A stretch of DNA of 64,000 bases from Gemmatimonadaceae bacterium. Its GTDB lineage: Bacteria > Gemmatimonadota > Gemmatimonadetes > Gemmatimonadales > Gemmatimonadaceae. Position 1 is the first letter of the stretch. Each line of letters opens with the position of its first letter. A program made the position numbers and the translations under genes. The DNA lies in contig JADLCY010000001.1 in the NCBI GenBank assembly GCA_020846935.1, positions 744,001-808,000 on the forward strand, written 5' to 3'. Below, one piece after another: positions 1-64,000 of this stretch. Below the pieces are notes generated by a model that saw only the letters and a program-made list of their open reading frames with translations, was not told the DNA's origin and did no database searches.

Positions 1-201
1 AACCCGAAGGCCCAGGCGCCCGCTGGAGCGCTCCACGCCGACGCTCCCGGCGATGTTGTTGTCGAAGTTCCAGCCACTATCGCGCGTCAGGTACGCAGAG
101 GCACCGACAAGGGCCCGCGCCCGTTGCGCGCTCATGATGCCCGGGCACGCGCTGGTGGTCATCAGGATTGCCAGGGCGTGAACCACCGAGCCGATGCGCA
201 T
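1..201 (-). CDS. Secreted protein, N-terminal fragment (runs off the left edge)
   Basis: An open frame of 67 codons starts at an ATG at 201 and is still open at base 1. The first ~25 residues look like a signal peptide: a short basic start (MRIG), a hydrophobic stretch (VVHALAILM), then small residues up to a likely cleavage after MSAQ. The residues after it (GASAYLTRDSGWNFDNN) read like the first strands of a small outer-membrane or exported beta protein, but too little is present to assign a family. It is in the same direction as the two genes that follow to the right. No function can be given. Confidence 0.5.
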   Translation of the reverse strand, partial: MRIGSVVHALAILMTTSACPGIMSAQRARALVGASAYLTRDSGWNFDNNIAGSVGVERSSGRLGLRV

Positions 202-253
202 CACCCTTTTCCTGGTGGAATGGTTCCGACGTACCCGCGCAGCTTGCCCCGTG

Positions 254-709
254 TCACACGCGGCCCGCGCGGCCCATGTCGACCCTTGCCCTGCTGAGCG
301 CGGACAGCCAGGCGCGTCCCGTGGCTCGCATGTGGGTGACTTCCCTGATGTTTGACACGACGTTGGCCAGATCCTTCACCGGCACATGGGTGTTTGCCGG
401 CCGACCGAAGCTGAATCTCAGGCGCTGCCCGTCGTGCTCCAGAATGAGGCCACCTCCAAAGTAGTACCATGGGATCCAGAACCTTGCATCCGATACCGGC
501 CAGCGAAAAACGACGCTCGCCTCCCCGGCTTCGATCGACGTTGCCAGGCCCTCAGCGCGCATGGCGCGCTCGAGTTTGCGCAGCTGCCACGGCCAGGCCG
601 ATCCCGCACCGTGCGCCGTGAACATGACCAGCCGGCTCTGCAGCGAGAGCGTGCCGGGGATGCTGCTGATTCCGCGCAACAACCAGGCCTCAGTGCGAAG
701 GTTGGTCAT
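254..709 (-). CDS. Hypothetical protein, possible PH/GRAM-like fold
   Basis: A 151-residue protein without signal peptide or membrane segment. The first 100 residues alternate short hydrophobic strands with a pattern common in bacterial PH/GRAM-like domains: a stretch ending in SRLVMFTAHG, a central PWQLRKLE, and WIPWYYFGGGLIL followed by HDGQRLRFSFGR. The last third is basic and probably helical. I do not recognise a specific family and the fold call is inference. It sits between two small secreted proteins in the same direction, in a stretch next to an integron integrase, so it may be a cassette gene. The ATG at 709 is the only good start. Confidence 0.5.
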   Translation of the reverse strand: MTNLRTEAWLLRGISSIPGTLSLQSRLVMFTAHGAGSAWPWQLRKLERAMRAEGLATSIEAGEASVVFRWPVSDARFWIPWYYFGGGLILEHDGQRLRFSFGRPANTHVPVKDLANVVSNIREVTHMRATGRAWLSALSRARVDMGRAGRV

Positions 710-845
710 TCATTGGGATGTTCGCGGAGCCGGGCCGGACGCCGTTAGCCTGACCGTCGAGCGGCATGCATGATCCGAGTCGTGTACACTTGCCGAGCGG
801 GTCAGCCTGCAACATGCACGGCGTCTCCGGGCGGCACAAATTGCG

Positions 846-1316
846 CTAGTGCACGCGCGCAAGCTTTCGACAGGCCCACGGCTCGTGCTCGCTGACTGAG
901 AGCGTATCACCGCGAAACCGGAAGTTGCGGCGCTGGTCCGTCCCGATGTACGCCGGGATCGTACCTCCCCGGACGTGATGAACGACGGTCGAGTCCGACG
1001 TGAGGGTGTAGGTACCGAAGTACCCGAGGTATTGTGTGCGCACTTCTGCCATACCGCGAATTGGAACGGAGTCCTTCGTGAAGGCGCCCGTCGGCATCGC
1101 GCGCATCGCCTGAATGGAGACGTTTCCTGCCGCATCGTAGATGAAGAAGCCGATCGGCTGGCGACCGAGCGAGTAGGTCGTGTCGCCGGGGCTATTCACG
1201 TTGCAGAACTCCAGTATGCGCCAAGTGCCCACGAGACGGGAGCCGGGCTTCTGCGCATCCGCAGGCTGACTCGCCAGAGTCAGAGCTGTGAACGCCGCGC
1301 ACGTCAATCGCCTCAC
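846..1316 (-). CDS. Secreted lipocalin-like protein
   Basis: A 156-residue protein starting at a GTG (1316), with a purine-rich GAGAGG just upstream. Residues 1-22 form a signal peptide ending ADAQ. The mature part opens with GSRLVGTWRILEF and continues PIGFFIYDAAGNVSIQAMR, the pattern of the bacterial lipocalin-like domain (Lipocalin_5, PF13924): a small eight-stranded barrel that usually binds an unknown small hydrophobic ligand. Length fits the family. It stands alone between an unknown gene and a divergent toxin-antitoxin pair, which is typical of cassette-borne cargo. The ligand cannot be predicted. Confidence 0.65.
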   Translation of the reverse strand: MRRLTCAAFTALTLASQPADAQKPGSRLVGTWRILEFCNVNSPGDTTYSLGRQPIGFFIYDAAGNVSIQAMRAMPTGAFTKDSVPIRGMAEVRTQYLGYFGTYTLTSDSTVVHHVRGGTIPAYIGTDQRRNFRFRGDTLSVSEHEPWACRKLARVH

Positions 1317-1452
1317 ATCAACCTCTCGGTGTTGGGGGCCAAATGGCCCGTCGGTATGACGTTTGTGTTCAGCAGCGATGCGGTATCAAGGAAGGTGGCG
1401 CAGCCGCCAACAACCACAGCCTCGTCTGCTGCAACACACTGTTATGTCGCCC

Positions 1453-1490
1453 TTGACAGGATGGGCTTACCTGTACAGATTATCTGTACA
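1453..1490 (+). promoter_or_regulatory. Promoter with embedded palindromic operator of the YefM/YoeB pair
   Basis: A perfect TTGACA lies at 1453-1458. The expected -10 region falls inside a perfect 19-bp palindrome at 1472-1490 (arms TGTACAGAT and ATCTGTACA around one central T). The ribosome-binding site GGAGG at 1496-1500 and the antitoxin ATG at 1506 follow at once. In YefM/YoeB and other Phd-type systems the antitoxin, helped by the toxin, represses its own operon by binding such palindromes (family knowledge); the overlap of palindrome and promoter is seen directly. Confidence 0.7.
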
Positions 1491-1505
1491 ATACCGGAGG
1501 TTCCC

Positions 1506-1793
1506 ATGACCGTCAAGACCAGCTACAGCCACGCCCGCGAGAACTTGGCCACGCTCTGGGATCAGGTCGAGGACTCCCGAGAGGCCGCCGTCATTCAACG
1601 GCGTGGCCACGAAGACATGGCGCTGATCCCCGCAGATGAACTGAGCAGCCTGCGGGAGACCGCGTACTTGCTCCGCTCCCCTCAGAATGCGGTGCGGCTG
1701 CTGACAGCGTTGACGCGCGCTCGGCGCGGGCGCACCAAGGCGACGGATCTCGACGCTCTCCGCCGCGAGCTCGGGGTGTCGGAGAATCCTTGA
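1506..1793 (+). CDS. yefM: Antitoxin, YefM/Phd family
   Basis: A 95-residue protein. The N-terminal half has the YefM/Phd DNA-binding fold: a SYSHARENLATLWDQV helix followed by strands reading AAVIQRRGHEDMALIPADEL and then SLRETAYLLRSP. The C-terminal third is charged and likely disordered until it wraps around the toxin. It should bind the palindrome in its own promoter and neutralise the toxin encoded by the next gene, whose TTG start overlaps this gene's TGA stop (TTGA). GGAGG lies five bases before the ATG. The pairing with a clear YoeB toxin makes the assignment firm. The pair could stabilise the surrounding integron-like island. Confidence 0.85.
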   Translation: MTVKTSYSHARENLATLWDQVEDSREAAVIQRRGHEDMALIPADELSSLRETAYLLRSPQNAVRLLTALTRARRGRTKATDLDALRRELGVSENP

Positions 1794-2068
1794 GCCCGGT
1801 GTCCAAGCGTCGGCGCAGCGCGGTCCTCGAACCGGAGTGTCTCGAGGACCTCCGCTACTGGGTGGACACGAACCGCAAGACGGCCCTCCGGGTCTTGGAC
1901 CTGGTCGAGGCTGTGCTGCGCGACCCGTTCGCGGGCATCGGCAAGCCAGAACCCCTCAAGCACCTGGGCGGCAACGTGTGGTCGCGACGGATCAACGAGG
2001 TCGATCGCCTGGTCTACGAGGTCTTCGCCGACAGAGTCGCGTTTCTTCAGGCTCGCTATCACTACTGA
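1790..2068 (+). CDS. yoeB: mRNA interferase toxin, YoeB/Txe family
   Basis: A 92-residue RelE-superfamily toxin that, in the family, enters the ribosomal A site and cuts mRNA at translated codons. Seen here: RDPFAGIGKPEPLK with the conserved Glu (E54), WSRRI, the DRLVY strand with the catalytic Arg (R73), and the C-terminal RYHY whose His91-Tyr92 are the hallmark active-site end of YoeB. Start is a TTG at 1790 overlapping the antitoxin stop, with GGAG at 1781-1784. All catalytic positions are kept, so it is probably active. A GCATAAC integron-like box begins 14 bases past the stop. Confidence 0.9.
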   Translation: MSPVSKRRRSAVLEPECLEDLRYWVDTNRKTALRVLDLVEAVLRDPFAGIGKPEPLKHLGGNVWSRRINEVDRLVYEVFADRVAFLQARYHY

Positions 2069-2081
2069 CTTGGGGCCTGCG

Positions 2082-2088
2082 GCATAAC
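2082..2088. other. GCATAAC box, integron core-site-like
   Basis: GCATAAC, the complement of GTTATGC, lies just after the yoeB stop. Similar boxes occur at 1441-1447 (GTTATGT) before the toxin-antitoxin pair and at 4138-4144 (GTTATGC) near the integrase. They resemble the outer R boxes of attC sites but depart from the strict RYYYAAC/GTTRRRY consensus at one position, and no full attC stem is visible here. The partner half may have been lost to the IS256 insertion. Confidence 0.25.
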
Positions 2089-2216
2089 GAGGCTGTAGAA
2101 AGCCCGGCGCGGCCTGGCGGAGTCTGTCCCAAGGCTAGTTGAAATTTAGGTGGTGCCTCCATAGTCAAGCGTTGATCCCGGCAAGGATTCGCGCTCAAGC
2201 ACGGAGGACACCACCC

Positions 2217-2810
2217 ATGGCAAGAGTACGGGAAAACCCGCGCGGTCACCAGTCAGTCCCGCCCGCGCACCAGGAGCTGCCCCTGGATGATGGCACCCTG
2301 GAACTGGCGGTGATTCAGGCCCTGATCCCGCTGGGGCTCCGCGCGGTCCAGGCGGCGCTGCAAGACGAAGTCACGCGGTTGGCCGGCGCGCGGTACGTGC
2401 ACGGCGGCGGGCCGGCCGGCGTGGTGCGCTGGGGGAAGCAGCCGGGGTCGATCTATCTCGCCGACCAGAAGCTGCCGATCACCGTCCCGCGCGTTCGGAA
2501 TCAGATCACGCGCTCCGAAGTGCCGCTGACGACCTACGCGCAGCTGCAGACGCCTCGCGGCCACGACGTGGGCTTGTTCCGCCGCGTGCTGGCGGGCGTG
2601 TCGTGTCGTGAGTACGAGGCGGCCGCCGAAGCCGTGCCGGCGGCCTTCGGCCTCACGAAGTCGAGCGTCTCGCGCCGCTTTGTCCGCACCAGTGCGACGG
2701 CGCTCCGCCAGCTCCAGGAGCGCCGGCATGACGACGCGGAGTGGCTCGTGCTCCTGCTCGACGGCAAGCACTTCGCTGGGGACCGTCGATACACCTCTAG
2801 CGTGATGTGA
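2217..2810 (+). pseudogene. IS256-family transposase, C-terminally truncated
   Basis: The frame starts at an ATG (2217) after AGGA-rich sequence and reads about 197 residues of a mutator-type (IS256) transposase: the N-terminal domain with LELAVIQALIPLGLRA, then LTTYAQLQTPRGHDVG, KSSVSRRF, and the first catalytic region LVLLLDGKHFAGD. After that motif the similarity stops and the frame ends within about ten residues. A complete transposase has ~400 residues with two further acidic catalytic residues, both missing here, so this copy cannot transpose. The breakpoint near 2786 abuts the 3' end of the opposite lipoprotein gene (stop at 2797). The rest of the element is not in the window. Confidence 0.8.
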
Positions 2811-3966
2811 CAATGCGGAATCGCACGAGAGAGGGTACATCGTTGTCATCAAGCATCTGCCCCCACGCCGCGCGACCATCTGCCCAGACGAGATGCGTAC
2901 CGCGAGGGCCCTCCACCTCGAAGGATGAACGACCGTCCGCCGCGAGCACCGTGAATGCAGCGGCGTGTTCCGGCGAGTCCCAGCCGATCCACACCCTCCC
3001 GTCCGCCCCCGCGAGTACTTCGGTGACCGGAGTGCGATATGCTGGCACAAACAGGCGGCGATCGATCTCGCTGGTGGGGAAACGCGGTGCGAGTGTCCGA
3101 GTCAGATGTGCGCGGATGCTATCCACCACCCGCGCGTCGAGGCGACGCGGGGTGTATGGCAGGGCCGTCGACCAAAGCGTGTCACCGGCCATGCCGAGCG
3201 AGGTCACGCGCACGGCGGCGTCACCGGCGGCGTCCGCCGCATACCGCTCAACGACGAGCACCCGTTCCTTCCAAGGATCGTACGCAGTAAGTGGCGCGTC
3301 CGCGAACGGCTGGGCTCGATAAAAGGTGCCTTTCGAGGACCGGAGAATCAGGTGCTCATTGCCGATCGGCACCCACCCGATCGTGTCTGCGGCGCCGATG
3401 CCACGCGGAATTCGCAGTAGAGGCAGTGCCACGACCTCTCCGGCCGCTATTGCCCGACCCGTGGTCCCGCCGAAGCCCAAGAGTGAACCATCCTTGAGCA
3501 TCGCCATGGGATAGAAGAAGTAGAACGTCCCACGGCGTCCGACCTCCGGCGACATCGAGGCGAGACGCGAGATGGTCAGCAATTCGCCCGCTGACGAGAA
3601 GCGAGTGACACGTCGGAGATTGGAATCGAGCGTCCAGAGCGTATCGCCGAACAGTCCGATGGCGGTGACGGCGTCGAACTCGCCGGGGCCTGCGCCTCGG
3701 CGGCCGACGGTTCTGCGATGTCGCCCGTGCATGTCGAAGACGCGAATCTCCGGGGTCTCGGCGGGGAGCACGAAGACCTCGGAGTCCGAGGCAACTACCT
3801 GGCGAATTGCGGTGAACATGTACTCCGCGCCGTCGCTCTCGCTGCCGATCTGGAGCGAGGGCACCAGCCGGCGCTGCTCGGTACGCGGCGGCGCGCCGTC
3901 CCGCATACATGCCGAGAGCACGGCACCACAACTGAGGAGTGCTATGCACGCGATACGTCGAACCAT
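2797..3966 (-). CDS. Lipoprotein with predicted six-bladed beta-propeller
   Basis: A 389-residue protein with a lipoprotein signal peptide: basic VRRIA, hydrophobic core, lipobox LSAC with Cys20. The mature part is made of repeated strand motifs such as PEIRVFDMHGRHRRTVGRRG, AITAIGLFGDTLWTLDSN, and RVWIGWDSPEHAAAF, the pattern of 6-bladed propellers (BF3164 / NHL-like) common in secreted proteins of Gemmatimonadota. In that group RxVGRxGxGPGEF is a typical blade signature and it is present here. Function is probably ligand binding or scaffolding at the outer membrane; no catalytic residues are evident. Its last codons touch the broken IS256 remnant. It may be cargo of the integron-like island. 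Confidence 0.65.
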   Translation of the reverse strand: MVRRIACIALLSCGAVLSACMRDGAPPRTEQRRLVPSLQIGSESDGAEYMFTAIRQVVASDSEVFVLPAETPEIRVFDMHGRHRRTVGRRGAGPGEFDAVTAIGLFGDTLWTLDSNLRRVTRFSSAGELLTISRLASMSPEVGRRGTFYFFYPMAMLKDGSLLGFGGTTGRAIAAGEVVALPLLRIPRGIGAADTIGWVPIGNEHLILRSSKGTFYRAQPFADAPLTAYDPWKERVLVVERYAADAAGDAAVRVTSLGMAGDTLWSTALPYTPRRLDARVVDSIRAHLTRTLAPRFPTSEIDRRLFVPAYRTPVTEVLAGADGRVWIGWDSPEHAAAFTVLAADGRSSFEVEGPRGTHLVWADGRAAWGQMLDDNDVPSLVRFRIVTSR

Positions 3967-4215
3967 TGCACGAACCGCCGCTACGTAGATGCTAGGATTG
4001 TTCCGTCCAACGCGAATTGGGCAGCGCTGTGATAAATCTTCGCACCCGCGCCGAGGGTCTTATCCAACACGCCCGCTGCAGCATACGACACGCCTGCCGC
4101 ATCGGCAAGGAGACGCCAAGCCGCATCAAGCCATAGTGTTATGCGATGGCCCCACGTGACCGGGCCCGGCTTATGCCGAGCGCGAAGTGCGCATAAGACC
4201 CATGGCGGCAGAGCG
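3967..4215. other. Non-coding region beside intI with attI/attC-like boxes
   Basis: This 249-bp stretch on the 3' side of intI has no convincing gene. It contains RTCCAAC at 4005-4011 and 4062-4068 (complement GTTGGAY fits GTTRRRY exactly), GTTATGC at 4138-4144, and a 7-bp inverted repeat CTTATGC (4170-4176) / GCATAAG (4191-4197). Read on the minus strand, GCATAAC...GTTGGAT spans about 83 bp, within attC length range, but its inner arms pair poorly. It could be attI, a degenerate attC, or the intI terminator (the inverted repeat). Position and consensus matches are seen; the role is inference. Confidence 0.35.
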
Positions 4216-5193
4216 TCACCCCGATGATGGCGGCGGGCCCGGAAGCACGTCAAGAGGACTGCGAACGCCCGGACCGCGATCGAGTACGTGCAGGTAAATC
4301 ATCGTCGTCGACACGTCGACATGGCCGAGCAGTTCCTGAACGGTGCGAATGTCGCAGCCGCTCCGCAACAACTGCGTGGCAAACGAGTGACGAAAGGTGT
4401 GCGCCGTGGCCCGGCGGTTGATCCCGGACGATCGCACCGCGCCCGAGATGGCGCGTTGCACGGTGGTCGCATGCAATGGATACCGCACCCTGCGTCGCAG
4501 CACCCTGTCATACACGTCCGCGCGCGCAGGGAAGAGCCAGCCCCAGCGCCAGTCCCGCACGGCGCCTGGGAGCTTCGCCGCCAATGCGTCCGGTAAGGGA
4601 TAGTACCCTCCCCCCTTCTGCAGCGCCCGCAGATGTCCGCCGCGCAACTCGGCGATCCGCGCGCCGAGTTGATCGAGGAGACGCTCTGGCAACATGGTAC
4701 GCCGATCCTTGTTGCCCTTTCCGGCGCGTACAACGATCGTGCGCCGCACGAGGTCGATGTCCTTGAGCCGCAACGACAGCGCCTCGTTCAGCCGCAGCCC
4801 GGACCCGTAGAGCAACGCCACCACGAGCTTCACCGGCTCGGTGAGCCGAGCAAGAACCAGGTCGACCTCGGGCGGCTCCAGGATGTTCGGCAGCCGATGG
4901 GCGTGCTTCGGGCGAACCACGCTCGGCAACCGCGCCAGTGGCCGACCCAGCACGTCCCGATACAGGAAGAGCAGCGCCGCGATGGCCTGCCCCTGTGTGC
5001 TGGCACTCAGCGGCCGCGCCCTGGTGAGCGCCTCGACAAACGCCTTGACCTCGACCTCGCCACACTCGGCAGGATGACGCAGTCCGCAGAAGCGCACGTA
5101 TCGAATGATCCAGCTCCGATACGTGCGCTCGGTGCGCAGACTGTAATGGCGCGTGCGAATCGCAGCGCGAACCTGTTCGAGCAGTCGTGGCAC
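4216..5193 (-). CDS. intI: Integron integrase IntI (tyrosine recombinase)
   Basis: A 325-residue tyrosine recombinase with all catalytic residues: R134 in YGSGLRLNEA, H265-x-x-R268 in AHTFRHSFATQLL, H291 in LLGHVDVSTTMIY and nucleophile Y300. What makes it an integron integrase and not a XerC/D or phage enzyme is the extra IntI-specific segment between the second and third boxes (residues ~194-222, GGGYYPLPDALAAKLPGA then WRWGWLFPA) and the C-terminal GVRSPLDVLP. IntI proteins recombine attI with folded single-stranded attC sites to insert or excise gene cassettes. Length is normal and the gene is intact. Likely cassette-type genes lie past its 3' end, not its 5' end, which implies the less common arrangement with the integrase in the same direction as the array. 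Confidence 0.93.
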   Translation of the reverse strand: MPRLLEQVRAAIRTRHYSLRTERTYRSWIIRYVRFCGLRHPAECGEVEVKAFVEALTRARPLSASTQGQAIAALLFLYRDVLGRPLARLPSVVRPKHAHRLPNILEPPEVDLVLARLTEPVKLVVALLYGSGLRLNEALSLRLKDIDLVRRTIVVRAGKGNKDRRTMLPERLLDQLGARIAELRGGHLRALQKGGGYYPLPDALAAKLPGAVRDWRWGWLFPARADVYDRVLRRRVRYPLHATTVQRAISGAVRSSGINRRATAHTFRHSFATQLLRSGCDIRTVQELLGHVDVSTTMIYLHVLDRGPGVRSPLDVLPGPPPSSG

Positions 5194-5360
5194 ACACGCA
5201 CGCTACGCGAGCGTCCCCGCGCGACCACCATCGAATCGCCGCGCACGACATCGTTCTGTCGCCGAACGCCCGGCTCGCCCCACACCGAACCCCACCTCGC
5301 ACGGGTTCCCACCTGATCCTGCATCGGTACCTTCTCCGAGTACACCAACTCCCGCCGGCC

Positions 5361-6416
5361 ATGACCCGCCTGCCGCTCGCGACGATCGCCCTCGCCCTGA
5401 TCGCATCATCCGTCTCCGCACAGTCCACGCAAGCTTGGCGTGCACATGACCCAGAGCGCCCCAAACCACCGGTCGTGACGCCTGCCGAGACCCTGGGGCA
5501 GCCGCCGTCCGACGCCATCGTCCTCTTCGACGGCTCGAACCTCGACCAGTGGTCCGGCCCCGACGGACAGCCGGCCGGCTGGGCGATCCGCGACGGCTAC
5601 ATGGAAACCGCCCCGGGCGCAGGCCCCCTCCTCACCCGGCGCGCGTTCGGCGACGCCCAACTGCACATCGAGTTCGCCACACCATCCCGCGTGCAGGGCG
5701 CCGGACAAGGTCGCGGCAACAGCGGCGTCATCCTCATGGGACTCTACGAAGTCCAGGTGCTCGACTCGTACGAGAACCTCACATACGCCGACGGCCAGGC
5801 CGCTGCGATCTACGGGCAATACCCGCCATTGGTCAACGCATCGCGAGCACCCGGTGCCTGGCAAACGTACGACATCGTATTCCGCCGCCCTCGCTTCGGC
5901 GCCGACACCCGCATCACCTCGCCCGCTCGGCTCACGGTCTTCCACAACGGCGTCCTGGTGCAGGACGCCGAACCACTCTGGGGACCTACCACGTGGCTGC
6001 AGCACCTCGCCTACAAGCGCCATCCCGACACGCTCCCGCTGGTCCTCCAGGACCACGACAACCCCGTTCGCTATCGCAACATCTGGATCCGACCGCTGGG
6101 CGACATCGCCCGACCCGGCGGACTCGCCAGCGCCTCAACGACCGTCATCGTGCCGACCGCCGTCCTCCGCGCGTATGCGGGCAACTACGCCATGCCGAAT
6201 GGCGATCCCGTCGGCACCATCAGATTGACGGGCGGGCGACTCACGCTCCTGATGCCCGGATCGCCGCGCGAACGTGAACTCGTGCTGGTGCCGATCACGC
6301 GCGACCGCTTTCACCTGCTGCACACCGCTGGGACCGTGGCGTTCACTCGCAGCGGCCGTGAGACGACCATGAGGCTGCGCTTCGCGGAGATCGACCGGGT
6401 TGGCACGCGCCGCTGA
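5361..6416 (+). CDS. Secreted DUF1080 (3-keto-disaccharide hydrolase-like) protein
   Basis: A 351-residue protein. The ATG at 5361 is chosen because it is followed directly by a signal peptide (MTRLPLATIALALIASSVSAQ). Residues ~45-235 form the DUF1080 jelly-roll (PF06439): AIVLFDGSNLDQWSG, GYMETAPGAGPLLTRRAFGD, GRGNSGVILMGLYEVQVLDS and NPVRYRNIWIRPL are its conserved strands. Members bind or hydrolyse sugars; several have been linked to 3-keto-disaccharides. A C-terminal ~90-residue domain (LRAYAGNYAMPNGDPVGTIR) resembles the small beta domain found at the end of many exported hydrolases (DUF3471-like). It diverges from intI and looks like ordinary chromosome bordering the island. Confidence 0.8.
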   Translation: MTRLPLATIALALIASSVSAQSTQAWRAHDPERPKPPVVTPAETLGQPPSDAIVLFDGSNLDQWSGPDGQPAGWAIRDGYMETAPGAGPLLTRRAFGDAQLHIEFATPSRVQGAGQGRGNSGVILMGLYEVQVLDSYENLTYADGQAAAIYGQYPPLVNASRAPGAWQTYDIVFRRPRFGADTRITSPARLTVFHNGVLVQDAEPLWGPTTWLQHLAYKRHPDTLPLVLQDHDNPVRYRNIWIRPLGDIARPGGLASASTTVIVPTAVLRAYAGNYAMPNGDPVGTIRLTGGRLTLLMPGSPRERELVLVPITRDRFHLLHTAGTVAFTRSGRETTMRLRFAEIDRVGTRR

Positions 6417-6528
6417 CAACGCTGCCGCGGGCAACACTACTCGCCGACGTCTCGCGTGCCGTCACCCATGGCACGCCTCCCGGTGGGCACGCCCGCCTGC
6501 GATCTTCAGGGCCTGAAGGAGTCGATCG

Positions 6529-6777
6529 ATGCCCATCTACGAATACGCCTGCCCGAACTGCACCCACCGCTTTGAAGCCCTGGTGCGGAACGAACAGGCG
6601 CCCACATCGTGCCCCGCGTGCAGCGCCACCGGGATCGAGCGGCAACTCTCGCTCCCGGCGGTGAAATCCGAGAGCACGCATGCAAAGGCCATGGCCGCCG
6701 CCCAACGACGCGATGCCGCCCAGGCCAAGGACAACGCTCACGAGCAGCGCAAATACGAGCTGAGCCACGACGACTAG
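6529..6777 (+). CDS. FmdB-family zinc ribbon protein
   Basis: An 82-residue protein whose first 45 residues match the FmdB/CxxC_CXXC_SSSS regulator-like zinc ribbon (PF09723): MPIYEYACPNC near the start and PTSCPACSATG about 20 residues on supply two CxxC pairs for one zinc. The tail is charged and alanine-rich, probably an extended helix. A strong AAGGAG lies about ten bases before the ATG. Family members were named from a formamidase/amidase regulator but the real role is unknown. It stands alone, convergent with the next gene. Confidence 0.85.
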   Translation: MPIYEYACPNCTHRFEALVRNEQAPTSCPACSATGIERQLSLPAVKSESTHAKAMAAAQRRDAAQAKDNAHEQRKYELSHDD

Positions 6778-6832
6778 CGCTCCAGCCTCGCCGCCCCAGA
6801 CCGTTCACCGCACCGACGGACTCCCTTGCGCG

Positions 6833-7468
6833 CTACCGCTCCCCGATCCTGAAGCCGAGCCCGGCGTAAAGCGCAAACGAGCCGTTCTTTGCCGACTCGC
6901 GCACGTTGCCGACATCAAAGTCGGCGATCTTCGAAACGCCAAAGCTGTAGCGAACGCCGGTCGTCAACAGGGCACCGCCAAGGTCGAAGCCAAGGCCCCC
7001 GCCAAAAGCACCACCGATGTCCACGGTCCGTGTGCTCACACCCGGCGCGTCGGCGCAGTCGGCATCGACGCCCTGGACCTTGCAGTCGATCTGAAAGCCG
7101 AGGTATGGACCAGCGTAGACAAACGGTACCATGCCGGCGCCCGTGTCGAGCGACAACCGAAACAGCAGCGGGACTTCCACATAGTTCAGCTTGAGCCCGT
7201 CGGGGCCGCTGTTGGTGCCCTTCGCCCCCTTGCTCACGAGCAACACCTCGGGTTGAAACGCCGTGATGCCGCTCGAGGGCAGAACGATCGACAGGCCACC
7301 GATCAACCCCGTACGCCGGTCGAGACCGTCGACACCCCGTAGCGTCGAAAAGGTCGCACCCGCGATCGCGCTCACCTGCGATTGCGCAAGCACGGCACCG
7401 AGCGCCGGCAGGGTGACCAGAACGGCTGCAGCAACCACGCGACCCAGCTGACCTGAACAACGCTTCAT
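6833..7468 (-). CDS. Outer-membrane beta-barrel protein (PorT-like)
   Basis: A 211-residue protein. The ATG at 7468 is chosen over upstream starts because a GAGGA stands five bases before it and a signal peptide follows (RCSGQLGRVVAAAVLVTLPA, ending VLAQ). The mature part opens VSAIAGATFSTLRG and ends LYAGLGFRIGER with a final aromatic/hydrophobic strand. Alternating strands such as NYVEVPLLFRLSLDTG and PFVYAGPYLGFQIDCK are the signature of the outer membrane beta-barrel family PF13568, for which PorT is the reference. Two extra cysteines (in IDCK and DADCADA) could form a disulphide in an outer loop. Function beyond the membrane location is unknown. Confidence 0.75.
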   Translation of the reverse strand: MKRCSGQLGRVVAAAVLVTLPALGAVLAQSQVSAIAGATFSTLRGVDGLDRRTGLIGGLSIVLPSSGITAFQPEVLLVSKGAKGTNSGPDGLKLNYVEVPLLFRLSLDTGAGMVPFVYAGPYLGFQIDCKVQGVDADCADAPGVSTRTVDIGGAFGGGLGFDLGGALLTTGVRYSFGVSKIADFDVGNVRESAKNGSFALYAGLGFRIGER

Positions 7469-7773
7469 CGGAATCCTCGCGCCAAGGTTGTTCACGAGTA
7501 CACCACACCGGCGGACTTGGATACGCTCCCGACGCCGACGCGCGTGAGCGAACTCCGCCCGATCGTCGTCGAGGTCACGTACTCCGGTCCTGGAGCACCG
7601 TGAGACCGTAACGTAGCGCACACTCCTGGCTCGCGATGGCTGCATCGGCAATACCCGTGAGGCGCCCACACCACCGGTCGATCATCCAGTCGCCTTCGCC
7701 CCGCAGTTTCTCTGGTACGCCAGGGGACATCCGCCGACGCGCGTCAGCCTTGTCGGGAATGTGGACGGCTGGC
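7469..7773. other. Non-coding gap, nothing recognised
   Basis: About 300 bases between the beta-barrel gene and the end of the DAHP synthase gene. Short open frames exist but none has a ribosome-binding site or family pattern. The segment nearest 7470 should hold the promoter of the beta-barrel gene. I see no repeat or hairpin worth naming. Confidence 0.4.
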
Positions 7774-8658
7774 TCACGCGACGTGACGCCGCGTGTCCGC
7801 TCCCGCCACCAGCGTGGGCAAGCTCCTGCCCAAGGCGGGCGCGAGCAGGGAGAGTTCCTGCATCATCGCGTCGAAGGCACCGAGTGTGAGGGATTGTGCG
7901 CCGTCGGACAACGCCGTCGCGGGCGACGGATGCACCTCGACGATGAGGCCGTCCGCGCCGGCGGCCATGGCTGCCCGGGCAAGAGCGCGCACATAATGCG
8001 CGTCGCCCGCCGCATGGCTCGGGTCGACGAACACAGGCAGGTGCGTCTCGCGCTTGAGGACGGGAATCGCGGCGATGTCGAGCGTGTTGCGGGTCGACGT
8101 TTCGAACGTGCGGATCCCGCGTTCACAAAGGATCACCTGCAGGTTGCCATGCACGGCGAGGTACTCCGCGGCGCCGAGCAGTTCCTTGATGGTCGCCGAG
8201 GATCCGCGCTTGAGCAGGACAGGCTTGCCCTGGGCAGCGATTGCGGCGAGCAACGGCACGTTCTGCATGTTGCGCGCTCCCACCTGGATCATGTCCGCGA
8301 TCGCCCCGATCCGATCGGCGTGACGCAGGTCCAGACACTCGGTCACGATCGCGAGCCCACACTCGGCACGCGCTTCAGCGAGCAGGTCCAGCGCCTCATC
8401 GCCCAAACCCTGGAAAGCATAAGGATTGGTCCTGGGCTTGAACGCCCCTCCGCGGAGGAGCACCGCACCTCCGCGGCGAACGCCGCGTGCGGTCTCCAGC
8501 AGCATGTCACGACCCTCCACCGAACAGGGGCCGGCCGCCACCACGAACTGGTGACCGCCCACGGTGAACGGCGCGACGGGGCCACGCGGATTGCCCACCT
8601 CGATGCGGGTGGAAAGCGGCCGGTCAGCGGCGCGGGCGACGAGCGGTGTGTCGGACAT
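7774..8658 (-). CDS. aroF: 3-deoxy-7-phosphoheptulonate (DAHP) synthase, type I-beta without regulatory domain
   Basis: A 294-residue enzyme that condenses phosphoenolpyruvate with erythrose 4-phosphate, the first step of the shikimate pathway to Phe, Tyr and Trp. Conserved blocks: AAGPCSVE (metal ligand C45), LRGGAFKPRTNPYAFQG, VGARNMQN, LLKRG, VFVDPSHAAG (H215), GLIVEVHPSPATALSDG (E241, D252). These four metal ligands match those of the Thermotoga type I-beta enzyme with a constant shift of about 57 residues, so the N-terminal ferredoxin-like domain that binds Tyr/Phe there is absent here. Expression appears to be controlled by an aromatic-amino-acid attenuator directly upstream (8680-8872). 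No other shikimate gene is nearby. Confidence 0.92.
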   Translation of the reverse strand: MSDTPLVARAADRPLSTRIEVGNPRGPVAPFTVGGHQFVVAAGPCSVEGRDMLLETARGVRRGGAVLLRGGAFKPRTNPYAFQGLGDEALDLLAEARAECGLAIVTECLDLRHADRIGAIADMIQVGARNMQNVPLLAAIAAQGKPVLLKRGSSATIKELLGAAEYLAVHGNLQVILCERGIRTFETSTRNTLDIAAIPVLKRETHLPVFVDPSHAAGDAHYVRALARAAMAAGADGLIVEVHPSPATALSDGAQSLTLGAFDAMMQELSLLAPALGRSLPTLVAGADTRRHVA

Positions 8659-8679
8659 GCGGGCGTTCCACGAGGAGGG

Positions 8680-8714
8680 AAAAGAAAACGGCCCCCGATC
8701 ATCTCGGGGGCCGT
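8680..8714 (-). terminator. Intrinsic terminator of the aroF attenuator
   Basis: On the minus strand an 11-bp perfect stem (ACGGCCCCCGA / TCGGGGGCCGT, at 8704-8714 and 8688-8698) with a 5-base loop is followed by TTTTCTTTT (8688-8680). It lies between the leader peptide stop (8746) and the aroF ATG (8658), the position of an attenuator terminator. It is one of few hairpins in the window with a real T-tract. Confidence 0.92.
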
Positions 8715-8816
8715 GGCGGCTGCGTTTTGAAGTCCTATCGGGGCCTCAAGACGTGCGCGTCCACCGCCCGCTGGTATACCAGTAGGCGCCGGCAAAGTAG
8801 AAGTTCTGGGCGGTGG
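8708..8816 (-). promoter_or_regulatory. Aromatic-amino-acid transcription attenuator (alternative RNA pairings)
   Basis: Reading the minus strand: region 1 CCACCGCCC (8816-8808) is a perfect 9-bp complement of region 2 GGGCGGTGG (8769-8761). Region 2 can instead pair, with one central mismatch, to region 3 CCACGGCCC (8716-8708), which overlaps the 5' arm of the terminator (regions 3:4). Region 1 lies just before the first Phe/Tyr codons, and region 2 lies just before the leader stop. A ribosome stalled on uncharged aromatic codons would cover region 1 and free region 2 to form the 2:3 antiterminator. A ribosome reaching the stop would cover region 2 and let the terminator form. This is the classic trp/phe attenuation logic; the pairings are seen, the mechanism is inferred. 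Confidence 0.85.
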
Positions 8817-8832
8817 CGGCGGACAAGCGCAT
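8746..8832 (-). CDS. aroF leader peptide, rich in Phe, Tyr and Trp
   Basis: A 28-codon frame (ATG at 8832, TGA at 8748-8746) that would be missed by usual length cut-offs. Residues 10-24 read NFYFAGAYWYTSGRW: two Phe, three Tyr and two Trp in 15 residues, grouped as Phe-Tyr-Phe, Tyr-Trp-Tyr and Trp. It sits between a strong promoter and the intrinsic terminator ahead of DAHP synthase, the shared first enzyme for exactly these three amino acids. There is no Shine-Dalgarno sequence. The predicted transcription start is only ~4-5 bases before the ATG, so the leader is probably translated from a nearly leaderless mRNA. A perfect CTGGTATACCAG palindrome spans the Tyr-Trp-Tyr codons. Confidence 0.88.
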   Translation of the reverse strand: MRLSAATAQNFYFAGAYWYTSGRWTRTS

Positions 8833-8842
8833 GAGGAGGGTG

Positions 8843-8872
8843 AGTGTAGGGGAACAGCCCTGGGGGCGTCAA
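8843..8872 (-). promoter_or_regulatory. aroF promoter
   Basis: On the minus strand TTGACG (8872-8867) and TACACT (8848-8843) are spaced by 18 bases, a good housekeeping-sigma promoter. Only ten bases separate the -10 box from the leader peptide ATG at 8832. No operator-like palindrome overlaps it, consistent with control after initiation. Confidence 0.75.
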
Positions 8873-9008
8873 GGGGCAGATCGCAGAGGGCACCGATCGC
8901 GGCCCTTCCGTCGCCGACGCGTGGCGTCATTCCTGCCTCGTCGCCTTCGCCGCGGGCCTTGCGGGTCCCGGCTTCCTCTCCCCCTCGGCTGCCGCCTACG
9001 TTCTCCGC

Positions 9009-10184
9009 ATGCGCCGCCTCCTCGTCAGGCTTCACCGCTGGATCGGGCTCACGTCCGGGCTCGTCGTTTTCGTGGCCGGCGTATCGGGCGCCATCTACGT
9101 GTGGGAGCAGGAGCTGTTCGCGCTCGTCCACCCGCACCTGGTCACTGTGCCGGCGAGCTCCTCCGCGGTAAGCGCCGACTCGCTGCTCGCCTCGGCGCGA
9201 CGCGCGATGCCGCAGGGACGACCCGTCACCCGCATGATCATCTACGGCAACCCGCGGCGGGCAGCGATCGCGCAGTCGCAGCGCGAGAACCCCGAGGGCC
9301 GGCACTACTTCTCGCAGCTGCGATGGTTCGACGAGGTCTACCTCGATCCCCACACCGGTGACGTGCTGGGCGTCGCGGATCGCAAGCACGACTGGATCTA
9401 CCTCACGCGAAACATCCACACCTCGCTCCTCCTCGCTCAGTGGGGCGAGTGGATCGTTGGTGTGGCGACGCTGGCCTTCATCCTGATGTGCGTCGTTGGG
9501 CTCGTTCTCTGGTGGCCACGCACGCGAACCGTGCTGTCCACACGCCTCGTACCGAAACTGGGCGGGCGATGGAAGCGCACCGTGTTCGACGCACACAACA
9601 TCTTCGGGTTCTACGGGCTCGCCGGACTCCTGATCGTGGGCATCACGGGCCCGGTGTGGACCTGGCGATGGTACACGGATGCCATCGTGTGGACGCTGAC
9701 CGGCGAAGCGCGTCTCGTCTCGCAGCCGGTGCCGACGCCGCGACGCACTCCCTACTGGGTGAGCCAGCCGCTCGAAACCGCGCTGACCTCCACACGGACG
9801 CTTGCACCGGCCGCGCAGCGCTACCTCATCGAAGTTCCAGCCGACGATCGGCGTGTGCTCACAGTGGGGGCCGTGTTTGACCGCGAGAGCCTCTGGGAGG
9901 AGTACGAACGCTTCTACTTCCACCCAGTCAGCGCCACACTGCTCGGCGATGAACGCTTCGACGAGAAGAACCTCGGCATGAAGTGGCGCAACTCGAACTA
10001 CGGCATTCACACCGGCACGCTGTTCGGCTGGCCGACGCAGATCGTTGCCACGCTGGTCAGCCTGCTCGCCGCGAGTCTGCCACTGACGGGAGCCACGATC
10101 TGGCTTCCGCGCTGGATGCGTCGGCGGTCAGGCACGCGACAACACGCACCGCCCAAAGCGCGCGCGACGGACCTCCCAACGTGA
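9009..10184 (+). CDS. PepSY-associated TM helix family membrane protein
   Basis: A 391-residue inner-membrane protein with four main membrane segments: ~residues 10-32 (WIGLTSGLVVFVAGVSGAIY), ~150-172 (WIVGVATLAFILMCVVGLVL), ~198-220 (IFGFYGLAGLLIVGITGPVW) and ~345-367 near the C-terminus. The LHRWIGLTSG start, the paired His motifs (NIHTSLL, FDAHNIFGF, GIHTGTLFGW) and the periplasmic PepSY-like part place it in the PepSY_TM family (PF03929). Relatives are often found with siderophore receptors and some may reduce ferric siderophores at the inner membrane; there is no receptor beside this one. The conserved histidines could bind haem. It diverges from the aroF attenuator promoter. Confidence 0.8.
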   Translation: MRRLLVRLHRWIGLTSGLVVFVAGVSGAIYVWEQELFALVHPHLVTVPASSSAVSADSLLASARRAMPQGRPVTRMIIYGNPRRAAIAQSQRENPEGRHYFSQLRWFDEVYLDPHTGDVLGVADRKHDWIYLTRNIHTSLLLAQWGEWIVGVATLAFILMCVVGLVLWWPRTRTVLSTRLVPKLGGRWKRTVFDAHNIFGFYGLAGLLIVGITGPVWTWRWYTDAIVWTLTGEARLVSQPVPTPRRTPYWVSQPLETALTSTRTLAPAAQRYLIEVPADDRRVLTVGAVFDRESLWEEYERFYFHPVSATLLGDERFDEKNLGMKWRNSNYGIHTGTLFGWPTQIVATLVSLLAASLPLTGATIWLPRWMRRRSGTRQHAPPKARATDLPT

Positions 10185-10186
10185 CG

Positions 10187-10210
10187 AAGGGCGCCCCGCG
10201 AGGCGCCCTT
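10187..10210. terminator. Hairpin between convergent genes
   Basis: AAGGGCGCC (10187-10195) and GGCGCCCTT (10202-10210) form a 9-bp perfect stem with a 6-base loop, starting three bases after the PepSY-TM stop and 32 bases from the end of the convergent ankyrin gene. There is no T-tract on either side, so it may act as an mRNA end stabiliser as much as a terminator. Confidence 0.6.
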
Positions 10211-10241
10211 GCCATTCACCACACGTGCACTGGGTCGACGC

Positions 10242-12203
10242 TCAGCAGCTCCGGCACTTGTGCGAGTTCTTGCTCCCGAGCTTCTCGAGCAGGGCGACGG
10301 TCTCCACGAACGGAGGAATGCGCTGCACGGGGCCGTTGGCCATGTCGGCCACCGTCTGGCCGCGACGGCTCACGACGGTGATGTCGGCGCCCTTCGACAT
10401 CAGGTACTGAATCAGGTCGTCGTCACCCCGCGCCGCCGCGTGATGCAACGGGGTGAACCCGTTCAGGTCGCGCTGGTTCACGTCCATCTTGAGCTCCTCG
10501 ATGAGGAACTTCATCGCCGGAATCCACGCGTCGGGTGCGTGCCGGTGCGAGTTGGCGGCGAACCCTTCGCCGTAGCCAACACCCGACGCAGCGTGAACCG
10601 CGTAGACGCCGGGACCACCGGTCGGAATGGGCGGCAGGCCCGAAGGGTCCTTCGCGGCGCCGCCTTCTTCATCGGGCGACGAGTCGTCGTTCCGGATCCG
10701 GCCAGCCGGCTTGGACGTCGGGATGTTCGGGTCGGCACCGTGCGCGAGCAGGAGCTTCATCGCCGGGACGTCCAGCCCGTACGCCGCACGCCAGAACGGT
10801 GTAGCGCCCTGCGTGTTTACGCCGAGCAGGTCGAAGTTGTACGACATGTACCACAGGTGCTTCGTCAGGCGCACGTTCGGGTCGGCGCCCTTTGCGAGCA
10901 GCGCCTCCATGAGTTCGAGGTGCGTCGTCTGCTGCTGCGTTTGCGCGGTCGGCTGTGGGTACAGAGACTTGGCAGCCCACTGCACGTTGATCGTTGCGTA
11001 GAGCGGCGTAGCGCAGGCCTCGCTGGCGAGCCGAGGGTCCGCACCCTTGGCGAGCAGCTGCATGGCGATGTCGAAGTGGCCATTGATCGTGGCCATGAGG
11101 AGCGGGCTGGTGTGATCCCCGCCGCTCACATCATTGATCGGCGCACCAGCCGCGAGCAGCGCTTCGACGGCGGCGGTGTTCCCCTGCCGCACGGCAAACA
11201 GCAGCGGTGTGAGACCGCCCCGATTGCCGACCAGGTCGGCGTAGCCTAACGAACGCTCCTGCCCCGCCCGGGTGCGCGCGGAGTCCTGCTGCGTGTCACT
11301 GGCGGTGTTGGCCGGGCGCGGTTCGTTGTCGGTCGCCGGCCGCCGCGTGGCCGCCGAGTCGCGCACCGGCGACGCCGAGGAATCGCGACGCGCGGCCGTG
11401 GCCGGTGTCGCACTGCGTCGGCCGGTCGGCGACGCTCCGCTATCGGTTCGCGCCCGTGCCAGCTGGGCGGGCTGCGGGCCGGTCGTTCCGCCGGCACCGG
11501 CAGCGACCGCAGCACCGGCTGGACGTGGCGGTTGCTCAGCCGCCTTCAGCGCCGCAACGCGCCGCTGGCGCAACTGATTCGAGGCGCGATCGGCCCGATC
11601 CCGGGCCGGCGTGTCTTCGATCTTCGACATCGCCTTCAGGCTCGCCCCGGACTTCACCAGCAACGTGATGACGGCAACCCGATTGTAGTTGGCCGCCCAC
11701 ATCAAAGGTGTCTGCTCCCAGGCGCCGTCCTTCTGGTCGACGCTCGCGCCGGCCTTGAGCAATGCGGCGACCGCCTCCTCGCTGCCCTGCATCGCGGCCA
11801 GGTGCAGCGGACGCGCCCCACCAGCCGTCGTGGCGGCGTTCACGTTGGCGCCGGCCTCGATGAGCGCACTCACCGTCGCTCCACGACCCGCGCGCGCCGC
11901 CAGATGCAACGGCGTGTAGCTCCCGTTGCGGGTCGTTGCTTCCACGCGCGCCCCGGCCACCACCAGCATGCGCGTCGTCGCCACATCCCCCATCGCCGCC
12001 GCCCAATGCAGCGCGGTCATGCCGTCGCTCTGCGCGGCGTTTACGTCGGCGCCCTGCCTGATGAGCAGTCTCACCTTCGCGGTGTCCCGCTTCATGGCGG
12101 CATCGGCCACCGGCGACTCATCGCTCGGCGCCGCGGCTGCAGCAAGCAGGACGACGGCAAGCGCCATCAGGGGGTACACGCGTCGCAGCATGGGCGCTCT
12201 CAC
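10242..12203 (-). CDS. Exported ankyrin-repeat protein
   Basis: A 653-residue protein; the GTG at 12203 overlaps the upstream stop (GTGA), and an ATG at residue 5 is an alternative. A signal peptide (PLMALAVVLLAAAAAP) is followed by about five ankyrin repeats (residues ~30-210, e.g. DGMTALHWAAAMGDVATTRM, TPLHLAARAGRGATVSALIEAGANVN). A ~110-residue low-complexity linker rich in Ala, Arg, Ser and Thr (~220-330) follows, then four or more further repeats (~340-640). It ends NSHKCRSC, two cysteines that might bind metal or haem. It is the third gene of an operon with DUF1592-type and DUF1552 proteins and probably scaffolds them outside the cytoplasm; that role is inference. Confidence 0.85.
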   Translation of the reverse strand: MRAPMLRRVYPLMALAVVLLAAAAAPSDESPVADAAMKRDTAKVRLLIRQGADVNAAQSDGMTALHWAAAMGDVATTRMLVVAGARVEATTRNGSYTPLHLAARAGRGATVSALIEAGANVNAATTAGGARPLHLAAMQGSEEAVAALLKAGASVDQKDGAWEQTPLMWAANYNRVAVITLLVKSGASLKAMSKIEDTPARDRADRASNQLRQRRVAALKAAEQPPRPAGAAVAAGAGGTTGPQPAQLARARTDSGASPTGRRSATPATAARRDSSASPVRDSAATRRPATDNEPRPANTASDTQQDSARTRAGQERSLGYADLVGNRGGLTPLLFAVRQGNTAAVEALLAAGAPINDVSGGDHTSPLLMATINGHFDIAMQLLAKGADPRLASEACATPLYATINVQWAAKSLYPQPTAQTQQQTTHLELMEALLAKGADPNVRLTKHLWYMSYNFDLLGVNTQGATPFWRAAYGLDVPAMKLLLAHGADPNIPTSKPAGRIRNDDSSPDEEGGAAKDPSGLPPIPTGGPGVYAVHAASGVGYGEGFAANSHRHAPDAWIPAMKFLIEELKMDVNQRDLNGFTPLHHAAARGDDDLIQYLMSKGADITVVSRRGQTVADMANGPVQRIPPFVETVALLEKLGSKNSHKCRSC

Positions 12204-13615
12204 TGGCCGGGATCCGTGCGCGTCGCGTCAGACGCGCGGAGCGACAGCGCGCTCGTGCTGTCTCCGAAGGCCTTCGTGTCGTCCATGCCGAGCGAATGCA
12301 TCACGCTGAGCATGGCGTTGGCCATCGGCGTGTCGTTCGCTGCCTTGATGTGGACATTGCCGTCGAGTCGGCCGTTCGCCTTGCCCATGACGATCAGCGG
12401 GCATCGACGATGGTTGTGCAGGTTCGAATCGCCCATCGGTGAGCCGTACATGATGAGCGTCTTCTCCAGCATGTTGGCGTCGCCTTCCTGGATGCCCTTC
12501 AGCTTGTCCAGGAAGTACGGCAGCATCGCCACGTGGTATTTGTTGATGAGGTTGAAATCCTTGACGTTCTTCTCCGTGCCGCCGTGGTGCGACGCTGGAT
12601 GGAACGGCTTGTCGGTCCCGCTCTCCGGGTACGTCCGGCTGGAGCCATCGCGCCCCATCTTGAACGAAAAGACGCGCGTGATGTCGGCGGCGAAGGCAAG
12701 CGCCTGGATGTCGAACATCAGCTGCACGTGTTCGGCGAAGGAATCCGGGACACCCGCGGGGGCCCCCGGGAGGTCACGCGGCTCGCCCGACGCGTTGCGG
12801 GCCTCGGTGCGCGCAATCCGTCGCTCGACTTCCCGGATGTCCTCGAGGTACTTGTCCATCCGGGAGCGGTCCTCGGCGCCGAGCGTCTTCTTGAGCGACG
12901 TCAGCTCACCAGCGACAAAATCGAGGATGCTGCGGCGCGTTTGTCGGCGCGACGAGCGCTCCGCCGCGGACCCTCCGACGCCGAACAGCTTCTCGAAGGC
13001 GACCCGCGGATCGCGGATGACCGGGAGCGGCTCGGTCGGCGACGCCCAGCTGATGGAGTCGGTGTAGACGCAGGCATAGCCGTAGGCGCAGCCACCCGCC
13101 TGGTCCACCGGTTCGATGCAGAGCTGCAGCGACGGAATCGGCGTCTCCTGGCCGAATCGCTGTGCATACATCTGATCGAGCGACGTACCGACCCGCACGT
13201 CGGAGCCCTCGGTCTGCCGCGGATGCGACTGCGTGAGGTAGACCGCACTCGACCGGAAGTGATCGCCGCCGATCTCCTTGGGCGTGATAGGCTCGGCGCC
13301 ACGCACGTCCGTGTTGGAGACGATGGTCAGGTACTCCCGGTATGGTTCGAGCGAGCTGAGCGCGGTGGGCGCCAGATCGAAGCTCCGCCCCGCGGCCGCA
13401 GGCGACCACAGATTGAGCTTGGCGCCAAGCTCATTGCAGCCGGCCGCGCCGTGCACCATTTCGATGGCGACGAGTCGCGTGCGATCCGTCGCCGCCTTGC
13501 CCAGGCCACTGCGGCCCACCGGCACCATCGCGTCGAGGAACGGCAGCGCCACCGTGGCGCCCATGCCCTTCACGAACCTGCGACGGGGAAGCGGCTTTCC
13601 AATCAGGAATTGCAT
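12200..13615 (-). CDS. DUF1552 family Tat-exported protein
   Basis: A 471-residue protein starting at the ATG at 13615. The N-terminus carries a twin-arginine signal (PRRRFVKGMGATVALPFLDA). The rest fits DUF1552 (PF07586) along its length: RLVAIEMVHGAAGCNELGA, SLDQMYAQRFG, LQLCIEPVDQAGGCAYGYAC, SMDKYLEDIREVERRI-like helix, and HPASHHGGTEKNVKDFNLIN. The family is almost always encoded next to a DUF1592/DUF1588 cytochrome-like protein, as here, in Planctomycetota, Acidobacteriota, Myxococcota and Gemmatimonadota; the substrate is unknown and an oxidoreductase role is suspected. Its stop overlaps the ankyrin gene start. Confidence 0.85.
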   Translation of the reverse strand: MQFLIGKPLPRRRFVKGMGATVALPFLDAMVPVGRSGLGKAATDRTRLVAIEMVHGAAGCNELGAKLNLWSPAAAGRSFDLAPTALSSLEPYREYLTIVSNTDVRGAEPITPKEIGGDHFRSSAVYLTQSHPRQTEGSDVRVGTSLDQMYAQRFGQETPIPSLQLCIEPVDQAGGCAYGYACVYTDSISWASPTEPLPVIRDPRVAFEKLFGVGGSAAERSSRRQTRRSILDFVAGELTSLKKTLGAEDRSRMDKYLEDIREVERRIARTEARNASGEPRDLPGAPAGVPDSFAEHVQLMFDIQALAFAADITRVFSFKMGRDGSSRTYPESGTDKPFHPASHHGGTEKNVKDFNLINKYHVAMLPYFLDKLKGIQEGDANMLEKTLIMYGSPMGDSNLHNHRRCPLIVMGKANGRLDGNVHIKAANDTPMANAMLSVMHSLGMDDTKAFGDSTSALSLRASDATRTDPGQ

Positions 13616-13644
13616 CGGTGATTCCTGCTCCAGGTGCGTGGTGG

Positions 13645-16170
13645 TCAGGGCTGGCGGGCTTCTGGCCCACCCTTGGTGCCGGCATCGGTCGCGGCGGTGG
13701 CGGCGAGGGGAACGCGCCGCATCCGGAAGGCATCGCTCTTCACGATGCCCAGCACGAAGTCGGCAAACTTGTAGTTGCCGGGCTCCGCATCAGCGACGAT
13801 GCGACGCACGGTGGGCATGTCGTACGGCTCCACGCGACGACCGAGACCGTATGCCATGAGGTTCATGGTGAACGTCCGAAGCAGCGGCGCGGGTCGCTTG
13901 AGCAGCACGGCCTGCAGCTGCGCGGGCGTCGAAATCTCGGTGCCGTCGTAGTACGTGCCGCGCGTGTCGAGCGCCGCGCCATTTTCGCGAATGCGCCACT
14001 GCCCCGTCACGTCAAAGTTGTCGAGCGCGAGTCCGATCGGGTCCATGAACAGGTGACACGAGCGGCACTGCGGATTGGCCCGGTGCATCTCCATCCGCTC
14101 GCGCGTGGTGAGCATCCGACCCTCCTTCGCCTCGCCGGTCTCGTCGAGGTCGGGGACGCCTGGCGGCGGGGGCGGCGGCGGCGAGCCGAGCATGACCTCC
14201 ATCACCCACTTGCCACGCAGCACCGGTGAGGTCCGGTTGGCGTGCGAGGTCAGCGTCAGGACGCTCGCCTGACCCAGGAGGCCGCGGCGACGATCATCCG
14301 GATACGCCACCCGCCGAAACTCGTTGCCCGTCACGCCGGCAATGCCATAGTGGTTTGCCAGCGTTTCGTTGAGGTACGTGTAGTCCGCCGAGAACAGGTC
14401 GAGCACGCTCCGGTTCTCGCGAACGATGTTGTAGAAGAAGAGTTCCGTCTCGCGCCGCATGTCGGTCGCGAGCTGTTCGTGGAAATCGGGGAACTGCAGT
14501 GCGTCCGGGTGGACCTTGTCGATGTCCTGGAGGCGCAGCCATTGCGCGGCGAAGCGCGTGGCCAGCGCCTCGGCACGCGGGTCGGCCAGCATGCGCCGAG
14601 TCTGCGCCTGCAGCACCGGTGTTGTCCCAAGCGTGCCGGCACGGGCGAGCGAAAGGAGCTTGCTGTCCGGTGGCGTGCCCCAGAGGAAGAACGAGAGGCG
14701 TGACGCCAGGTCGAGACCACCAACGGCCACGCGGTCGCCCGGCCTGACGGTGGCAGGAAGCTCCTCGAAGCGGAAGATGAAGTGCGGGCTCGACAGAATC
14801 GCCTCGAGCGCCGTTCGGATCCCGAGCTCGAACCCGCCGCTCTTTGCGCCTTCGTCGTAGAACGCCAGCAGCCCCTTCACGTCGGTGGCGGTGAGCGGGC
14901 GGCGGTACGCCTCGGCGCCCAGCGTCGAGACGATCTTCTCGGCGCAGGGTCTCGCCTCCGCCGCAGCCAGGGGGCGGCAGGAGAAGATCTTGCGGCGGCT
15001 CGCCGTTTCCGAGACGCCGGTGGGGTTGTAGGGGCCCGTGACGGTCATGTCGCGCAGGTGCGCGAAGTTGGTGATGCCCGGCTCGGAGCCAATCTGCGTG
15101 TCGGCGATGCTGTGACCGTGCGGCGCCAGGTTGTCGTTGACCGGACCTTCGAACGTTTGCGTGAACGCCACCGTCACGCGATGCGCTCCCGCGCGCACCT
15201 GGATCGGCGACGTTCTGATGTCCATGCCGTTCGGATCCGCCTGCGACATCCATCGATCGATGTCCAGCAGCGCGACGCGCGCACCGTCAACCGACACCTC
15301 GATCTTCTCGTCAAACGGCGCGTCGGACCCGAACAGCTGGCCCGTGGGAATGGCGTGCAGCTGCGCCACAAAGACGTACTCGCCGTCGGCGGGGAACGTG
15401 TGCATGACCGAGATGCCGCCGCGCGTACCGATCGGCGCGCCATCAGTACGGTCCCACTGCGAGGCGAGGCGCGGCAGCTTGTACGTGGTGGATGCAACAC
15501 TCGCCTTGGGGTCGCCCACGGCGAGTCGACTGATCTCGCTCGCTGCGTCGAGGTAGGCATCGAGCAACGTTGCCGACGGCATCTGCACGTCGGCAATGTT
15601 GTCGAAGTTTGCGCTCTTGGTGTCGAGCGGCAGCCAGTCCCCTGCATCGACCTCCAGCGTCAGCAGGTCGCGGATCGATTCGGCATACTCCGCGCGATTG
15701 AGCCGCTGGAACGTGCGCGTGCCGGGCTCGGGCTTCAGCGCCGCATGCGTGTCCATCAGGCGCTCGAGGGCGTCGGCCAGGGCAGGCAGCGTGTCTCCGG
15801 CCGGTCGCCGTGCGCCCGGTGGCGGCATCATCCCGGCACGCAGCTTGGCAATGATCTTCTCGGCGACGTCAGGCGTGGCGGTTGCCCTGGCCACGTCGAA
15901 GCCTGCCAGCGAGAGATCGCCGGCCTTGCGTCGCTCGCTGTGGCACAACGCGGCGCAGGTCTGCTTGACCATCGCCGTCAGCGCCTCAGGCGGCATCGGG
16001 GCGATCACGCGCCGTGGCGCCGAGTGCGGAAACGCAAACGGTCCCGCGAATGACACCGCGACCTTCGCCGCCGGTGTCCGGGCTTCGAGAGTCGCGGGGG
16101 TGAACCATGCAGCCGATGCCACGGCCGCGAGCAGTGTGCTCGTTGCCGAGGTGGCAACCCATACCTTCAT
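13645..16170 (-). CDS. DUF1592/DUF1588/DUF1585-type cytochrome-like protein
   Basis: An 841-residue exported protein. The ATG at 16170 is preferred over an upstream start because GGAG precedes it by eight bases and a signal peptide begins there (MKVWVATSATSTLLAAVASA). The order fits the planctomycete-type multidomain family: an N-terminal cytochrome-c-like box (QTCAALCHSERR, residues ~72-80), DUF1587 with FQRLNRAEYAESIRDLLTL, a carbohydrate-binding-like insert, DUF1595, DUF1592 (FRFEELPA.., LASRLSFFLWG), DUF1588 with a CxxCH haem box (PQCRSCHLFMDPIGLALDNF), and a C-terminal DUF1585 (LMAYGLGRRVEPYDMP). The first haem box is C-x3-C-H instead of CxxCH. It is the first gene of an operon with the DUF1552 and ankyrin genes. 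Confidence 0.88.
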   Translation of the reverse strand: MKVWVATSATSTLLAAVASAAWFTPATLEARTPAAKVAVSFAGPFAFPHSAPRRVIAPMPPEALTAMVKQTCAALCHSERRKAGDLSLAGFDVARATATPDVAEKIIAKLRAGMMPPPGARRPAGDTLPALADALERLMDTHAALKPEPGTRTFQRLNRAEYAESIRDLLTLEVDAGDWLPLDTKSANFDNIADVQMPSATLLDAYLDAASEISRLAVGDPKASVASTTYKLPRLASQWDRTDGAPIGTRGGISVMHTFPADGEYVFVAQLHAIPTGQLFGSDAPFDEKIEVSVDGARVALLDIDRWMSQADPNGMDIRTSPIQVRAGAHRVTVAFTQTFEGPVNDNLAPHGHSIADTQIGSEPGITNFAHLRDMTVTGPYNPTGVSETASRRKIFSCRPLAAAEARPCAEKIVSTLGAEAYRRPLTATDVKGLLAFYDEGAKSGGFELGIRTALEAILSSPHFIFRFEELPATVRPGDRVAVGGLDLASRLSFFLWGTPPDSKLLSLARAGTLGTTPVLQAQTRRMLADPRAEALATRFAAQWLRLQDIDKVHPDALQFPDFHEQLATDMRRETELFFYNIVRENRSVLDLFSADYTYLNETLANHYGIAGVTGNEFRRVAYPDDRRRGLLGQASVLTLTSHANRTSPVLRGKWVMEVMLGSPPPPPPPGVPDLDETGEAKEGRMLTTRERMEMHRANPQCRSCHLFMDPIGLALDNFDVTGQWRIRENGAALDTRGTYYDGTEISTPAQLQAVLLKRPAPLLRTFTMNLMAYGLGRRVEPYDMPTVRRIVADAEPGNYKFADFVLGIVKSDAFRMRRVPLAATAATDAGTKGGPEARQP

Positions 16171-16218
16171 GCCCGATTCTCCGTGATCGCCTTGCGTTCG
16201 CCGGCGCAACCCGAAAAC

Positions 16219-16238
16219 CCCTGACAGAAATGTCAGGG
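16219..16238. repeat. Perfect inverted repeat with GAAA loop upstream of the DUF1592 operon
   Basis: CCCTGACA (16219-16226) and TGTCAGGG (16231-16238) flank GAAA. It lies 49 bases before the DUF1592 start. A possible -10 (TATAGA on the minus strand, 16255-16250) stands just before it, so the repeat falls near or downstream of the transcription start. It could be an operator for a dimeric repressor or a GNRA-loop hairpin in the 5' UTR. Confidence 0.5.
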
Positions 16239-16456
16239 ACTCGGAGACGTCTATAGTGAATCTCGGTCAGGCCGTCAGCAAGACGGGTCGTCCCATCCGA
16301 CCGTTCCGCATAATGGTGGCAACCGCTCCGGCCGGGCGGGCACCGTGATCCCCACCGAAGAGGCTTGTCGCCATCGTCGGTCGGCTTGCAGGATCCCGGC
16401 TCCTGTAGGGCGCGGTCCTCCGTCCGGTTGTCCCGTGGACGCCCGGCCCCGGCCGG

Positions 16457-18871
16457 CTACCTGCGACCGATCTCGGCCAGACGAGCGCGCGCCTCGCCAA
16501 AGTAGGACCGGAGCACCGGAATCGGCGCACCGGCATATCCCGCGAGCAGGCGTTGCTCGGCGTTTGCCAAGGCGCGCTCGAGGTCGGTGACTGCCGCTCG
16601 GCGCGAGACCGGGTCGGTCGTTCCGCGGCCACCGATCCAGATCGGTGCGGTGTGGGCAAACACGCGGCTTGCCATCGCAGGCCAGCGGTCCACCGCTGGA
16701 CCCAGGACGCGCGCGCCCACCCAGCCACCTGCGGGAACCCGCACGCTGCCGCGAAACGTCTGCGAGAATGGCGCCCGCCCCGGAACACCGCTCCACAGCG
16801 TGCGCCCGTTGACCACGATGGCGACGGAATCAACCGGCATCGCCGAGTGCACCGCGAGGGTAAACGGCACCTCTCGGCCCCCGCGCGGTATCACGTCACC
16901 CGGACGCAGACCACCCAGCTCAAGTTCCAGCATTGGCCCGGTGGTCACGAATGACCGACCGGCGCGAAGACCGGCCATGTAGCTCTCCCACGTGAACGGG
17001 CCTTCCGGCCGCACGTACACTCGGGTGGCGCCAAGGGCCATGGTGCGGTGCAGGTCGGTCATGGCATCGGTTCCAGCCGACGGCATTACCTGGAGGCCGG
17101 CGTTGAGCAGCCGATACCAGAGCTCGGTCGAGCCGATTTCGTTGCTCCAGAGGCACGCGATCTCCAGCAGATCAAACGCACCATGGACGGCGTCCGGGAT
17201 CAGAGCGATCGGGATGCTGGAGAGTCCGGCCTCGCTGAATGGGTCGCTGCCAGAGACTGGATGCACGTAGATGCCCAGGCCTCCCTGGCGGCGTCCTTCG
17301 GCAAGCGGTTCAGCGTTGAGGCGATCGTCAGCACCGTACATCTGGTAGCCCGGGCCCCAGATCCAGGGCCAGAAGAGCGACGAGGTACCGATGAGGCCGA
17401 TGTGCCCGAGGAAGTGGGCGCGCACCTCCTGGGAGAAGGCGATCATCGGCGAAGCGGCGGTCGATCGTACGGAGAAGAACTCCTGATCCTCGAATCGATT
17501 GTGCAGGTTGGCGAGCATGGGCGTTCCCGCGTCGAGCGCTTCGCCGCGCATCGGCGCCAACAGGTCAGCCGGCGCCAGATCCACCTGACCACCGTAGTTG
17601 AGGTGAAAGTGGTGGTCGCCCGCGAACCACCCATTCGCCGACGCATCCCAGAGCGCTCGGGGGGCGAGCGATGCCTCGACCGTGGCGCCGGCCGCGACGT
17701 CGACCTGGACGGAAACGGGCGCCGACGCCAGCCCCTGGACCGCCATGATTTCGACGCGCCCGACCGGCGCTTCGAGTTGGAGCGTGCCTGACGAGTAGAA
17801 GTAGGTGAGTCCGTTCTGCCCATCAAAACGGACCATACCCGACGTAGGAATGAGCGGGTGGCCGGCCGCATCACGAGCGTGGATGCGTGCCGGCCCCGGC
17901 GTGCGAACAACGACGCGACCCGTCGGGGTTCCGTAGTCCCACGACGTGACCTCGACCGGGGTGACAGAGCCTCCGTTCCGGTTGATACGATACAGGTGAA
18001 ACCGTTGTGCGCTATCGGCTTCCGTGAAGTAGATCCACTGTCCGTCGCGGCTCCACGCAGGGGTCAGCGGTCGGCCACGTCGGCGGCCGAACAGGCGAGT
18101 CGACGCTGAGGGTCGATCGAGTGACATCGTCCTCAGCTCCCACCCGTCAATTACAGGCCAGTTATAGGCCACTTCAGCGCCACTTGCACTAAGTGCTGGC
18201 CTGATGAGCGACAGGATGTTGTCAGTGAGGAGGGTCTGACCAGGACCGGCGTCCCCACGCCGTCGAAGCCTGACCATGTTGTCCCCAACGCGGTTCTTGG
18301 AGACGTACAGGGTGCGTTCGCCATCTGGGTGAAGTTGCGCTCTCAGCTCGAGCCCGGGCTCCGCGGTGAGCCGAGCTTTGGTCCCGGTCTGCAGAGTGAC
18401 CGACCAGAGGTCCAGGTCGCCGCCTGGTGTGAGGCTGCTGTAGACCAGGCCGACACCGTCCGGGGTAAAGACCGGGTCGAGCGCCATCCCGCGCTCGATC
18501 TCTTGTTCTGCCCCGCCGTCCACATCCCGCACCACAACCGATGTGGTCCGACCGTCATCTCGCACAAACGCGAACCGCTTGCCGTCGGGCGACCAGGTCG
18601 GTCGCGCGTCGACACCCGAACCGTTCGTGATCCGGTGGGCGACGCCGCTCGTGAGGTCGAGTTGCCAGATCCACCCTCGCGACGCGATCAGCAGCGACCG
18701 ACCGTCGGGGGCAGGCGCTGGGTCCATGGGGCCGCTCCCCATGGTTGGTAGCTCGTATCCCTCCAGGTACACCTGGTGTGCATACCCGGCATTCTTCGGG
18801 TACCGGTTGGTCCACTGGCCCGCCAGGACGGCCGGGGCCAGAGTCGCGAGGAGGGCGATTCGCAAGCGCAT
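16457..18871 (-). CDS. Secreted PD40 propeller fused to a CehA/McbA-type metallohydrolase
   Basis: An 804-residue protein from the ATG at 18871, where a signal peptide begins (MRLRIALLATLAPAVLAGQ); no ribosome-binding site is obvious. Residues ~45-330 are TolB-like PD40 blades (ARPTWSPDGKRFAFVRDDGR, TPAWSRDGQWIYFTEADSAQ). After a beta linker, residues ~440-690 form a PHP-like metal-dependent hydrolase of the CehA/McbA family: GWFAGDHHFHLNYGG with a metal-type HxH, then a YVHPVSGSDPF segment, FDLLEIACLWSNE and MPSAGTDAMTDLHRT. Relatives hydrolyse carbamate or phosphoester bonds, but the substrate here is unknown. The propeller probably gates or anchors the enzyme outside the cell membrane. It is alone in its transcription unit. 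Confidence 0.82.
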   Translation of the reverse strand: MRLRIALLATLAPAVLAGQWTNRYPKNAGYAHQVYLEGYELPTMGSGPMDPAPAPDGRSLLIASRGWIWQLDLTSGVAHRITNGSGVDARPTWSPDGKRFAFVRDDGRTTSVVVRDVDGGAEQEIERGMALDPVFTPDGVGLVYSSLTPGGDLDLWSVTLQTGTKARLTAEPGLELRAQLHPDGERTLYVSKNRVGDNMVRLRRRGDAGPGQTLLTDNILSLIRPALSASGAEVAYNWPVIDGWELRTMSLDRPSASTRLFGRRRGRPLTPAWSRDGQWIYFTEADSAQRFHLYRINRNGGSVTPVEVTSWDYGTPTGRVVVRTPGPARIHARDAAGHPLIPTSGMVRFDGQNGLTYFYSSGTLQLEAPVGRVEIMAVQGLASAPVSVQVDVAAGATVEASLAPRALWDASANGWFAGDHHFHLNYGGQVDLAPADLLAPMRGEALDAGTPMLANLHNRFEDQEFFSVRSTAASPMIAFSQEVRAHFLGHIGLIGTSSLFWPWIWGPGYQMYGADDRLNAEPLAEGRRQGGLGIYVHPVSGSDPFSEAGLSSIPIALIPDAVHGAFDLLEIACLWSNEIGSTELWYRLLNAGLQVMPSAGTDAMTDLHRTMALGATRVYVRPEGPFTWESYMAGLRAGRSFVTTGPMLELELGGLRPGDVIPRGGREVPFTLAVHSAMPVDSVAIVVNGRTLWSGVPGRAPFSQTFRGSVRVPAGGWVGARVLGPAVDRWPAMASRVFAHTAPIWIGGRGTTDPVSRRAAVTDLERALANAEQRLLAGYAGAPIPVLRSYFGEARARLAEIGRR

Positions 18872-19183
18872 GTGGGGCAATGACTTGATGGCTAGAGGAT
18901 CGGACACGATCGAATCAGCACCTTCCACCCATCGTTCCCCCCACGTGCCTCTAACGATCCGCTCCAGTGTGCCGGAGTACAAGGGCGACCACCATGGTCG
19001 ATGTCGTGTCATCGAGCCGCGAGGGGGCGAGCCCGGTCTGACGGCACCGCGCATCGGAGGCGATGGCAGAGGCCGCGTCAGTACCGATCTCCGATGCGGA
19101 GCGCTCCCCAAGCGAAGCTCCGTGATTTCTCCGCTGCCATCGAATCGGACGGCTTGCTAACCCACCAAGCACCTTGCCGTGTG
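18872..19183. other. Intergenic region between divergent genes
   Basis: About 310 bases separate the metallohydrolase start from the Xre antitoxin promoter. It should contain the minus-strand promoter of the metallohydrolase. Short open frames run through it without ribosome sites. I see no repeat, hairpin or RNA gene in it. Confidence 0.4.
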
Positions 19184-19230
19184 TTGCAGGAGCCAACATT
19201 CTAGTGTATTGTTTCTGCAGACACATTCTA
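19184..19230 (+). promoter_or_regulatory. Promoter and direct-repeat operator of the Xre-RES pair
   Basis: TTGCAG (19184-19189) and TATTGT (19207-19212) are 17 bases apart. ACATTCTA occurs twice as a direct repeat, at 19196-19203 (in the spacer) and 19223-19230 (overlapping the antitoxin ATG), 27 bases apart. Xre/MbcA-type antitoxins bind repeated sites in their promoters, so these are likely operator half-sites. No Shine-Dalgarno sequence stands before the ATG. Confidence 0.5.
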
Positions 19231-19610
19231 TGTCCGCCATCCCATCCATCCTCACCCAGCCGGAACCGGGCCCGACGCTCAGCAAGGCGGTCGTGCGAGC
19301 CGCGGATTTTCTGGGGGTCTCACAGGCAGCGCTGGCTGACGCCTTGGGGCTGAGTCGCTCCACCGCGTCGCGGCTTGTCGCGGGCATGTACATGCTGGAT
19401 CCATCGCGAAGGAAGGAGTGGGAGCTGGGAGTGCTCTTTCTTCGAGTCTTTCGTTCGCTCGACGCAGTCGTGGGGCATGGTGAGCAGGCACGCACCTGGA
19501 TGCGCGGCCCCAACCTCGCGCTGGGTGGCCGTCCCATCGACCTGGTACGCAGCGCTGAGGGGCTCGTGCGCACCGTGCAGTACCTCGATGCGGCACGCGG
19601 ACGCATCTGA
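19230..19610 (+). CDS. Antitoxin of the Xre/MbcA/ParS family (DUF2384)
   Basis: A 126-residue protein. Residues ~15-60 are an Xre-type helix-turn-helix (AADFLGVSQAALADALGLSRSTASRL). The C-terminal half is the DUF2384 toxin-binding domain, with the typical TWMRGPNLALGGRPIDLV and SAEGLVRTVQYLDA. Such antitoxins plug the active site of RES toxins with their C-terminus and repress the operon. The ATG at 19230 is chosen because the domain begins soon after; an earlier ATG (19179) would lie upstream of the predicted promoter. It overlaps the toxin gene by 23 bases. Confidence 0.88.
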   Translation: MSAIPSILTQPEPGPTLSKAVVRAADFLGVSQAALADALGLSRSTASRLVAGMYMLDPSRRKEWELGVLFLRVFRSLDAVVGHGEQARTWMRGPNLALGGRPIDLVRSAEGLVRTVQYLDAARGRI

Positions 19611-20298
19611 GGACGTGGAGCTCGCGCTCTGGCGTGCCGTTGAAGCGCAACACGTGGTGTCCACCCTGCCCCTCGTGGACACACGGGCCGAGCAACGACT
19701 GCTCGAGGATCTGATCGAGAGCGGCAAGCCGGCCCTCCCGGCGGAAACCGCGGGTCTGCACTACTTGCTGGTCACACCGTTTCGGTACCGGAGCCCGTGG
19801 GGCAGCCGCTTTCGCGAGCCGCACGAGCCGGGGGTGCTCTACGGCGCCGAGTCGCAGCGCACCGCCTGTGCGGAGCTTGGGTATTGGCGCTGGCGTTTCC
19901 TGCGCGATTCGCCGGCGCTACCGCGACTCGACCCTGCGCCGCAGACGGTGTTCCAGTGCGTCGTGCGGGGGCGGGCACTCGACTGTCGCCTGCCTCCGCT
20001 CGACGCGCGCCGTGCGGAGTGGACGCATCCCTCGGACTATGCCGCGTGTCAGGCGTTAGGCAGGTCGGCACGCGCGGCCGGGGTTGCCGTGATCCGCTAC
20101 GAGTCGGTGCGCGACCCCGAGCATGGCCCCTGCGGCGCTGTGCTCACGCCGTCTGCCATCGCACACCCGAACCCGGTGGCGCAGGAGACGTGGAGCCTCG
20201 ACGTCAGCCGCGAGCGCGTGCGCTGGTGGCGCGCCGAGCTGCCGCACCTGGGCGGCGAGGTTGACTCGGCATGGGACTTCCGGTTTCCCGAACCATAG
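19588..20298 (+). CDS. RES-domain toxin
   Basis: A 236-residue protein from an ATG inside the antitoxin gene; a GTG at 19615, just past the antitoxin stop, is an alternative. The RES domain (PF08808) is clear: LWRAVEAQH at the start, then FRYRSPWGSRFREP, EPGVLYGAESQRTACAELGYW holding the conserved Arg, Tyr, Ser and Glu, and a later DVSRERVRWWRAEL. RES toxins such as MbcT degrade NAD+ (family knowledge). It is longer than the shortest RES toxins but within range and has its key residues, so it is probably active. One leucine is encoded by TTA within CGTTAGGC. Confidence 0.87.
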   Translation: MRHADASEDVELALWRAVEAQHVVSTLPLVDTRAEQRLLEDLIESGKPALPAETAGLHYLLVTPFRYRSPWGSRFREPHEPGVLYGAESQRTACAELGYWRWRFLRDSPALPRLDPAPQTVFQCVVRGRALDCRLPPLDARRAEWTHPSDYAACQALGRSARAAGVAVIRYESVRDPEHGPCGAVLTPSAIAHPNPVAQETWSLDVSRERVRWWRAELPHLGGEVDSAWDFRFPEP

Positions 20299-20433
20299 CA
20301 GCGCCAGCGACGCACGACGCCGTTCCTCGGGTGAGCTGGGGGGCGTGGACCACGCACCTCCGTGGTCGCCGGACGCCCTCAGGCCCGGGCAGACGAGGTA
20401 CGCCGCGGCCGCCCGACCCTTCGCGCCCGGCGC

Positions 20434-21732
20434 CTAACGCGGTGGCCGCCCGTCCGAGTGCAGGATCAGCCGGACACCACGCTGGTACGTGAGGTACTCC
20501 CAGCCCCACTGGATCAGCACGACGAGACGATTGCGGAACCCGGCGAGGTAGGCGATGTGGATGAACAGCCACAGCAGCCACGCGAACACACCGCCGAATC
20601 GCAGCGGGCCGCCCAGGTCCGCCACCGCACTGTGGCGCCCGATGGTCGCCATGTCGCCCTTGTTGAGATAGCGAAACGGCCGGCGCTCCCTGCGCGTCAC
20701 CGACCGATAGACGTTGTCGCCGGCGCAATGACCGCCCTGGATCGCGCCCTGCGCGACACCGGGCACCGGTCGGCCGTCTCTCTGCGTCGTGACGGCCAGG
20801 TCGCCCACCACAAACACCTCCGCGTGCCCGGGGATGGAGAGATCGGGCTCCACCAGCACGCGACCGGCGCGATCGAGAGGCACCCCGAGCTGACGCGTGA
20901 GCGGCGATGCCACGTTCCCTGCTGCCCAGAACACCGTCTGCGTGCGAATCACCTCGTCGCCGATGCGCACGCAGCCGTCCTCCACCTGCGACACGCTGGC
21001 ATTCAGTCGTACGTCCACGCCGAGTCGCTGCAGGTCGCGCAGTGCCCGGTGCGACAACTCTTCCGGAAACGTGGGCAGGATGCGCGGGCCGCCCTCCACG
21101 AGCAACACGCGCGTGCTGGCCGTGTCGATCCGACGAAAGTCGCTGCGCAGTGCATGGCGCGCGATGGTCATCATGATGCCCGCCAGCTCCGCCCCGGTGG
21201 GACCACCGCCCACGATCACGATCGTCTGCCATGCCGCGCGAGCGTTGTCATCGTGCGTCAGCTCGGCCTGTTCGAAGGCATTGAGGAAGCGCGAACGAAT
21301 CAACAGGGCGTCATCGAGCGACTTGAGTCCTGGCGCACGTTCCTCCCAGGCATCGTGCCCGAAGTACGCGTGGCGTGAGCCGGCGGCCACGATGAGGTAG
21401 TCGTACGACTCCACATGGGCTTCGCCGTCAATGCACACCGTGCGCGAGGCAAGGTCGATGCGCGTCACCTCGCCGAGGATCACGCGCGTGTTCTTCTGGC
21501 CGCGCAGGTACCAGCGAATCGGGACCGCGATGTCACTCGGCGCGAGCGTCCCGGAGGCCACCTGGTACAGGAGCGGCTGGAAGACGAAGTGGTTGTGGCG
21601 ATCGATGACGGTGACGTCGACGTGCGCGTGGCGCAGTGCCTGTGCGGCAGCCACACCGCCGAACCCACCACCAACGATCAGGACGGACGGACGATCGGGA
21701 ATACGTGGACTCGGGAAGAAGGATGGACGAAT
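20434..21732 (-). CDS. ndh: Type II NADH dehydrogenase (NDH-2), apparent non-canonical start
   Basis: A ~430-residue FAD enzyme that passes electrons from NADH to quinone without pumping protons. Seen: the N-terminal dinucleotide-binding motif VLIVGGGFGG, HNHFVFQPLLYQVASG, DYLIVAAGSRHAYFG, the second motif IVIVGGGPTGAELAG, VFVVGDLA and the C-terminal membrane-facing helices (FAWLLWLFIHIAYLAGF). The first GTG (21654) falls inside the first motif, so translation must begin upstream. Yet there is no ATG, GTG or TTG between it and the in-frame TAG at 21753-21751, which is the stop of the preceding gene. An ATT at 21732 (or nearby ATC/CTG) is the likeliest start. The stop codon is part of CGTTAGGC. 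Confidence 0.85.
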   Translation of the reverse strand: MRPSFFPSPRIPDRPSVLIVGGGFGGVAAAQALRHAHVDVTVIDRHNHFVFQPLLYQVASGTLAPSDIAVPIRWYLRGQKNTRVILGEVTRIDLASRTVCIDGEAHVESYDYLIVAAGSRHAYFGHDAWEERAPGLKSLDDALLIRSRFLNAFEQAELTHDDNARAAWQTIVIVGGGPTGAELAGIMMTIARHALRSDFRRIDTASTRVLLVEGGPRILPTFPEELSHRALRDLQRLGVDVRLNASVSQVEDGCVRIGDEVIRTQTVFWAAGNVASPLTRQLGVPLDRAGRVLVEPDLSIPGHAEVFVVGDLAVTTQRDGRPVPGVAQGAIQGGHCAGDNVYRSVTRRERRPFRYLNKGDMATIGRHSAVADLGGPLRFGGVFAWLLWLFIHIAYLAGFRNRLVVLIQWGWEYLTYQRGVRLILHSDGRPPR

Positions 21733-21750
21733 GATATGAAAGGCGTGGAC

Positions 21751-24438
21751 CTACTGGGCGATGCGCGCAGCCCCGGCGCCGAGAAGATTCACGAACAGCC
21801 GCGCGGCCCCGGGTACCCCGTTGGGCAGCTGCCGGAAGAACGCGAGGGTGGTGTAGACGTACGTTCCGCGACCGAGTGGCGCAACGAGGAGCGCGCCACG
21901 ATTCTCTGGCTCCGACGGATCGTGGAGTTCGAGCAGCGGCGTGTAGGCCGCATCAAAGGTGCGTGGAGAATAGAGCGAGCGATCCTGCACCCAGCCGTCG
22001 AAGTCCTTCGCGGTGATCCGGTTCGGTGCGTTGAGAACCGGCGCCGCGGGATCGAGGATCGTTACCGGCGCCGCTTCCACGGTCACCCGATCCGCGGGGC
22101 GAGCCAGCGTGATCGGGTAGGGCATGATCCCGGGCTGGGTCATCTCGTACTGGCCGTACTGCACGACGAGCGTGCCGCCATTCCTTGCGTAGTCGAGGAG
22201 CCTGGCGTTGTTGGCCACGAGCGCGGGGTGTGCCTCGTAAGCGCGTGTTCCCACGACGATCGACGTGAAGCGCGAGAGGTCGGCACGCGGCAGCGCCGCC
22301 GGATCGAGCACCGTGACGTCGAGTCCGAGCTGCTGCAGGACGGGAGCGATGTTGTCGCCGACACCGGCGATGTAGCCAACGACGGCAGAGCGTGGCAGGC
22401 GCAGGTCGACCGCGTTGATCGCGAGCGTTGCGGGGCGGTAGAGGCGCTGCGTGTGGATGTGATCGTACGCGACCTCGGAGTAGCCGGTCGTGAACGTCGT
22501 GCCGCCGCTCGTGACCATCGCCGAGATCTCGTGGCGCCCCGCGGCCAGCTGTCCGCGTAGCGTGAACGTGACCGTGCGCGAAGTTCCGGCACCGTTCGAC
22601 CTCGCGCGTTGCCCGGTGAGCGACACGCGCCGCGACGCGCTGTCGGCCACAAGACCTGGAGGCAGCGCGAGCCGCACTTCTGCTTCGCGCGCTTCACTCG
22701 AGTGCGACCGGACTTCGACGTCGATCGTGCGCTGGATGGGAGTGCTGGCCGGCGCGTACTCCACGGCCCGCGACAGGGTGAGCGTGATGGCGGGCGCAGC
22801 CACCACGGGTCGATTGACCTCGCCACGCACCGGGTCCGCGAACCGCCAGGTGGCCGGAGTCGTGAGACGGAAGCTGGCGCCCTCTACGTCGAAGAACGAA
22901 ATCACGCTGGGCGAGGACGATTGCGCCGCCTCGTCATCTGGACGAGCGGGCATCGCGAACATCGGGCCCTGTCGCGCGCGCTCGAGCCACCACGGCTGGC
23001 TCGTGCGCAGCATCGTGATCGACACCGAGTCCCGCAGCGCGGAGTCCGGCGCGATGGCCCGGGCGTCGCCGCCGATCGCGGACGAATCGGCTCCCGGCAC
23101 CAGAAGTTCGCGTCGCGTCAGGCGAACCGGCAGGGTGCCACGGTTGTACGCCGTCCACGCCGCGCGGAATGGTTCACCCACTGCCCACACGTCGCGCGCC
23201 GCGGTGACCTCGATCGCCACGCCACTCGCCAGCGCCAGCGCCTGTTCAACACGCCCCCTTGCGACCTCCATGGAAGCTCGCAGGTCGCCGGTCCTCGCGT
23301 CGCGCCCGGCGGAGGTTGGCGCATCGCATGGGTTGTCTGCCGGGGCGGCCCGACACACGTCGAGCAGCGTCCGTTGCAACCTGGCGAGCGCGGGGACCAC
23401 GCTGGCCGGACGAAGGAGATCGAGCGAAGCGCGCGCTGCCGCGAAATCGGCGGCCAGCGAGTCCAGGGCAGCACGCTGCGCCGGCGTGCGCGCGACGGTG
23501 CGGAAGCGAGCCCACGTGGTATCGATGCCGTCAAAGATCGAGCGCTCCGACGAGGCGTCGGCAGGACCAACCCGCGTCGCTTCACGCTCCAACTGATCGA
23601 AGCGCGCTCCCCTGGGCTGCAACGCGCCCATCGCCTGGGACTTGTGCTGCGAGCGGGAGTCCGCGGCGACTTCGGCGTACGAGCGGCCTGTCACGGGATC
23701 GAACTCGCCAACGTTTACACGGATCGTCGCGCGACTCTGATTCCTGAAGAACGCGCCGCGATAGAACTTGGACACCGTCCACGGCCCCAGACCCGCGGTT
23801 GCGCTTCGCGGGAAGCGCACGGTATCAGCGCTCAGGTCATACGCGTCGCGCGCGAGGATGCCGGCGACCTGGTGGTGCCCATGGCCGTCGGCCGGCGTGC
23901 CGGAGAACACGGAGACGATCACGTGCGGGCGGAACGCACGGACCACGGTCACCACGTCCCGAAACACCGAGTCGCGCGACCACTGCGTGAGGGTCTCCTC
24001 GGCGTTCTTCGAGAACCCGAAATCGAACGCACGCGTGAAGTACTGGCGCGCGCCGTCCATGCGACGGGCGGCGAGGAGTTCCTCGGTGCGGATGGCGCCC
24101 AGCGGCTCGCCCAGTTCGTTGCCGATGATGTTCTGGCCGCCGTCGCCCCGTGTCAGTGCGAGGTACGCCGTCTCGACGCCGCGCCCGCGGGCGAGCCAGG
24201 TGAGGAGCTGAGTGTCCTCATCGTCCGGGTGCGCGGCGATCATGAGCACGCGCACGTTGGTGCCAAGGCTTCGGACGAGCGGCGCCAGCGCCGCGGCGCC
24301 GCGCTCCTGGGCCATGACCGGCGTGCTCGATATGGTCGCCGTGACCACCAACGCGGCGGCAGCCGCGCAACTCCAAGGGATCAAACGCTCCAGGAACCGT
24401 GAGGCGCCTGGAGCGGTGAGGGAGCAAGGGATCGACAT
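21751..24438 (-). CDS. Secreted PIG-L family deacetylase with C-terminal GATase-like domain
   Basis: An 895-residue exported protein: signal peptide around residues 20-44 ending VMAQE, then a PIG-L/LmbE domain (PF02585). The zinc-binding motif is MIAAHPDDED, followed by TRGDGGQN, the Gly-rich AIRTEELLAARR and the HGHHQVAG metal site. These enzymes remove acetyl groups from N-acetylglucosaminyl substrates. Residues ~430-640 look like Ig-type beta domains (NEW3-like). The last ~230 residues (VVGYIAGVGDNIAPVLQQLG, IVVGTRAYEAH, GGTLVVQYGQYEM) resemble the class I glutamine-amidotransferase-like fold. The large secreted architecture suggests action on polysaccharide or glycoconjugate outside the cell. 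NDH-2 follows in the same frame after the TAG. Confidence 0.82.
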   Translation of the reverse strand: MSIPCSLTAPGASRFLERLIPWSCAAAAALVVTATISSTPVMAQERGAAALAPLVRSLGTNVRVLMIAAHPDDEDTQLLTWLARGRGVETAYLALTRGDGGQNIIGNELGEPLGAIRTEELLAARRMDGARQYFTRAFDFGFSKNAEETLTQWSRDSVFRDVVTVVRAFRPHVIVSVFSGTPADGHGHHQVAGILARDAYDLSADTVRFPRSATAGLGPWTVSKFYRGAFFRNQSRATIRVNVGEFDPVTGRSYAEVAADSRSQHKSQAMGALQPRGARFDQLEREATRVGPADASSERSIFDGIDTTWARFRTVARTPAQRAALDSLAADFAAARASLDLLRPASVVPALARLQRTLLDVCRAAPADNPCDAPTSAGRDARTGDLRASMEVARGRVEQALALASGVAIEVTAARDVWAVGEPFRAAWTAYNRGTLPVRLTRRELLVPGADSSAIGGDARAIAPDSALRDSVSITMLRTSQPWWLERARQGPMFAMPARPDDEAAQSSSPSVISFFDVEGASFRLTTPATWRFADPVRGEVNRPVVAAPAITLTLSRAVEYAPASTPIQRTIDVEVRSHSSEAREAEVRLALPPGLVADSASRRVSLTGQRARSNGAGTSRTVTFTLRGQLAAGRHEISAMVTSGGTTFTTGYSEVAYDHIHTQRLYRPATLAINAVDLRLPRSAVVGYIAGVGDNIAPVLQQLGLDVTVLDPAALPRADLSRFTSIVVGTRAYEAHPALVANNARLLDYARNGGTLVVQYGQYEMTQPGIMPYPITLARPADRVTVEAAPVTILDPAAPVLNAPNRITAKDFDGWVQDRSLYSPRTFDAAYTPLLELHDPSEPENRGALLVAPLGRGTYVYTTLAFFRQLPNGVPGAARLFVNLLGAGAARIAQ

Positions 24439-24489
24439 CTCTCGTCGCTGACGACGTGGTGGTGGTGCGCCCGAGTCCGGGCGCGGCGA

Positions 24490-27252
24490 TCAGCGCATGG
24501 CCGGCGGGCGCCCGCGCGGCACGATCGGCGCCGCGTGCACGTCACCGACGATGCGCGCCTGTTCGACCTGGTGCGAGGACGCGTACCCTTCGGCGGGGCT
24601 CGCCCGTTCGGGGCGCCCGATGTAGCGGATGATCAGCGCGTTGCCCGCCGACGCCCGCAACCGCGGCGCGACGTAGCTCCAGGCGCCCATGTTCTTTGGC
24701 TCTTCCTGTGCCCACACGATCTCGGCGATGTTCGGGTACAGGTCGACGATGCGCGAGACCTCCTCGTGCGGCCACGGATACAGCTGCTCGACGCGCACCA
24801 CCGCGAGGTGCCCCGGGTGATCCTTGCCCGTCAGGTCGTAGTAGATCTTGCCAGTGCAGAAGACGAGGCGCGTGACTTCATCCCGGTTGCGCACGAACGG
24901 ATCGTCGAGCACGGGCATGAATCGACCCGCCGTGAGCTGCTCCAGCGTGCTGGTTGCAACCGGGAGGCGCAGCATGCTTTTGGGCTGCATGAGCACGAGC
25001 GGCCGCTTGACCGGGAGATGCGCCTGACGCCGCAGGATGTGGAAGTACTGCGCGGGCGACGTGGGGTAGGCGACGCGCAGGTTGCCTTCGGCGCAAAGCT
25101 GCAGGAAGCGTTCGAGGCGCGCCGAGGAATGCTCCGGCCCCTGCCCCTCGTAGCCGTGCGGCAGGAGCATGACGACTGACGAATCCTGGCTCCACTTCGC
25201 GCGGTCGGCGGCGATGAACTGGTCGATGATCGGCGCGGCCATGTTGGCAAAGTCGCCAAACTGCGCTTCCCAGAGCACCAGCGCGTCGCGCGCCTGCACG
25301 CTGTACCCGTACTCGAAGCCGAGGACGGCCAGTTCGGTGAGGGGCGAGTTGTGGACGTCGAACCGCGCCGAGACGTTCGGGAGGTGCTGGAGGGGCGTGT
25401 ACTTGGCGCCGGTGTTCACATCGTTCAGTACGGCGTGACGGTGCGAAAACGTCCCGCGCTCGGCGTCCTGACCTGTGAGGCGCACGTTCACGCCTTCGGT
25501 GAGGAGCGAGGCAAACGCGAGGGCCTCGGCGTGCCCCCAGTCGATGCCACCGGCTTCGCCCATGGCCTCGCGACGACGCTCGAGCTGCTTGGCGAGCCGC
25601 GGGTGTGGCGTATGCGACGCCGGCCAGGCAAGGAGCTGCTCGTTGAGCGCGACCAGCGACTCGGCGCGCACCGCCGTCTCGATGGCCGGCATCGACGAAG
25701 GCGTGCCCTTGCGGACCTCGATCTCCAACTCGTCGTCGTCCGCGTGCACGTCGTGTTCACGGGACGATGTCAGCGCGTCGTCCATCTTCTTCTGGAACGC
25801 GGCGTCGATGGCGTCCACGCGTTCCTGCGGCATGATGCCGCCGTCGACCAGCGCCTTTCCCCAGATCTGGCGGAGCGTCGGGTGCTGGCGGATGGTGGCG
25901 TAGAGCTTTGGCTGCGTGTAGGTAGGCTCGTCGCCCTCGTTGTGCCCCCAGCGCCGATAGCCCACGAGATCGATCAGGAAATCCTTGCCGAACTTCTCGC
26001 GGTAAGCGATGCCGAGGCGGACGGCCGAGAGACACGCCTCAGCGTCATCGGCGTTGACATGCACGATCGGGACCTCGAAGCCCTTGGCGAGGTCGCTGGC
26101 ATACCACGTCGAGCGCGCATCGGACGGGTTGGTGGTAAAGCCCACCTGGTTGTTCGCGATGATGTGCAGCGACCCACCGACCCGGTAGCCGGGCAGGCGC
26201 GACATGTTGAAGGTCTCGGCCACCACGCCTTCGCCGGGAAAGGCCGCGTCGCCGTGGATCACCACCGCGAGCACCGCGGCGTCGCCCGATGTCCCGGCCT
26301 CGATCGTCGCGCGCGCCACGCCGGTGAGTACGGGGTTCACGACTTCGAGGTGGCTCGGATTGGGCACGAGCGCCACGCGCACGTCGCGGCCGCTCGATGT
26401 GGCGCGCACGGTCTGGGCGCCGAGGTGGTACTTCACGTCGCCGGTCTCGCTGTCGGCGTGGTCGGCGTGCTTGCCGTCAAACTCGTTGAAGAGCTTCTCG
26501 TACGGCTTGTCGAGCATGTGCACGAGCACGTTCAGCCGGCCGCGGTGCGCCATGCCGATCACCACGTCCTGTGCCCCGCGCTTTGCCGCCTCGTCGATCG
26601 CCGTATCGAGCATGGGCACCATCGCGTCGGTGCCCTCGATCGAGAAGCGCTTGACGTTGGGGTACGCGCGTGCGATGAAACGCTCGAGTCCATCGACCTG
26701 CGTGAGCCGTTCGAGCAGCGCCACCTTCGACTCGGTCGAGAGCCCGGCGCTGTACGCGCCTCCCTCGATCGCCTCGCGGAACCACTCGCGCTCGTTGTCC
26801 TCTTCGAGGTGACCGACTTCGTAGCCCACACGGCCGGCGTAGATCGCCCTGAGCGTTCGCGCCACGTCTGCCGCGGTGCCGCTCGCGTGGCCGAGGGCGG
26901 TGGCCGGCACCTGGGCCAGGTCGGCTTCAGTGATGCCGTGGAACTCCGCGCTCAGCTCCGCCGCCCCGCTCGGCGCCGAGCCTAACGGGTCCACGTGCAC
27001 GGCGAGGTGGCCGTAGTGGCGGATGGCATCGATAAGCGCCGCCGCGCCCGCTACCTTGCGCAACGTGGCGGCGTCCGTCGTTGCGCTCCCTACCACGGGT
27101 GCGGCGGCAACGGCACCACCACCCGACAGCGAAAGCGCGAACTGGAAGTACTGGCGCCACGACTCTTCAACAGACGAGGGATCGCGCCGGAACGCCTCGT
27201 AGAGCTCGGCAACGTGGGCGTCGTTATAGACGCCGATGATCGGGGTGCTCAT
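24490..27252 (-). CDS. sucA: 2-oxoglutarate dehydrogenase E1 component
   Basis: A 920-residue thiamine-diphosphate enzyme of the TCA cycle that decarboxylates 2-oxoglutarate and passes succinyl to E2. The full E1 length is present. Seen: the N-terminal E2-binding start (VAELYEAFRRDPSSVEESWRQYF), GMAHRGRLNVL, VVIHGDAAFPGEGVV, NNQVGFTTNP, VHVNADDAEACL, the GHNEGDEPTYTQP block, and the transketolase-like half with LPHGYEGQGPEHSSAR and CTGKIYYDL. The ATG at 27252 lacks a Shine-Dalgarno. TAGATT lies 8 bases before it on the minus strand, so the message may be leaderless. E2 and E3 genes are not in the window. DPLG uses a TTA codon in CGTTAGGC. Confidence 0.95.
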   Translation of the reverse strand: MSTPIIGVYNDAHVAELYEAFRRDPSSVEESWRQYFQFALSLSGGGAVAAAPVVGSATTDAATLRKVAGAAALIDAIRHYGHLAVHVDPLGSAPSGAAELSAEFHGITEADLAQVPATALGHASGTAADVARTLRAIYAGRVGYEVGHLEEDNEREWFREAIEGGAYSAGLSTESKVALLERLTQVDGLERFIARAYPNVKRFSIEGTDAMVPMLDTAIDEAAKRGAQDVVIGMAHRGRLNVLVHMLDKPYEKLFNEFDGKHADHADSETGDVKYHLGAQTVRATSSGRDVRVALVPNPSHLEVVNPVLTGVARATIEAGTSGDAAVLAVVIHGDAAFPGEGVVAETFNMSRLPGYRVGGSLHIIANNQVGFTTNPSDARSTWYASDLAKGFEVPIVHVNADDAEACLSAVRLGIAYREKFGKDFLIDLVGYRRWGHNEGDEPTYTQPKLYATIRQHPTLRQIWGKALVDGGIMPQERVDAIDAAFQKKMDDALTSSREHDVHADDDELEIEVRKGTPSSMPAIETAVRAESLVALNEQLLAWPASHTPHPRLAKQLERRREAMGEAGGIDWGHAEALAFASLLTEGVNVRLTGQDAERGTFSHRHAVLNDVNTGAKYTPLQHLPNVSARFDVHNSPLTELAVLGFEYGYSVQARDALVLWEAQFGDFANMAAPIIDQFIAADRAKWSQDSSVVMLLPHGYEGQGPEHSSARLERFLQLCAEGNLRVAYPTSPAQYFHILRRQAHLPVKRPLVLMQPKSMLRLPVATSTLEQLTAGRFMPVLDDPFVRNRDEVTRLVFCTGKIYYDLTGKDHPGHLAVVRVEQLYPWPHEEVSRIVDLYPNIAEIVWAQEEPKNMGAWSYVAPRLRASAGNALIIRYIGRPERASPAEGYASSHQVEQARIVGDVHAAPIVPRGRPPAMR

Positions 27253-27261
27253 GGGGTGCAA

Positions 27262-27481
27262 ATCTAACCCGCAGCGCAGCTTGGGTCACGATGAGCGCGG
27301 GCCGCGGCACACACGCGGCGGTCGGTCGCCCGCACGGGACGCAGCACTGCCCGGCGCCCGTGGAACGGAGCGGTGGCGCGCGTCGGTATGGCGCCCGCAC
27401 GCGCGCGGGTCCGCGGCGCACACCTTCGTCCCCGAGCGGGGCAGTCGCGTGGCGCCCGCACGGGCACGGGTCCGCGCCGAC
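27262..27481. other. GC-rich intergenic region with a short direct repeat
   Basis: A 220-bp non-coding stretch between sucA and the methyltransferase gene. A ~26-bp unit beginning TGGCGCCCGCACG and ending CGGGTCCGCG occurs twice, near 27388 and 27451, with a few differences. No gene, terminator with T-tract or operator is evident. Confidence 0.4.
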
Positions 27482-28642
27482 CTACGCGAACAGTGACACG
27501 CGAATGCCCCCGTTGACGGTGCGAAGGACAGGCCGGAGCCCGAGGCGCGCCTGCCCCACGAGCCTGGGGTCGGTGGCGAGAAGGGCGACGCGCCAACCGG
27601 CGAATAACCCTCGTGCATGTGCCCCGAACGCAGCATATAGGCTCCTCAGGGCCTCGGGGTCGCCGATCCTGGCCCCGTACGGGGGATTGCTGACCAGGAG
27701 CCCCGCTGCCCCGGACGGCGGCTCGCTGCGGGAAAGCGGGCGCCGATCGAACACGATGTCGTCAGCGACTCCCGCTCGCGCGGCGTTTGCGCGTGCAGCC
27801 TCGATGGCCCCGGCATCTCGGTCAGTGCCCACGATGGTCGGGAGACCCGTCGCGCGCACCGCGTCTCGTGCGCGTTCCTGCACCGTGCCCCACGCCTTCG
27901 AGGCGAACGACGGCCATCGTTCGAAGGCAAACGTCCGCTGCAGGCCCGGAGCCATGTGCCTGGCGATCATCGCGGCCTCGATCGGAATGGTGCCCGATCC
28001 GCAGCACGGGTCGACGAGGGGTGCTCCCCCGGTGTAGCCCGCCGCACGGAGTATCGCGGCCGCCAGCGTCTCGCGCAGGGGTGCCTTGGCCACGGCCTGG
28101 CGATATCCACGCCGGTGCAGCAGGGCACCCGAGCTGTCGATCGAGATGGTGCACTGGTCGCGCTCGAGTCGCACGATCACGAGCTGGGCGTCGCCCACGT
28201 CGTCGTCATCGTCGACCGCCTCGTCGCGCCTCACTTCACCGACGGAGTGCGCGATGGCCTCGCATGCACGCTCGGCGATACCCCCGGTGTGGAACAGCCG
28301 TGACTTACGCGACGATGCGCGCACCATCACTGGTCGTCCGGGCGCGATCCATCGCTCCCAATCGACGGCCCGCGCGCGCTTTTCGAGCTCCGAGAAGTGC
28401 GCAGCCCTGAACGACGCAGCACGCACGACGATGCGGCTTGCGATGCGTGACCCGATGTTGGCGCGGTAGAGCGCGGCGTGATCGGCGGCAAACGAAACGC
28501 CGGCGTCATCCACCTGGGTGACGTCGGCGCCGAGATCTCGGAGTTCCTCACCGACGAGCGCCGCCAGACCAGGCGCGGCAACGGCGAAAGCGCTGAAGGA
28601 GGTGCGGGGCGCGGGCACGCCGGATTCTACGTGACTCCGCAC
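27482..28642 (-). CDS. rlmL: THUMP-domain rRNA guanine-N2 methyltransferase, RlmL N-type
   Basis: A 386-residue RNA methyltransferase. Residues ~15-160 carry a THUMP-type RNA-binding domain (GLAALVGEELRDLGADV, RANIGSRIASRIVVRAASFR). The catalytic part has the SAM motif PLVDPCCGSGTIPIEAAMIA, a GTDRDAGAIEAARANA acidic loop and the active-site motif VSNPPYGARIG (NPPY), which together define the RlmL/TrmN-type m2G enzymes. In E. coli RlmL modifies G2445 of 23S rRNA and is fused to RlmK; here only the RlmL half is present, which is the usual form outside gammaproteobacteria. TrmN-like tRNA activity cannot be excluded. Confidence 0.85.
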   Translation of the reverse strand: MRSHVESGVPAPRTSFSAFAVAAPGLAALVGEELRDLGADVTQVDDAGVSFAADHAALYRANIGSRIASRIVVRAASFRAAHFSELEKRARAVDWERWIAPGRPVMVRASSRKSRLFHTGGIAERACEAIAHSVGEVRRDEAVDDDDDVGDAQLVIVRLERDQCTISIDSSGALLHRRGYRQAVAKAPLRETLAAAILRAAGYTGGAPLVDPCCGSGTIPIEAAMIARHMAPGLQRTFAFERWPSFASKAWGTVQERARDAVRATGLPTIVGTDRDAGAIEAARANAARAGVADDIVFDRRPLSRSEPPSGAAGLLVSNPPYGARIGDPEALRSLYAAFGAHARGLFAGWRVALLATDPRLVGQARLGLRPVLRTVNGGIRVSLFA

Positions 28643-28684
28643 GGGCGGGAGGAGGGCCAGTGCGAACCCTCCTCCAGGTGCGAC

Positions 28685-29947
28685 CTACTTCTTCTTGCCC
28701 TTCGCTGCCTTGGGGTCCGGCTCCTTCAGCACCATGGTCTGGCCTTCCCACCCGAACACGAGCCCGGATGCGGTCTCGATCGCCTTGATCGCGTCCGTGG
28801 TGGAACCGAGGGGGGCCGTCACGGAGATGACGCGGGTACCGGCTGTCGTGTCCTTGAGGTACAGCTCCGTGCCGTACCACTTCTTGATTTCGGCCAGCGT
28901 GTGCTTGAGCGACTTCTGGTCGATCGCGAACGTGCCGTCCACGTAGCCGAAAGCCTCAGCGAGCTGATTTGGGCCGGGCTCCGAGGTCTTGCCATCCGGC
29001 GTCACGACGAGCGCCTGGCCCGCGGTGAGCGTCTGTTCGCTCGGGTTGGGATCCTGCACTTCGACCTTCACCGTGCCAGCCTTTACGCGGATCACGACGG
29101 AAGGGTCGTCCTTGTAGTGGTGCACGGCAAAGGTCTCGGCGCCGGCCGAGGTGAGGAGCACGTTGCCAGAGAGCACCTGGAACGGGAGCGTGGCGTTCTG
29201 CGACGGCGTGAACTCCGCGACCCCTTCGAGGCCAACGCCACGGTGCGTCTCGTCGAACTTTTCGGGGATCGTCACGCGCGTGTCAGCGCCAAACATGGCC
29301 TTGGTGCCGTCGTCGAGCGTGACGTTGCCACGCTGGCCCGTGCCCGTTTTCACGTCCTTGACCGCAGCCGCGATCTGACGCTGGAGGCGACCCTTTTCGC
29401 CGGACTTCTGGAAGACGTAGAGAATGCCGCCGACGGTGCCGAGCAGCAGGACGAGGGCGCCGGCGCGGATGTACCACGGCGTGGTCTTCGTCATCTGCTT
29501 GATGTGCCCCGCCGACTGATGCGCCAGCCGATCCTTCATCTGGTTGGCCTGCGCGATGGCTTCGGCCGTGGGCCCCTGGATCGTGGCCAGCACCTTGCCC
29601 CAGACCTCGTCGGCCGACGGTGCCGCGGTCGTGGCCTTCTTGCCGCCGTCGTCACGCTTGCGGATGCCTGCAAGGCGACTGCGTTCGCGAACCGCAGCCT
29701 CGTGAAGGCCGCCTTCGACGGCAGAGGCAAAAGCGTCGGGCGTTGTGAACGCCGTACGATCAGCGAAGAGCCGCGGGAAGAAGCGCTCCACCACTCGCGC
29801 CGCGGCGGAGTCGTCGTCGAGCACTTCGCGCGCCTTGGCGAGCAGCGCGGGATACGCCGCGCGGAACAGGGACTCGAACGCGGAGAGGTCGCCGTTCTTG
29901 AGCTTGGAAAGAACGTCTGCGTTCAGACCGGGAATCGACAGGGCCAT
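28685..29947 (-). CDS. Sigma-70 region-2-like domain fused to a transmembrane FecR protein
   Basis: A 420-residue protein from the ATG at 29947. Residues ~15-92 resemble region 2 of ECF sigma factors (LKNGDLSAFESLFRAAYPAL, then VVERFFPRLFADRTAF), but the DNA-recognition region 4 is absent. A linker leads to one membrane helix (~157-179, WYIRAGALVLLLGTVGGILY). The periplasmic part is a FecR domain (~198-300, GNVTLDDGTKAMFGADTRV, VLSGNVLLTSAG, VKAGTVKVEV) and a C-terminal STN/DUF4974-like module (~338-408). FecR proteins normally hold a separate sigma factor in check; here a sigma-like domain takes the place of the cytoplasmic anti-sigma part. It stands alone without a partner sigma gene or TonB receptor beside it. 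Confidence 0.75.
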   Translation of the reverse strand: MALSIPGLNADVLSKLKNGDLSAFESLFRAAYPALLAKAREVLDDDSAAARVVERFFPRLFADRTAFTTPDAFASAVEGGLHEAAVRERSRLAGIRKRDDGGKKATTAAPSADEVWGKVLATIQGPTAEAIAQANQMKDRLAHQSAGHIKQMTKTTPWYIRAGALVLLLGTVGGILYVFQKSGEKGRLQRQIAAAVKDVKTGTGQRGNVTLDDGTKAMFGADTRVTIPEKFDETHRGVGLEGVAEFTPSQNATLPFQVLSGNVLLTSAGAETFAVHHYKDDPSVVIRVKAGTVKVEVQDPNPSEQTLTAGQALVVTPDGKTSEPGPNQLAEAFGYVDGTFAIDQKSLKHTLAEIKKWYGTELYLKDTTAGTRVISVTAPLGSTTDAIKAIETASGLVFGWEGQTMVLKEPDPKAAKGKKK

Positions 29948-29993
29948 GGGACTGGAGCGCCTCGTGGCGGGCAGGAGAATGTGGAGGAAATCG

Positions 29994-30078
29994 CCCCCGT
30001 GTCCGCTTCGCGAACCGGGGGTCACCGCGTGCCAAGCATCGCGTGACGCCCCGTGTTTCGCTAGGGGGCGAATCCCCC
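29994..30078. repeat. Two GC-rich hairpins upstream of the FecR fusion gene
   Basis: CCCCCG (29994-29999) pairs with CGGGGG (30016-30021), with an inner CGCTTCGCG element. A second hairpin pairs GGGGG near 30064 with CCCCC near 30074. They lie between the end of the ADOP permease gene (30102) and the FecR-fusion start (29947). Either could end the permease message or shape the 5' UTR; there is no T-tract. Confidence 0.35.
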
Positions 30079-30101
30079 CATTTCCCAGTGAGGCCGTGGC
30101 C

Positions 30102-32540
30102 CTATTCGCTCTTGATCGCCGTCACGGGGTCGACGCTTGCCGCCCGCCTCGCTGGCACCCAAATGGCCAGCGCTGCGACCGCCGTGAGGAGGAGCGGAAC
30201 GCCGATGAACGTGAGCGGATCCACGGCGCTGGATCCGTATAGAATCCCCCGAAGCAACTGCGATGCGCCGAGCGCGGCCACGATGCCGATGCCGCCGCCG
30301 ATCGCCACGAGCCAGAGTCCCTGCTTCATCACCAGACCGACGACTTCGCCACGAGGGGCGCCGATCGCCATGCGTATCCCGATCTCGCGCGTGCGCTGCG
30401 CCACCGAATACGACATCACGCCATAGATGCCGACGGAGGCGAGGATGAGACCGAGCACACCGAACACGGCCAGCGCGCCGCCAGCAAGCCGCGCGGGCAA
30501 GAGCGTCAGGCCCAGGTGTGAGTCCATGGTGCGCACGTTCGAGACCGGCAGGTTGGGATCGAGTGCGGCGACCTCCGAGCGCAGGGTGGCAACGACGAGC
30601 GATGGGTCATCGCGCGTGCGCAGTTCCAGCGTGAACGAGTTATCGGGATCCTGGAGGATCGGGAAGAACATGAACGCGCGAGGCGCCTCGCCGAGTGACT
30701 GGTATTTGCCCGTTGGAACGACGCCCACCACGACGCGGTCCTGCCCTCGAGTGCGGAAGGTCTTTCCCACGGCCTCCTGACCGGGCCAGAACCGTTCGAC
30801 GAATCGCTGATTCACGACCACGACGCGTGGTGCTGTGCTGTCGTCCGCCGCGACAAACGGGCGGCCACTGGTGAGCCTGATCCCCATGGTGCGGAAGTAG
30901 TCCGTGGAGACCTTGTCCCAGCGGACGCTCATGTCTTCGTCCGCAGCGGGCGCATAGCCTGGAATGGTCACGCGACTGTCGCTGTTGTTGAGCCCGAGGG
31001 GCAGCGTGGCACTGAGGCTTGCACCCGTCACATTCGGCGACTGCGAAAGCCGATCGACGAGCTGCTGCTGGAACTGCCGTGCGCGCGCAGGCTCGTAGCC
31101 CTGCAGGCCGAGGTCGAAATCGGCGAGGAGCATGTTGCCGCCAGCGAAGCCTTTGTCGATGGTGGTCGCCGCCTGAAGGTTGCGCAGGAACAGCCCGGCT
31201 CCAACAAGGAGCACCAGGGACAGGGCCATCTGCGCGACGACCAGCGTCTTGCTCGCCCGCGAGCGCGAGTCGCCGGCAGGGGCTTCGCCCTTGAGCGTGG
31301 GGATCAGAGATGGTCGCGTGGCCTGCAGGGCCGGCGCGATGCCGAACAAGGCACCGGTCACCAGCGTGGCCAGGAGAGTGAAGCCGAGCACCGGCATGCT
31401 CAGCCTCAGGTCGGGCGTGAAATTGATGTCCATCGGCAGCTGAATCCTGTTGAGCAGCGACATCGAGAACGCCGCGATCGCGAGGCCAGCAGCCCCGGCC
31501 ACGGCCGCAAAGACCAGGCTCTCGATGAGCAGCTGCCGGATGAGCGTGGCGCGTTGCGCGCCGAGGCTGAGGCGCACGGCCATCTCTCGCCAGCGATCGC
31601 GCGCACGCGCGAGGAACAAGTTCGCGACGTTGACGCAGGCGATCAGCAGCAGCATCACCACGACGCCCATGACGACCGCCGAGAGCCCAACCTGCGCCGT
31701 GCGCATGGTCGGGTGGATGCCGGCCTCCGACTGCGGGACGACGGTCCAGCCGGAGTTTCTGTATGTGTCGGGGTACTCGGCGATCAGCTGCTGCTGTATG
31801 GCGTTGAGCCGGTCGCGCACTTGTGCCGTGGTGACCCCGGGCCGCACGCGCGCAATGAGGTTCATGAAGTTGTTGCCGCGGAACTCGAGGGCGCCGCGGC
31901 GGTCGGGTGCCGCCTGGTCGATCTGCATGAGCGGCACCCACATCGCCGGTGCGACGACCGGAATCGGAGAGCGCAGGTCGGGCTGCGACACGCCCACGAT
32001 CTCCCACTGCGTGCCGTTGAGGATGATGGTCTTGCCGACGATGGCGGGATCGCCGCCGAACATCGTCTGCCATGTGGCGTGCGAGAGCACCACCACGGGG
32101 TGGGCACCAGGGTTGCGGTCTTCGTCGGCGACGAACAAACGTCCCTTCTGTGCCGTGGCGCCCAGGACGCTGAAGTAGTTCGCCGAAACGATCTGCCCAA
32201 AGACGCGTTGCGAGGCCCCATTCGCCGAGACACTCAGCGGAGTGTAGCTCCAGGTGGCGAGGCCCTCGAACACATCGGTCGTGCGGCCGCGCAGGTCCAT
32301 CCAGTTTGGCGGCGACGACGACCCATGCTCCATGCCGGGCCAGTGGCGGTAGATCTGCACCAGCTCGTCGGACGCGCGAACGGCCGGCATGGGTCGAAGG
32401 AGCAGCGCCTCGATGACCGAAAAGACGGCCGTGTTGAGCCCGATGCCCAGCGCGAGGGTGAGGACGGCGATCCCGGTGAAGGTCAGGTTCCTGGTCAGCA
32501 GCCGCCGGGCCGAACGGAGGTCGTGGAGCAGCGTGGACAT
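30102..32540 (-). CDS. ADOP/MacB-FtsX type ABC permease, orphan
   Basis: An 812-residue permease with the duplicated MacB plan. The first half has a membrane helix at ~20-45 (LTLALGIGLNTAVFSVIEAL), a MacB periplasmic domain (~60-270), then three helices around 290-420 (SAVVMGVVVMLLLIACVNVANLFLA.., LFGIAPALQATRP). The second half repeats it from ~445, with a second periplasmic domain and FtsX helices at ~690-800 (GILYGSSAVDPLTFIG). The N-terminal DLRSARRLLTRNLTFTG is typical of the Acidobacterial duplicated orphan permease set (TIGR03434). No ATPase gene is adjacent, as usual for this group. The transported substrate is unknown; relatives export peptides, macrolides or lipoproteins. Confidence 0.9.
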   Translation of the reverse strand: MSTLLHDLRSARRLLTRNLTFTGIAVLTLALGIGLNTAVFSVIEALLLRPMPAVRASDELVQIYRHWPGMEHGSSSPPNWMDLRGRTTDVFEGLATWSYTPLSVSANGASQRVFGQIVSANYFSVLGATAQKGRLFVADEDRNPGAHPVVVLSHATWQTMFGGDPAIVGKTIILNGTQWEIVGVSQPDLRSPIPVVAPAMWVPLMQIDQAAPDRRGALEFRGNNFMNLIARVRPGVTTAQVRDRLNAIQQQLIAEYPDTYRNSGWTVVPQSEAGIHPTMRTAQVGLSAVVMGVVVMLLLIACVNVANLFLARARDRWREMAVRLSLGAQRATLIRQLLIESLVFAAVAGAAGLAIAAFSMSLLNRIQLPMDINFTPDLRLSMPVLGFTLLATLVTGALFGIAPALQATRPSLIPTLKGEAPAGDSRSRASKTLVVAQMALSLVLLVGAGLFLRNLQAATTIDKGFAGGNMLLADFDLGLQGYEPARARQFQQQLVDRLSQSPNVTGASLSATLPLGLNNSDSRVTIPGYAPAADEDMSVRWDKVSTDYFRTMGIRLTSGRPFVAADDSTAPRVVVVNQRFVERFWPGQEAVGKTFRTRGQDRVVVGVVPTGKYQSLGEAPRAFMFFPILQDPDNSFTLELRTRDDPSLVVATLRSEVAALDPNLPVSNVRTMDSHLGLTLLPARLAGGALAVFGVLGLILASVGIYGVMSYSVAQRTREIGIRMAIGAPRGEVVGLVMKQGLWLVAIGGGIGIVAALGASQLLRGILYGSSAVDPLTFIGVPLLLTAVAALAIWVPARRAASVDPVTAIKSE

Positions 32541-32639
32541 GATGCGCGCGGAGTGGGCGTGGTTCCATCCCTACCGCCGTCGCGTGCTCCGGGTTTCGGT
32601 CCGCCGCTGGCGAGGCCGCAGTGGCGGTCTTTCGCCCCG

Positions 32640-34154
32640 CTAGACGTCCATCACGGCCTGTATGTCGGGGTCGATCTGTGACGGGGCATCGGCGCGCGTG
32701 ACCCACGAGACCACCAGGAACACGCCAAGTGAGCTGACCAGCGCCAGCGCGGTCGCCGTCACGCCCGAGGGGAAGGTGAAGACCCTGAGGTACGCCAGGG
32801 TCTCGAGGACCAGCGTGACCGTCAGCCCCGTGGTGATCGACGCCAGCGCGCCCTGGCGCGTGGCCATCGGCCAGTTGAGTCCGATGGCGAGGGCCGGGAC
32901 CAGCGTCGAGGCAAACAATCCCCAGCCGAAGATTCCGAGGAAGGCGACCAGCGTTCCCGACTGCACAGCGACGACCGTGGATACGAGGGTGATCGCGAGC
33001 GTGGCCAGCCGACCGGCGCGCAGGCCCTGGGCGGGGGAGCGACCGAGGCCGATCGGAATGTCGTGCGTGATGGCCGCCGCTCCCACACTCATGAAGGCAT
33101 TCACCGTACTCATGATCGCGGCCGCCACGCCGGCGAGCACGACGCCGGCGAGCCAGACCGGGGCGAATCGCAGCAGGAACGCAGGCGTCGCGTCATCCGC
33201 GCGCGCGAGAGGAGCCATGTCGCCGCGCAGCACCAGCGCCTTCACCACGAGCCCGACGCCGATGAACAGCAGCAGCGTCACCGACATCGCGATGGTCATC
33301 ACCACCGGATACCACTTGAGCCTTCGTGGGTCGCGTAGCATGTAGAACTTGTGGACGACGTGGGGCTGGCCCAGCGTGCCGATGCCGAACACAAAGAAGA
33401 GCGAAAGCGCGGCCAGTGGATTCGACTTCCCCCAGGGGCCGATCACACCAGCGTCGTGCGCCAGGAGGCTGGTCGAGATGCCGTCCATTCCGCCACCGAC
33501 GCGAAGCACGAGCGCAAACACGAGGAGCGACGCGATGGCCATCACGCTCCCCTGAAACAGGTCGGTGTAGACGCCGGCGAGGATCCCGCCGCCCACGGAA
33601 TACGCGAGCGTGACCAGCGCCCCGATCCAGATGCCGGGCACGAGGCCCGACCCGAAAACCGCGTCGATGACAAGCCCAAGGGCGAGCAGGTTGGTCGCCA
33701 TGTAGCCCACGACGGCGATCACGATCGCCGTGCCGGCAAGCCCCTGCGCGGCGGGCGACCGATACCGCGCCCCGATCGCATCAGGGACCGTGAGCATCGG
33801 CCGCACCTCGGCGAGGAGCCGCAGGCGCTTGGCCAGCACCCAGGCCCCCTGCGCATTGGTGATCGAGAGGGGTAGCACCACATAGATCGCGGCCAGTCCG
33901 ATCGTGTACACCAGCCCCGGGCCACCGATGAAGGCAAACCCGGAAAGCGTCGCCGACATGGCGGCGATCGTCATCGTGAGCATGCCGAGGCCCTGCCCCG
34001 CGACAAAGAAGTCCTCGGTGGTCCGCGTGCGGCGAGTGGCCCACCAGCCGATGACGATCGTTGCGGCGAAGAACGCCAGCATGGCCGCGATGACCGGCGG
34101 TTGGGCAAAGGTCGGCAGCGCCGCAGCCTGCACGGCAACGATCGGCCGGCTCAT
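32640..34154 (-). CDS. Sodium:solute symporter (SSS family)
   Basis: A 504-residue inner-membrane protein with about 13 helices. SSS family marks include FFVAGQGLGMLTMTIAAMSA near residue 50, SGFAFIGGPGLVYTIG, the VGGGILAGVYTDLFQGSVMA segment (SSS signature region), and LAGVVLAAIMSTVN-like GVAAAIMSTVNAFMSVGAAA. Relatives carry acetate, proline, pantothenate or sugars with Na+. The closest visible resemblance is to the ActP/PutP side, but the substrate cannot be fixed from sequence alone. The ATG overlaps the stop of the 4-TM gene (ATGA), so the two are translated together and may form one transporter. Confidence 0.88.
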   Translation of the reverse strand: MSRPIVAVQAAALPTFAQPPVIAAMLAFFAATIVIGWWATRRTRTTEDFFVAGQGLGMLTMTIAAMSATLSGFAFIGGPGLVYTIGLAAIYVVLPLSITNAQGAWVLAKRLRLLAEVRPMLTVPDAIGARYRSPAAQGLAGTAIVIAVVGYMATNLLALGLVIDAVFGSGLVPGIWIGALVTLAYSVGGGILAGVYTDLFQGSVMAIASLLVFALVLRVGGGMDGISTSLLAHDAGVIGPWGKSNPLAALSLFFVFGIGTLGQPHVVHKFYMLRDPRRLKWYPVVMTIAMSVTLLLFIGVGLVVKALVLRGDMAPLARADDATPAFLLRFAPVWLAGVVLAGVAAAIMSTVNAFMSVGAAAITHDIPIGLGRSPAQGLRAGRLATLAITLVSTVVAVQSGTLVAFLGIFGWGLFASTLVPALAIGLNWPMATRQGALASITTGLTVTLVLETLAYLRVFTFPSGVTATALALVSSLGVFLVVSWVTRADAPSQIDPDIQAVMDV

Positions 34155-34594
34155 CGGGCGTCCGGCCGCCGCGCCGCGCGGACGCGGGCGATGTCCTCAT
34201 CGGTGAGCGTCAGGCGATCGAACGTGAGCGCGTACACCATCGGCAGCAGCACCAGCGGCACGACGCCAACGAGGTACAGCACGGCGGCCGTCCGCACGGG
34301 AAATCCGAGCACGAGTCGCGCACCGGGCGCTTCGGCGGGCGTGAGTGCGAGTGCGAGCCCGAATCCCGTCACGATGGCCGCGGCGCTCACGACGAGCGAC
34401 CAGGTGAGCAGCGCGCTGCGCCGCCCGGCCCGATATGCGCCCAGGGCAAGACAACCGACGCACAGCGAGGCCAGCCCGAAGATCATGCTCCAGGCGCCCC
34501 ACATCGGACGCCCGGGAATGAAGGCGGACAGGTACGCGACGCTGATGAGCGCAGTGCCCAGGGCACAGAGGGAGAGACTGAGGGTACGGGACAC
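34151..34594 (-). CDS. Four-helix membrane protein, partner of the symporter
   Basis: A 147-residue protein with four hydrophobic helices (about residues 6-26, 36-55, 62-84 and 103-125) and a short charged tail (LTDEDIARVRAARRPDAR). It has no signal peptide and no known motif. It overlaps the SSS gene by four bases. Small membrane proteins such as DUF485 (YjcH) precede ActP-type symporters in many bacteria. This one is longer and not clearly DUF485, but the position suggests a similar accessory role (inference). Confidence 0.6.
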   Translation of the reverse strand: MSRTLSLSLCALGTALISVAYLSAFIPGRPMWGAWSMIFGLASLCVGCLALGAYRAGRRSALLTWSLVVSAAAIVTGFGLALALTPAEAPGARLVLGFPVRTAAVLYLVGVVPLVLLPMVYALTFDRLTLTDEDIARVRAARRPDAR

Positions 34595-34692
34595 GAGGGA
34601 GGTCGATTCGTGGCACCTGGTGACGTGGTCGTGCGACGCACGGTTGCGCCGTGCGCCGACCGCGACAGCTTAACGTCCTCGGTGACCGCGCG

Positions 34693-35496
34693 CTACGACG
34701 CCTGACGCCCGGCGCGCGGCCGGAGGAGCCACCACCGCACCCCGAACAGGGTCGCGAGGATCGCCGCGTAGAGCAACGGTTCGCGAACGTCGCGCTTGAC
34801 CGCCATGTAGAAGTGGATCACGCCGAGCACCACGGAGACGTACACCAGCCGATGGATCGCCGTCCATCGGCGGTTGCCCAGCCACCGGATCGATGCCTTG
34901 GTCGACGTGAGCGCGAGCGGCACAAGGAGCAGCAACGCGGTCATGCCCAGGGTGATGTAGGTCCGATCGAGCACGTCCTCGACCAGGTTGCTCCACATCA
35001 GTTCGATGTCGAGACCGAAGTAGATGGTGAGGTGGATCGTGGCGTAGAAGAACGCCACGAGACCCAGGCTCCGCCGGTAAGCAACGAGCCAGCCGGCCTT
35101 CGCCAGGCGCACGAGCGGCGTGATCGCGAGGCTCGCCAGAAGGAAGCGGAGCGCCCACTTCCCCGTGAAATGTTCGCTCTCCTTGATCGGCTCCGAGCCC
35201 AGCAGGCGCGTGCCTTGGAACACGTCGGACCACATCGCCCACGCGACCCACGCGAACGGAATGAGCGCGAGGAGTATGATGACCGGGTGCAGCCAGCCTG
35301 GTGGCTTGAAGCTCCTGGGTCGGCGCGTCGCGGTGTCCGGCGGCACCGAGCCCCTGCGCTCGCTGGTGGGATGAGCCCTGGACGGCGCGACCGGTCCACG
35401 TTCGCCGGGCCGACGATCACTCGGCGGCGCGGTGTGAGCGCCAGGCGTGACCGGGGGCCGAGTGGTCGCGCGGTCGGCCGAGCGCGAGGTGGTCAC
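34693..35496 (-). CDS. msrQ: MsrQ, haem-binding membrane subunit of methionine sulfoxide reductase
   Basis: A 267-residue protein. Residues ~65-260 are a ferric-reductase-like (YedZ/MsrQ) domain with six helices: WLHPVIILLALIPFAWVAW, WALRFLLASLAITPLVRLA, RRSLGLVAFFYATIHLTIYF (haem His), ITLGMTALLLLVPLALTS, WTAIHRLVYVSVVLGVIHFY (two more His), LLYAAILATLFGVRWWLL. It takes electrons from the quinone pool to MsrP. It follows msrP after a 5-base gap. The first ~60 residues are an unusual proline/arginine-rich, probably disordered extension not found in E. coli MsrQ; a later start would remove it, but no good in-frame alternative with a ribosome site stands out. Confidence 0.9.
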   Translation of the reverse strand: MTTSRSADRATTRPPVTPGAHTAPPSDRRPGERGPVAPSRAHPTSERRGSVPPDTATRRPRSFKPPGWLHPVIILLALIPFAWVAWAMWSDVFQGTRLLGSEPIKESEHFTGKWALRFLLASLAITPLVRLAKAGWLVAYRRSLGLVAFFYATIHLTIYFGLDIELMWSNLVEDVLDRTYITLGMTALLLLVPLALTSTKASIRWLGNRRWTAIHRLVYVSVVLGVIHFYMAVKRDVREPLLYAAILATLFGVRWWLLRPRAGRQAS

Positions 35497-35501
35497 GCTC
35501 C

Positions 35502-36449
35502 TCAGTAGTTCTTTCGGAGGTCGAGGCCCGAATACAGCGACGCCACCTGCTGGCCGTAGCCGTTGAACATGAGGGTCTCGCGGCGTCGGAGTTCACCGAT
35601 CCGGCGCTCACGCGCCTGCGACCAGCGCGGGTGGTCCACGTCAGGATTCACGTTGGCGTAGAACCCGTACTCGTCAGGCGCTGCCACGCTCCACGCCGTG
35701 GTTGGCTGCTTGTCGGTGAAGCGCACCTTCACGATCGATTTGCACCCCTTGAAGCCGTACTTCCACGGAACGACGTGCCGGAGCGGTGCACCGTTCTGGT
35801 TGGGCAGCGTCTTGCCGTACACGCCGGTCACGAAGAACGCGAGCGGATTCAGCGCTTCGTCCAGCCGCAGGGCCTCTACGTACGGCCACTCGAGCACCGG
35901 GAAGCGCTGGCCGGGCATCTGCTTCGGGTCCATGAGCGTGGTGAGCTCGAGGTACTTCGCCGACGGGAGCGGCTCCACCCGCCGGACAAAATCCGCCATC
36001 GGGAAGCCCTGCCACGGGATCACCATCGACCATGCTTCGACGCAGCGATGGCGATAGATGCGGTCCTCGAGCTTCGACGGCTTGACGAAGTCCTCGAGGT
36101 TGTACGTGGCCGGCTTGGCCACCATGCCCTCGACCTTGATGCTCCAGGGCCTGGTCTTGAGGTTCTTCGCGTTCGGCCTGGGATCGTCCTTGCCGGTGCC
36201 AAACTCGTAGAAGTTGTTGTAGCTGGTCACGTCCTCTTCGGGCGTGAGTTCGCCCTTGAGCTCGGCGCCACCGATCGACGTTCCCTGGGTGCCCTGCGCG
36301 CCGACGCGGCGCGAGCCCGCGAGGGCCACGGCGAGCCCAGCGCCCAGGAGCCCCGCGTCCTTGAGGAAGGTACGCCGGTCCTCGTACACCCCTTCGGGAG
36401 TGATTTCAGACGACGGGATGGCGTGCTCCGGGGTGACGCGGATCAACAT
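35502..36449 (-). CDS. msrP: MsrP, periplasmic molybdopterin methionine sulfoxide reductase
   Basis: A 315-residue catalytic subunit that repairs oxidised methionine in periplasmic proteins. A twin-arginine signal ([20 protein letters not shown], residues ~24-45) sends it folded through Tat. The molybdenum ligand is C136 in [16 protein letters not shown]. Other MsrP/YedY marks: [37 protein letters not shown], and the C-terminal [18 protein letters not shown] with Y-x-G-L-D end. Length is normal. It is transcribed ahead of msrQ; no regulator is adjacent. Confidence 0.95.
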
Positions 36450-36712
36450 GGAACGCTCCGGGCTGTGGGTTCGGGACAGGGGGTGGAATCCCGACGTCGG
36501 TCGGGGAGTTCCCCACAGTCCCTCTGCATGATACTACGCGCGAAAGGCCGGGACAGATCGGTCGCCGTTGTTCCACCGCTGGTGATGACGCCGCAGCCGG
36601 CCACCGATGTGTATCGGCGGCCCGGGCCCCTTTTCCAACGCCGCTCCTCCAGCCGCCGTGAGTCTTGTCGGTGCACAGCCGATCCACCGAGCGGAGCACG
36701 CTTCCACAGGAT

Positions 36713-39055
36713 CTACATGCCGCCACCCGCGGGTCGGATCTCGTATCCCGCCGGTGGCTCTACGCCCAGCAGGTGCCGGACGAAGTAGTCCCAGGTGCGT
36801 CGCACCCAGTACGGCTCGCTCGCAAACCCGTGGTTCCGGTTGGGCATCACCACAAGGTCGAAGTCCCGGTTGGCCTTGATCAGCTCATCGATGACGAGCT
36901 GCGTGGCAACAGGATGCACGTTGTCGTCGAGCGTGCCGTACGACAGCATGAGTTTGCCCTTGAGGTTCTTCGCGATGCGCCAGTTCGACTGGGAATCGAA
37001 GTTGTCGGTCGAGTCGCTGAGTCGAGTCCACCGACCCTGATACTTCTCGCCCCAGGTGTAGTCATAGCTCCGGTTGTCGTGATTGCCGGCGCTCGAGACG
37101 GCGACCTTGAAGAAGTCGGGGTACCGAAGGATTGCGTCGGTCGATGAGAAGCCACCGCCCGAGTGTCCGTAGATGCCCACGCGCGCGATATCGATCTGTC
37201 GGTGGCGTGCGGCGAGCTGCTTGATTGTCGCGATCTGGTCCGGGATGCCGTTGTCGGCCATGTTGCCGTAGTAGGCGTCGTGAAACGCCTTCGACCGTCC
37301 CGGCGTCCCCATCGCGTCCACCTGCACGACAAAGAACCCCAGCTCGGCGAGGGCATTGGCGTTGCCGTTGGCCGTGGCGCGAAACTGCCGGCCGCCTAAC
37401 GACCCGACCTGGGGCCCCGGATAGATGTAGTCGACGATCGGGTACGTCTTCGTGGAGTCGAAGCCGGCCGGGAACCACAGCAGTCCGTAGAGGTCCGTGG
37501 TGTTGTCGCGCGCCTTGACCCTGAAGGGCCGTGGCGCCCGCCAACCCGCCGCCAGCAGGCGCGAGATGTCTGCCTTCTGCAGCTCTGCCACCCTGGTTCC
37601 GTCGGGTCGTCGGATCACCGACACCGGCGGGACGTCGGGGCGCGAATACGCGTCGACCACGAACTTCCCCGAGGGAGCGATGGTGACTTCGTGGTCCGCG
37701 TCTTCCGGCGTGAGCAGCTCGATGGCCGAGCCGTCGAGCTTCGCCCGATAGAGATGGCGGAAATAGGGATCGCGATCCTTCTCCCGCCCTCGCGCCGTGA
37801 AGTACACCCAACCCAATGTCTCATCGATCGCGAGCAGGTCGCTCACCATCCAGTCACCGCTCGTGATCCGGTTGATCACGGCTCCGGTCGCGGCGTCGAC
37901 GCGGTACAGGTGCCCCCACCCATCGCGCTCCGACCACCACACGACCTGCTTTCCGCCAGCGATCGGCCGCCAGTTCGGGATGCCGCCGGAGTTCTGGTTG
38001 GTTTCGACGAAAGTCTTCGCGTTCTCCATGAGCACGCGCTGGCTCGACCCGGTCGACGCGTCCGCGCTGACCAGCTCCAACTGACGGAAGCTCCGTGCCC
38101 CAACGGTGAAGAACAGCCGGTCGCTCGATGGGCTCCATTTCACGTCCTTCCATACGGTATCCGCCGTGGAGAGCCAGCAGCACGTGGTGTTGGATGCTTC
38201 CATGGGCGTGCGATCCACCTTCGTGACGGCACGCGTCCCGACGTCGATGGTCAGCAACTCATAGCGCGGAACGACGCTGTCCGAAGGCAGCGCATATCGG
38301 TAGGAGTGAAGCACGGGTCCGGGATTCTTTGTCTCGAGCAGGTACATCTGTCGCACGCCACGCACGTCCCACTTGTGCGTGGCGATCTTCCGGCCGTCCG
38401 GCGACCACGACAGCGTGGGCGCCTGCTCTGTCCGGTTGCGCGCCGTGGTGACCGTGTTGGTGCCGCCAGTCGTGAACCCGTACCCGAACTCCGGCGTTCC
38501 ATCGGTCGTGAGCGCAACTTCCTTTGCCGAGCCATCGGTCGGCCTGAGGTACAGGTTGCCGCCCCGCTCGAACACGATCAGTCGCCCATCCGGCGAGCGC
38601 GACTCACTCGGCTTGCTCACGGGCACCGTGTCCGGCCCGGCGCAGGCGTACGTGCTCACGCTGCACGTCCAGGTCTTCGCGCGACCGGTCGAGAATCGGA
38701 TCGCGCTTTCATTCTGCACCCACACGAGATCCCGGAACGGCAACCTCGCCGGGTCGAACGCCGTGTCCGCCGCCTGCGAAAGCGACGCCGCGAGACGCGC
38801 GTGGTCAAACGCGGGGCGCCTGGTGCCCGTTGCCATGTCGACCACGAGGAACACGTACCCGTTCGGTCCGCGATTGCGATACCAGAATCGCTCACCCGCC
38901 ATGAAGCGCGGCCGAACCGCGTCATCGATCACCAGCTCGCTCGCGTTCCAGTTGAGCAACTGCTCGGCGCGGGCATAGTCGGTTCTGGTGCCTTGCGCAG
39001 AACCGAGGAGAGGCGCGGCACCGAGAGCCGCGACCAGGAGGAATAGTCGACGCAT
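36713..39055 (-). CDS. Secreted S9 family peptidase (DPP IV-type), copy 1
   Basis: A 780-residue serine peptidase from the ATG at 39055, where a signal peptide begins (MRRLFLLVAALGAAPLLGSAQ). Residues ~60-510 form the DPP IV N-terminal propeller (SESRSPDGRLIVFERGGNLY, PTLSWSPDGRKIATHKWD, VWWSERDGWGHLYRVD). The C-terminal alpha/beta hydrolase holds the triad: Ser in YGHSGGGFSSTDAIL, Asp in LDDNVHP and His in NRNHGF. DPP IV-type enzymes free N-terminal dipeptides, often X-Pro. The nucleophile elbow is GHSGGG instead of the usual GWSYGG. It lies just downstream of a close relative (39325-41757) and may be its duplicate. A TCG-TTA-GGC codon run occurs in GSLGG. Confidence 0.9.
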   Translation of the reverse strand: MRRLFLLVAALGAAPLLGSAQGTRTDYARAEQLLNWNASELVIDDAVRPRFMAGERFWYRNRGPNGYVFLVVDMATGTRRPAFDHARLAASLSQAADTAFDPARLPFRDLVWVQNESAIRFSTGRAKTWTCSVSTYACAGPDTVPVSKPSESRSPDGRLIVFERGGNLYLRPTDGSAKEVALTTDGTPEFGYGFTTGGTNTVTTARNRTEQAPTLSWSPDGRKIATHKWDVRGVRQMYLLETKNPGPVLHSYRYALPSDSVVPRYELLTIDVGTRAVTKVDRTPMEASNTTCCWLSTADTVWKDVKWSPSSDRLFFTVGARSFRQLELVSADASTGSSQRVLMENAKTFVETNQNSGGIPNWRPIAGGKQVVWWSERDGWGHLYRVDAATGAVINRITSGDWMVSDLLAIDETLGWVYFTARGREKDRDPYFRHLYRAKLDGSAIELLTPEDADHEVTIAPSGKFVVDAYSRPDVPPVSVIRRPDGTRVAELQKADISRLLAAGWRAPRPFRVKARDNTTDLYGLLWFPAGFDSTKTYPIVDYIYPGPQVGSLGGRQFRATANGNANALAELGFFVVQVDAMGTPGRSKAFHDAYYGNMADNGIPDQIATIKQLAARHRQIDIARVGIYGHSGGGFSSTDAILRYPDFFKVAVSSAGNHDNRSYDYTWGEKYQGRWTRLSDSTDNFDSQSNWRIAKNLKGKLMLSYGTLDDNVHPVATQLVIDELIKANRDFDLVVMPNRNHGFASEPYWVRRTWDYFVRHLLGVEPPAGYEIRPAGGGM

Positions 39056-39133
39056 CGAGAGAGAGTGGCTACAGGGGAAACCCGAGAAACACGACACCGC
39101 TTGTGAAACTGGCGAGTGCACGAGGCCGAACAC

Positions 39134-39168
39134 GAAGGAAGCACGGGACACCGTCCCGTGCTTCCTTC
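39134..39168. terminator. Strong 16-bp hairpin between the two S9 peptidase genes
   Basis: GAAGGAAGCACGGGAC (39134-39149) and its exact complement GTCCCGTGCTTCCTTC (39153-39168) are separated by three bases. It lies about 155 bases past the end of S9 copy 2 and 80 bases before copy 1, so it may end the copy 2 message or lower read-through into copy 1. There is no T-tract. Confidence 0.6.
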
Positions 39169-39324
39169 ACATCTCGTGGCGGCCATCAGTGCCCCATCGC
39201 GGCGGACGCCTTGGCGCGCTGCTACCCTGCGTCATGCTGCTGCACCGCGCCGAACCCGTCATCCGTCCGTCCGCACATCCGCCCACATGTCCATCCGTTC
39301 ACGCCTCAACCGTCCATCGACTCG

Positions 39325-41757
39325 TTAGGGCTTGAACGGCTTCCAGTACGGGAATCCGGGCGGATCCCACGTGTCGTCGTCCGGGGCGGCCGGGCGACCC
39401 GGAGCGCCTTCGACCGGCTGGCGGATCTCATAGTTGTCCGGTGGCGTGGCGCCGAGCAGGTGCTCGACGAAGTAGTCCCAGCGGCGACGGATGAAATACG
39501 GCTCGTTGAGGCCGTGGTTGCGATTGGGCGCCCACACCATGTCGAACGACTTGTTCGCCTTGATCAGCTCGTCGATCACCTGAACCGTCATGGCGGGGTG
39601 CACGTTGTCGTCCATGTCGCCGTGCATGAGCATCAGCTTGCCCTTGAGGTTCTTCACCAGCGTCTTGTTCGCCGAGGTCTCGAAGTTGTCCGTTCGGCGG
39701 ACAGTGTCCCGCTTCATGAGGCCCTGGTACTTCTCGGCCCAGTAGATGTTGTACGAGCGGTTGTCGTGGTTGCCCGCGCCGCTCACCGCGACCTTGAAGA
39801 AGTCCGGGTAGCGGAGGATCGCGTCGGTCGAGGCAAAGCCGCCACCGGAGTGTCCGAAGATCCCGACCTTGTCGGTGTCGATGAACGAGTAGCGTGCACC
39901 GAGCTGCTTGATCGCGGTGATGTGGTCGGGCAGGCCGTTGTCGCCGAAGAACCCGTAGTAGTTGTCATGGAACGCCTTCGAGCGCAGTGGCGTGCCGAGG
40001 TGGTCGAGCTGCATCACGACGAAGCCAAGCTCCGCGAGCGCCATGGGCTCTCCACCGTTGGTGAAGTTCCAGCCGCGCACGGAGCCGACCTGCGGACCCG
40101 GGTAGATGTGCGAGATGATCGGGTACTTCTTCGTCGAGTCCATGTTCGACGGCAGGTACAGGAGCCCATAGATGTCCGTGATGCCGTCGCGCGCCTTCAC
40201 GCTGAACAGCTGCACCGGCTTCCAGCCGACCGCCTTGAGCCGTGAGATGTCCGCGTCCTCGAGCTTGCGTACGACCTTGCCGTCCGCCGAGCGCAGGACC
40301 GTCACCGGTGGCGTCTGCAGCGTGGAGTACGTGTCTACGAAGTACTTGCCGCTGGGGCTGAACGTGATGGTGTGGTGCGCGTCTTCGGTGGTGATCTGGG
40401 TGAGGCCGGCCCCGTCGTAACCCATCCGGTAGAGCTTGGGGTAGTACAGGAAGCCGTCGCGCCCTCGCGCGGTGAAGTAGATCTGCTTCGCGGTTTCGTC
40501 GACGTAGGAGATCTGCCCCACCTGGAAGGCGCCACTCGTGAGTTGTGCGCGCGGCTCGGGCGTCATCACCATGCCGCCGTCGCCATCGGTGGAGGCGATC
40601 GCGGTCACGCCGGCGCCATCAAAGCGATAGAGGTGGCCCCATCCGTCGCGCTCCGAGAACCAGAAGGCGTCCTTCTGGTCCTTCGTGGTGTAGAACGAGC
40701 CGGGATCCTGCGGGTTGGAGATCTCCACATACGTCTTGCCGGTGTCGCGCGCGATCACGCGCATGTCGCCGGTGGTGGCGTCAATGGCGGCGAGGTACGC
40801 GCTCTTCGAGCCGCGGGTGTACATCGAGATGTTGAGCGTCTTTCCTTCGTCGGCCCATGCCGAATCGCGCACCGAACCACCGATGGAGAGCTGGTTGGGC
40901 CTCGGGCTCACCTTGGCGAGCACGCTCTGCTTCGTTCCGACGTCCACGACGTAGAGGTACGGATACGGAACGGCGGAATCCCCCGGGAGGGCGTAGGGCT
41001 GCGAGTAGCTCTTCGTCCGCTGCCCTGTGTACTGCACGTAGTAGTGGTGCGCCACATAGCGCTCGTCCGCCCGTACGACGGCGATCTTCTTCGAGTCCGG
41101 CGACCAGCGGAGGTTCGGTCGCCGCTGGGCCACGCGGTTGAACTGGATCTCGCTCGGCCGCGGCATCGTGAGGCCGTAGGCGTAGTAGTCCACGCCGTCG
41201 GTGGTGAGCTGCGTGCTGTCCGTGCCGTTGCGGGGCCGCACCCAGAGATTGTTCTTCGAGATGAACGCCTCGGATCGGCGATCCGGGGACAGCACGAAGC
41301 GCTGCTTGTTCTGCAGCGTGTCGCCTGCCGTGCATCGGTAGGTGGTGATGTTGCAGACGAACCGCCGGCGGTTGGCGCTGAATTCGATTTCCGTCTCGTT
41401 CTGGCCGTCGTCGGTGAACTCGAATGTCTGGAAGGGCAGCTTCTGCGCCTCGAAGGCGGTGTCGCCGGCAAGCGTCATCGCCCGCGCAAGCCGCACGTGG
41501 TCGAACAACGGTGCGCGCGTCGCCGCCACCGGGTCCACCAGGATGAACTCCGCGCCGGTGTTCGTTTTGTTGCGGTACCAGAAGCGATTCCCGTCCTTGA
41601 GCCAGCCGGGACGCACCTCGTCGCCCGCCACCAGCGTGCGAGTGTTCCAGTCGAGCAGCTGCTCGGCACGGGAATAGGACACCTGCTGGGCCGGCAGGGC
41701 GGTCGCGGCGACGAACACGGCGCCAGCGGCCAGTACGCGAAGGGAGGCCTGAGTCAT
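39325..41757 (-). CDS. Secreted S9 family peptidase (DPP IV-type), copy 2
   Basis: An 810-residue serine peptidase from the ATG at 41757, with a signal peptide (MTQASLRVLAAGAVFVAATALPAQ). The propeller spans ~60-540 (LRWSPDSKKIAVVRADERYV, FWFSERDGWGHLYRFDG). The hydrolase domain has Ser in FGHSGGGFASTDAIL, Asp in MDDNVHPAMTV and His in NRNHGLNEPYF, the same GHSGGG elbow as copy 1. Large parts run parallel to copy 1 (YSRAEQLLDWN, IYPGPQVGS, FHDxYYG), so the two are paralogues. It ends with a short EGAPGRPAAPDDDTWDPPG-like acidic tail not present in copy 1. With the SusCD pair upstream it could process captured peptides (inference). Confidence 0.9.
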   Translation of the reverse strand: MTQASLRVLAAGAVFVAATALPAQQVSYSRAEQLLDWNTRTLVAGDEVRPGWLKDGNRFWYRNKTNTGAEFILVDPVAATRAPLFDHVRLARAMTLAGDTAFEAQKLPFQTFEFTDDGQNETEIEFSANRRRFVCNITTYRCTAGDTLQNKQRFVLSPDRRSEAFISKNNLWVRPRNGTDSTQLTTDGVDYYAYGLTMPRPSEIQFNRVAQRRPNLRWSPDSKKIAVVRADERYVAHHYYVQYTGQRTKSYSQPYALPGDSAVPYPYLYVVDVGTKQSVLAKVSPRPNQLSIGGSVRDSAWADEGKTLNISMYTRGSKSAYLAAIDATTGDMRVIARDTGKTYVEISNPQDPGSFYTTKDQKDAFWFSERDGWGHLYRFDGAGVTAIASTDGDGGMVMTPEPRAQLTSGAFQVGQISYVDETAKQIYFTARGRDGFLYYPKLYRMGYDGAGLTQITTEDAHHTITFSPSGKYFVDTYSTLQTPPVTVLRSADGKVVRKLEDADISRLKAVGWKPVQLFSVKARDGITDIYGLLYLPSNMDSTKKYPIISHIYPGPQVGSVRGWNFTNGGEPMALAELGFVVMQLDHLGTPLRSKAFHDNYYGFFGDNGLPDHITAIKQLGARYSFIDTDKVGIFGHSGGGFASTDAILRYPDFFKVAVSGAGNHDNRSYNIYWAEKYQGLMKRDTVRRTDNFETSANKTLVKNLKGKLMLMHGDMDDNVHPAMTVQVIDELIKANKSFDMVWAPNRNHGLNEPYFIRRRWDYFVEHLLGATPPDNYEIRQPVEGAPGRPAAPDDDTWDPPGFPYWKPFKP

Positions 41758-41830
41758 GGGAGCCACTCCGTGGGGGGATGCTGCACGCAACGCTACGGCT
41801 TCGAGGGATGAACTGTTGAGGGGCCCGCGC

Positions 41831-42547
41831 TCATGCGGTCACGCGCAACGCGGCCTGCATCTGCGGGCGGGTGTATCGGCAGAAGTACGGAAAGAGACCG
41901 GTCTGATTGGCGACCCAGATGTACGACTGCGTCTTCTGCAGGTCGCCGGAGTCATTCCATGGGCCGCCGGTGACCGAATGGATGTTGAGTCCCACGTTGT
42001 ACCAGCACACGATGGTGCCGAGCTTCACGATCGTCTCGCCGTTTTCGGCGCCATCCGGCTGCAGCTGGTAGAAGCCGTCGCCGCAGTATATCTCGACCTG
42101 ATTTGAGCCAAAGTTGCCGCGCACGATGCGCACGACGAGATCGGTCACCTTTCCGCCCTGCACCGCGAACTTCATCGGATGCTGGTACGGCTCGGGGATG
42201 ATGGCCTGGCCGGTCGCGTTGAAGCGGACCTGGTAGTCGCCCGCCGGGAGGTTCTCGAAGGCGAAGCGACCGTTCGCATCGGGCGTGAGCCGCGGCCCCA
42301 CGTGCTGGCCGTTCGGATACATGAGGATGAGCTGCCCGAAGTTTGCCTGTGCGACGCCCTGCAGGTCGATCACCTGCCCACGCACCGTCCCTGTTTTGCT
42401 CGGCGATGTGATCTGGCCATCGCCCCCGCCGCAGGCCGCGACCCACAGCGCCGCCACTCCGGAGCCCGCAGCGGTCACAAAGCCACGTCGTGACACGAGG
42501 GTGGGCGCGGAGAGTGACAGTGCAAGGTCAGACGGCACGCGAGACAT
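41831..42547 (-). CDS. Tat lipoprotein: CarboxypepD_reg-like domain plus degenerate cupredoxin-like domain
   Basis: A 238-residue exported protein. The N-terminus has a twin-Arg motif (SRRGFVTAAGSGVAALW) and lipobox AAC. Residues ~53-140 form a carboxypeptidase-regulatory-like beta domain (TVRGQVIDLQGVAQANFGQL, GRFAFENLPAGDYQVRF). Residues ~165-238 resemble plastocyanin: IVCWYNVGLNIHSVTGG with one His ligand, DSGDLQKTQSYIW, and GLFPYFCRYTRPQMQAALRV with Cys and Met ligands. The second His that type-1 copper sites normally have between the Cys and Met is missing (RYT in its place). So copper may be bound differently or not at all. It follows the SusD-like gene in the same direction. Confidence 0.65.
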   Translation of the reverse strand: MSRVPSDLALSLSAPTLVSRRGFVTAAGSGVAALWVAACGGGDGQITSPSKTGTVRGQVIDLQGVAQANFGQLILMYPNGQHVGPRLTPDANGRFAFENLPAGDYQVRFNATGQAIIPEPYQHPMKFAVQGGKVTDLVVRIVRGNFGSNQVEIYCGDGFYQLQPDGAENGETIVKLGTIVCWYNVGLNIHSVTGGPWNDSGDLQKTQSYIWVANQTGLFPYFCRYTRPQMQAALRVTA

Positions 42548-42577
42548 GGGGCCGGGTCACCTGGGGCAGAAACCTGA

Positions 42578-42607
42578 GGGGCGAACCTTCTTGCGAAGGC
42601 CCGCCCC
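42578..42607. repeat. Composite hairpin between the SusD-like and cupredoxin-like genes
   Basis: GGGGCG (42578-42583) pairs with CGCCCC (42602-42607), and inside it CCTTC (42586-42590) pairs with GAAGG (42595-42599) around a TTGC loop. It lies between the SusD-like stop (42628) and the next gene start (42547), so it could set relative mRNA levels within the operon. There is no T-tract. Confidence 0.5.
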
Positions 42608-42627
42608 CCGGAAACCACAGTTGAGGT

Positions 42628-43962
42628 TCAGCTGATCTTGGGACAGGTGGCCTCACCCACCTTCATGCTCGTGTTGGCCAGAATCTCGTTGCGCGACAGC
42701 GGGAGCAGTGTGTTGCGGCCCGCGCCCAGTACGCTCGTGACGAGGTTGAACCGATGCAGGTCGAGCGCGCGCTGGCCTTCGGTAAACAGCACAGCCATGC
42801 GTTCGTTGAGCAACGCGTTCTGCGCCGCGGCGGCCGTGGTTGGCGCCACGATGTCCGCCAGACCATTCGCGCGACGGTCGATGTTCAGCTTCGCCGTCAT
42901 GTTGGCGTAGTCGTTCTTGCGCATGTACACCTCGGCGGCGATCAGGTTCATCTCGCGCGACGAGATCATCGGCTGGTCGGCCGCACGATCCGCGTACTTG
43001 GTGATGCCGTAGTACGCAAATCGGTTGTTCACGCCCAACTCGCCCGACTTCCGGTTGACCGACATGCGGGGATCGGGCTTGGTATTGTCGTACCAATCGG
43101 CCAGGGCGCCGGTGGCATACGCCGTGGTCGTGAACGTGCCCAGCACGCGCGAATGGTACATGCGGCGCAGGCCCCCCGAGCGATTGCGGTTCTGGTGGAA
43201 CTGGTTACCCGTGGTGCTCTGCTGGTTTCCTGCCGCCTCGGCGTAGATCGCGTTCTTGACGAATCCGGCCGGCACGGCCAGCGCGTCGGCGAGGGCCGCG
43301 TCGTAGTTCCCGGCAAACAGGTTCGCGCGCGCGCGGCTCGCCGTGATCGTGTTCACCCAGTTGGCCTTGTCGGCCGCCGCGGCGATGCTGTTCGCGGCGG
43401 TCAGTGCCGCGGTCAGCTTGGTGACTGCCTGCTTGAAGAACTCCGTGTTGGGCGCGCGCGGGCCGTTGGCCACGAGCGGACCTTCGCACCAACCCATACC
43501 GACCGTGAGGTCGGCAAAGGCGTCGGTCCAGAGCACCTGCGCCATCAACGGCGATGTTGCCGCGCCGGCGCCCAGGACTTCCGTAACGCGACGTGCCGCG
43601 TCCTGCGCCGCAAACCGCGCGCGAAGCAGCTGGTCCTGCGGACCGGAGAACGAACCGCCGGTCGCCTCGTCACCACGGAGGCGACCGTCGGAAATGTTCT
43701 CCCAGTCGATCCACGTCGATGTGGACTCCATCTCGTCGCCCAGGAGCGCGGCCACGGTGACGAAGTCGTCGTATGCCTGCTGGAGCGAGCCCTCGGCGCC
43801 GTCAGCCACGTTCTTGACGATGACGGGATTGTTCAGGTCGTCGTTGCCGAACGCCTGCGGGTCTTCCACGTCGAATATGCCGCTGCACGCCATGCTGAAC
43901 CCCGCGAAGAGCGTCAGCACGCCACGCGCGACATACCCGTGTCTCGTGCGAAGAATGGTCAT
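42628..43962 (-). CDS. SusD/RagB-like outer-membrane lipoprotein
   Basis: A 444-residue lipoprotein: signal peptide with lipobox SMAC, then GIFDVEDPQAF typical of SusD-like starts. Mature residues are mainly helical with TPR-like pairs (TWIDWENISDGRLRGDEA, ARVTEVLGAG, NTITASRARANLFAGNYDAALADALAV) and end in the C-terminal substrate-cap region (RRANGLADIVAPTT, LLNERMAVLFTEGQRALDLHRF). That 'ER..F..GQR..DL.R' string is the SusD/RagB signature. It would close over the TonB-dependent SusC-like channel encoded just upstream. The ligand may be peptide or glycan; the neighbouring S9 peptidases favour peptide, by inference. Confidence 0.88.
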   Translation of the reverse strand: MTILRTRHGYVARGVLTLFAGFSMACSGIFDVEDPQAFGNDDLNNPVIVKNVADGAEGSLQQAYDDFVTVAALLGDEMESTSTWIDWENISDGRLRGDEATGGSFSGPQDQLLRARFAAQDAARRVTEVLGAGAATSPLMAQVLWTDAFADLTVGMGWCEGPLVANGPRAPNTEFFKQAVTKLTAALTAANSIAAAADKANWVNTITASRARANLFAGNYDAALADALAVPAGFVKNAIYAEAAGNQQSTTGNQFHQNRNRSGGLRRMYHSRVLGTFTTTAYATGALADWYDNTKPDPRMSVNRKSGELGVNNRFAYYGITKYADRAADQPMISSREMNLIAAEVYMRKNDYANMTAKLNIDRRANGLADIVAPTTAAAAQNALLNERMAVLFTEGQRALDLHRFNLVTSVLGAGRNTLLPLSRNEILANTSMKVGEATCPKIS

Positions 43963-44031
43963 TGTATGTGTCAGTCGATGAAGGAGAGGTCGGTGGCGGG
44001 ACGGGTGAGGCTCACCCGCCCCGCATTCGGC

Positions 44032-46980
44032 TTAGAACCTGGTGCGCACTTGCAGTCGGACCTGCCTCGGCGACGGCTGCGCGAGGAATCCGCTGGCCAC
44101 CGTGAACGGATCGGCACCCGCCCAGTTCATGTTGGGATCGACGCAGTTGCAGTCGTCCCACCACATGAGGTTCTGGCCCGCGGCGGAGATCGTCGTGCGG
44201 CCAACCTTGAAGAAGGAGCTGAGGTTCGCCGGGACCTGCCACGTGAGGGAAACCTCGCGCAGGCGCACGTTGTCACGCTTGTCGAAGTGCGTGAGGATCG
44301 ACGCCCACTGGAAGATCGAGTCCGAGCGGAAGGTGCGCTCGCCGTTGGGGCCGAGGGCGCTGAGGTACTCGTCGGAACCGCCCTGACGAATGCGGTACGG
44401 ACGGTCGCCGTTGTTCATCCACGCGCCCTTCTCCATCGAGATGAGGCTGTAGAGCGAGAATGACTTGTAGCGAATCGTGTTGCCCCACGACCCGTTGAAG
44501 GTCGGGAGGGGCGAACCGAAGTACTCCTGCGTCGAGCCACGCGTGGTGGTCGGGCAGCCAAAGCTCTGCACCGGCGCCAGGCCACCGCAGTTCGCACCGC
44601 CCTGAACCACGGAGAAACCGGTCGGCTTCTGGCCCCAAACGCCGGACACAGGGTACCCGACCTGCACCGCCGTGCCCGCGAGCAGGACGCCGCCAAGCGA
44701 GAGCACCTTGTTCTTGTTCCCGTCCGCCTTGAAGTTCGTCGTCCAGTCGATCGACGGCGACGAATACACCGCGTAGTTGACGCTGGCTTCCCATCCCTTG
44801 TTCTGGATGGCACCGATGTTCACGCGCTGCGCCTGGGAGAAGCCGGCCGAGCCCGGGAACGCCTTGGGGACGATCGCGTCTTCGGTCTCCGCGCGATAAA
44901 TGGAGGCCTCGACGCCCACGCGATCCCCGAAGATGCCCGCCTCGAACCCGTATTCCGTCTCGGTGGTCACTTCAGGCTGCAGGTTCTTGTTGCCGGGGTT
45001 GAGCGGAACGATGCCCGGCACGTTCTCGTACACTGGCTGCGAGCCGTAGCTCGTGAACGAATCGAACGGTCCCGGCATCTTGCCCGAGCGGCCCCACGAG
45101 GCGCGGAGGCGGAAGTTGGAGATTGCCGCCGGCAGGAACCCGTGCTTGGAGATGTCGTAGGAGAAGTTTGCGTTGGGGTACTTCTGGAATCCGTAATCGT
45201 CACCGAACGCCGAGTTGCCGTCCATGCGCAGGCCGGCGGTGACGAAGAGGCGGTCGTTCCAGGAGAAGCGGTTCTGCGCGAGCACGCCGAGGTTGATGGT
45301 CTCGGTGTACGCCTCGCCACCCGTGGTGACTGCGCCACCGGCCACCGTCGAGATGCCCGGGCCGGCGAACGTGTTGCCGACCGCGATGTTCAGGCGCTGG
45401 TTCTCCCAGAAGCCCTGCGTGCCGAACGAGAGGTTGTTCTCGATGCCACCCGGCAGGTTGAAGTTCAGCTGGCCGAGGTAGTCGATGGTGGTCGTGCGAT
45501 AGGTACGGACGCCGAGGTTGCGCTGGCCGAAGGTCACGCCGGCCGGGCCGTACGCGCCCTCATACGGGAAGAAGCGCGACTTCTGGTCGTTGACCGCGTC
45601 GGTGCCCGCCGTGAGCCGGTGCGTGAAGTTCGGCGTCAGCGTGTACGAGAGCGTGATGCCACCCGTCCAGCGGTCCGCATCGCTCTTGGTGTTCATTCGT
45701 TCGATGTCGGCCACCGGAATCCACGCCTCACCGTACGGGCGCTGCGCCGTCGCAGTGCGCGGGTTGCCGTTGATCGCGTTGCCAAGGAGCGCCGTCCAGT
45801 TGTTTCCGGCCTGCAGCTCGTTGATCACGTTGCGCGCGTACGCCGAGCGCACTTCCACCGTGATCTTGTCCGTCGGGACGAAGTTCACGTTCGCGCGCAG
45901 GCTGCCCTTGGTCTGGTCGTTCGGCTGAATCGAGCCGTATTCGCGGGAGCCCAGCGCGGAGACGAAATACGTCGAGCGCTGCGTGCCGCCCTGTCCGCTC
46001 AGGTCGATCTGGTTGAACGACCCGTTCTTGATCAGGTCATTGGCGTCCTTCGCGCGGAAGCCGGTGGGGCCGGTGAAGCGCGGGAACGTCTTGGTGGGCA
46101 GGTTCTCGCGCAGCCGGTTCATGCCGGTGCCGAGGCCGAGGTTCCACTGCGTCCGGCCTTCACCACGGCCCTTCTTGGTGAAGATCTGGATCACGCCGTT
46201 GGTCGCTTCTGAGCCGTAGAGCGTGGCCGCCGACGCGCCCTTGAGGATCTCGACGCGTTCGATGTCGTTCGGGTTCAGATCGCTCAGGCGATCGGTCGAC
46301 GTTCCACCCGAGAACGAGCAGCACGCGGTCGACGCCATGCCCGTGGCCGTGGTCCACTCCGTGGCCCGCGAGTCGGCGCGCACACCGTCGATGTAGATCA
46401 CCGGACGCTGGTTGAGCGATACCGACGAGATGCCGCGGATCCGCAGATCCTGCGCGCCACCAACGCCACCGCCGACGCCCGTCGAGCGAACACCCGCCAC
46501 CTTGCTCGATAGCACCTGGGTGAAGTTCGTGACCGGCATGATCTCCTGCTGCGCGGCCACGTCCATCGACCCGATCGACGCACCGACCTTGCGCTTCTCC
46601 ACCGCACCACCCGTTCCCGTCACGACCACCTGCTGCAGCTCAACGGCGCTCTGGGCAATCTGGAAGCTCAGGCTCGCCGTATCGTTCGCGGCGATCGTCG
46701 TCTGACCCGTCTCCGGCCGATACCCGATGCGCGTGACGCGCACCGTGTGTGCGCCGACCGGGATGTTGCGGATGAAGTACCGACCCGCATCGTCGGTGTT
46801 CGCGGCCGCGTTCTGCAGTCCGACGATCTGGATGCGCGCCGACGACACCGGCAGGCCGGACGCGCGATCCGTCACGGCTCCGCTCAGTCCGCCGGTCTGT
46901 GCTGCTGCGGTTCCGGCACCGAGGACCATCAGGCCCGTCAGTGCCAGCCTCCAGTGAAATGACAATCCATTCGCTCTCAT
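44032..46980 (-). CDS. SusC/RagA-like TonB-dependent outer-membrane transporter
   Basis: A 982-residue receptor. The ATG at 46980 has AGGAGG four bases upstream and is followed by a signal peptide (LALTGLMVLGAGTAAAQ). Residues ~28-105 form the carboxypeptidase-regulatory-like domain of SusC proteins (GAVTDRASGLPVSSARIQIV, VRVTRIGYRP). The plug follows (QQVVVTGTG TonB-box-like segment, VAGVRSTGVGGG, LRIRGISSVSLNQRPVIYID, VEILKGASAATLYGSEATNG) and a ~700-residue 22-stranded barrel ending LQVRTRF. It pairs with the SusD-like gene 69 bases downstream to import large ligands. A cysteine pair (ACCSF) sits in an external or plug loop. Confidence 0.93.
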   Translation of the reverse strand: MRANGLSFHWRLALTGLMVLGAGTAAAQTGGLSGAVTDRASGLPVSSARIQIVGLQNAAANTDDAGRYFIRNIPVGAHTVRVTRIGYRPETGQTTIAANDTASLSFQIAQSAVELQQVVVTGTGGAVEKRKVGASIGSMDVAAQQEIMPVTNFTQVLSSKVAGVRSTGVGGGVGGAQDLRIRGISSVSLNQRPVIYIDGVRADSRATEWTTATGMASTACCSFSGGTSTDRLSDLNPNDIERVEILKGASAATLYGSEATNGVIQIFTKKGRGEGRTQWNLGLGTGMNRLRENLPTKTFPRFTGPTGFRAKDANDLIKNGSFNQIDLSGQGGTQRSTYFVSALGSREYGSIQPNDQTKGSLRANVNFVPTDKITVEVRSAYARNVINELQAGNNWTALLGNAINGNPRTATAQRPYGEAWIPVADIERMNTKSDADRWTGGITLSYTLTPNFTHRLTAGTDAVNDQKSRFFPYEGAYGPAGVTFGQRNLGVRTYRTTTIDYLGQLNFNLPGGIENNLSFGTQGFWENQRLNIAVGNTFAGPGISTVAGGAVTTGGEAYTETINLGVLAQNRFSWNDRLFVTAGLRMDGNSAFGDDYGFQKYPNANFSYDISKHGFLPAAISNFRLRASWGRSGKMPGPFDSFTSYGSQPVYENVPGIVPLNPGNKNLQPEVTTETEYGFEAGIFGDRVGVEASIYRAETEDAIVPKAFPGSAGFSQAQRVNIGAIQNKGWEASVNYAVYSSPSIDWTTNFKADGNKNKVLSLGGVLLAGTAVQVGYPVSGVWGQKPTGFSVVQGGANCGGLAPVQSFGCPTTTRGSTQEYFGSPLPTFNGSWGNTIRYKSFSLYSLISMEKGAWMNNGDRPYRIRQGGSDEYLSALGPNGERTFRSDSIFQWASILTHFDKRDNVRLREVSLTWQVPANLSSFFKVGRTTISAAGQNLMWWDDCNCVDPNMNWAGADPFTVASGFLAQPSPRQVRLQVRTRF

Positions 46981-47057
46981 GCGCCCTCCTGGGGGGTGAC
47001 CCACGTACGAAACACTCTCTGATCGCTGGACCGCGACGCCGCGTCATTGCACGGCAA

Positions 47058-47063
47058 ATTGTA
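47058..47063 (-). promoter_or_regulatory. Candidate -10 box of the SusC/SusD operon
   Basis: TACAAT on the minus strand, 78 bases before the susC-like ATG. A convincing -35 is not visible at 17 bases. Another TACAAT lies on the plus strand at 47314-47319, 50 bases before the cytochrome c peroxidase ATG, so each divergent gene has its own candidate. Confidence 0.35.
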
Positions 47064-47172
47064 TCCAGTGGGGAACGGTGCGAACGCGTCGCGGCAGGCG
47101 AAGACGTCCGACGCTAGGCACGGTGCAGAAAACTGTCAAGCACGCTGCATGAATTCTCACCATCGCGACGCG

Positions 47173-47212
47173 CGTCAATGTGTCGAGCCGAGCGTCAATG
47201 TGTCGAGCCGAG
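47173..47212. repeat. Tandem 20-bp duplication in the divergent promoter region
   Basis: The unit CGTCAATGTGTCGAGCCGAG is present twice without a gap (47173-47192, 47193-47212). On the minus strand each copy carries TTGACG, a good -35 hexamer, so two are placed 20 bases apart (about two helix turns) upstream of the susC-like gene. They could also be twin binding sites for a regulator. Confidence 0.7.
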
Positions 47213-47369
47213 TGATATGACGACTGCCGGACACCTCGCGGACGCCCCGACGACGGTAGTGCCCAAGGGAGCTGCATCCGCGCGAGGTCCGCGCCAGTGA
47301 CCCTCGCGGTCGTTACAATCACACGTGCAGGCCGCCCAGCGCGGCCCCGCAGCTTCCCGACGCTCTGCC

Positions 47370-48524
47370 ATGCCTTGCGCGCGAACTCGTTCAACCCTTT
47401 TCATTGCAGTCGCAGCCATGGTGGCGTGCGCTGGTGAGCCGCACGCGCCACTCGACGAGCTTTCGGGCGACCCGACGCGCTTTTCATGGAGCCTCCCTGG
47501 CGGCATCGCTCCGCCCGCGGTGCCCGCGAACAACGCCATGTCTTCCGCCAAGGTCGAACTGGGTCGACGACTGTTCTACGACCCTCGACTCTCCGGCAAC
47601 GGCGCCTTCGCCTGCTCCTCGTGCCATCGCCAGGAGTTCGGCTTCGCCGACGCGAAGAACATTCCGGTGGGCAGCACCGGCGAGGCGCACACGCGAAACT
47701 CGATGGGACTCGCCAACACCGGCTGGCAGGTGACGCTCGGTTGGGCCGGCCCAGATACACGCTCCCTGGAAGCCCAGGCGCTGATTCCGATGTTCGGTGA
47801 GCACCCCATCGAGCTCGGACTCAAGGGTCAGGAGGGCCCGCTGCTGCGCCGTCTCGAGGCAGAGCCCGTCTACCGCTCCCTTTTCCCCAAGGCGTTCCCG
47901 GTTCCCAATCCAGTCACGGTCGAAAACGTGACGAAGGCCATCGGCGCCTTCCAGCGCACCCTCTTTTCCCTCGACGCGCCGATCGATCGCTTTCGGCGCG
48001 GTGACGCCAACGCCATCACGGCGGCTGCACAGCGAGGTGAGCAGGTGTTTGCGGCGAAGCGCTGCACGCAATGCCACGCGGGCGTGCTCTTCACGCTGGC
48101 GGCCACACCTGGAGTGGCGACCGCACCGGCGGACTCCTCGTTCGCCAACACCGGTCTCTACAACCTGGGCGGCGCTGGCGCGTATCCGGCGCGCAACGGT
48201 GGGCTGTTCGAGAGCACGGGACGGCCGCAGGACATGGGCCGCATGAAGATCCCGTCGCTGCGCAACGTCGGCGTCACTTTTCCCTACATGCACGACGGCA
48301 GCGTCGGCACGCTGGAAGACGTCGTGGACCACTACGCGCGGGGCGGTCGACTCATCACGCAGGGCACCAACGCCGGTGACGGGCGTGACAACCCCAACAA
48401 GGACCGCCGCATCACCGGCTTCGCCATCACACCCCAGGAGAAGACTGACCTCGTGGCCTTCCTTCGGGCGCTGACCGACACGACGTTCCTGACCAACCCC
48501 CGCTTCGCGAACCCCTGGCGTTAG
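47370..48524 (+). CDS. Di-haem cytochrome c peroxidase / MauG-like lipoprotein
   Basis: A 384-residue protein from the ATG at 47370, with a signal peptide and lipobox (FIAVAAMVAC). Two c-type haem sites are seen: CSSCH in NGAFACSSCHRQEFGFAD (~residue 85) and CTQCH in RCTQCHAGVLF (~residue 235). The pattern LGRRLFYDPRLSGNG, GEHPIELGLKG, FQRTLFSLDAPIDRF, KIPSLRNVGVTFPYMHDGSV marks the bacterial cytochrome c peroxidase family (CCP_MauG, PF03150). It reduces hydrogen peroxide with electrons from small cytochromes, or oxidises a protein partner as MauG does. The stop codon is the TAG of CGTTAGGC. It may form an operon with the MscS gene 50 bases on. Confidence 0.9.
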   Translation: MPCARTRSTLFIAVAAMVACAGEPHAPLDELSGDPTRFSWSLPGGIAPPAVPANNAMSSAKVELGRRLFYDPRLSGNGAFACSSCHRQEFGFADAKNIPVGSTGEAHTRNSMGLANTGWQVTLGWAGPDTRSLEAQALIPMFGEHPIELGLKGQEGPLLRRLEAEPVYRSLFPKAFPVPNPVTVENVTKAIGAFQRTLFSLDAPIDRFRRGDANAITAAAQRGEQVFAAKRCTQCHAGVLFTLAATPGVATAPADSSFANTGLYNLGGAGAYPARNGGLFESTGRPQDMGRMKIPSLRNVGVTFPYMHDGSVGTLEDVVDHYARGGRLITQGTNAGDGRDNPNKDRRITGFAITPQEKTDLVAFLRALTDTTFLTNPRFANPWR

Positions 48525-48574
48525 GCACGACGGACCGCACGGTCCCTCCACCAGGCTCCCTCGCCCCTCGACTC

Positions 48575-49630
48575 ATGTTCGCCCTGCTGCAGATCCCGTC
48601 CGACTTCCTGGGCAACCCCATGCGCGCATGGACGACCGCCGGCCTCGTCGCCGGCGCGGTGCTCGTGCTGCTCACGCTCGTCAAGATGGTCCTCGGGCGG
48701 CGGCTCACCGTGATTGCCAGTCGCACCACCAGCGACGTCGACGACATCGCCGCTGAGCTCCTGACCAAGGTGCGATGGTACTTCGTGGTGGCGCTCTCGC
48801 TGCGCTCCGGAAGCGTTGCGCTCACGCTCGACCCCGGCATCCAGCGCGCCATCCGTCAGGTGGCGGCGATCGCGGTGCTGCTGCAGCTGGCCGTCTGGGG
48901 TACGGCCCTCATCAAGTACTGGCTGCGTCGCTGGGGCGCCCGGACCGAAGCGGGCGTATCGACACTCAACGCCATTGGCCTGGCGGCGAAAGGCCTGCTC
49001 TGGGCGCTCATCTTCGTGCTCGCCCTGCGCAACGTCCTCGACTACGACATCTCGGCGCTGCTCACGGGCCTCGGCATCGGAGGCATAGCGATCGCCCTCG
49101 CGGTGCAGAACGTGCTCGGCGATCTGTTCGCGGCACTCTCCATCGTGCTCGATCGCCCCTTCGAGGTGGGTGACACCATCGCCGTCGACACGTTCACCGG
49201 CTCGGTCGAACACATCGGCCTCAAGAGCACCCGCGTCCGCGCGCTCACCGGCGAGCAGGTGATCTTCTCCAACGCCGACCTGCTCAAGAGCCGCGTGCGC
49301 AACCTCAAGCGACAGCACGATCGGCGCGCGATACTCACGATCGGCATCACGCACCACACCCCGCCGGACCTGGTCGCGACGATTCCCGCGATCCTCCGTG
49401 AGTGCGTCCAGTCGCAGCCCATGACGCGATTCGACCGCTCGCATTTCACGCGCTTCGCCGAATCGTGGCTCGAGTTCGAGACGGTCTACTTCGTGGGGAA
49501 CCCGGACTACGCAACCTTCATGGACACGCAACAAGCCGTGAACATCGCGGTGCTGCGTGCCTTCAGGGCGCAGGGCATCGACTTCGCGTTCCCCACCCGC
49601 ACGATCCTGGAACGCCGAGCCGACGCCTGA
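48575..49630 (+). CDS. MscS-type mechanosensitive channel
   Basis: A 351-residue channel that opens under membrane tension to relieve osmotic shock. Membrane helices lie at ~20-40, ~85-112 and ~137-158. The pore helix reads LLTGLGIGGIAIALAVQNVLGDLFAALSI, with the glycine/alanine packing of TM3. The beta domain follows (FEVGDTIAVDTFTGSVEHIG, TRVRALTGEQVIFSNADLL), then the alpha/beta cytoplasmic vestibule ending FPTRTIL. Slightly longer than E. coli MscS (286) because of one extra N-terminal helix, a common form. No regulation is visible. Confidence 0.93.
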   Translation: MFALLQIPSDFLGNPMRAWTTAGLVAGAVLVLLTLVKMVLGRRLTVIASRTTSDVDDIAAELLTKVRWYFVVALSLRSGSVALTLDPGIQRAIRQVAAIAVLLQLAVWGTALIKYWLRRWGARTEAGVSTLNAIGLAAKGLLWALIFVLALRNVLDYDISALLTGLGIGGIAIALAVQNVLGDLFAALSIVLDRPFEVGDTIAVDTFTGSVEHIGLKSTRVRALTGEQVIFSNADLLKSRVRNLKRQHDRRAILTIGITHHTPPDLVATIPAILRECVQSQPMTRFDRSHFTRFAESWLEFETVYFVGNPDYATFMDTQQAVNIAVLRAFRAQGIDFAFPTRTILERRADA

Positions 49631-49811
49631 GCACGCATCCGATGCACCGAAGGCCCCGCGAGCAGCAAGGTTCGTGTCGCCAGCGCTCTCCCCGGTAGCA
49701 TTGACGAAGCCGTCGAGATCGCCCCGGGACCGAGATCCGGAGCGCACCCGGGCCAGCGAGGCCGCACATCGTCCGGAATGCCTCTGCGCCCCGAGCACGC
49801 CCGGTCGGCGC

Positions 49812-52073
49812 CTACCCGCCCGATCCGGCCCCGGCGCAAGCCTCCCGGGCCGCCGCCCGCTCCGCGCGTTCCGCAAAGTCGGCGCCCGCACGACCGTCGT
49901 CCGGACGCGCCGCACGCCACAGGAGTGCGTCACGCAGCTCACGGGTCAGCGAATCGGCGATCTCCGGTCGCCACGGAGCCCCGCCTAACGAACGCAGCCG
50001 CCAGCTCGATCGCGTGCGCGCGGCGTGGTCTCCCCATCGCTGGGTCAGACCGCGAACGCGCGCGTCGGCGGCGGTCTCCATCGCGGTGCGCAGCATGGCC
50101 ACGTCGGACCGCGACAGCGCCGGCGTCCGGAGCTGGCAACTCCAGTTCCCCGACGCGTCGGGCGAGGCGCGAAGGGTCTGCAGCGCCGCTGCCCAGCCGC
50201 TCATGCCCATCGTGCCCGAACGAAGGTCCACCCGCGGCAAGGGAGCAAGCAGCGTCCTTCGCACCGCATCCGACAGGCTTGCACGACGCGCGTCCCCATA
50301 CGCCTCCGCGAACCATGTCACCATCCCGGGCGCCACGGTCGTGATCTCGCGCAGCGCAATCATCGTGGCATCGCCATCCGACAGGTCGCGCTGCGGCGCC
50401 GAGGCCGAGGCGTACCCAGTGAGCCACTCGTCCTGCACCGCGCTCAGGTACCCGTTCATCACCCCCTCACTCGCGAGCCACGACGCCACGATCCAGTCGA
50501 CCCCACGCGCGAAGGCCTCGGTGGGACGATCGCCGCCCGGCGAGACCCGGACCCCACGCCGCCCACTCGCGGCGCTCCCCGCCATCCGATCCAGCGTCGC
50601 GGCCAGCCCATCCCGGTACTGCCGCATGCTGCGATCCGTGCGATAGCTGTTCTGCGATCCGTAGCGACGTCGCGCCGCCTGCCAGTCGAGATCGTGCGAG
50701 AACTCGTGCGCCATCGCGCCAGCGCTCGTCTCGATCGGAAAGTAGACCGTGCGCGTGAGCGGGTCGTGGAGCGCCAGCGCGCGCTCCTTGAGAGGCGACG
50801 GCCCGAACCGAACGGTGAGCCCCGACACGTCGAGGTCGGGGAACACCCGGCGAAGGTCGGTCACCACGCTGGCCAGCATGCGCGTGAAGTACGGTTGCCA
50901 CGCACCCGGCACGCTGGCATCAAAATCGACCGCCGCCACGCCAAAGTCGCGACGCAGCTCGTCGACCGTCGGACCCGCATCACCGGCAAACCATGGTTGC
51001 TCCTGCGCATACGGCCGCATGGCAACCGCCGCCGTCACCACGCTCAGCGCCGCTTCCGCGGCATATGCCTCGGTGACCCGGAGCTGTTCGTACGCGGCGA
51101 CGAGTTCCTCCTCGCTTCGCGCGCGCGCTACGAAGGTCGAGCGCGCGGCGCGCGAGCCCGGCGTCAGACCGCCCGCGGTGACGTAGTTCCCAAAGCCACC
51201 CATGGTCACCACGATCGGCGCCTGCGGGGGCGAGCGTCTGGCAACCGCGACCTGCATGGCCGCGGCCGACGTCTGCGTGCCAAGCGTCCGTTCGCGGCGC
51301 GTGCGCGGGGCGGGGTCACGGATCGTGTCCAGACCAGCGATCAGCATCGGCAGGAGCGCGGCCGCCTCGCGCTCCTGACTCGGCGTGGCTGGATCCACCA
51401 GCGGGCGCTCCACCGAAAAGCGACGCTCGGCGCGCCACACCGGCACGAGATCTACCGGATCGAGACGGCGGCGTCGCGCGTGTATGAGAAGCGCGTTCAC
51501 ATCGCGCATCGCCAGCGCACGGTCGCGCGCCTGGGCAATCGTCGCGATCGCGACCGCACCAGCCCTGGGCGACGTGGTGCCACTCGTCGACGTCACCTGG
51601 TAGGCAAGCCGCAGCGCCAGCTCCGCTGCGCGCGGTTCGCGCGCCGAGTCGATGACGCCCTCGATGAAGTTGCGATGGGCAAGGCCGAGCCCGCGGCCAC
51701 GCGCGGACAGGAGATCCAGCGCCTCCGCCGGCGAACTGTAGATCATGCCCTCGGCGGTACGACCCAACACCGCATACGCGGTTTGCCGCCGCACGTCGGG
51801 CGGCAACATGGGATCACGCAGGGCCTGCTCGATCAGGCGAAACGGGCTCCCGATGCCCAGCCGCGCGCGTTCGAGGTAGAGCGAGACGAGCGCGTCCGAC
51901 GCCTCGACCGGCTGCGAGGCGTACGAGCGCTCCAGCGAATCCGCGAAGCGAAGTCCGGACGCGACGGCGGGGGCGACAGCGGGCTGATCGGTTCGCAGAT
52001 ACGCGAACGCACCAGCGCCGGCCGCAATCGTGATCGCGGCAAGCGTGAGACAGATTCGCGTAGTCCGAGTCAT
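49812..52073 (-). CDS. Putative secreted HEXXH zinc metalloprotease
   Basis: A 753-residue protein of no family I can name. The ATG at 52073 starts a signal anchor or signal peptide (MTRTTRICLTLAAITIAAGAGAF). Residues ~30-300 are helical and repeat-like. A zincin motif HEFSHDLD lies at ~456-463 (H456, E457, H460), after a strand HDPLTRTVYFPIETSAG that looks like the edge strand of zincins. The Glu in PTEAFARGVDW about 65 residues on is a possible third ligand. The C-terminal part has TVAPGMVTWFAEAYGDARR and a short cysteine (NWSCQL). So it is probably an exported peptidase, known only by motif. RSLGGAP uses a TTA codon. Confidence 0.6.
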   Translation of the reverse strand: MTRTTRICLTLAAITIAAGAGAFAYLRTDQPAVAPAVASGLRFADSLERSYASQPVEASDALVSLYLERARLGIGSPFRLIEQALRDPMLPPDVRRQTAYAVLGRTAEGMIYSSPAEALDLLSARGRGLGLAHRNFIEGVIDSAREPRAAELALRLAYQVTSTSGTTSPRAGAVAIATIAQARDRALAMRDVNALLIHARRRRLDPVDLVPVWRAERRFSVERPLVDPATPSQEREAAALLPMLIAGLDTIRDPAPRTRRERTLGTQTSAAAMQVAVARRSPPQAPIVVTMGGFGNYVTAGGLTPGSRAARSTFVARARSEEELVAAYEQLRVTEAYAAEAALSVVTAAVAMRPYAQEQPWFAGDAGPTVDELRRDFGVAAVDFDASVPGAWQPYFTRMLASVVTDLRRVFPDLDVSGLTVRFGPSPLKERALALHDPLTRTVYFPIETSAGAMAHEFSHDLDWQAARRRYGSQNSYRTDRSMRQYRDGLAATLDRMAGSAASGRRGVRVSPGGDRPTEAFARGVDWIVASWLASEGVMNGYLSAVQDEWLTGYASASAPQRDLSDGDATMIALREITTVAPGMVTWFAEAYGDARRASLSDAVRRTLLAPLPRVDLRSGTMGMSGWAAALQTLRASPDASGNWSCQLRTPALSRSDVAMLRTAMETAADARVRGLTQRWGDHAARTRSSWRLRSLGGAPWRPEIADSLTRELRDALLWRAARPDDGRAGADFAERAERAAAREACAGAGSGG

Positions 52074-52202
52074 CACGGCCAACTCCGCCTGCAAGGGTCC
52101 TGCCTGTCAGACACAGCAATCAATCGAATTGTCACGAACGGCGCGACCGCGAGAGGGGTTCGCGCGCCTTTGCCATGAGGCAAGTGCCTCTACCTTTCCT
52201 TC

Positions 52203-52811
52203 GTGACAACGTTCCGGTCCAGCCTGGCTCGCCTCCTGTGTGCGCTTGTCGTCTCGTGGGTACTCCCGTCGAGGTCGGGGGCCCAAGCCACCCTGGGTAT
52301 GCGTGGAATCGGCGCCCTGGGCGTCCACGGCGGCTACGCCCGGGTGGAACAGGGCGTCGATGCCGCCGAGGCCACCGTCAGCCTCGACCTTGGCCACTTC
52401 GCGTCTTCACGGGTTCGCCTCGCCGCGGAGGCTTCGTTCCTTCGTGCGTTCCCTCATCGCGAATACGTGGAGGCCGACGACACCACCTACCGTGACGTGT
52501 TCTACGATCTCTCGGGCCACGTGGACCTGCACCTGCTCCTCCGGAGCCCGGCGCGGCGCGTGGTGCCTTATCTGAGTTTCGGCGTCGGGATCCACGCCTT
52601 GACCAGCAGCTTTGGCTCGATTCCCATCGACCTGCGCTACAACACCAACGTGTTTGGCCTACGCGCCGGCAGCGGGGTCAGGTTCAGGACGGGCGCACGG
52701 AACGCGATCGTGCTGGAGGGAGCGGCCTCGCTGTCCAAGGCCGTCAGTCGCTCCAGCGTTCGCCTCGGCGTGGAGTGGTTGTTTGCCGACCTCGCCGGAC
52801 CCCGCAGATAG
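52203..52811 (+). CDS. Small outer-membrane beta-barrel protein
   Basis: A 202-residue protein beginning with a GTG at 52203 and a signal peptide (RSSLARLLCALVVSWVLPSRSGAQ). The mature part shows amphipathic beta strands in an 8-strand rhythm (GALGVHGGYARVEQG, VRLAAEASFLRAF, VDLHLLLRSPARRVVPYLSF, FGLRAGSGVRF, VRLGVEWLFADLAG). It resembles the OmpA/PagP-size barrels of PF13505. Location is outer membrane; function is unknown. It diverges from the HEXXH gene and converges with the ABC permease, nine bases apart. Confidence 0.7.
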   Translation: MTTFRSSLARLLCALVVSWVLPSRSGAQATLGMRGIGALGVHGGYARVEQGVDAAEATVSLDLGHFASSRVRLAAEASFLRAFPHREYVEADDTTYRDVFYDLSGHVDLHLLLRSPARRVVPYLSFGVGIHALTSSFGSIPIDLRYNTNVFGLRAGSGVRFRTGARNAIVLEGAASLSKAVSRSSVRLGVEWLFADLAGPRR

Positions 52812-52819
52812 TCCGCGGG

Positions 52820-53935
52820 CTACTCCACCGACTTTCGGAACCGCGTCGTGGCCAGCACCACGAGCACGATCGCGAAGACGGAGAGGACGAGCGTCTCGCG
52901 CCAGAGGGCGGGCCACCCCGCCCCCTTGAGCAGGATCCCGCGCAGGATGCGCAGAAAGTACGTCACGGGGAACGCGGCGCCTATCCACTGCGCGGCAGCT
53001 GGCATCGCCTGCCGCGGAAACATGAAGCCGGAGAGAAGGATCGTTGGCAGCAACACGAGGAACGCCAGCTGGAGCGCCTGCGCTTGCGTGCGCACGAGCG
53101 TCGAGATCAGGAGGCCGATGCCCAGGCTTGCAATGATGAACGGCAACGCCATCAGGTAGAGCAGCCCGACGCTCCCTCGCATGGGGACGTCGAACGCCAG
53201 GCTCCCGATGAGCAGCACCACCGTCATCTGCACGTACCCAACCAGAGCGAACGGAAAGAGCTTTCCCAGCATGAGGCCGGTGCGCGAGATGGGCGTCACG
53301 ACGAGTTGTTCCAGCGTACCGCGCTCGCGTTCGCGCACGATGGCGAGCCCATTGATGAGGATCAGCGTCATCGTCAGCAGAACGCCCGTGACGCCGGGCA
53401 CAATGTAGACGGCGCTTTCGAGCGCGGGGTTGTACCACGGCCGCACCCGGACCTCGAGCGGGACCACGCCTGGTGAACCGAGCACGCCGGCAACAACGGC
53501 TCCTGCCTGCGCCGCCGCGCCGATCGCGGCAGATGACGCCATGGGATCGGCGGCGTCCACGATCATCTGTGCTGTCGCCGTACGGCGTCGCTTGAGGTCG
53601 GTGGCAAACGAGGGCGGAATCACCAGTGCGGCCTGCGCATCGCCCCGCTCGATGGCGCGGCGGACGTCTTCGCGATCGGTGACGTGACCCTGCAGATCGA
53701 AGTTCCGGGTGTTGACCATCGCCTGCACGAGCGCCCGGCTCTGACTCGTGCGCGATTCGTCGAGTACGAGCAGCGGGAGGTGTCGGACCTCGGTCCGGAT
53801 CGCAAAGCCGAAGAGGGCGATCTGGATGGCCGGCACGCCGACCACCATGCCCAGCGTGAACCGGTCGCGGCGGAGCTGGATGAACTCCTTCCACAACATC
53901 GGCCAGACGGCGGAGCGGCGCAGGCGCTGGAGCAT
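52820..53935 (-). CDS. ABC-2 type permease (YbhS/YhhJ-like)
   Basis: A 371-residue inner-membrane protein: one N-terminal helix (~28-47, LGMVVGVPAIQIALFGFAIR), a periplasmic domain (~50-175), then five helices from ~178 (VYIVPGVTGVLLTMTLILINGLAIVR, VGYVQMTVVLLIGSLAF, LLYLMALPFIIASLGIGLLIS, LQLAFLVLLPTILLSGFMFP, LSVFAIVLVVLATT). RERERGTLEQLVVTPISR is the ABC-2 family signature loop. With the ATPase (2-base gap) and HlyD protein upstream it forms an efflux pump of the YbhGFSR type. Only one permease gene is present where E. coli has two, so it probably works as a homodimer. Confidence 0.9.
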   Translation of the reverse strand: MLQRLRRSAVWPMLWKEFIQLRRDRFTLGMVVGVPAIQIALFGFAIRTEVRHLPLLVLDESRTSQSRALVQAMVNTRNFDLQGHVTDREDVRRAIERGDAQAALVIPPSFATDLKRRRTATAQMIVDAADPMASSAAIGAAAQAGAVVAGVLGSPGVVPLEVRVRPWYNPALESAVYIVPGVTGVLLTMTLILINGLAIVRERERGTLEQLVVTPISRTGLMLGKLFPFALVGYVQMTVVLLIGSLAFDVPMRGSVGLLYLMALPFIIASLGIGLLISTLVRTQAQALQLAFLVLLPTILLSGFMFPRQAMPAAAQWIGAAFPVTYFLRILRGILLKGAGWPALWRETLVLSVFAIVLVVLATTRFRKSVE

Positions 53936-53937
53936 GG

Positions 53938-54710
<773 letters not shown>

Positions 54711-54714
<4 letters not shown>

Positions 54715-55751
54715 CGGACCGAATCCCGCGCGAAAGTCACCGTGACGGGCAATCCGGCCTTGAGACGCCCGGTCGTGTCGCTGACGCTGAGCTTCACGCC
54801 AAATAGCAGGTCGGCGCGCTCGGTTTCCGTCATCGCCACCCGCGGCGTGAACTCGGCGCGCGGGCTGAGCGCAACGACCGTGGCCGGATACGTGGCGCCC
54901 GCGCCCCCGGGTGTCCGGACCATCGCCGCGTCGCCGAGCGCCAGCGTCTCGAACGCGGCGGGCGCGACAAAAACACGGACCCATGGGGCTCGGGGGTCGC
55001 CTAACGAAACGGCGGGCACGCCGGCGGCGATGGCCTCACCCGGCTCCACGTGGCGGCCAAGGACGACGCCCGCGTGCGGCGCCACCAGCACCAGCTCCCC
55101 GGCGCGCGCGGTGAGCGAGGCGAGCTGGGCGCGCGACTGCTGCACGGCCCCTTCGGCGGCACGCAGGCGCTCGGGCCTCGCGCCCGCTTCGAGCAGCCGA
55201 ACCGACTCGCGCGCGGTGACCACGCGCTCCTCGGCGACCTTCGCCACTGTCTCGGCGGCATCGACCTGGATGACGGCGACGCCTCCGCTCTGCTGGAGCG
55301 TGCGCAGGCGCGTAGCCTCACGGCGCGCGTTCGTTGCGTTTGCGACGGCGGCGGCCAGGTCCGCGCGTGCCCGCTCCAGTTCCGGCGCACGCGCCCCGGC
55401 GCGAAGGTCCCGCAACTCGGACTCGGCCATGCTCACGCGTGCGCGTCCGGCTTCGATCTCGGGCGGCAGCGCGGACTGGGAGAGCACCACGAGGGTGTCA
55501 CCCGTATGCACGACCGCACCTTCGTCGACGAGCACGCGCAACACGCGACCGCTGCTGAGCGGCGCGACGTCGGTCTCGGTCAGCTCGACCGTGCCGGTGG
55601 CGCGCGTCGTGTCATCGGCGTCACCGCAGGCGACGAGTCCGACGAGGGCGAGGACGAGCGCACACTGCCCGCTCATGAACCAGCGGAGACGGCGTGCGCC
55701 CTTGTCGGTCGGCCGCTCTGCTTCCAGTTGGGTGAGAAGGTCCTGATTCAT
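54711..55751 (-). CDS. HlyD-family membrane fusion protein (YbhG-like)
   Basis: A 346-residue periplasmic adaptor. One N-terminal hydrophobic segment (~28-43, GQCALVLALVGLVACG) with a possible lipobox, then the barrel-sandwich start (TGTVELTETDVAPLSSGRVL, VLVDEGAVVHTGDTLVVL). A long coiled-coil hairpin (~100-215, rich in Ala, Arg, Glu) follows, and the second half of the lipoyl fold (GELVLVAPHAGVVLGRHVEPGEAI). It links the ABC pump to an outer-membrane exit protein, which is not encoded here. Its ATG overlaps the tetR stop (ATGA). SLGDP uses TTA in CGTTAGGC. Confidence 0.9.
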
Positions 55752-56440
55752 CGGGATCTCCTCGTTCGCACACCGGCCGGTTGGCGGCGCGACGCGGCTG
55801 TCGCTCGTTTGGCTGCAGGCCTGGCCCTGAGGCCGCCGATCACGAGATCGGCGGCGTGATCGGCGAACGCCGAGATGTCGGCCTCGTGCACCTCCCCCAG
55901 ACCGCGACCGAGCAGGACGCCCACGGCGGGCCGAGCCAGCATCAGCCAGTTGAGCTGTGCGACGAGGGAGATGGCGGTGAATCGCGGATCGGCATCACGT
56001 CGGAAAATGCCAAGTCGTTGTCCGTTCTCGACGAGGGCGCAGACGCGCGCAAAGACTGTGGCGGCGAGCGTGTGGATCTGCTCGGAGGCGTGCGCGGCGC
56101 CTGCGTCGGTCATCTCACGCACCATGAGCGGGATGACCTGCGGCCGGGCCCGGAGCGCCATGGCCTGTGCCCGCACGAAGGCACGGAGGAGCGTTTCGGG
56201 ATCGTCGTCGTTGCCGGCGATCGCCGGGCCCACGGATCCCATCACGTGTTCGAGGGCGTTGCGCAGCACCTCGCGGTACAGCTGTTCCTTGGACGTGAAG
56301 TAGTAGTGGATCAGCGCCGTGTTCCGGGAGGACGCGCGCCCGATGTCCTTGATGGACGTCGCCGCGAATCCCTTGTGCGCGAAGAGCGTTTCGGCGGCGA
56401 CGAGGATACGGGCCCGGGAGTCGAGGTCGGCGGGTGGCAT
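55748..56440 (-). CDS. TetR-family repressor, CecR-like
   Basis: A 230-residue regulator. Residues ~8-55 are the TetR helix-turn-helix (ILVAAETLFAHKGFAATSIK, ALIHYYFTSKEQLYREVL). The rest is a ligand-binding core of the CecR/YbiH type (DUF1956-like), e.g. PQVIPLMVREMTDAGAAHAS and RFTAISLVAQLNWLMLARPA. In E. coli CecR controls the ybhGFSR efflux operon; here the same four functions sit in one overlapping operon with the regulator first, so it very likely represses its own operon through the palindrome eight bases upstream. The C-terminal 30 residues are basic and disordered. Confidence 0.88.
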   Translation of the reverse strand: MPPADLDSRARILVAAETLFAHKGFAATSIKDIGRASSRNTALIHYYFTSKEQLYREVLRNALEHVMGSVGPAIAGNDDDPETLLRAFVRAQAMALRARPQVIPLMVREMTDAGAAHASEQIHTLAATVFARVCALVENGQRLGIFRRDADPRFTAISLVAQLNWLMLARPAVGVLLGRGLGEVHEADISAFADHAADLVIGGLRARPAAKRATAASRRQPAGVRTRRSR

Positions 56441-56447
56441 GGGAGCT

Positions 56448-56465
56448 TAATCAACCGATTGAATA
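56448..56465. promoter_or_regulatory. Candidate TetR/CecR operator
   Basis: TAATCAACCGATTGAATA, an 18-bp imperfect palindrome with 14 of 18 symmetric positions, begins eight bases before the tetR ATG. AT-rich sequence of this kind stands out in the GC-rich region and resembles TetR-family sites of the form AATCA-n-TTGAAT. Binding there would block the whole tetR-hlyD-ABC operon. Confidence 0.65.
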
Positions 56466-56763
56466 GGTGGGAGGCAAGGCCGCCCGTCGTGCCGGCCCGC
56501 TCCAGACGCGTTCAGCGCAGGGGACCACGGTGGAGGGATCGCGATGTCCGAATGCGGCATCTGGATCGGACGCGGTGCATTCCAGGCAATTCGGTGCGGA
56601 GTACATGCTGCTTGACGACGTCTCGCAAGCGACGTTGGGGAGCGGCTGGGCGCCACGTTAGCTTGCCCGCGTAGCGGTGGTCGGACCCGCGACCGAACCG
56701 CTCACAGGCAACGGTTCCTCCCAGCGAGCTAGCCTTCCCCCCCCCGCGGCCGCGGCCACCTGC
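56466..56763. other. Intergenic region between tetR and sufE
   Basis: Nearly 300 non-coding bases between divergent genes. Part near 56466-56500 should hold the -35/-10 of the tetR operon, and the right part the sufE promoter. A run of C/G (CCCCCCCGCGGCCGCGGCC around 56738-56756) precedes sufE. No gene or RNA is recognised. Confidence 0.4.
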
Positions 56764-57189
56764 ATGTCCCTGCCCCCTCGCATCGCTGCCCTGCTCGATC
56801 GGTTCCAGTCCCTCGGCCGCGAGGACAAGATGGCTGCGCTGGTCAGCCAGGCACGAAAACTCGAGCCGCTGCCCGAACGCTTTGCCGCCATATCCGACAT
56901 GAGCTACGCGGTTCCGGAATGCCAGACGCCGGTGCGCATCTTCCCCGAGATGACCAACGGCCGGATCCACTTCTATGCCGACATCAACGTGCGCCAGTCG
57001 CCCACCGTCGCGGCGTTCCTCAGCATCGTGTTTGGTGCGGTGAATGACGAACCGCCCGCCTCCACCCTCGCGATCCCCGAGCACTTCGTGCGCGCCCTGA
57101 TGCAGGGACTCGGCCTTGGCACGCGGGAGGTCGGGCTCGAGGCGCTCGTCGCGCGACTCAAGCGCCACGCGCGCGAAGCCACTGCCTGA
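56764..57189 (+). CDS. sufE: SufE-like sulfur acceptor
   Basis: A 141-residue protein from the ATG at 56764. It takes persulfide sulfur from the cysteine desulfurase SufS and passes it to the SufBC2D scaffold. Seen: RFQSLGREDKMAALVSQARKL, the YAVPECQTPVRIF loop with the sulfur-carrying Cys53, HFYADINVRQSPTVAAFLSIVF, and the C-terminal LGLGTREVGLEALVARLKRHA helix. Length matches E. coli SufE (138). No other suf gene is adjacent; it is followed by a small membrane protein gene after 20 bases. Confidence 0.92.
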   Translation: MSLPPRIAALLDRFQSLGREDKMAALVSQARKLEPLPERFAAISDMSYAVPECQTPVRIFPEMTNGRIHFYADINVRQSPTVAAFLSIVFGAVNDEPPASTLAIPEHFVRALMQGLGLGTREVGLEALVARLKRHAREATA

Positions 57190-57209
57190 CGATTCCCACA
57201 CGACGACCC

Positions 57210-57644
57210 ATGCGCCCCACGCAAACCATCGAAAATCACGTCCGCTGGAATCCCCTCTACCACTTCGTTGCCCTCCCGATCCTCCTCGTGAACATCGTGG
57301 TGGCTGGGGTCGCACTCGTCAGGCAGCCCGGTGCGGCCAGCGCCTGGGCCGCGGTCGTCGCGTTTGCCACGATGCTCGGCATCGGGCTCGCGCGCGCACA
57401 GGCGCTCACCGTGCAGAATCGCGTCATTCGCCTCGAAGAGCGCCTTCGCCTCCGCGCGCTGCTGCCCGCCGCCGACCATCCGGCGGTCGATGCCCTGCGA
57501 GTGCGGGACCTCATCGCGCTGCGCTTTGCTTCCGACGCGGAGGTGCCTGCGCTCTTCCGTCGCGTGCTGACGGGAGAGTTCGCCCGGCCCAGTGACATCA
57601 AGAAGGCGGTCCGTGAATGGCGACCCGATCACCTGCGCGTCTGA
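57210..57644 (+). CDS. Small membrane protein, DUF6526-like
   Basis: A 144-residue protein with two membrane helices (~18-38, FVALPILLVNIVVAGVALV, and ~43-62, AWAAVVAFATMLGIGLARAQ), then a ~80-residue cytoplasmic helical tail (VQNRVIRLEERLRLRALLP, LIALRFASDAEVPALFRRVL, IKKAVREWRPDHLRV). This matches the family annotated DUF6526 in Bacteroidota, Acidobacteriota and Gemmatimonadota. Function is unknown. It probably shares a transcript with sufE. Confidence 0.75.
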   Translation: MRPTQTIENHVRWNPLYHFVALPILLVNIVVAGVALVRQPGAASAWAAVVAFATMLGIGLARAQALTVQNRVIRLEERLRLRALLPAADHPAVDALRVRDLIALRFASDAEVPALFRRVLTGEFARPSDIKKAVREWRPDHLRV

Positions 57645-57695
57645 CTCGTTCTCCCCGACGGCGAACGACGCGTGCCCGATCGCCTGCGCGGCCCT

Positions 57696-57730
57696 GATGG
57701 AAGGTGGCGTCGTTCCCCACACCTTCCATC
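57696..57730. terminator. Hairpin between convergent genes
   Basis: GATGGAAGGTG (57696-57706) and CACCTTCCATC (57720-57730) form an 11-bp perfect stem around a 13-base loop. It lies between the convergent DUF6526-like and TonB-receptor genes and could end both transcripts. No T-tract. Confidence 0.65.
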
Positions 57731-57762
57731 CTGCCTGATGCCGCTCGCGCGCGCCCGACGAT

Positions 57763-59775
57763 CTACATCAGGCTGAGGCCAAACCGCAGCGTTCGTCCCG
57801 CGAACGGCAGCCCGCATTGATCGTAGACGGCGCTGTCTCCGATGTTGTCGATCGACAGCGACGCCAACAGGCGGCTGAGCAGGCCGCTCGGGCGCAGGGA
57901 GAACGTGCGCTCCACGCCGCCGTTGACCCACGTCTGGCTGCTCAGGTTCTGGTTGCGGCCCAGGTCCGGGTTCACGCAATACTGCGTGCCGGTGTGGTTG
58001 AACCCCAGGCGACCGCGGACGCCCGCAACGGTCGGAAACGCGGCGTCCGCACCGAGCCGGAACTCCGGCTGGTGCTCGGGTTTGCGCTCGCTGCCCGACA
58101 CCGCCGGATCCTCGATGCGAAGCCGCTGCACGAGCGCATCGCTCGTGATCGAGAACCCACCGCTGTTCCAGCCCGCGAGCAGCTCGAGACCGGCACTGCG
58201 AAGCTCATCGCGGTTCACGCGCTTGAACCGGCGGTTGGGCAGCGTGATGCGGACGATGGCGTCTTCGAGCCGATGGCGGAACACGACGGCCTGGAACTGC
58301 GCACGACTGGAAAGCAGCGTCGCACCGAGCTCCGCGCCGACGAGCCGCTCGGGCTGCAGCGTGGGGTTGGGCTCGAATCGATTGAGTGCTCCGGAGTACA
58401 ACTCGCGCAGCGCGGCGAATCGTGCACGACGGCTCACCGATGTGTGAAATCGCACGCGATTCCCGAGCGCCATCGTACTGAGCCCAAACCGGCCACCCCA
58501 CTCGGACAGGCGCCCAAGCGACGTCTTGCCTCCAGTCTCCGGCGTGGTGGAGCCGTCGGCGGCGTAGCCCGCGCTGGCGCGCAGCGCGCCGGCGATCGGC
58601 ATGTCCACCTCGACCCCCGAACTCCAGAGGTTCTGCTCATACTCACTCGGCGCTGCCGCGTTGAGCGTCTCGGTGTACCGAACGCGCGTCGCGGTGAACG
58701 CGGTGCGCAACTCTCCGGCGCCAAGCGAATGATCGGCGAGGAGGCGCGCCGTGCTGGTCCGCTCGCGGCCGCGCTCGGTCGCGACGATCGAGTCGTATTG
58801 CGCGTTGAGGAAGCTCTCGATGAACAGCGAGGAATTGTTCTGGCCGACGACGACCTCGAGGTCGCCTGAACCCAGGGGCGTGCGCCGGCGCCCCGTGCCG
58901 AGGGACACGACACCGAGGTGCCGCGTCTGGTCCGGATAACGCCAGAACCGCGGCGCGGTGACATGGAGCTCGGGCACCACGCCACGTTCCATCGCGTTGG
59001 CCGAATACGAACCCCCGACCCACGCGCCACCGGCGGTCTGGTAGCGGAGCGCGGTGTAGAGGTCGCGCTGGCGCACGTCGCTGTTGGTCAAACGGTGGCT
59101 GTCCGTCGTGTACTTGTCGCTGACGCCGCCGCTGAGCGCGATCGCCTCGCGATCACGCAGCCCACCGCCCGCACGAAACGTCCACTCGCCGGCCCCGGCG
59201 CGAATGCCGCGGGCCCAATCGAGATGGTACGCCTGCGTCCCGAGTTGGTCGAAGCCGGTCGCCAGGCGCAGGCTCTCGCCGCGCACACGCTCGCTGCGAT
59301 CGGAAACGACGCCGAGGTCGATGACTCCGCCAAGTGCGTTGGGCCCCTGCAGCACGCTCGAGAGTCCGCGTACCACCACGATAGTCCCCACACCGGAGAG
59401 CGGAAACGCCGACGCATCCGAGCGATGATCCCATCCCGTGGTGAGCGGCAATCCGTCAAAGAGCACCGCAGCCTGCCGGGAATCCGAGCCACGCACCGAC
59501 AGTTCGACTTCGCCCCGGGAGTTCTGCCGCACGAGCACGAATGGCAGCTCGCGCAGCGCGTCAGACAATGGCGCGGCGGGCGTCAGGCGCAGCGAGTCGA
59601 CCGACGTGACCACGGCCGCCGCCCCGCCAATGGTCGATGGCGACCGAGAGACACTCACGCGAACTTCCGTGAGTCGGGTTCGGGTGGTGTCCGTGGCCTG
59701 CGCCTCCGACGTGTCGGGGGCAACGAGAGCAAGGGATATCGCAGCGAGTTTGACGGATCTCTTCATTGTGTTCAT
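57763..59775 (-). CDS. BtuB-like TonB-dependent receptor
   Basis: A 670-residue outer-membrane receptor, ATG at 59775 (a second at 59766), with a signal peptide (KLAAISLALVAPDTSEAQ). The TonB-box region is TEVRVSVSRSP; the plug reads ALRELPFVLVRQNSRGEVEL, LFDGLPLTTGWDH, GVGTIVVVRGLSSVLQGPNALGGVI, and the barrel ends FAGRTLRFGLSL. It has no CarboxypepD_reg domain, unlike the SusC-type receptor at 44 kb, so it belongs to the vitamin/metal-siderophore receptor group. I found no cobalamin riboswitch in the short upstream region. A cysteine pair (QYCVNPDLG, DQCGLPF) may bridge late loops. Confidence 0.88.
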   Translation of the reverse strand: MNTMKRSVKLAAISLALVAPDTSEAQATDTTRTRLTEVRVSVSRSPSTIGGAAAVVTSVDSLRLTPAAPLSDALRELPFVLVRQNSRGEVELSVRGSDSRQAAVLFDGLPLTTGWDHRSDASAFPLSGVGTIVVVRGLSSVLQGPNALGGVIDLGVVSDRSERVRGESLRLATGFDQLGTQAYHLDWARGIRAGAGEWTFRAGGGLRDREAIALSGGVSDKYTTDSHRLTNSDVRQRDLYTALRYQTAGGAWVGGSYSANAMERGVVPELHVTAPRFWRYPDQTRHLGVVSLGTGRRRTPLGSGDLEVVVGQNNSSLFIESFLNAQYDSIVATERGRERTSTARLLADHSLGAGELRTAFTATRVRYTETLNAAAPSEYEQNLWSSGVEVDMPIAGALRASAGYAADGSTTPETGGKTSLGRLSEWGGRFGLSTMALGNRVRFHTSVSRRARFAALRELYSGALNRFEPNPTLQPERLVGAELGATLLSSRAQFQAVVFRHRLEDAIVRITLPNRRFKRVNRDELRSAGLELLAGWNSGGFSITSDALVQRLRIEDPAVSGSERKPEHQPEFRLGADAAFPTVAGVRGRLGFNHTGTQYCVNPDLGRNQNLSSQTWVNGGVERTFSLRPSGLLSRLLASLSIDNIGDSAVYDQCGLPFAGRTLRFGLSLM

Positions 59776-59882
59776 GAACGTGTCATGATAGAACCGGGAC
59801 GATATCCCTACGAGTGCCTGGGTGCAACCGTTGGCCGACGGTGCCACGCCCCATGCCCTGGGCCCGAGCCGCTGCCAAGCCG

Positions 59883-60110
59883 ATGACCATCACCATCCAT
59901 CTTCGTGAACACGGGCCGTATTACATCGCCCCCGATGATGCGGCACACGTTCGTATCGTGGACGCGGGCGGGAACCATCTGGTGCCGCCGCCCGGCAGGG
60001 GCATCGTGCTGTGTCGCTGCGGTCATTCCGGGCAGAAGCCATTCTGCGACAAGAGCCACAAGCGATTCGCCCCCGAACCGCCCGGCGACCGCGATCCGGT
60101 CACACGATGA
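59883..60110 (+). CDS. CDGSH iron-sulfur domain protein
   Basis: A 75-residue protein from the ATG at 59883. The 2Fe-2S site is complete: VLCRCGHSGQKPFCDKSHKRF with ligands C44, C46, C55 and H59 in the CDGSH (mitoNEET-type) spacing. The first 40 residues are a beta strand lead-in (TITIHLREHGPYYIAPD). Such small proteins handle electron or Fe-S transfer or respond to redox state. It overlaps the epimerase gene by four bases (ATGA), so the three genes on this strand are a tight operon. Confidence 0.88.
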   Translation: MTITIHLREHGPYYIAPDDAAHVRIVDAGGNHLVPPPGRGIVLCRCGHSGQKPFCDKSHKRFAPEPPGDRDPVTR

Positions 60111-61138
60111 CGACGGCGGCCCCACGATCGGTCGACGAGCTCGAGGAACGACTCAGCCGTCCCACCGAGCTGGTCATCGAAACGCTGCGCGGACTTCCGG
60201 GCGACATCGTCATCCTCGGCGCCGGTGGCAAGATGGGTCCGTCGCTCTCCGCGATGGCGCAGCGCGCCGCGAACGCCGCCGGGACCCGACGGCGCGTCAT
60301 TGCCGTGTCGCGCTTCCAATCGGACGCAGCGCCGTCGCGACTGTCGGGATCCGGCGTCGAAATCGTTCGCGCCGACCTCGCCGAACCCGATGCGTGGCGC
60401 CCGCTGCCCGACGCCGCGCTCGTGGTCTACATGGTAGGCCAGAAGTTCGGCACGCAGGGCGCGCCCGCACGCACGTGGCACATGAACACCATCGTCCCGG
60501 CGTTTGCCGCCGACCGATATCGCGCGGCGCGGTTCGCCGTGTTCTCCACGGGCAACGTGTATCCGTTGAGCGCCGTGGACCGCGGTGGGTCGCAGGAGTC
60601 GGACGCCCCGGGACCGATCGGCGAGTACGCGATGTCATGCCTGGGCCGTGAGCGCGTGTTCGAGCACGCCGCGGCATCACACGGAACGCGCAGCGCGATC
60701 CTCCGACTCAACTACGCGGTCGACCTCCGCTACGGCGTCCTCGTGGACATTGCCCAGCGCATCCTTGGCGGCCACGCGGTCGACGTCACCATGGGCCACG
60801 TGAACTGCATCTGGCAGGGCGATGCGAACGCCTTTGCCCTGGCATCGTTAGGTGCGGCGTCGGCGCCGGTCACGGTCCTCAACCTGACGGGGCCCGAGAT
60901 CCTGCGCGTACGCGACGTCGCGGAGCAACTCGCCGCGCGGCTTGGCGCGCGCGCGACGATTCGTGGGCAGGAAGCGCGCGATGCCCTGCTCTCGTCCACC
61001 GCGCGGCTCCGGGCCCGCTGGGGCGCACCATCGATCTCGGCTGAGACGCTCATCGCGTGGGTGGCGGACTGGCTGGCGGCGGGCGGCGAAACATCTGGCA
61101 AGGCCACACGGTTCGAGCAGCGGGAGGGCGCGTTCTGA
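60107..61138 (+). CDS. NAD-dependent epimerase/dehydratase-like protein
   Basis: A 343-residue protein of the extended short-chain dehydrogenase type. The Rossmann motif is DIVILGAGGKMGPSLSAMA (~residues 33-51), an altered GxxGxxG. Other marks: VVYMVGQKFGTQG, AVFSTGNVYPLS and the downstream GEYAMSCLGRERVFE where the usual YxxxK reads YAMSCLGRE, so the catalytic Lys is not in its normal place. It may be a non-canonical or substrate-binding relative. Start ATG overlaps the CDGSH stop. It precedes a DHDPS-like lyase whose CTG start overlaps this stop; together they suggest a sugar-acid pathway (inference). ASLGAAS uses TTA. Confidence 0.75.
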   Translation: MTTAAPRSVDELEERLSRPTELVIETLRGLPGDIVILGAGGKMGPSLSAMAQRAANAAGTRRRVIAVSRFQSDAAPSRLSGSGVEIVRADLAEPDAWRPLPDAALVVYMVGQKFGTQGAPARTWHMNTIVPAFAADRYRAARFAVFSTGNVYPLSAVDRGGSQESDAPGPIGEYAMSCLGRERVFEHAAASHGTRSAILRLNYAVDLRYGVLVDIAQRILGGHAVDVTMGHVNCIWQGDANAFALASLGAASAPVTVLNLTGPEILRVRDVAEQLAARLGARATIRGQEARDALLSSTARLRARWGAPSISAETLIAWVADWLAAGGETSGKATRFEQREGAF

Positions 61139-62172
61139 ACCTGCGCTCGCACCTCCTTGCCGGTCAGGTGATTCCGGCGCATCCGCTCGCGCTCACGGCG
61201 CGTCGCACGCTCGACGAGCGGCACCAGGCTGCGCTGACGCGCTACTACGTGGACGCCGGCGCCGGCGGCATCGCCGTCGGCGTCCACACGACCCAATTCG
61301 CCATCCGCGAGCATGGCATGCTCGCGCCGACCCTGACCCTGGCGCGCGACGTGGCGCGCGCGCGAGCAGGCACGCGGCCACTGGCGCTGGTGGCCGGGGC
61401 GATCGGCGCAACGCGCCAGGCACTCGACGAAACGGAGCTGGCGCGAAGCCTGGGCTACGACGCGGTGCTCCTCTCCCTCGGCGCCCTGCGCGATGCCCCG
61501 GACGCCGCGCTCATCCGACACTGCCGCCGCGTGGCCGAGGTGATGCCGGTGATCGGGTTCTACCTGCAGCCGGCGGTTGGGGGTCGCGCCCTGGGCTTCA
61601 GGTTCTGGCGGGAGTTCGCCGAGATTCCGAACGTCGTAGCCATCAAGATCGCGCCGTTCAATCGCTACCAGACGCTGGACGTCGTGCGGGCGCTGGCCGA
61701 ATCCGGCCGGGAGGATGTCGCGCTCTATACGGGCAATGACGACAACATTCTCCCCGACCTGCTGACGCCGTTCGTCTTTGAGAGCGGGGGGCGACGCGTG
61801 GAGCGCCACATCGTCGGTGGGCTCCTCGGTCAATGGGCGGTGTGGACACGCCGGGCCGTCGAGATGCTGGAGGAGGTCAGGCGCCTGCGGTCCGGCGTGC
61901 CGATCGAAGCGCGATGGCTCAGTCGCGGCGCCGCGCTTACCGACGCGAACGGCGCGGTGTTCGACGTCGCCCATGGCTTTGCCGGGTGCATTCCGGGCAT
62001 CCATGAAGTCCTGCGCCGGCAGGGCCTGATGCGGGGGACGTGGTGCCTCGACATACACGAGACGCTGTCCCCGGGTCAGGCGCGCGAGCTCGATCGTGTC
62101 TCGCGCGCCTACCCCGAACTCGCCGACGACGCGTTCGTGGCGGATCACCTCGACGAGTGGCTCAATGGGTAG
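61135..62172 (+). CDS. Dihydrodipicolinate synthase/N-acetylneuraminate lyase family protein, CTG start
   Basis: A ~345-residue class I aldolase-like protein. Domain start LRSHLLAGQVIPAHPLALTA and YYVDAGAGGIAVGVHTTQF match a sub-branch of the DHDPS family; VIGFYLQPAVGG carries the conserved Tyr-containing strand and NVVAIKIAPF has the Schiff-base-type Lys. The usual (T/S)xTPF start is replaced by IPAHPL, so the reaction is probably not that of DapA. No ATG, GTG or TTG lies near the domain start; the CTG at 61135 overlaps the previous stop (CTGA) and has GGAGG at 61123-61127. An upstream start would fuse an unlikely Gly-rich tail. Confidence 0.8.
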   Translation: MNLRSHLLAGQVIPAHPLALTARRTLDERHQAALTRYYVDAGAGGIAVGVHTTQFAIREHGMLAPTLTLARDVARARAGTRPLALVAGAIGATRQALDETELARSLGYDAVLLSLGALRDAPDAALIRHCRRVAEVMPVIGFYLQPAVGGRALGFRFWREFAEIPNVVAIKIAPFNRYQTLDVVRALAESGREDVALYTGNDDNILPDLLTPFVFESGGRRVERHIVGGLLGQWAVWTRRAVEMLEEVRRLRSGVPIEARWLSRGAALTDANGAVFDVAHGFAGCIPGIHEVLRRQGLMRGTWCLDIHETLSPGQARELDRVSRAYPELADDAFVADHLDEWLNG

Positions 62173-62358
62173 CCTCCCGCGCGAAGGCGCAGCGTCCACA
62201 TGCCCCTCGTCCTGGGCACGTGCTCTGGGGTAGCTACCCACGCGAGGGCGCGGGGGTCGGTCAGAGGTTCCGGCCTCGGTGAGGCAGGCCGGCAACGCAG
62301 AAAGGCGTGGAGTCGTTCGTCGCCTGACGAGTGGGTGACGTCGAGCGCGCCCCTGCCT
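62173..62358. other. Intergenic region with a 12-bp palindrome
   Basis: Between convergent genes. GGGTAGCTACCC at 62228-62239 is a perfect palindrome, and GGGTAGC recurs at 62167-62173 followed by a similar GCGCGAAGGCGC / GCGAGGGCGC stretch, giving an imperfect direct repeat about 62 bases apart. No T-tract terminator is evident. Confidence 0.4.
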
Positions 62359-63291
62359 TTATGGCTTTGGCACAGGTAGCTGAATGAGCGGCGTGCCGCC
62401 GCCGGCGACCTGCGGCATGGCTCCGTTCCATTTCTCGATCATGCGGTACTGCACGAGCGTCGGTGTCACGCTTTCCGCGAGCAAACGATTGGCGCGTGCC
62501 TGCGCCTCGGCCTCGGCGAGGATCGCCTTGGCGCGGCCGGCCGCCTTGATGGAGTCTCCTCGCGCCTGAAACTCGTTCTTCTGCAACTCGTTCTGCGCGG
62601 TGAGCGCCTGCTGCTGCATCACGTTCTTCACGTTGATGGCCTCGATCACGGTCTCCGGCGCGCGCGTTTCGCTGATGGTGAACTGCCGGACGACGATGCC
62701 GTACGTGGCGAGGCGTTCGGTGAGCAGATGCTGCGATCGCGCAACGACTTCGGCCTTCTTGGGTCCGAGGATGTCGGCGATCGGTTCCCCGCCAACGACC
62801 TCCTGCAGGGCCTGACGGATCGTCTGCTTCACGTAGCCGTGCTGGATCGTTTCGATGTCGGTGCGAAAGGTCTGATACAGCATGGGCACCTTTGACGCCT
62901 CGAGCTCGAACGACATGGCGACGTCGAGGGAGAGCGGCTGTCCTTCCTGCGAGTTGACGTTGATCTCGTCGTTGGAGGGAGAACCCTCGGTGTTCCCCCG
63001 CGTCAGGACCAGCGTCTGCATGAACACGGGGTACTCCTCGATGGCGCTCAGGAGTGGGTTCCGCACCTGAAAGCCCGGGCCGAGTGGCTTGGGGTCCACG
63101 CCGCCGCCCGCGCGATGGATGAGGATGCCGACGTGTCCCGGCTCGACGTAGGTGACGCACTGCGGCATGAGCACGGCGATGATGATCAACACGACGACGA
63201 TGCGCAGGAGCCGGAAGAACCCGCTCCCCCCACCGGTACTCGGCGTGCGACCACGGATCGACCCCAGCACCTCACTCATCGAGTTTGCCAT
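62359..63291 (-). CDS. SPFH/prohibitin-family membrane protein
   Basis: A 310-residue protein. A single membrane helix (~28-46, LLRIVVVLIIIAVLMPQC) follows a Gly-rich N-terminus; the SPFH/Band 7 domain spans ~48-220 (VEPGHVGILIHRAGG, GFQVRNPLLSAIEEYPVFMQ, LSLDVAMSFELEASK, GIVVRQFTISETRAPETVIE), then a coiled-coil with the AEAEAQARANRLLAESVTP repeat typical of HflC/prohibitin-like proteins. Such proteins form membrane microdomain rings that regulate proteases such as FtsH. Only one such gene is here, not an HflK/C pair. Its start overlaps the small zinc-ribbon gene by 16 bases. Confidence 0.88.
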   Translation of the reverse strand: MANSMSEVLGSIRGRTPSTGGGSGFFRLLRIVVVLIIIAVLMPQCVTYVEPGHVGILIHRAGGGVDPKPLGPGFQVRNPLLSAIEEYPVFMQTLVLTRGNTEGSPSNDEINVNSQEGQPLSLDVAMSFELEASKVPMLYQTFRTDIETIQHGYVKQTIRQALQEVVGGEPIADILGPKKAEVVARSQHLLTERLATYGIVVRQFTISETRAPETVIEAINVKNVMQQQALTAQNELQKNEFQARGDSIKAAGRAKAILAEAEAQARANRLLAESVTPTLVQYRMIEKWNGAMPQVAGGGTPLIQLPVPKP

Positions 63292-63536
63292 ACCGTCTCC
63301 TTGAAGCAGTGCGGACAGACGCGATCGCCCGATGGGAGGCGAACCATCTCGTCCTCTCGAAACTCCCCGTGGATGGGACAGTGGTTGGCCGCGGCGCGCT
63401 CGATATTGCGGCGATTGCGCGTTTCACGCATGCGACGGCCAAGCGGCGTGAACGTCGTGACGACGAAGAACAAAAGGGCACCGCCTGCCGCGACCAGCGC
63501 GACGAACAGCACCCCTTCCATGATGATGGCGATCAT
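63276..63536 (-). CDS. Small membrane protein with C-terminal zinc-ribbon-like motif
   Basis: An 86-residue protein with one N-terminal membrane helix (~5-28, IMEGVLFVALVAAGGALLFFVV), a basic stretch (RRMRETRNRRNIER) and a C-terminal cluster HCPIHGEF ... DRVCPHCFKETVW holding two Cys/His pairs about 20 residues apart, enough for one zinc. No family recognised. It ends inside the start of the SPFH gene (16-base overlap), so the two are probably coupled and the small protein might work with the SPFH ring. Confidence 0.65.
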   Translation of the reverse strand: MIAIIMEGVLFVALVAAGGALLFFVVTTFTPLGRRMRETRNRRNIERAAANHCPIHGEFREDEMVRLPSGDRVCPHCFKETVWQTR

Positions 63537-63613
63537 TGGTGTTGCAGCGCTCTACGTGACAGGCGTCGGGAAAGTTTCGATCGGCTCAAACTACGGCGCC
63601 GCGGGCACATGCG

Positions 63614-64000
63614 TCACACGGTAGCGACCATCGCCTGTTCCAGCGCCGTCCGAATGGTCGGGTACCGGAAGCTGAATCCGGCGTCGACCAACCGGGTGAC
63701 CGAGGCGCGCTGGCCGCCGAGCAGCGTCTCCGCGCCCATCGCACCAAATAGCAGCCGGATGGCGAACGCCGGAAGTGGAATGACCGCCGGCCGACCGAGC
63801 ACCTGACCCAGGGTGCGGGTGAACGTCGCGTTCCTTACCGGCTCCGGACCGACAAGGTTGTACGGACCACTCGTATGCGGCGACTCCACGAAGAACTGCA
63901 GCGCACGGAGCAGGTCTGCGAGGGCCACCCACGGCATCCACTGCTGCCCGGACCCGATCGGTCCGCCGACACCTAACGAGAAGGCGGGCAGCATCTTCGC
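63614..64000 (-). CDS. TIGR01777-family epimerase, C-terminal part (runs off the right edge)
   Basis: An open frame from the right edge to a stop at 63614 gives 128 residues. They match the end of the NAD-dependent epimerase family TIGR01777 (E. coli YfcH) including its C-terminal DUF1731 domain: GPIGSGQQWMPWVALADLLRAL, GPYNLVGPEPVRNATFTRTLG, RPAVIPLPAFAIRLLFGAMG, LLGGQRASVTRLVDAGFSFRYPT. The N-terminal Rossmann half lies outside the window. SLGVG uses a TTA codon in CGTTAGGT. Confidence 0.85.
   Translation of the reverse strand, partial: AKMLPAFSLGVGGPIGSGQQWMPWVALADLLRALQFFVESPHTSGPYNLVGPEPVRNATFTRTLGQVLGRPAVIPLPAFAIRLLFGAMGAETLLGGQRASVTRLVDAGFSFRYPTIRTALEQAMVATV

Follow-up and report, generated by a model that had tools for sequence, protein, structure and literature searches.

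A Predicted Ribosome-Mediated Attenuator of aroF in Gemmatimonadota, With Counterparts in Two Other Phyla

Introduction

Classical attenuation has been studied mostly in Proteobacteria and Actinobacteria. The window analyzed here is a 64,000-nt stretch of a Gemmatimonadaceae genome (G000) whose nearest named relative is Gemmatimonadaceae bacterium ES-bin-29. On its minus strand a short open reading frame (ORF) rich in aromatic codons and a set of potential hairpins precede aroF, encoding DAHP synthase. This arrangement raises the questions of whether aroF is controlled by transcription attenuation and, if so, which amino acids the leader would sense.

Results

Anatomy of the aroF Leader

A preliminary description of the locus had proposed, in order, a promoter, a leader peptide, three alternative pairings, a terminator and aroF. 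Every one of these elements was found on the minus strand with the pairings exact (Table 1); the observation was correct base for base, and chance is excluded. The 1:2, 2:3, and 3:4 pairings of the window are mutually exclusive, and the last is an intrinsic terminator situated between the leader ORF and the structural gene. Among the codons put forward as control codons, F11 Y12 F13 and Y17 W18 Y19 stand, while W24 (8763-8761) does not, because it sits inside segment 2 and a ribosome stalled there would cover that segment. The AroF protein matched TIGR01361 and PF00793 in a profile search and consists of the catalytic domain only, without the ferredoxin-like regulatory domain PF18152.

Table 1. 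Positions of the elements of the aroF leader in the window and of a second attenuator in the same genome.
Feature	Coordinates	Strand	Details
Promoter, sigma-70-type	8843..8872	-	TTGACG-18-TACACT; sequence scan
-35 and -10 elements	-35, 8872-8867; -10, 8848-8843	-	TTGACG and TACACT, 18-nt spacer between
Leader peptide ORF	8746..8832	-	MRLSAATAQNFYFAGAYWYTSGRWTRTS then stop; ATG at 8832, TGA at 8746; 28 codons plus stop
Control-codon cluster	8776..8802	-	F11 Y12 F13 A G A Y17 W18 Y19
Segment 1	8808..8816	-	CCACCGCCC; pairs with segment 2
Segment 1, alternative register	8824-8815	-	GTCCGCCGCC; minimum-free-energy fold
Segment 2 (5' strand of antiterminator)	8761..8769	-	GGGCGGTGG; within leader codons 22-24
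Segment 3	8708..8716	-	CCACGGCCC; common to antiterminator (2:3) and terminator (3:4)
1:2 pairing	8816-8808 with 8769-8761	-	9/9 bp
2:3 pairing	8769-8761 with 8716-8708	-	8/9
Intrinsic terminator hairpin (3:4 pairing)	8688..8714	-	ACGGCCCCCGA-GATGA-TCGGGGGCCGT; 11 bp, loop GATGA
T-rich tail	8678..8687	-	TTTCTTTTCC; directly 3' of terminator hairpin
aroF, type I-beta DAHP synthase	7774..8658	-	294 aa; ATG at 8658
Second attenuator	L201:669-788 (G000:C4, about 95668-95787)		Leaderless-type promoter; Phe-only leader MNAAARRAFFFSFSLPHPGENGGA

The window transcript 8684-8832 folded with z = -4.8, and none of 200 shuffles was equally stable (z-scores and E-values here come from simple models, and related sequences are not independent of one another). 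Folding of the leader RNA, which the preliminary description had also proposed, gave the 1:2 pairing plus the terminator for the full window transcript. Between positions 7000 and 10000 one promoter was seen, compared with 0.3 in shuffles.

Conservation of the Leader in Related Genomes

A joint detector was run over the regions that precede DAHP synthase genes in the family and order of the window genome. It called a small ORF with at least five F/Y/W per 10 codons and then a terminator. Matches were obtained in 46 of 113 related upstream regions, in none of 333 dinucleotide shuffles and in none of 111 reverse complements. After limits were relaxed and candidates inspected by hand, the architecture was seen to precede 77 DAHP synthase genes within that order. 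In these homologous leaders aromatic density was 21.7% in frame versus 4.1 and 5.9% off frame. The first base (T) of their aromatic codons is kept and the second and third vary; hence it is the aromatic class, not a specific residue, that is conserved. As had been expected of an attenuator, relatives keep an F/Y/W-rich leader together with the 2:3 and 3:4 pairings despite sequence divergence.

The Antiterminator and the Position of the Stalled Ribosome

The best duplex of segment 2 invades the 5' arm of the terminator in all 77 leaders (mean z of -2.48 vs shuffles). For the window sequence taken by itself the 2:3 pairing gave z = -1.2, and the case for this pairing is made by the family, not by the window alone. 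When segments were swapped among 20 members with diverged terminators, members' own 2:3 pairing reached -20.9 kcal/mol versus -17.2 kcal/mol for the swapped one, a difference matched by none of 5000 permutations. Lineages with terminator arm GAGCTCCCGA have segment 2 CCGGGAGCT, those with arm GGCCCGTG have CACGGGCC, and those with arm GCCCTGGGGA have CCCCAGGG. In an alignment of 40 leaders, the 2:3 pairing could be made in 93.4% of cells and the 3:4 pairing in 99.4%. The two pairings show compensatory changes on both sides, with a covariation reached by none of 500 shuffles, and both collapse when the alignment is slid by one column. The antiterminator, mutually exclusive with the terminator, is thus conserved with covariation, and its short core ACGGGCC is under stronger constraint than anything but the aromatic codons. 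A family-wide 1:2 pairing is weakly suggested (mean z of -1.2; swap p of 0.015 on 20 representatives).

Segment 2 starts a median of 12 nt (quartiles 11-13) past the first nucleotide of the last clustered aromatic codon, and the start of the antiterminator falls 9-16 nt past that codon in 83% of cases versus 15% of shuffles. In the window it begins 12 nt past the first nucleotide of W18 (8781) and 9 nt past that of Y19 (8778). This placement of control codons, in the homologous leaders as in those of two other phyla, fits a stalled ribosome that leaves segment 2 free. Folding of the window transcript from beyond such a ribosome to the terminator loop (without segment 4) yielded the antiterminator, at -32 kcal/mol.

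A Probably Leaderless Start

The best promoter match has a -10 element ending 5-12 nt before the leader ATG in 54 of the 77 leaders (mode 6-7), while in shuffled upstream controls the best match lay 5-11 nt before the ATG in 11 of 385. Shine-Dalgarno-like motifs occur in four of the 77 leaders, and none was found before the leader ORF of the window. Given a -10 element so close to the start codon and the rarity of Shine-Dalgarno motifs, the leader peptide is probably translated from an mRNA that starts at or just before the start codon, i.e., a leaderless mRNA. The window has a gap of 10 nt between -10 and ATG, close to the upper limit of those seen in the family, and a 5' leader of a few nucleotides is therefore possible there.

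Codon Content and the Regulatory Domain

The 77 leaders contain 259 Tyr, 134 Phe, and 41 Trp codons. All three amino acids are present in 27 of them, and Trp occurs within the aromatic cluster of 24. The absence of PF18152 was called by motif search, with Pfam confirmation on representatives. Trp was in the cluster for 13 of 18 enzymes without this domain versus 11 of 59 others (Fisher p of 5e-5, with kinship ignored). The nearest relatives of the window locus (L002 and L111) have an enzyme without the regulatory domain and a W in the cluster. The proposal that the leader senses all three aromatic amino acids is thus well placed for the window and its nearest relatives, while in the family at large Tyr and Phe codons make up most of the clusters. 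Trp codons appear optional in the family, yet W18 is well placed in the window leader. The allosteric domain usual in such enzymes is missing from the window AroF, and feedback on it may therefore be exerted mainly through attenuation.

Distribution and Phylogeny

In further orders and families of Gemmatimonadota the architecture was seen in 14 of 23 additional loci, one of the 14 without the promoter motif. In other phyla, 27 of 79 DAHP synthase loci matched, compared with none of 78 reverse complements. The arrangement shared across phyla consists of TTGAC...TAnnnT right before ATG or GTG, an aromatic run, and a terminator. All 27 belong to Planctomycetota or Opitutales-type Verrucomicrobiota, one of the former being recorded only as "bacterium." The Planctomycetota leaders are mostly from Phycisphaerae, e.g., MNERSFFFGYFWFDQTHTALGTE; an example from Opitutales-type Verrucomicrobiota is MNRFAAYFYFGFAGYFTPQTGGGLSQRKL. 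In these two phyla segment 2 lies mostly 15-17 nt past the last aromatic codon.

On a maximum-likelihood tree of DAHP synthases the leader label required seven changes versus 33 when shuffled. Leaders were confined to one side of the tree, where an automatic count found them in 69 of 86 rows; eight of the 17 other rows on that side have a leader and a hairpin with T residues that are fewer or displaced. The preliminary description had held that a gene kept in relatives whose leader was lost would speak against the attenuator. Such a case was seen in a clade of paralogues (leader in 0 of 24 rows) and in a sister copy, which occurs in genus-mates and in the window genome itself and clusters separately from the window gene. 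Genus-mates G001, G002, and G004 have only the type without a leader. A contig end truncates the only same-genus orthologue (G003, 88%, L003/L031) and leaves no upstream region to read; a DNA search for the missing stretch found nothing. The copy without a leader in the window genome (L174, G000:C14:134931-136979) lies directly behind the end of what we take to be a gene resembling pyruvate phosphate dikinase.

In several relatives an aroF-pheA operon under the attenuator is suggested, because a prephenate dehydratase gene lies directly downstream of the leadered DAHP synthase gene on the same strand (L002/L221, L015/L203, L012/L204, L160/L209, and L137/L224). Separately, a small SRP RNA gene (RF00169) was observed near the leadered DAHP synthase gene of two relatives (L122:3513-3608 and L126:165-260).

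Other Leaders in the Window Genome and Neighboring Genes

A search of the window genome for TTGAC followed by ATG and three F/Y codons returned five places (two in the control). Two of the five precede DAHP synthase genes: aroF of the window and a gene encoding a chorismate mutase-prephenate dehydratase-ACT-DAHP synthase fusion of 669 aa. The second attenuator (Table 1) has its own antiterminator and terminator, AAACCTCCCCGAGCGGGGAGGTTT-TTTTT. The codon mix fits the logic of the pathway, with a mixed leader on the common step and a Phe-only leader on a Phe-branch enzyme. Possible Trp leaders were also noted before trpE of the window genome (MLHTVETWRPGTSGDSRRHWRR; L202:532-600, G000:C8) and just before trpE of a genus-mate (MFRTFASWRRNTGDAWRPWR; L232). 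No T-rich terminator was found near either of these two trpE leaders, and regions upstream of trpE in the wider family yielded no convincing case of a Trp attenuator complete with terminator.

Elsewhere in the window, the minus-strand gene at 4216-5193 encodes an integron integrase (TIGR02249, 345.8 bits, over the cut-off), and a chromosomal integron may therefore lie nearby. A 653-aa ankyrin-repeat protein is encoded at 10242-12203 (minus strand), adjoining a 471-aa ORF (12200-13615) that had no NCBIfam match.

Discussion

The comparative evidence makes it very likely that a ribosome-mediated transcription attenuator of the trp/phe type controls aroF, and the aromatic pathway would then probably be switched on when ribosomes run short of Phe, Tyr or, in some species including that of the window, Trp. 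Transcription would begin at the leader ATG or a few nucleotides from it, and a ribosome would load at the 5' end of the RNA. With charged aromatic tRNAs ample, the ribosome would pass the cluster and cover segment 2, or the 1:2 pairing would re-form after its release; segment 2 being blocked, 3:4 would pair and transcription would terminate near 8680. With Phe, Tyr or Trp tRNA uncharged, the ribosome would stall at F11-F13 or Y17-Y19, and its downstream edge would leave segment 2 free (12 nt from W18). The 2:3 pairing would then form and dissolve the terminator, and aroF would be transcribed.

The alternative that survives best concerns the signal: the attenuator may be real but sense Phe and Tyr only, with the Trp codons incidental. 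We regard this as a serious possibility, though we lean against it. The clusters of the family are mainly Tyr and Phe, with W in just the 11 of 59 leaders noted above where the enzyme has a regulatory domain. Moreover, in the C. glutamicum system an FYF leader answers Phe and not Tyr (PMC11802643), so codon content is no predictor of response. Against a Phe/Tyr-only signal stand the frequency of W in clusters of enzymes without the regulatory domain, the nearest relatives included, and the position of W18, whose 12 nt to segment 2 is the stall distance most common in the family.

It is far less probable that the same hairpins serve a metabolite riboswitch, a T-box or a protein-bound antiterminator. 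Each of these could switch a terminator, but Rfam covariance models (Trp_leader, Phe_leader, T-box, and all other families) gave no relevant match in the window and 15 relatives, nothing reaching threshold save the unrelated SRP RNA; nor is there an aptamer-like conserved block, the top constraint being the core ACGGGCC. Similarly improbable is a leader peptide or attenuator RNA that acts mainly in trans in the manner of peTrpL/rnTrpL of S. meliloti, a system that exists and is also leaderless (PMC7298713). Here the peptide is conserved only as an aromatic class, and substitutions are about equal over all codon positions overall. Finally, an unregulated locus, in which a short ORF happens to lie before a constitutive terminator, would draw on the abundance of short ORFs and hairpins in GC-rich DNA but is refuted by the comparative data, given the silence of the joint detector on shuffles and reverse complements, an aromatic bias in one frame only and a covarying antiterminator.

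Beyond the attenuator itself, we put forward more tentatively a broader view: that it reads Phe, Tyr and Trp as a class at the entry to the shikimate pathway, that feedback has moved to the leader RNA from DAHP synthases lacking the allosteric domain, and that the element, typically leaderless, is ancient or has evolved repeatedly over three phyla. Loss of the regulatory domain together with gain of Trp codons offers a testable idea of a trade between allosteric and RNA control. Classical attenuation probably governs the entry to the aromatic pathway in Gemmatimonadota, Phycisphaerae, and Opitutales, and about 115 natural variants with differing F/Y/W mixtures could be used to study the integration of several amino acid signals by a single leader. 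The leader ORFs are small and unannotated, and both gene callers and Rfam overlook them.

Relationship to Known Systems

The preliminary description had regarded such an attenuator as new to the phylum. A literature search found no paper on attenuation in Gemmatimonadota, nor in the other phyla concerned here, and the main text of a large premature-terminator survey names none of these phyla and no DAHP synthase. Attenuators of DAHP synthase genes are known elsewhere, and that of aroF is not the first of its sort, because C. glutamicum aroR-aroF and the Acholeplasma uORFC-13-1 motif precede it. The C. glutamicum element is reportedly that of Neshat and colleagues from 2014.

In E. coli, trpL and pheL (Rfam Trp_leader and Phe_leader) work by the same 1:2/2:3/3:4 logic, their cognate codons lying ahead of the antiterminator, but, unlike the aroF leader of the window, belong to branch genes and answer to one amino acid each. 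Attenuation of E. coli aroF itself was once hypothesized (Camakaris 1980, as cited in PMC8632094). Leaderless attenuator peptides have precedents in S. meliloti trpL (PMC7298713) and in Streptomyces (PMC8079986), where the leader ORF lies on a leaderless transcript as predicted here, though for other amino acids and genes other than aroF. The uORFC-13-1 motif, a short uORF with one or more Phe codons and an intrinsic terminator before aroF, is like the window leader and is predicted to act by attenuation; it differs in being restricted to Acholeplasma and environmental sequences, in having a ribosome binding site, and in its Phe-only content (PMC8632094).

A close counterpart is C. glutamicum aroR-aroF, where an F/Y leader and attenuator likewise stand directly upstream of the DAHP synthase gene, attenuation has been demonstrated for a leader reading Phe-Tyr-Phe, and stalling raises transcription (PMC11802643; PMC4046766). 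The likeness is one of function only. The actinobacterial leader responds to Phe and not Tyr, with no Trp codons reported in the text consulted, whereas the aromatic run of the window leader is longer and includes Trp, and its kind is spread over Gemmatimonadota, Planctomycetota, and Verrucomicrobiota. What would be new is thus a widespread DAHP synthase attenuator that combines predicted class-wide sensing of aromatic amino acids with a probably leaderless leader ORF, both of them less usual features.
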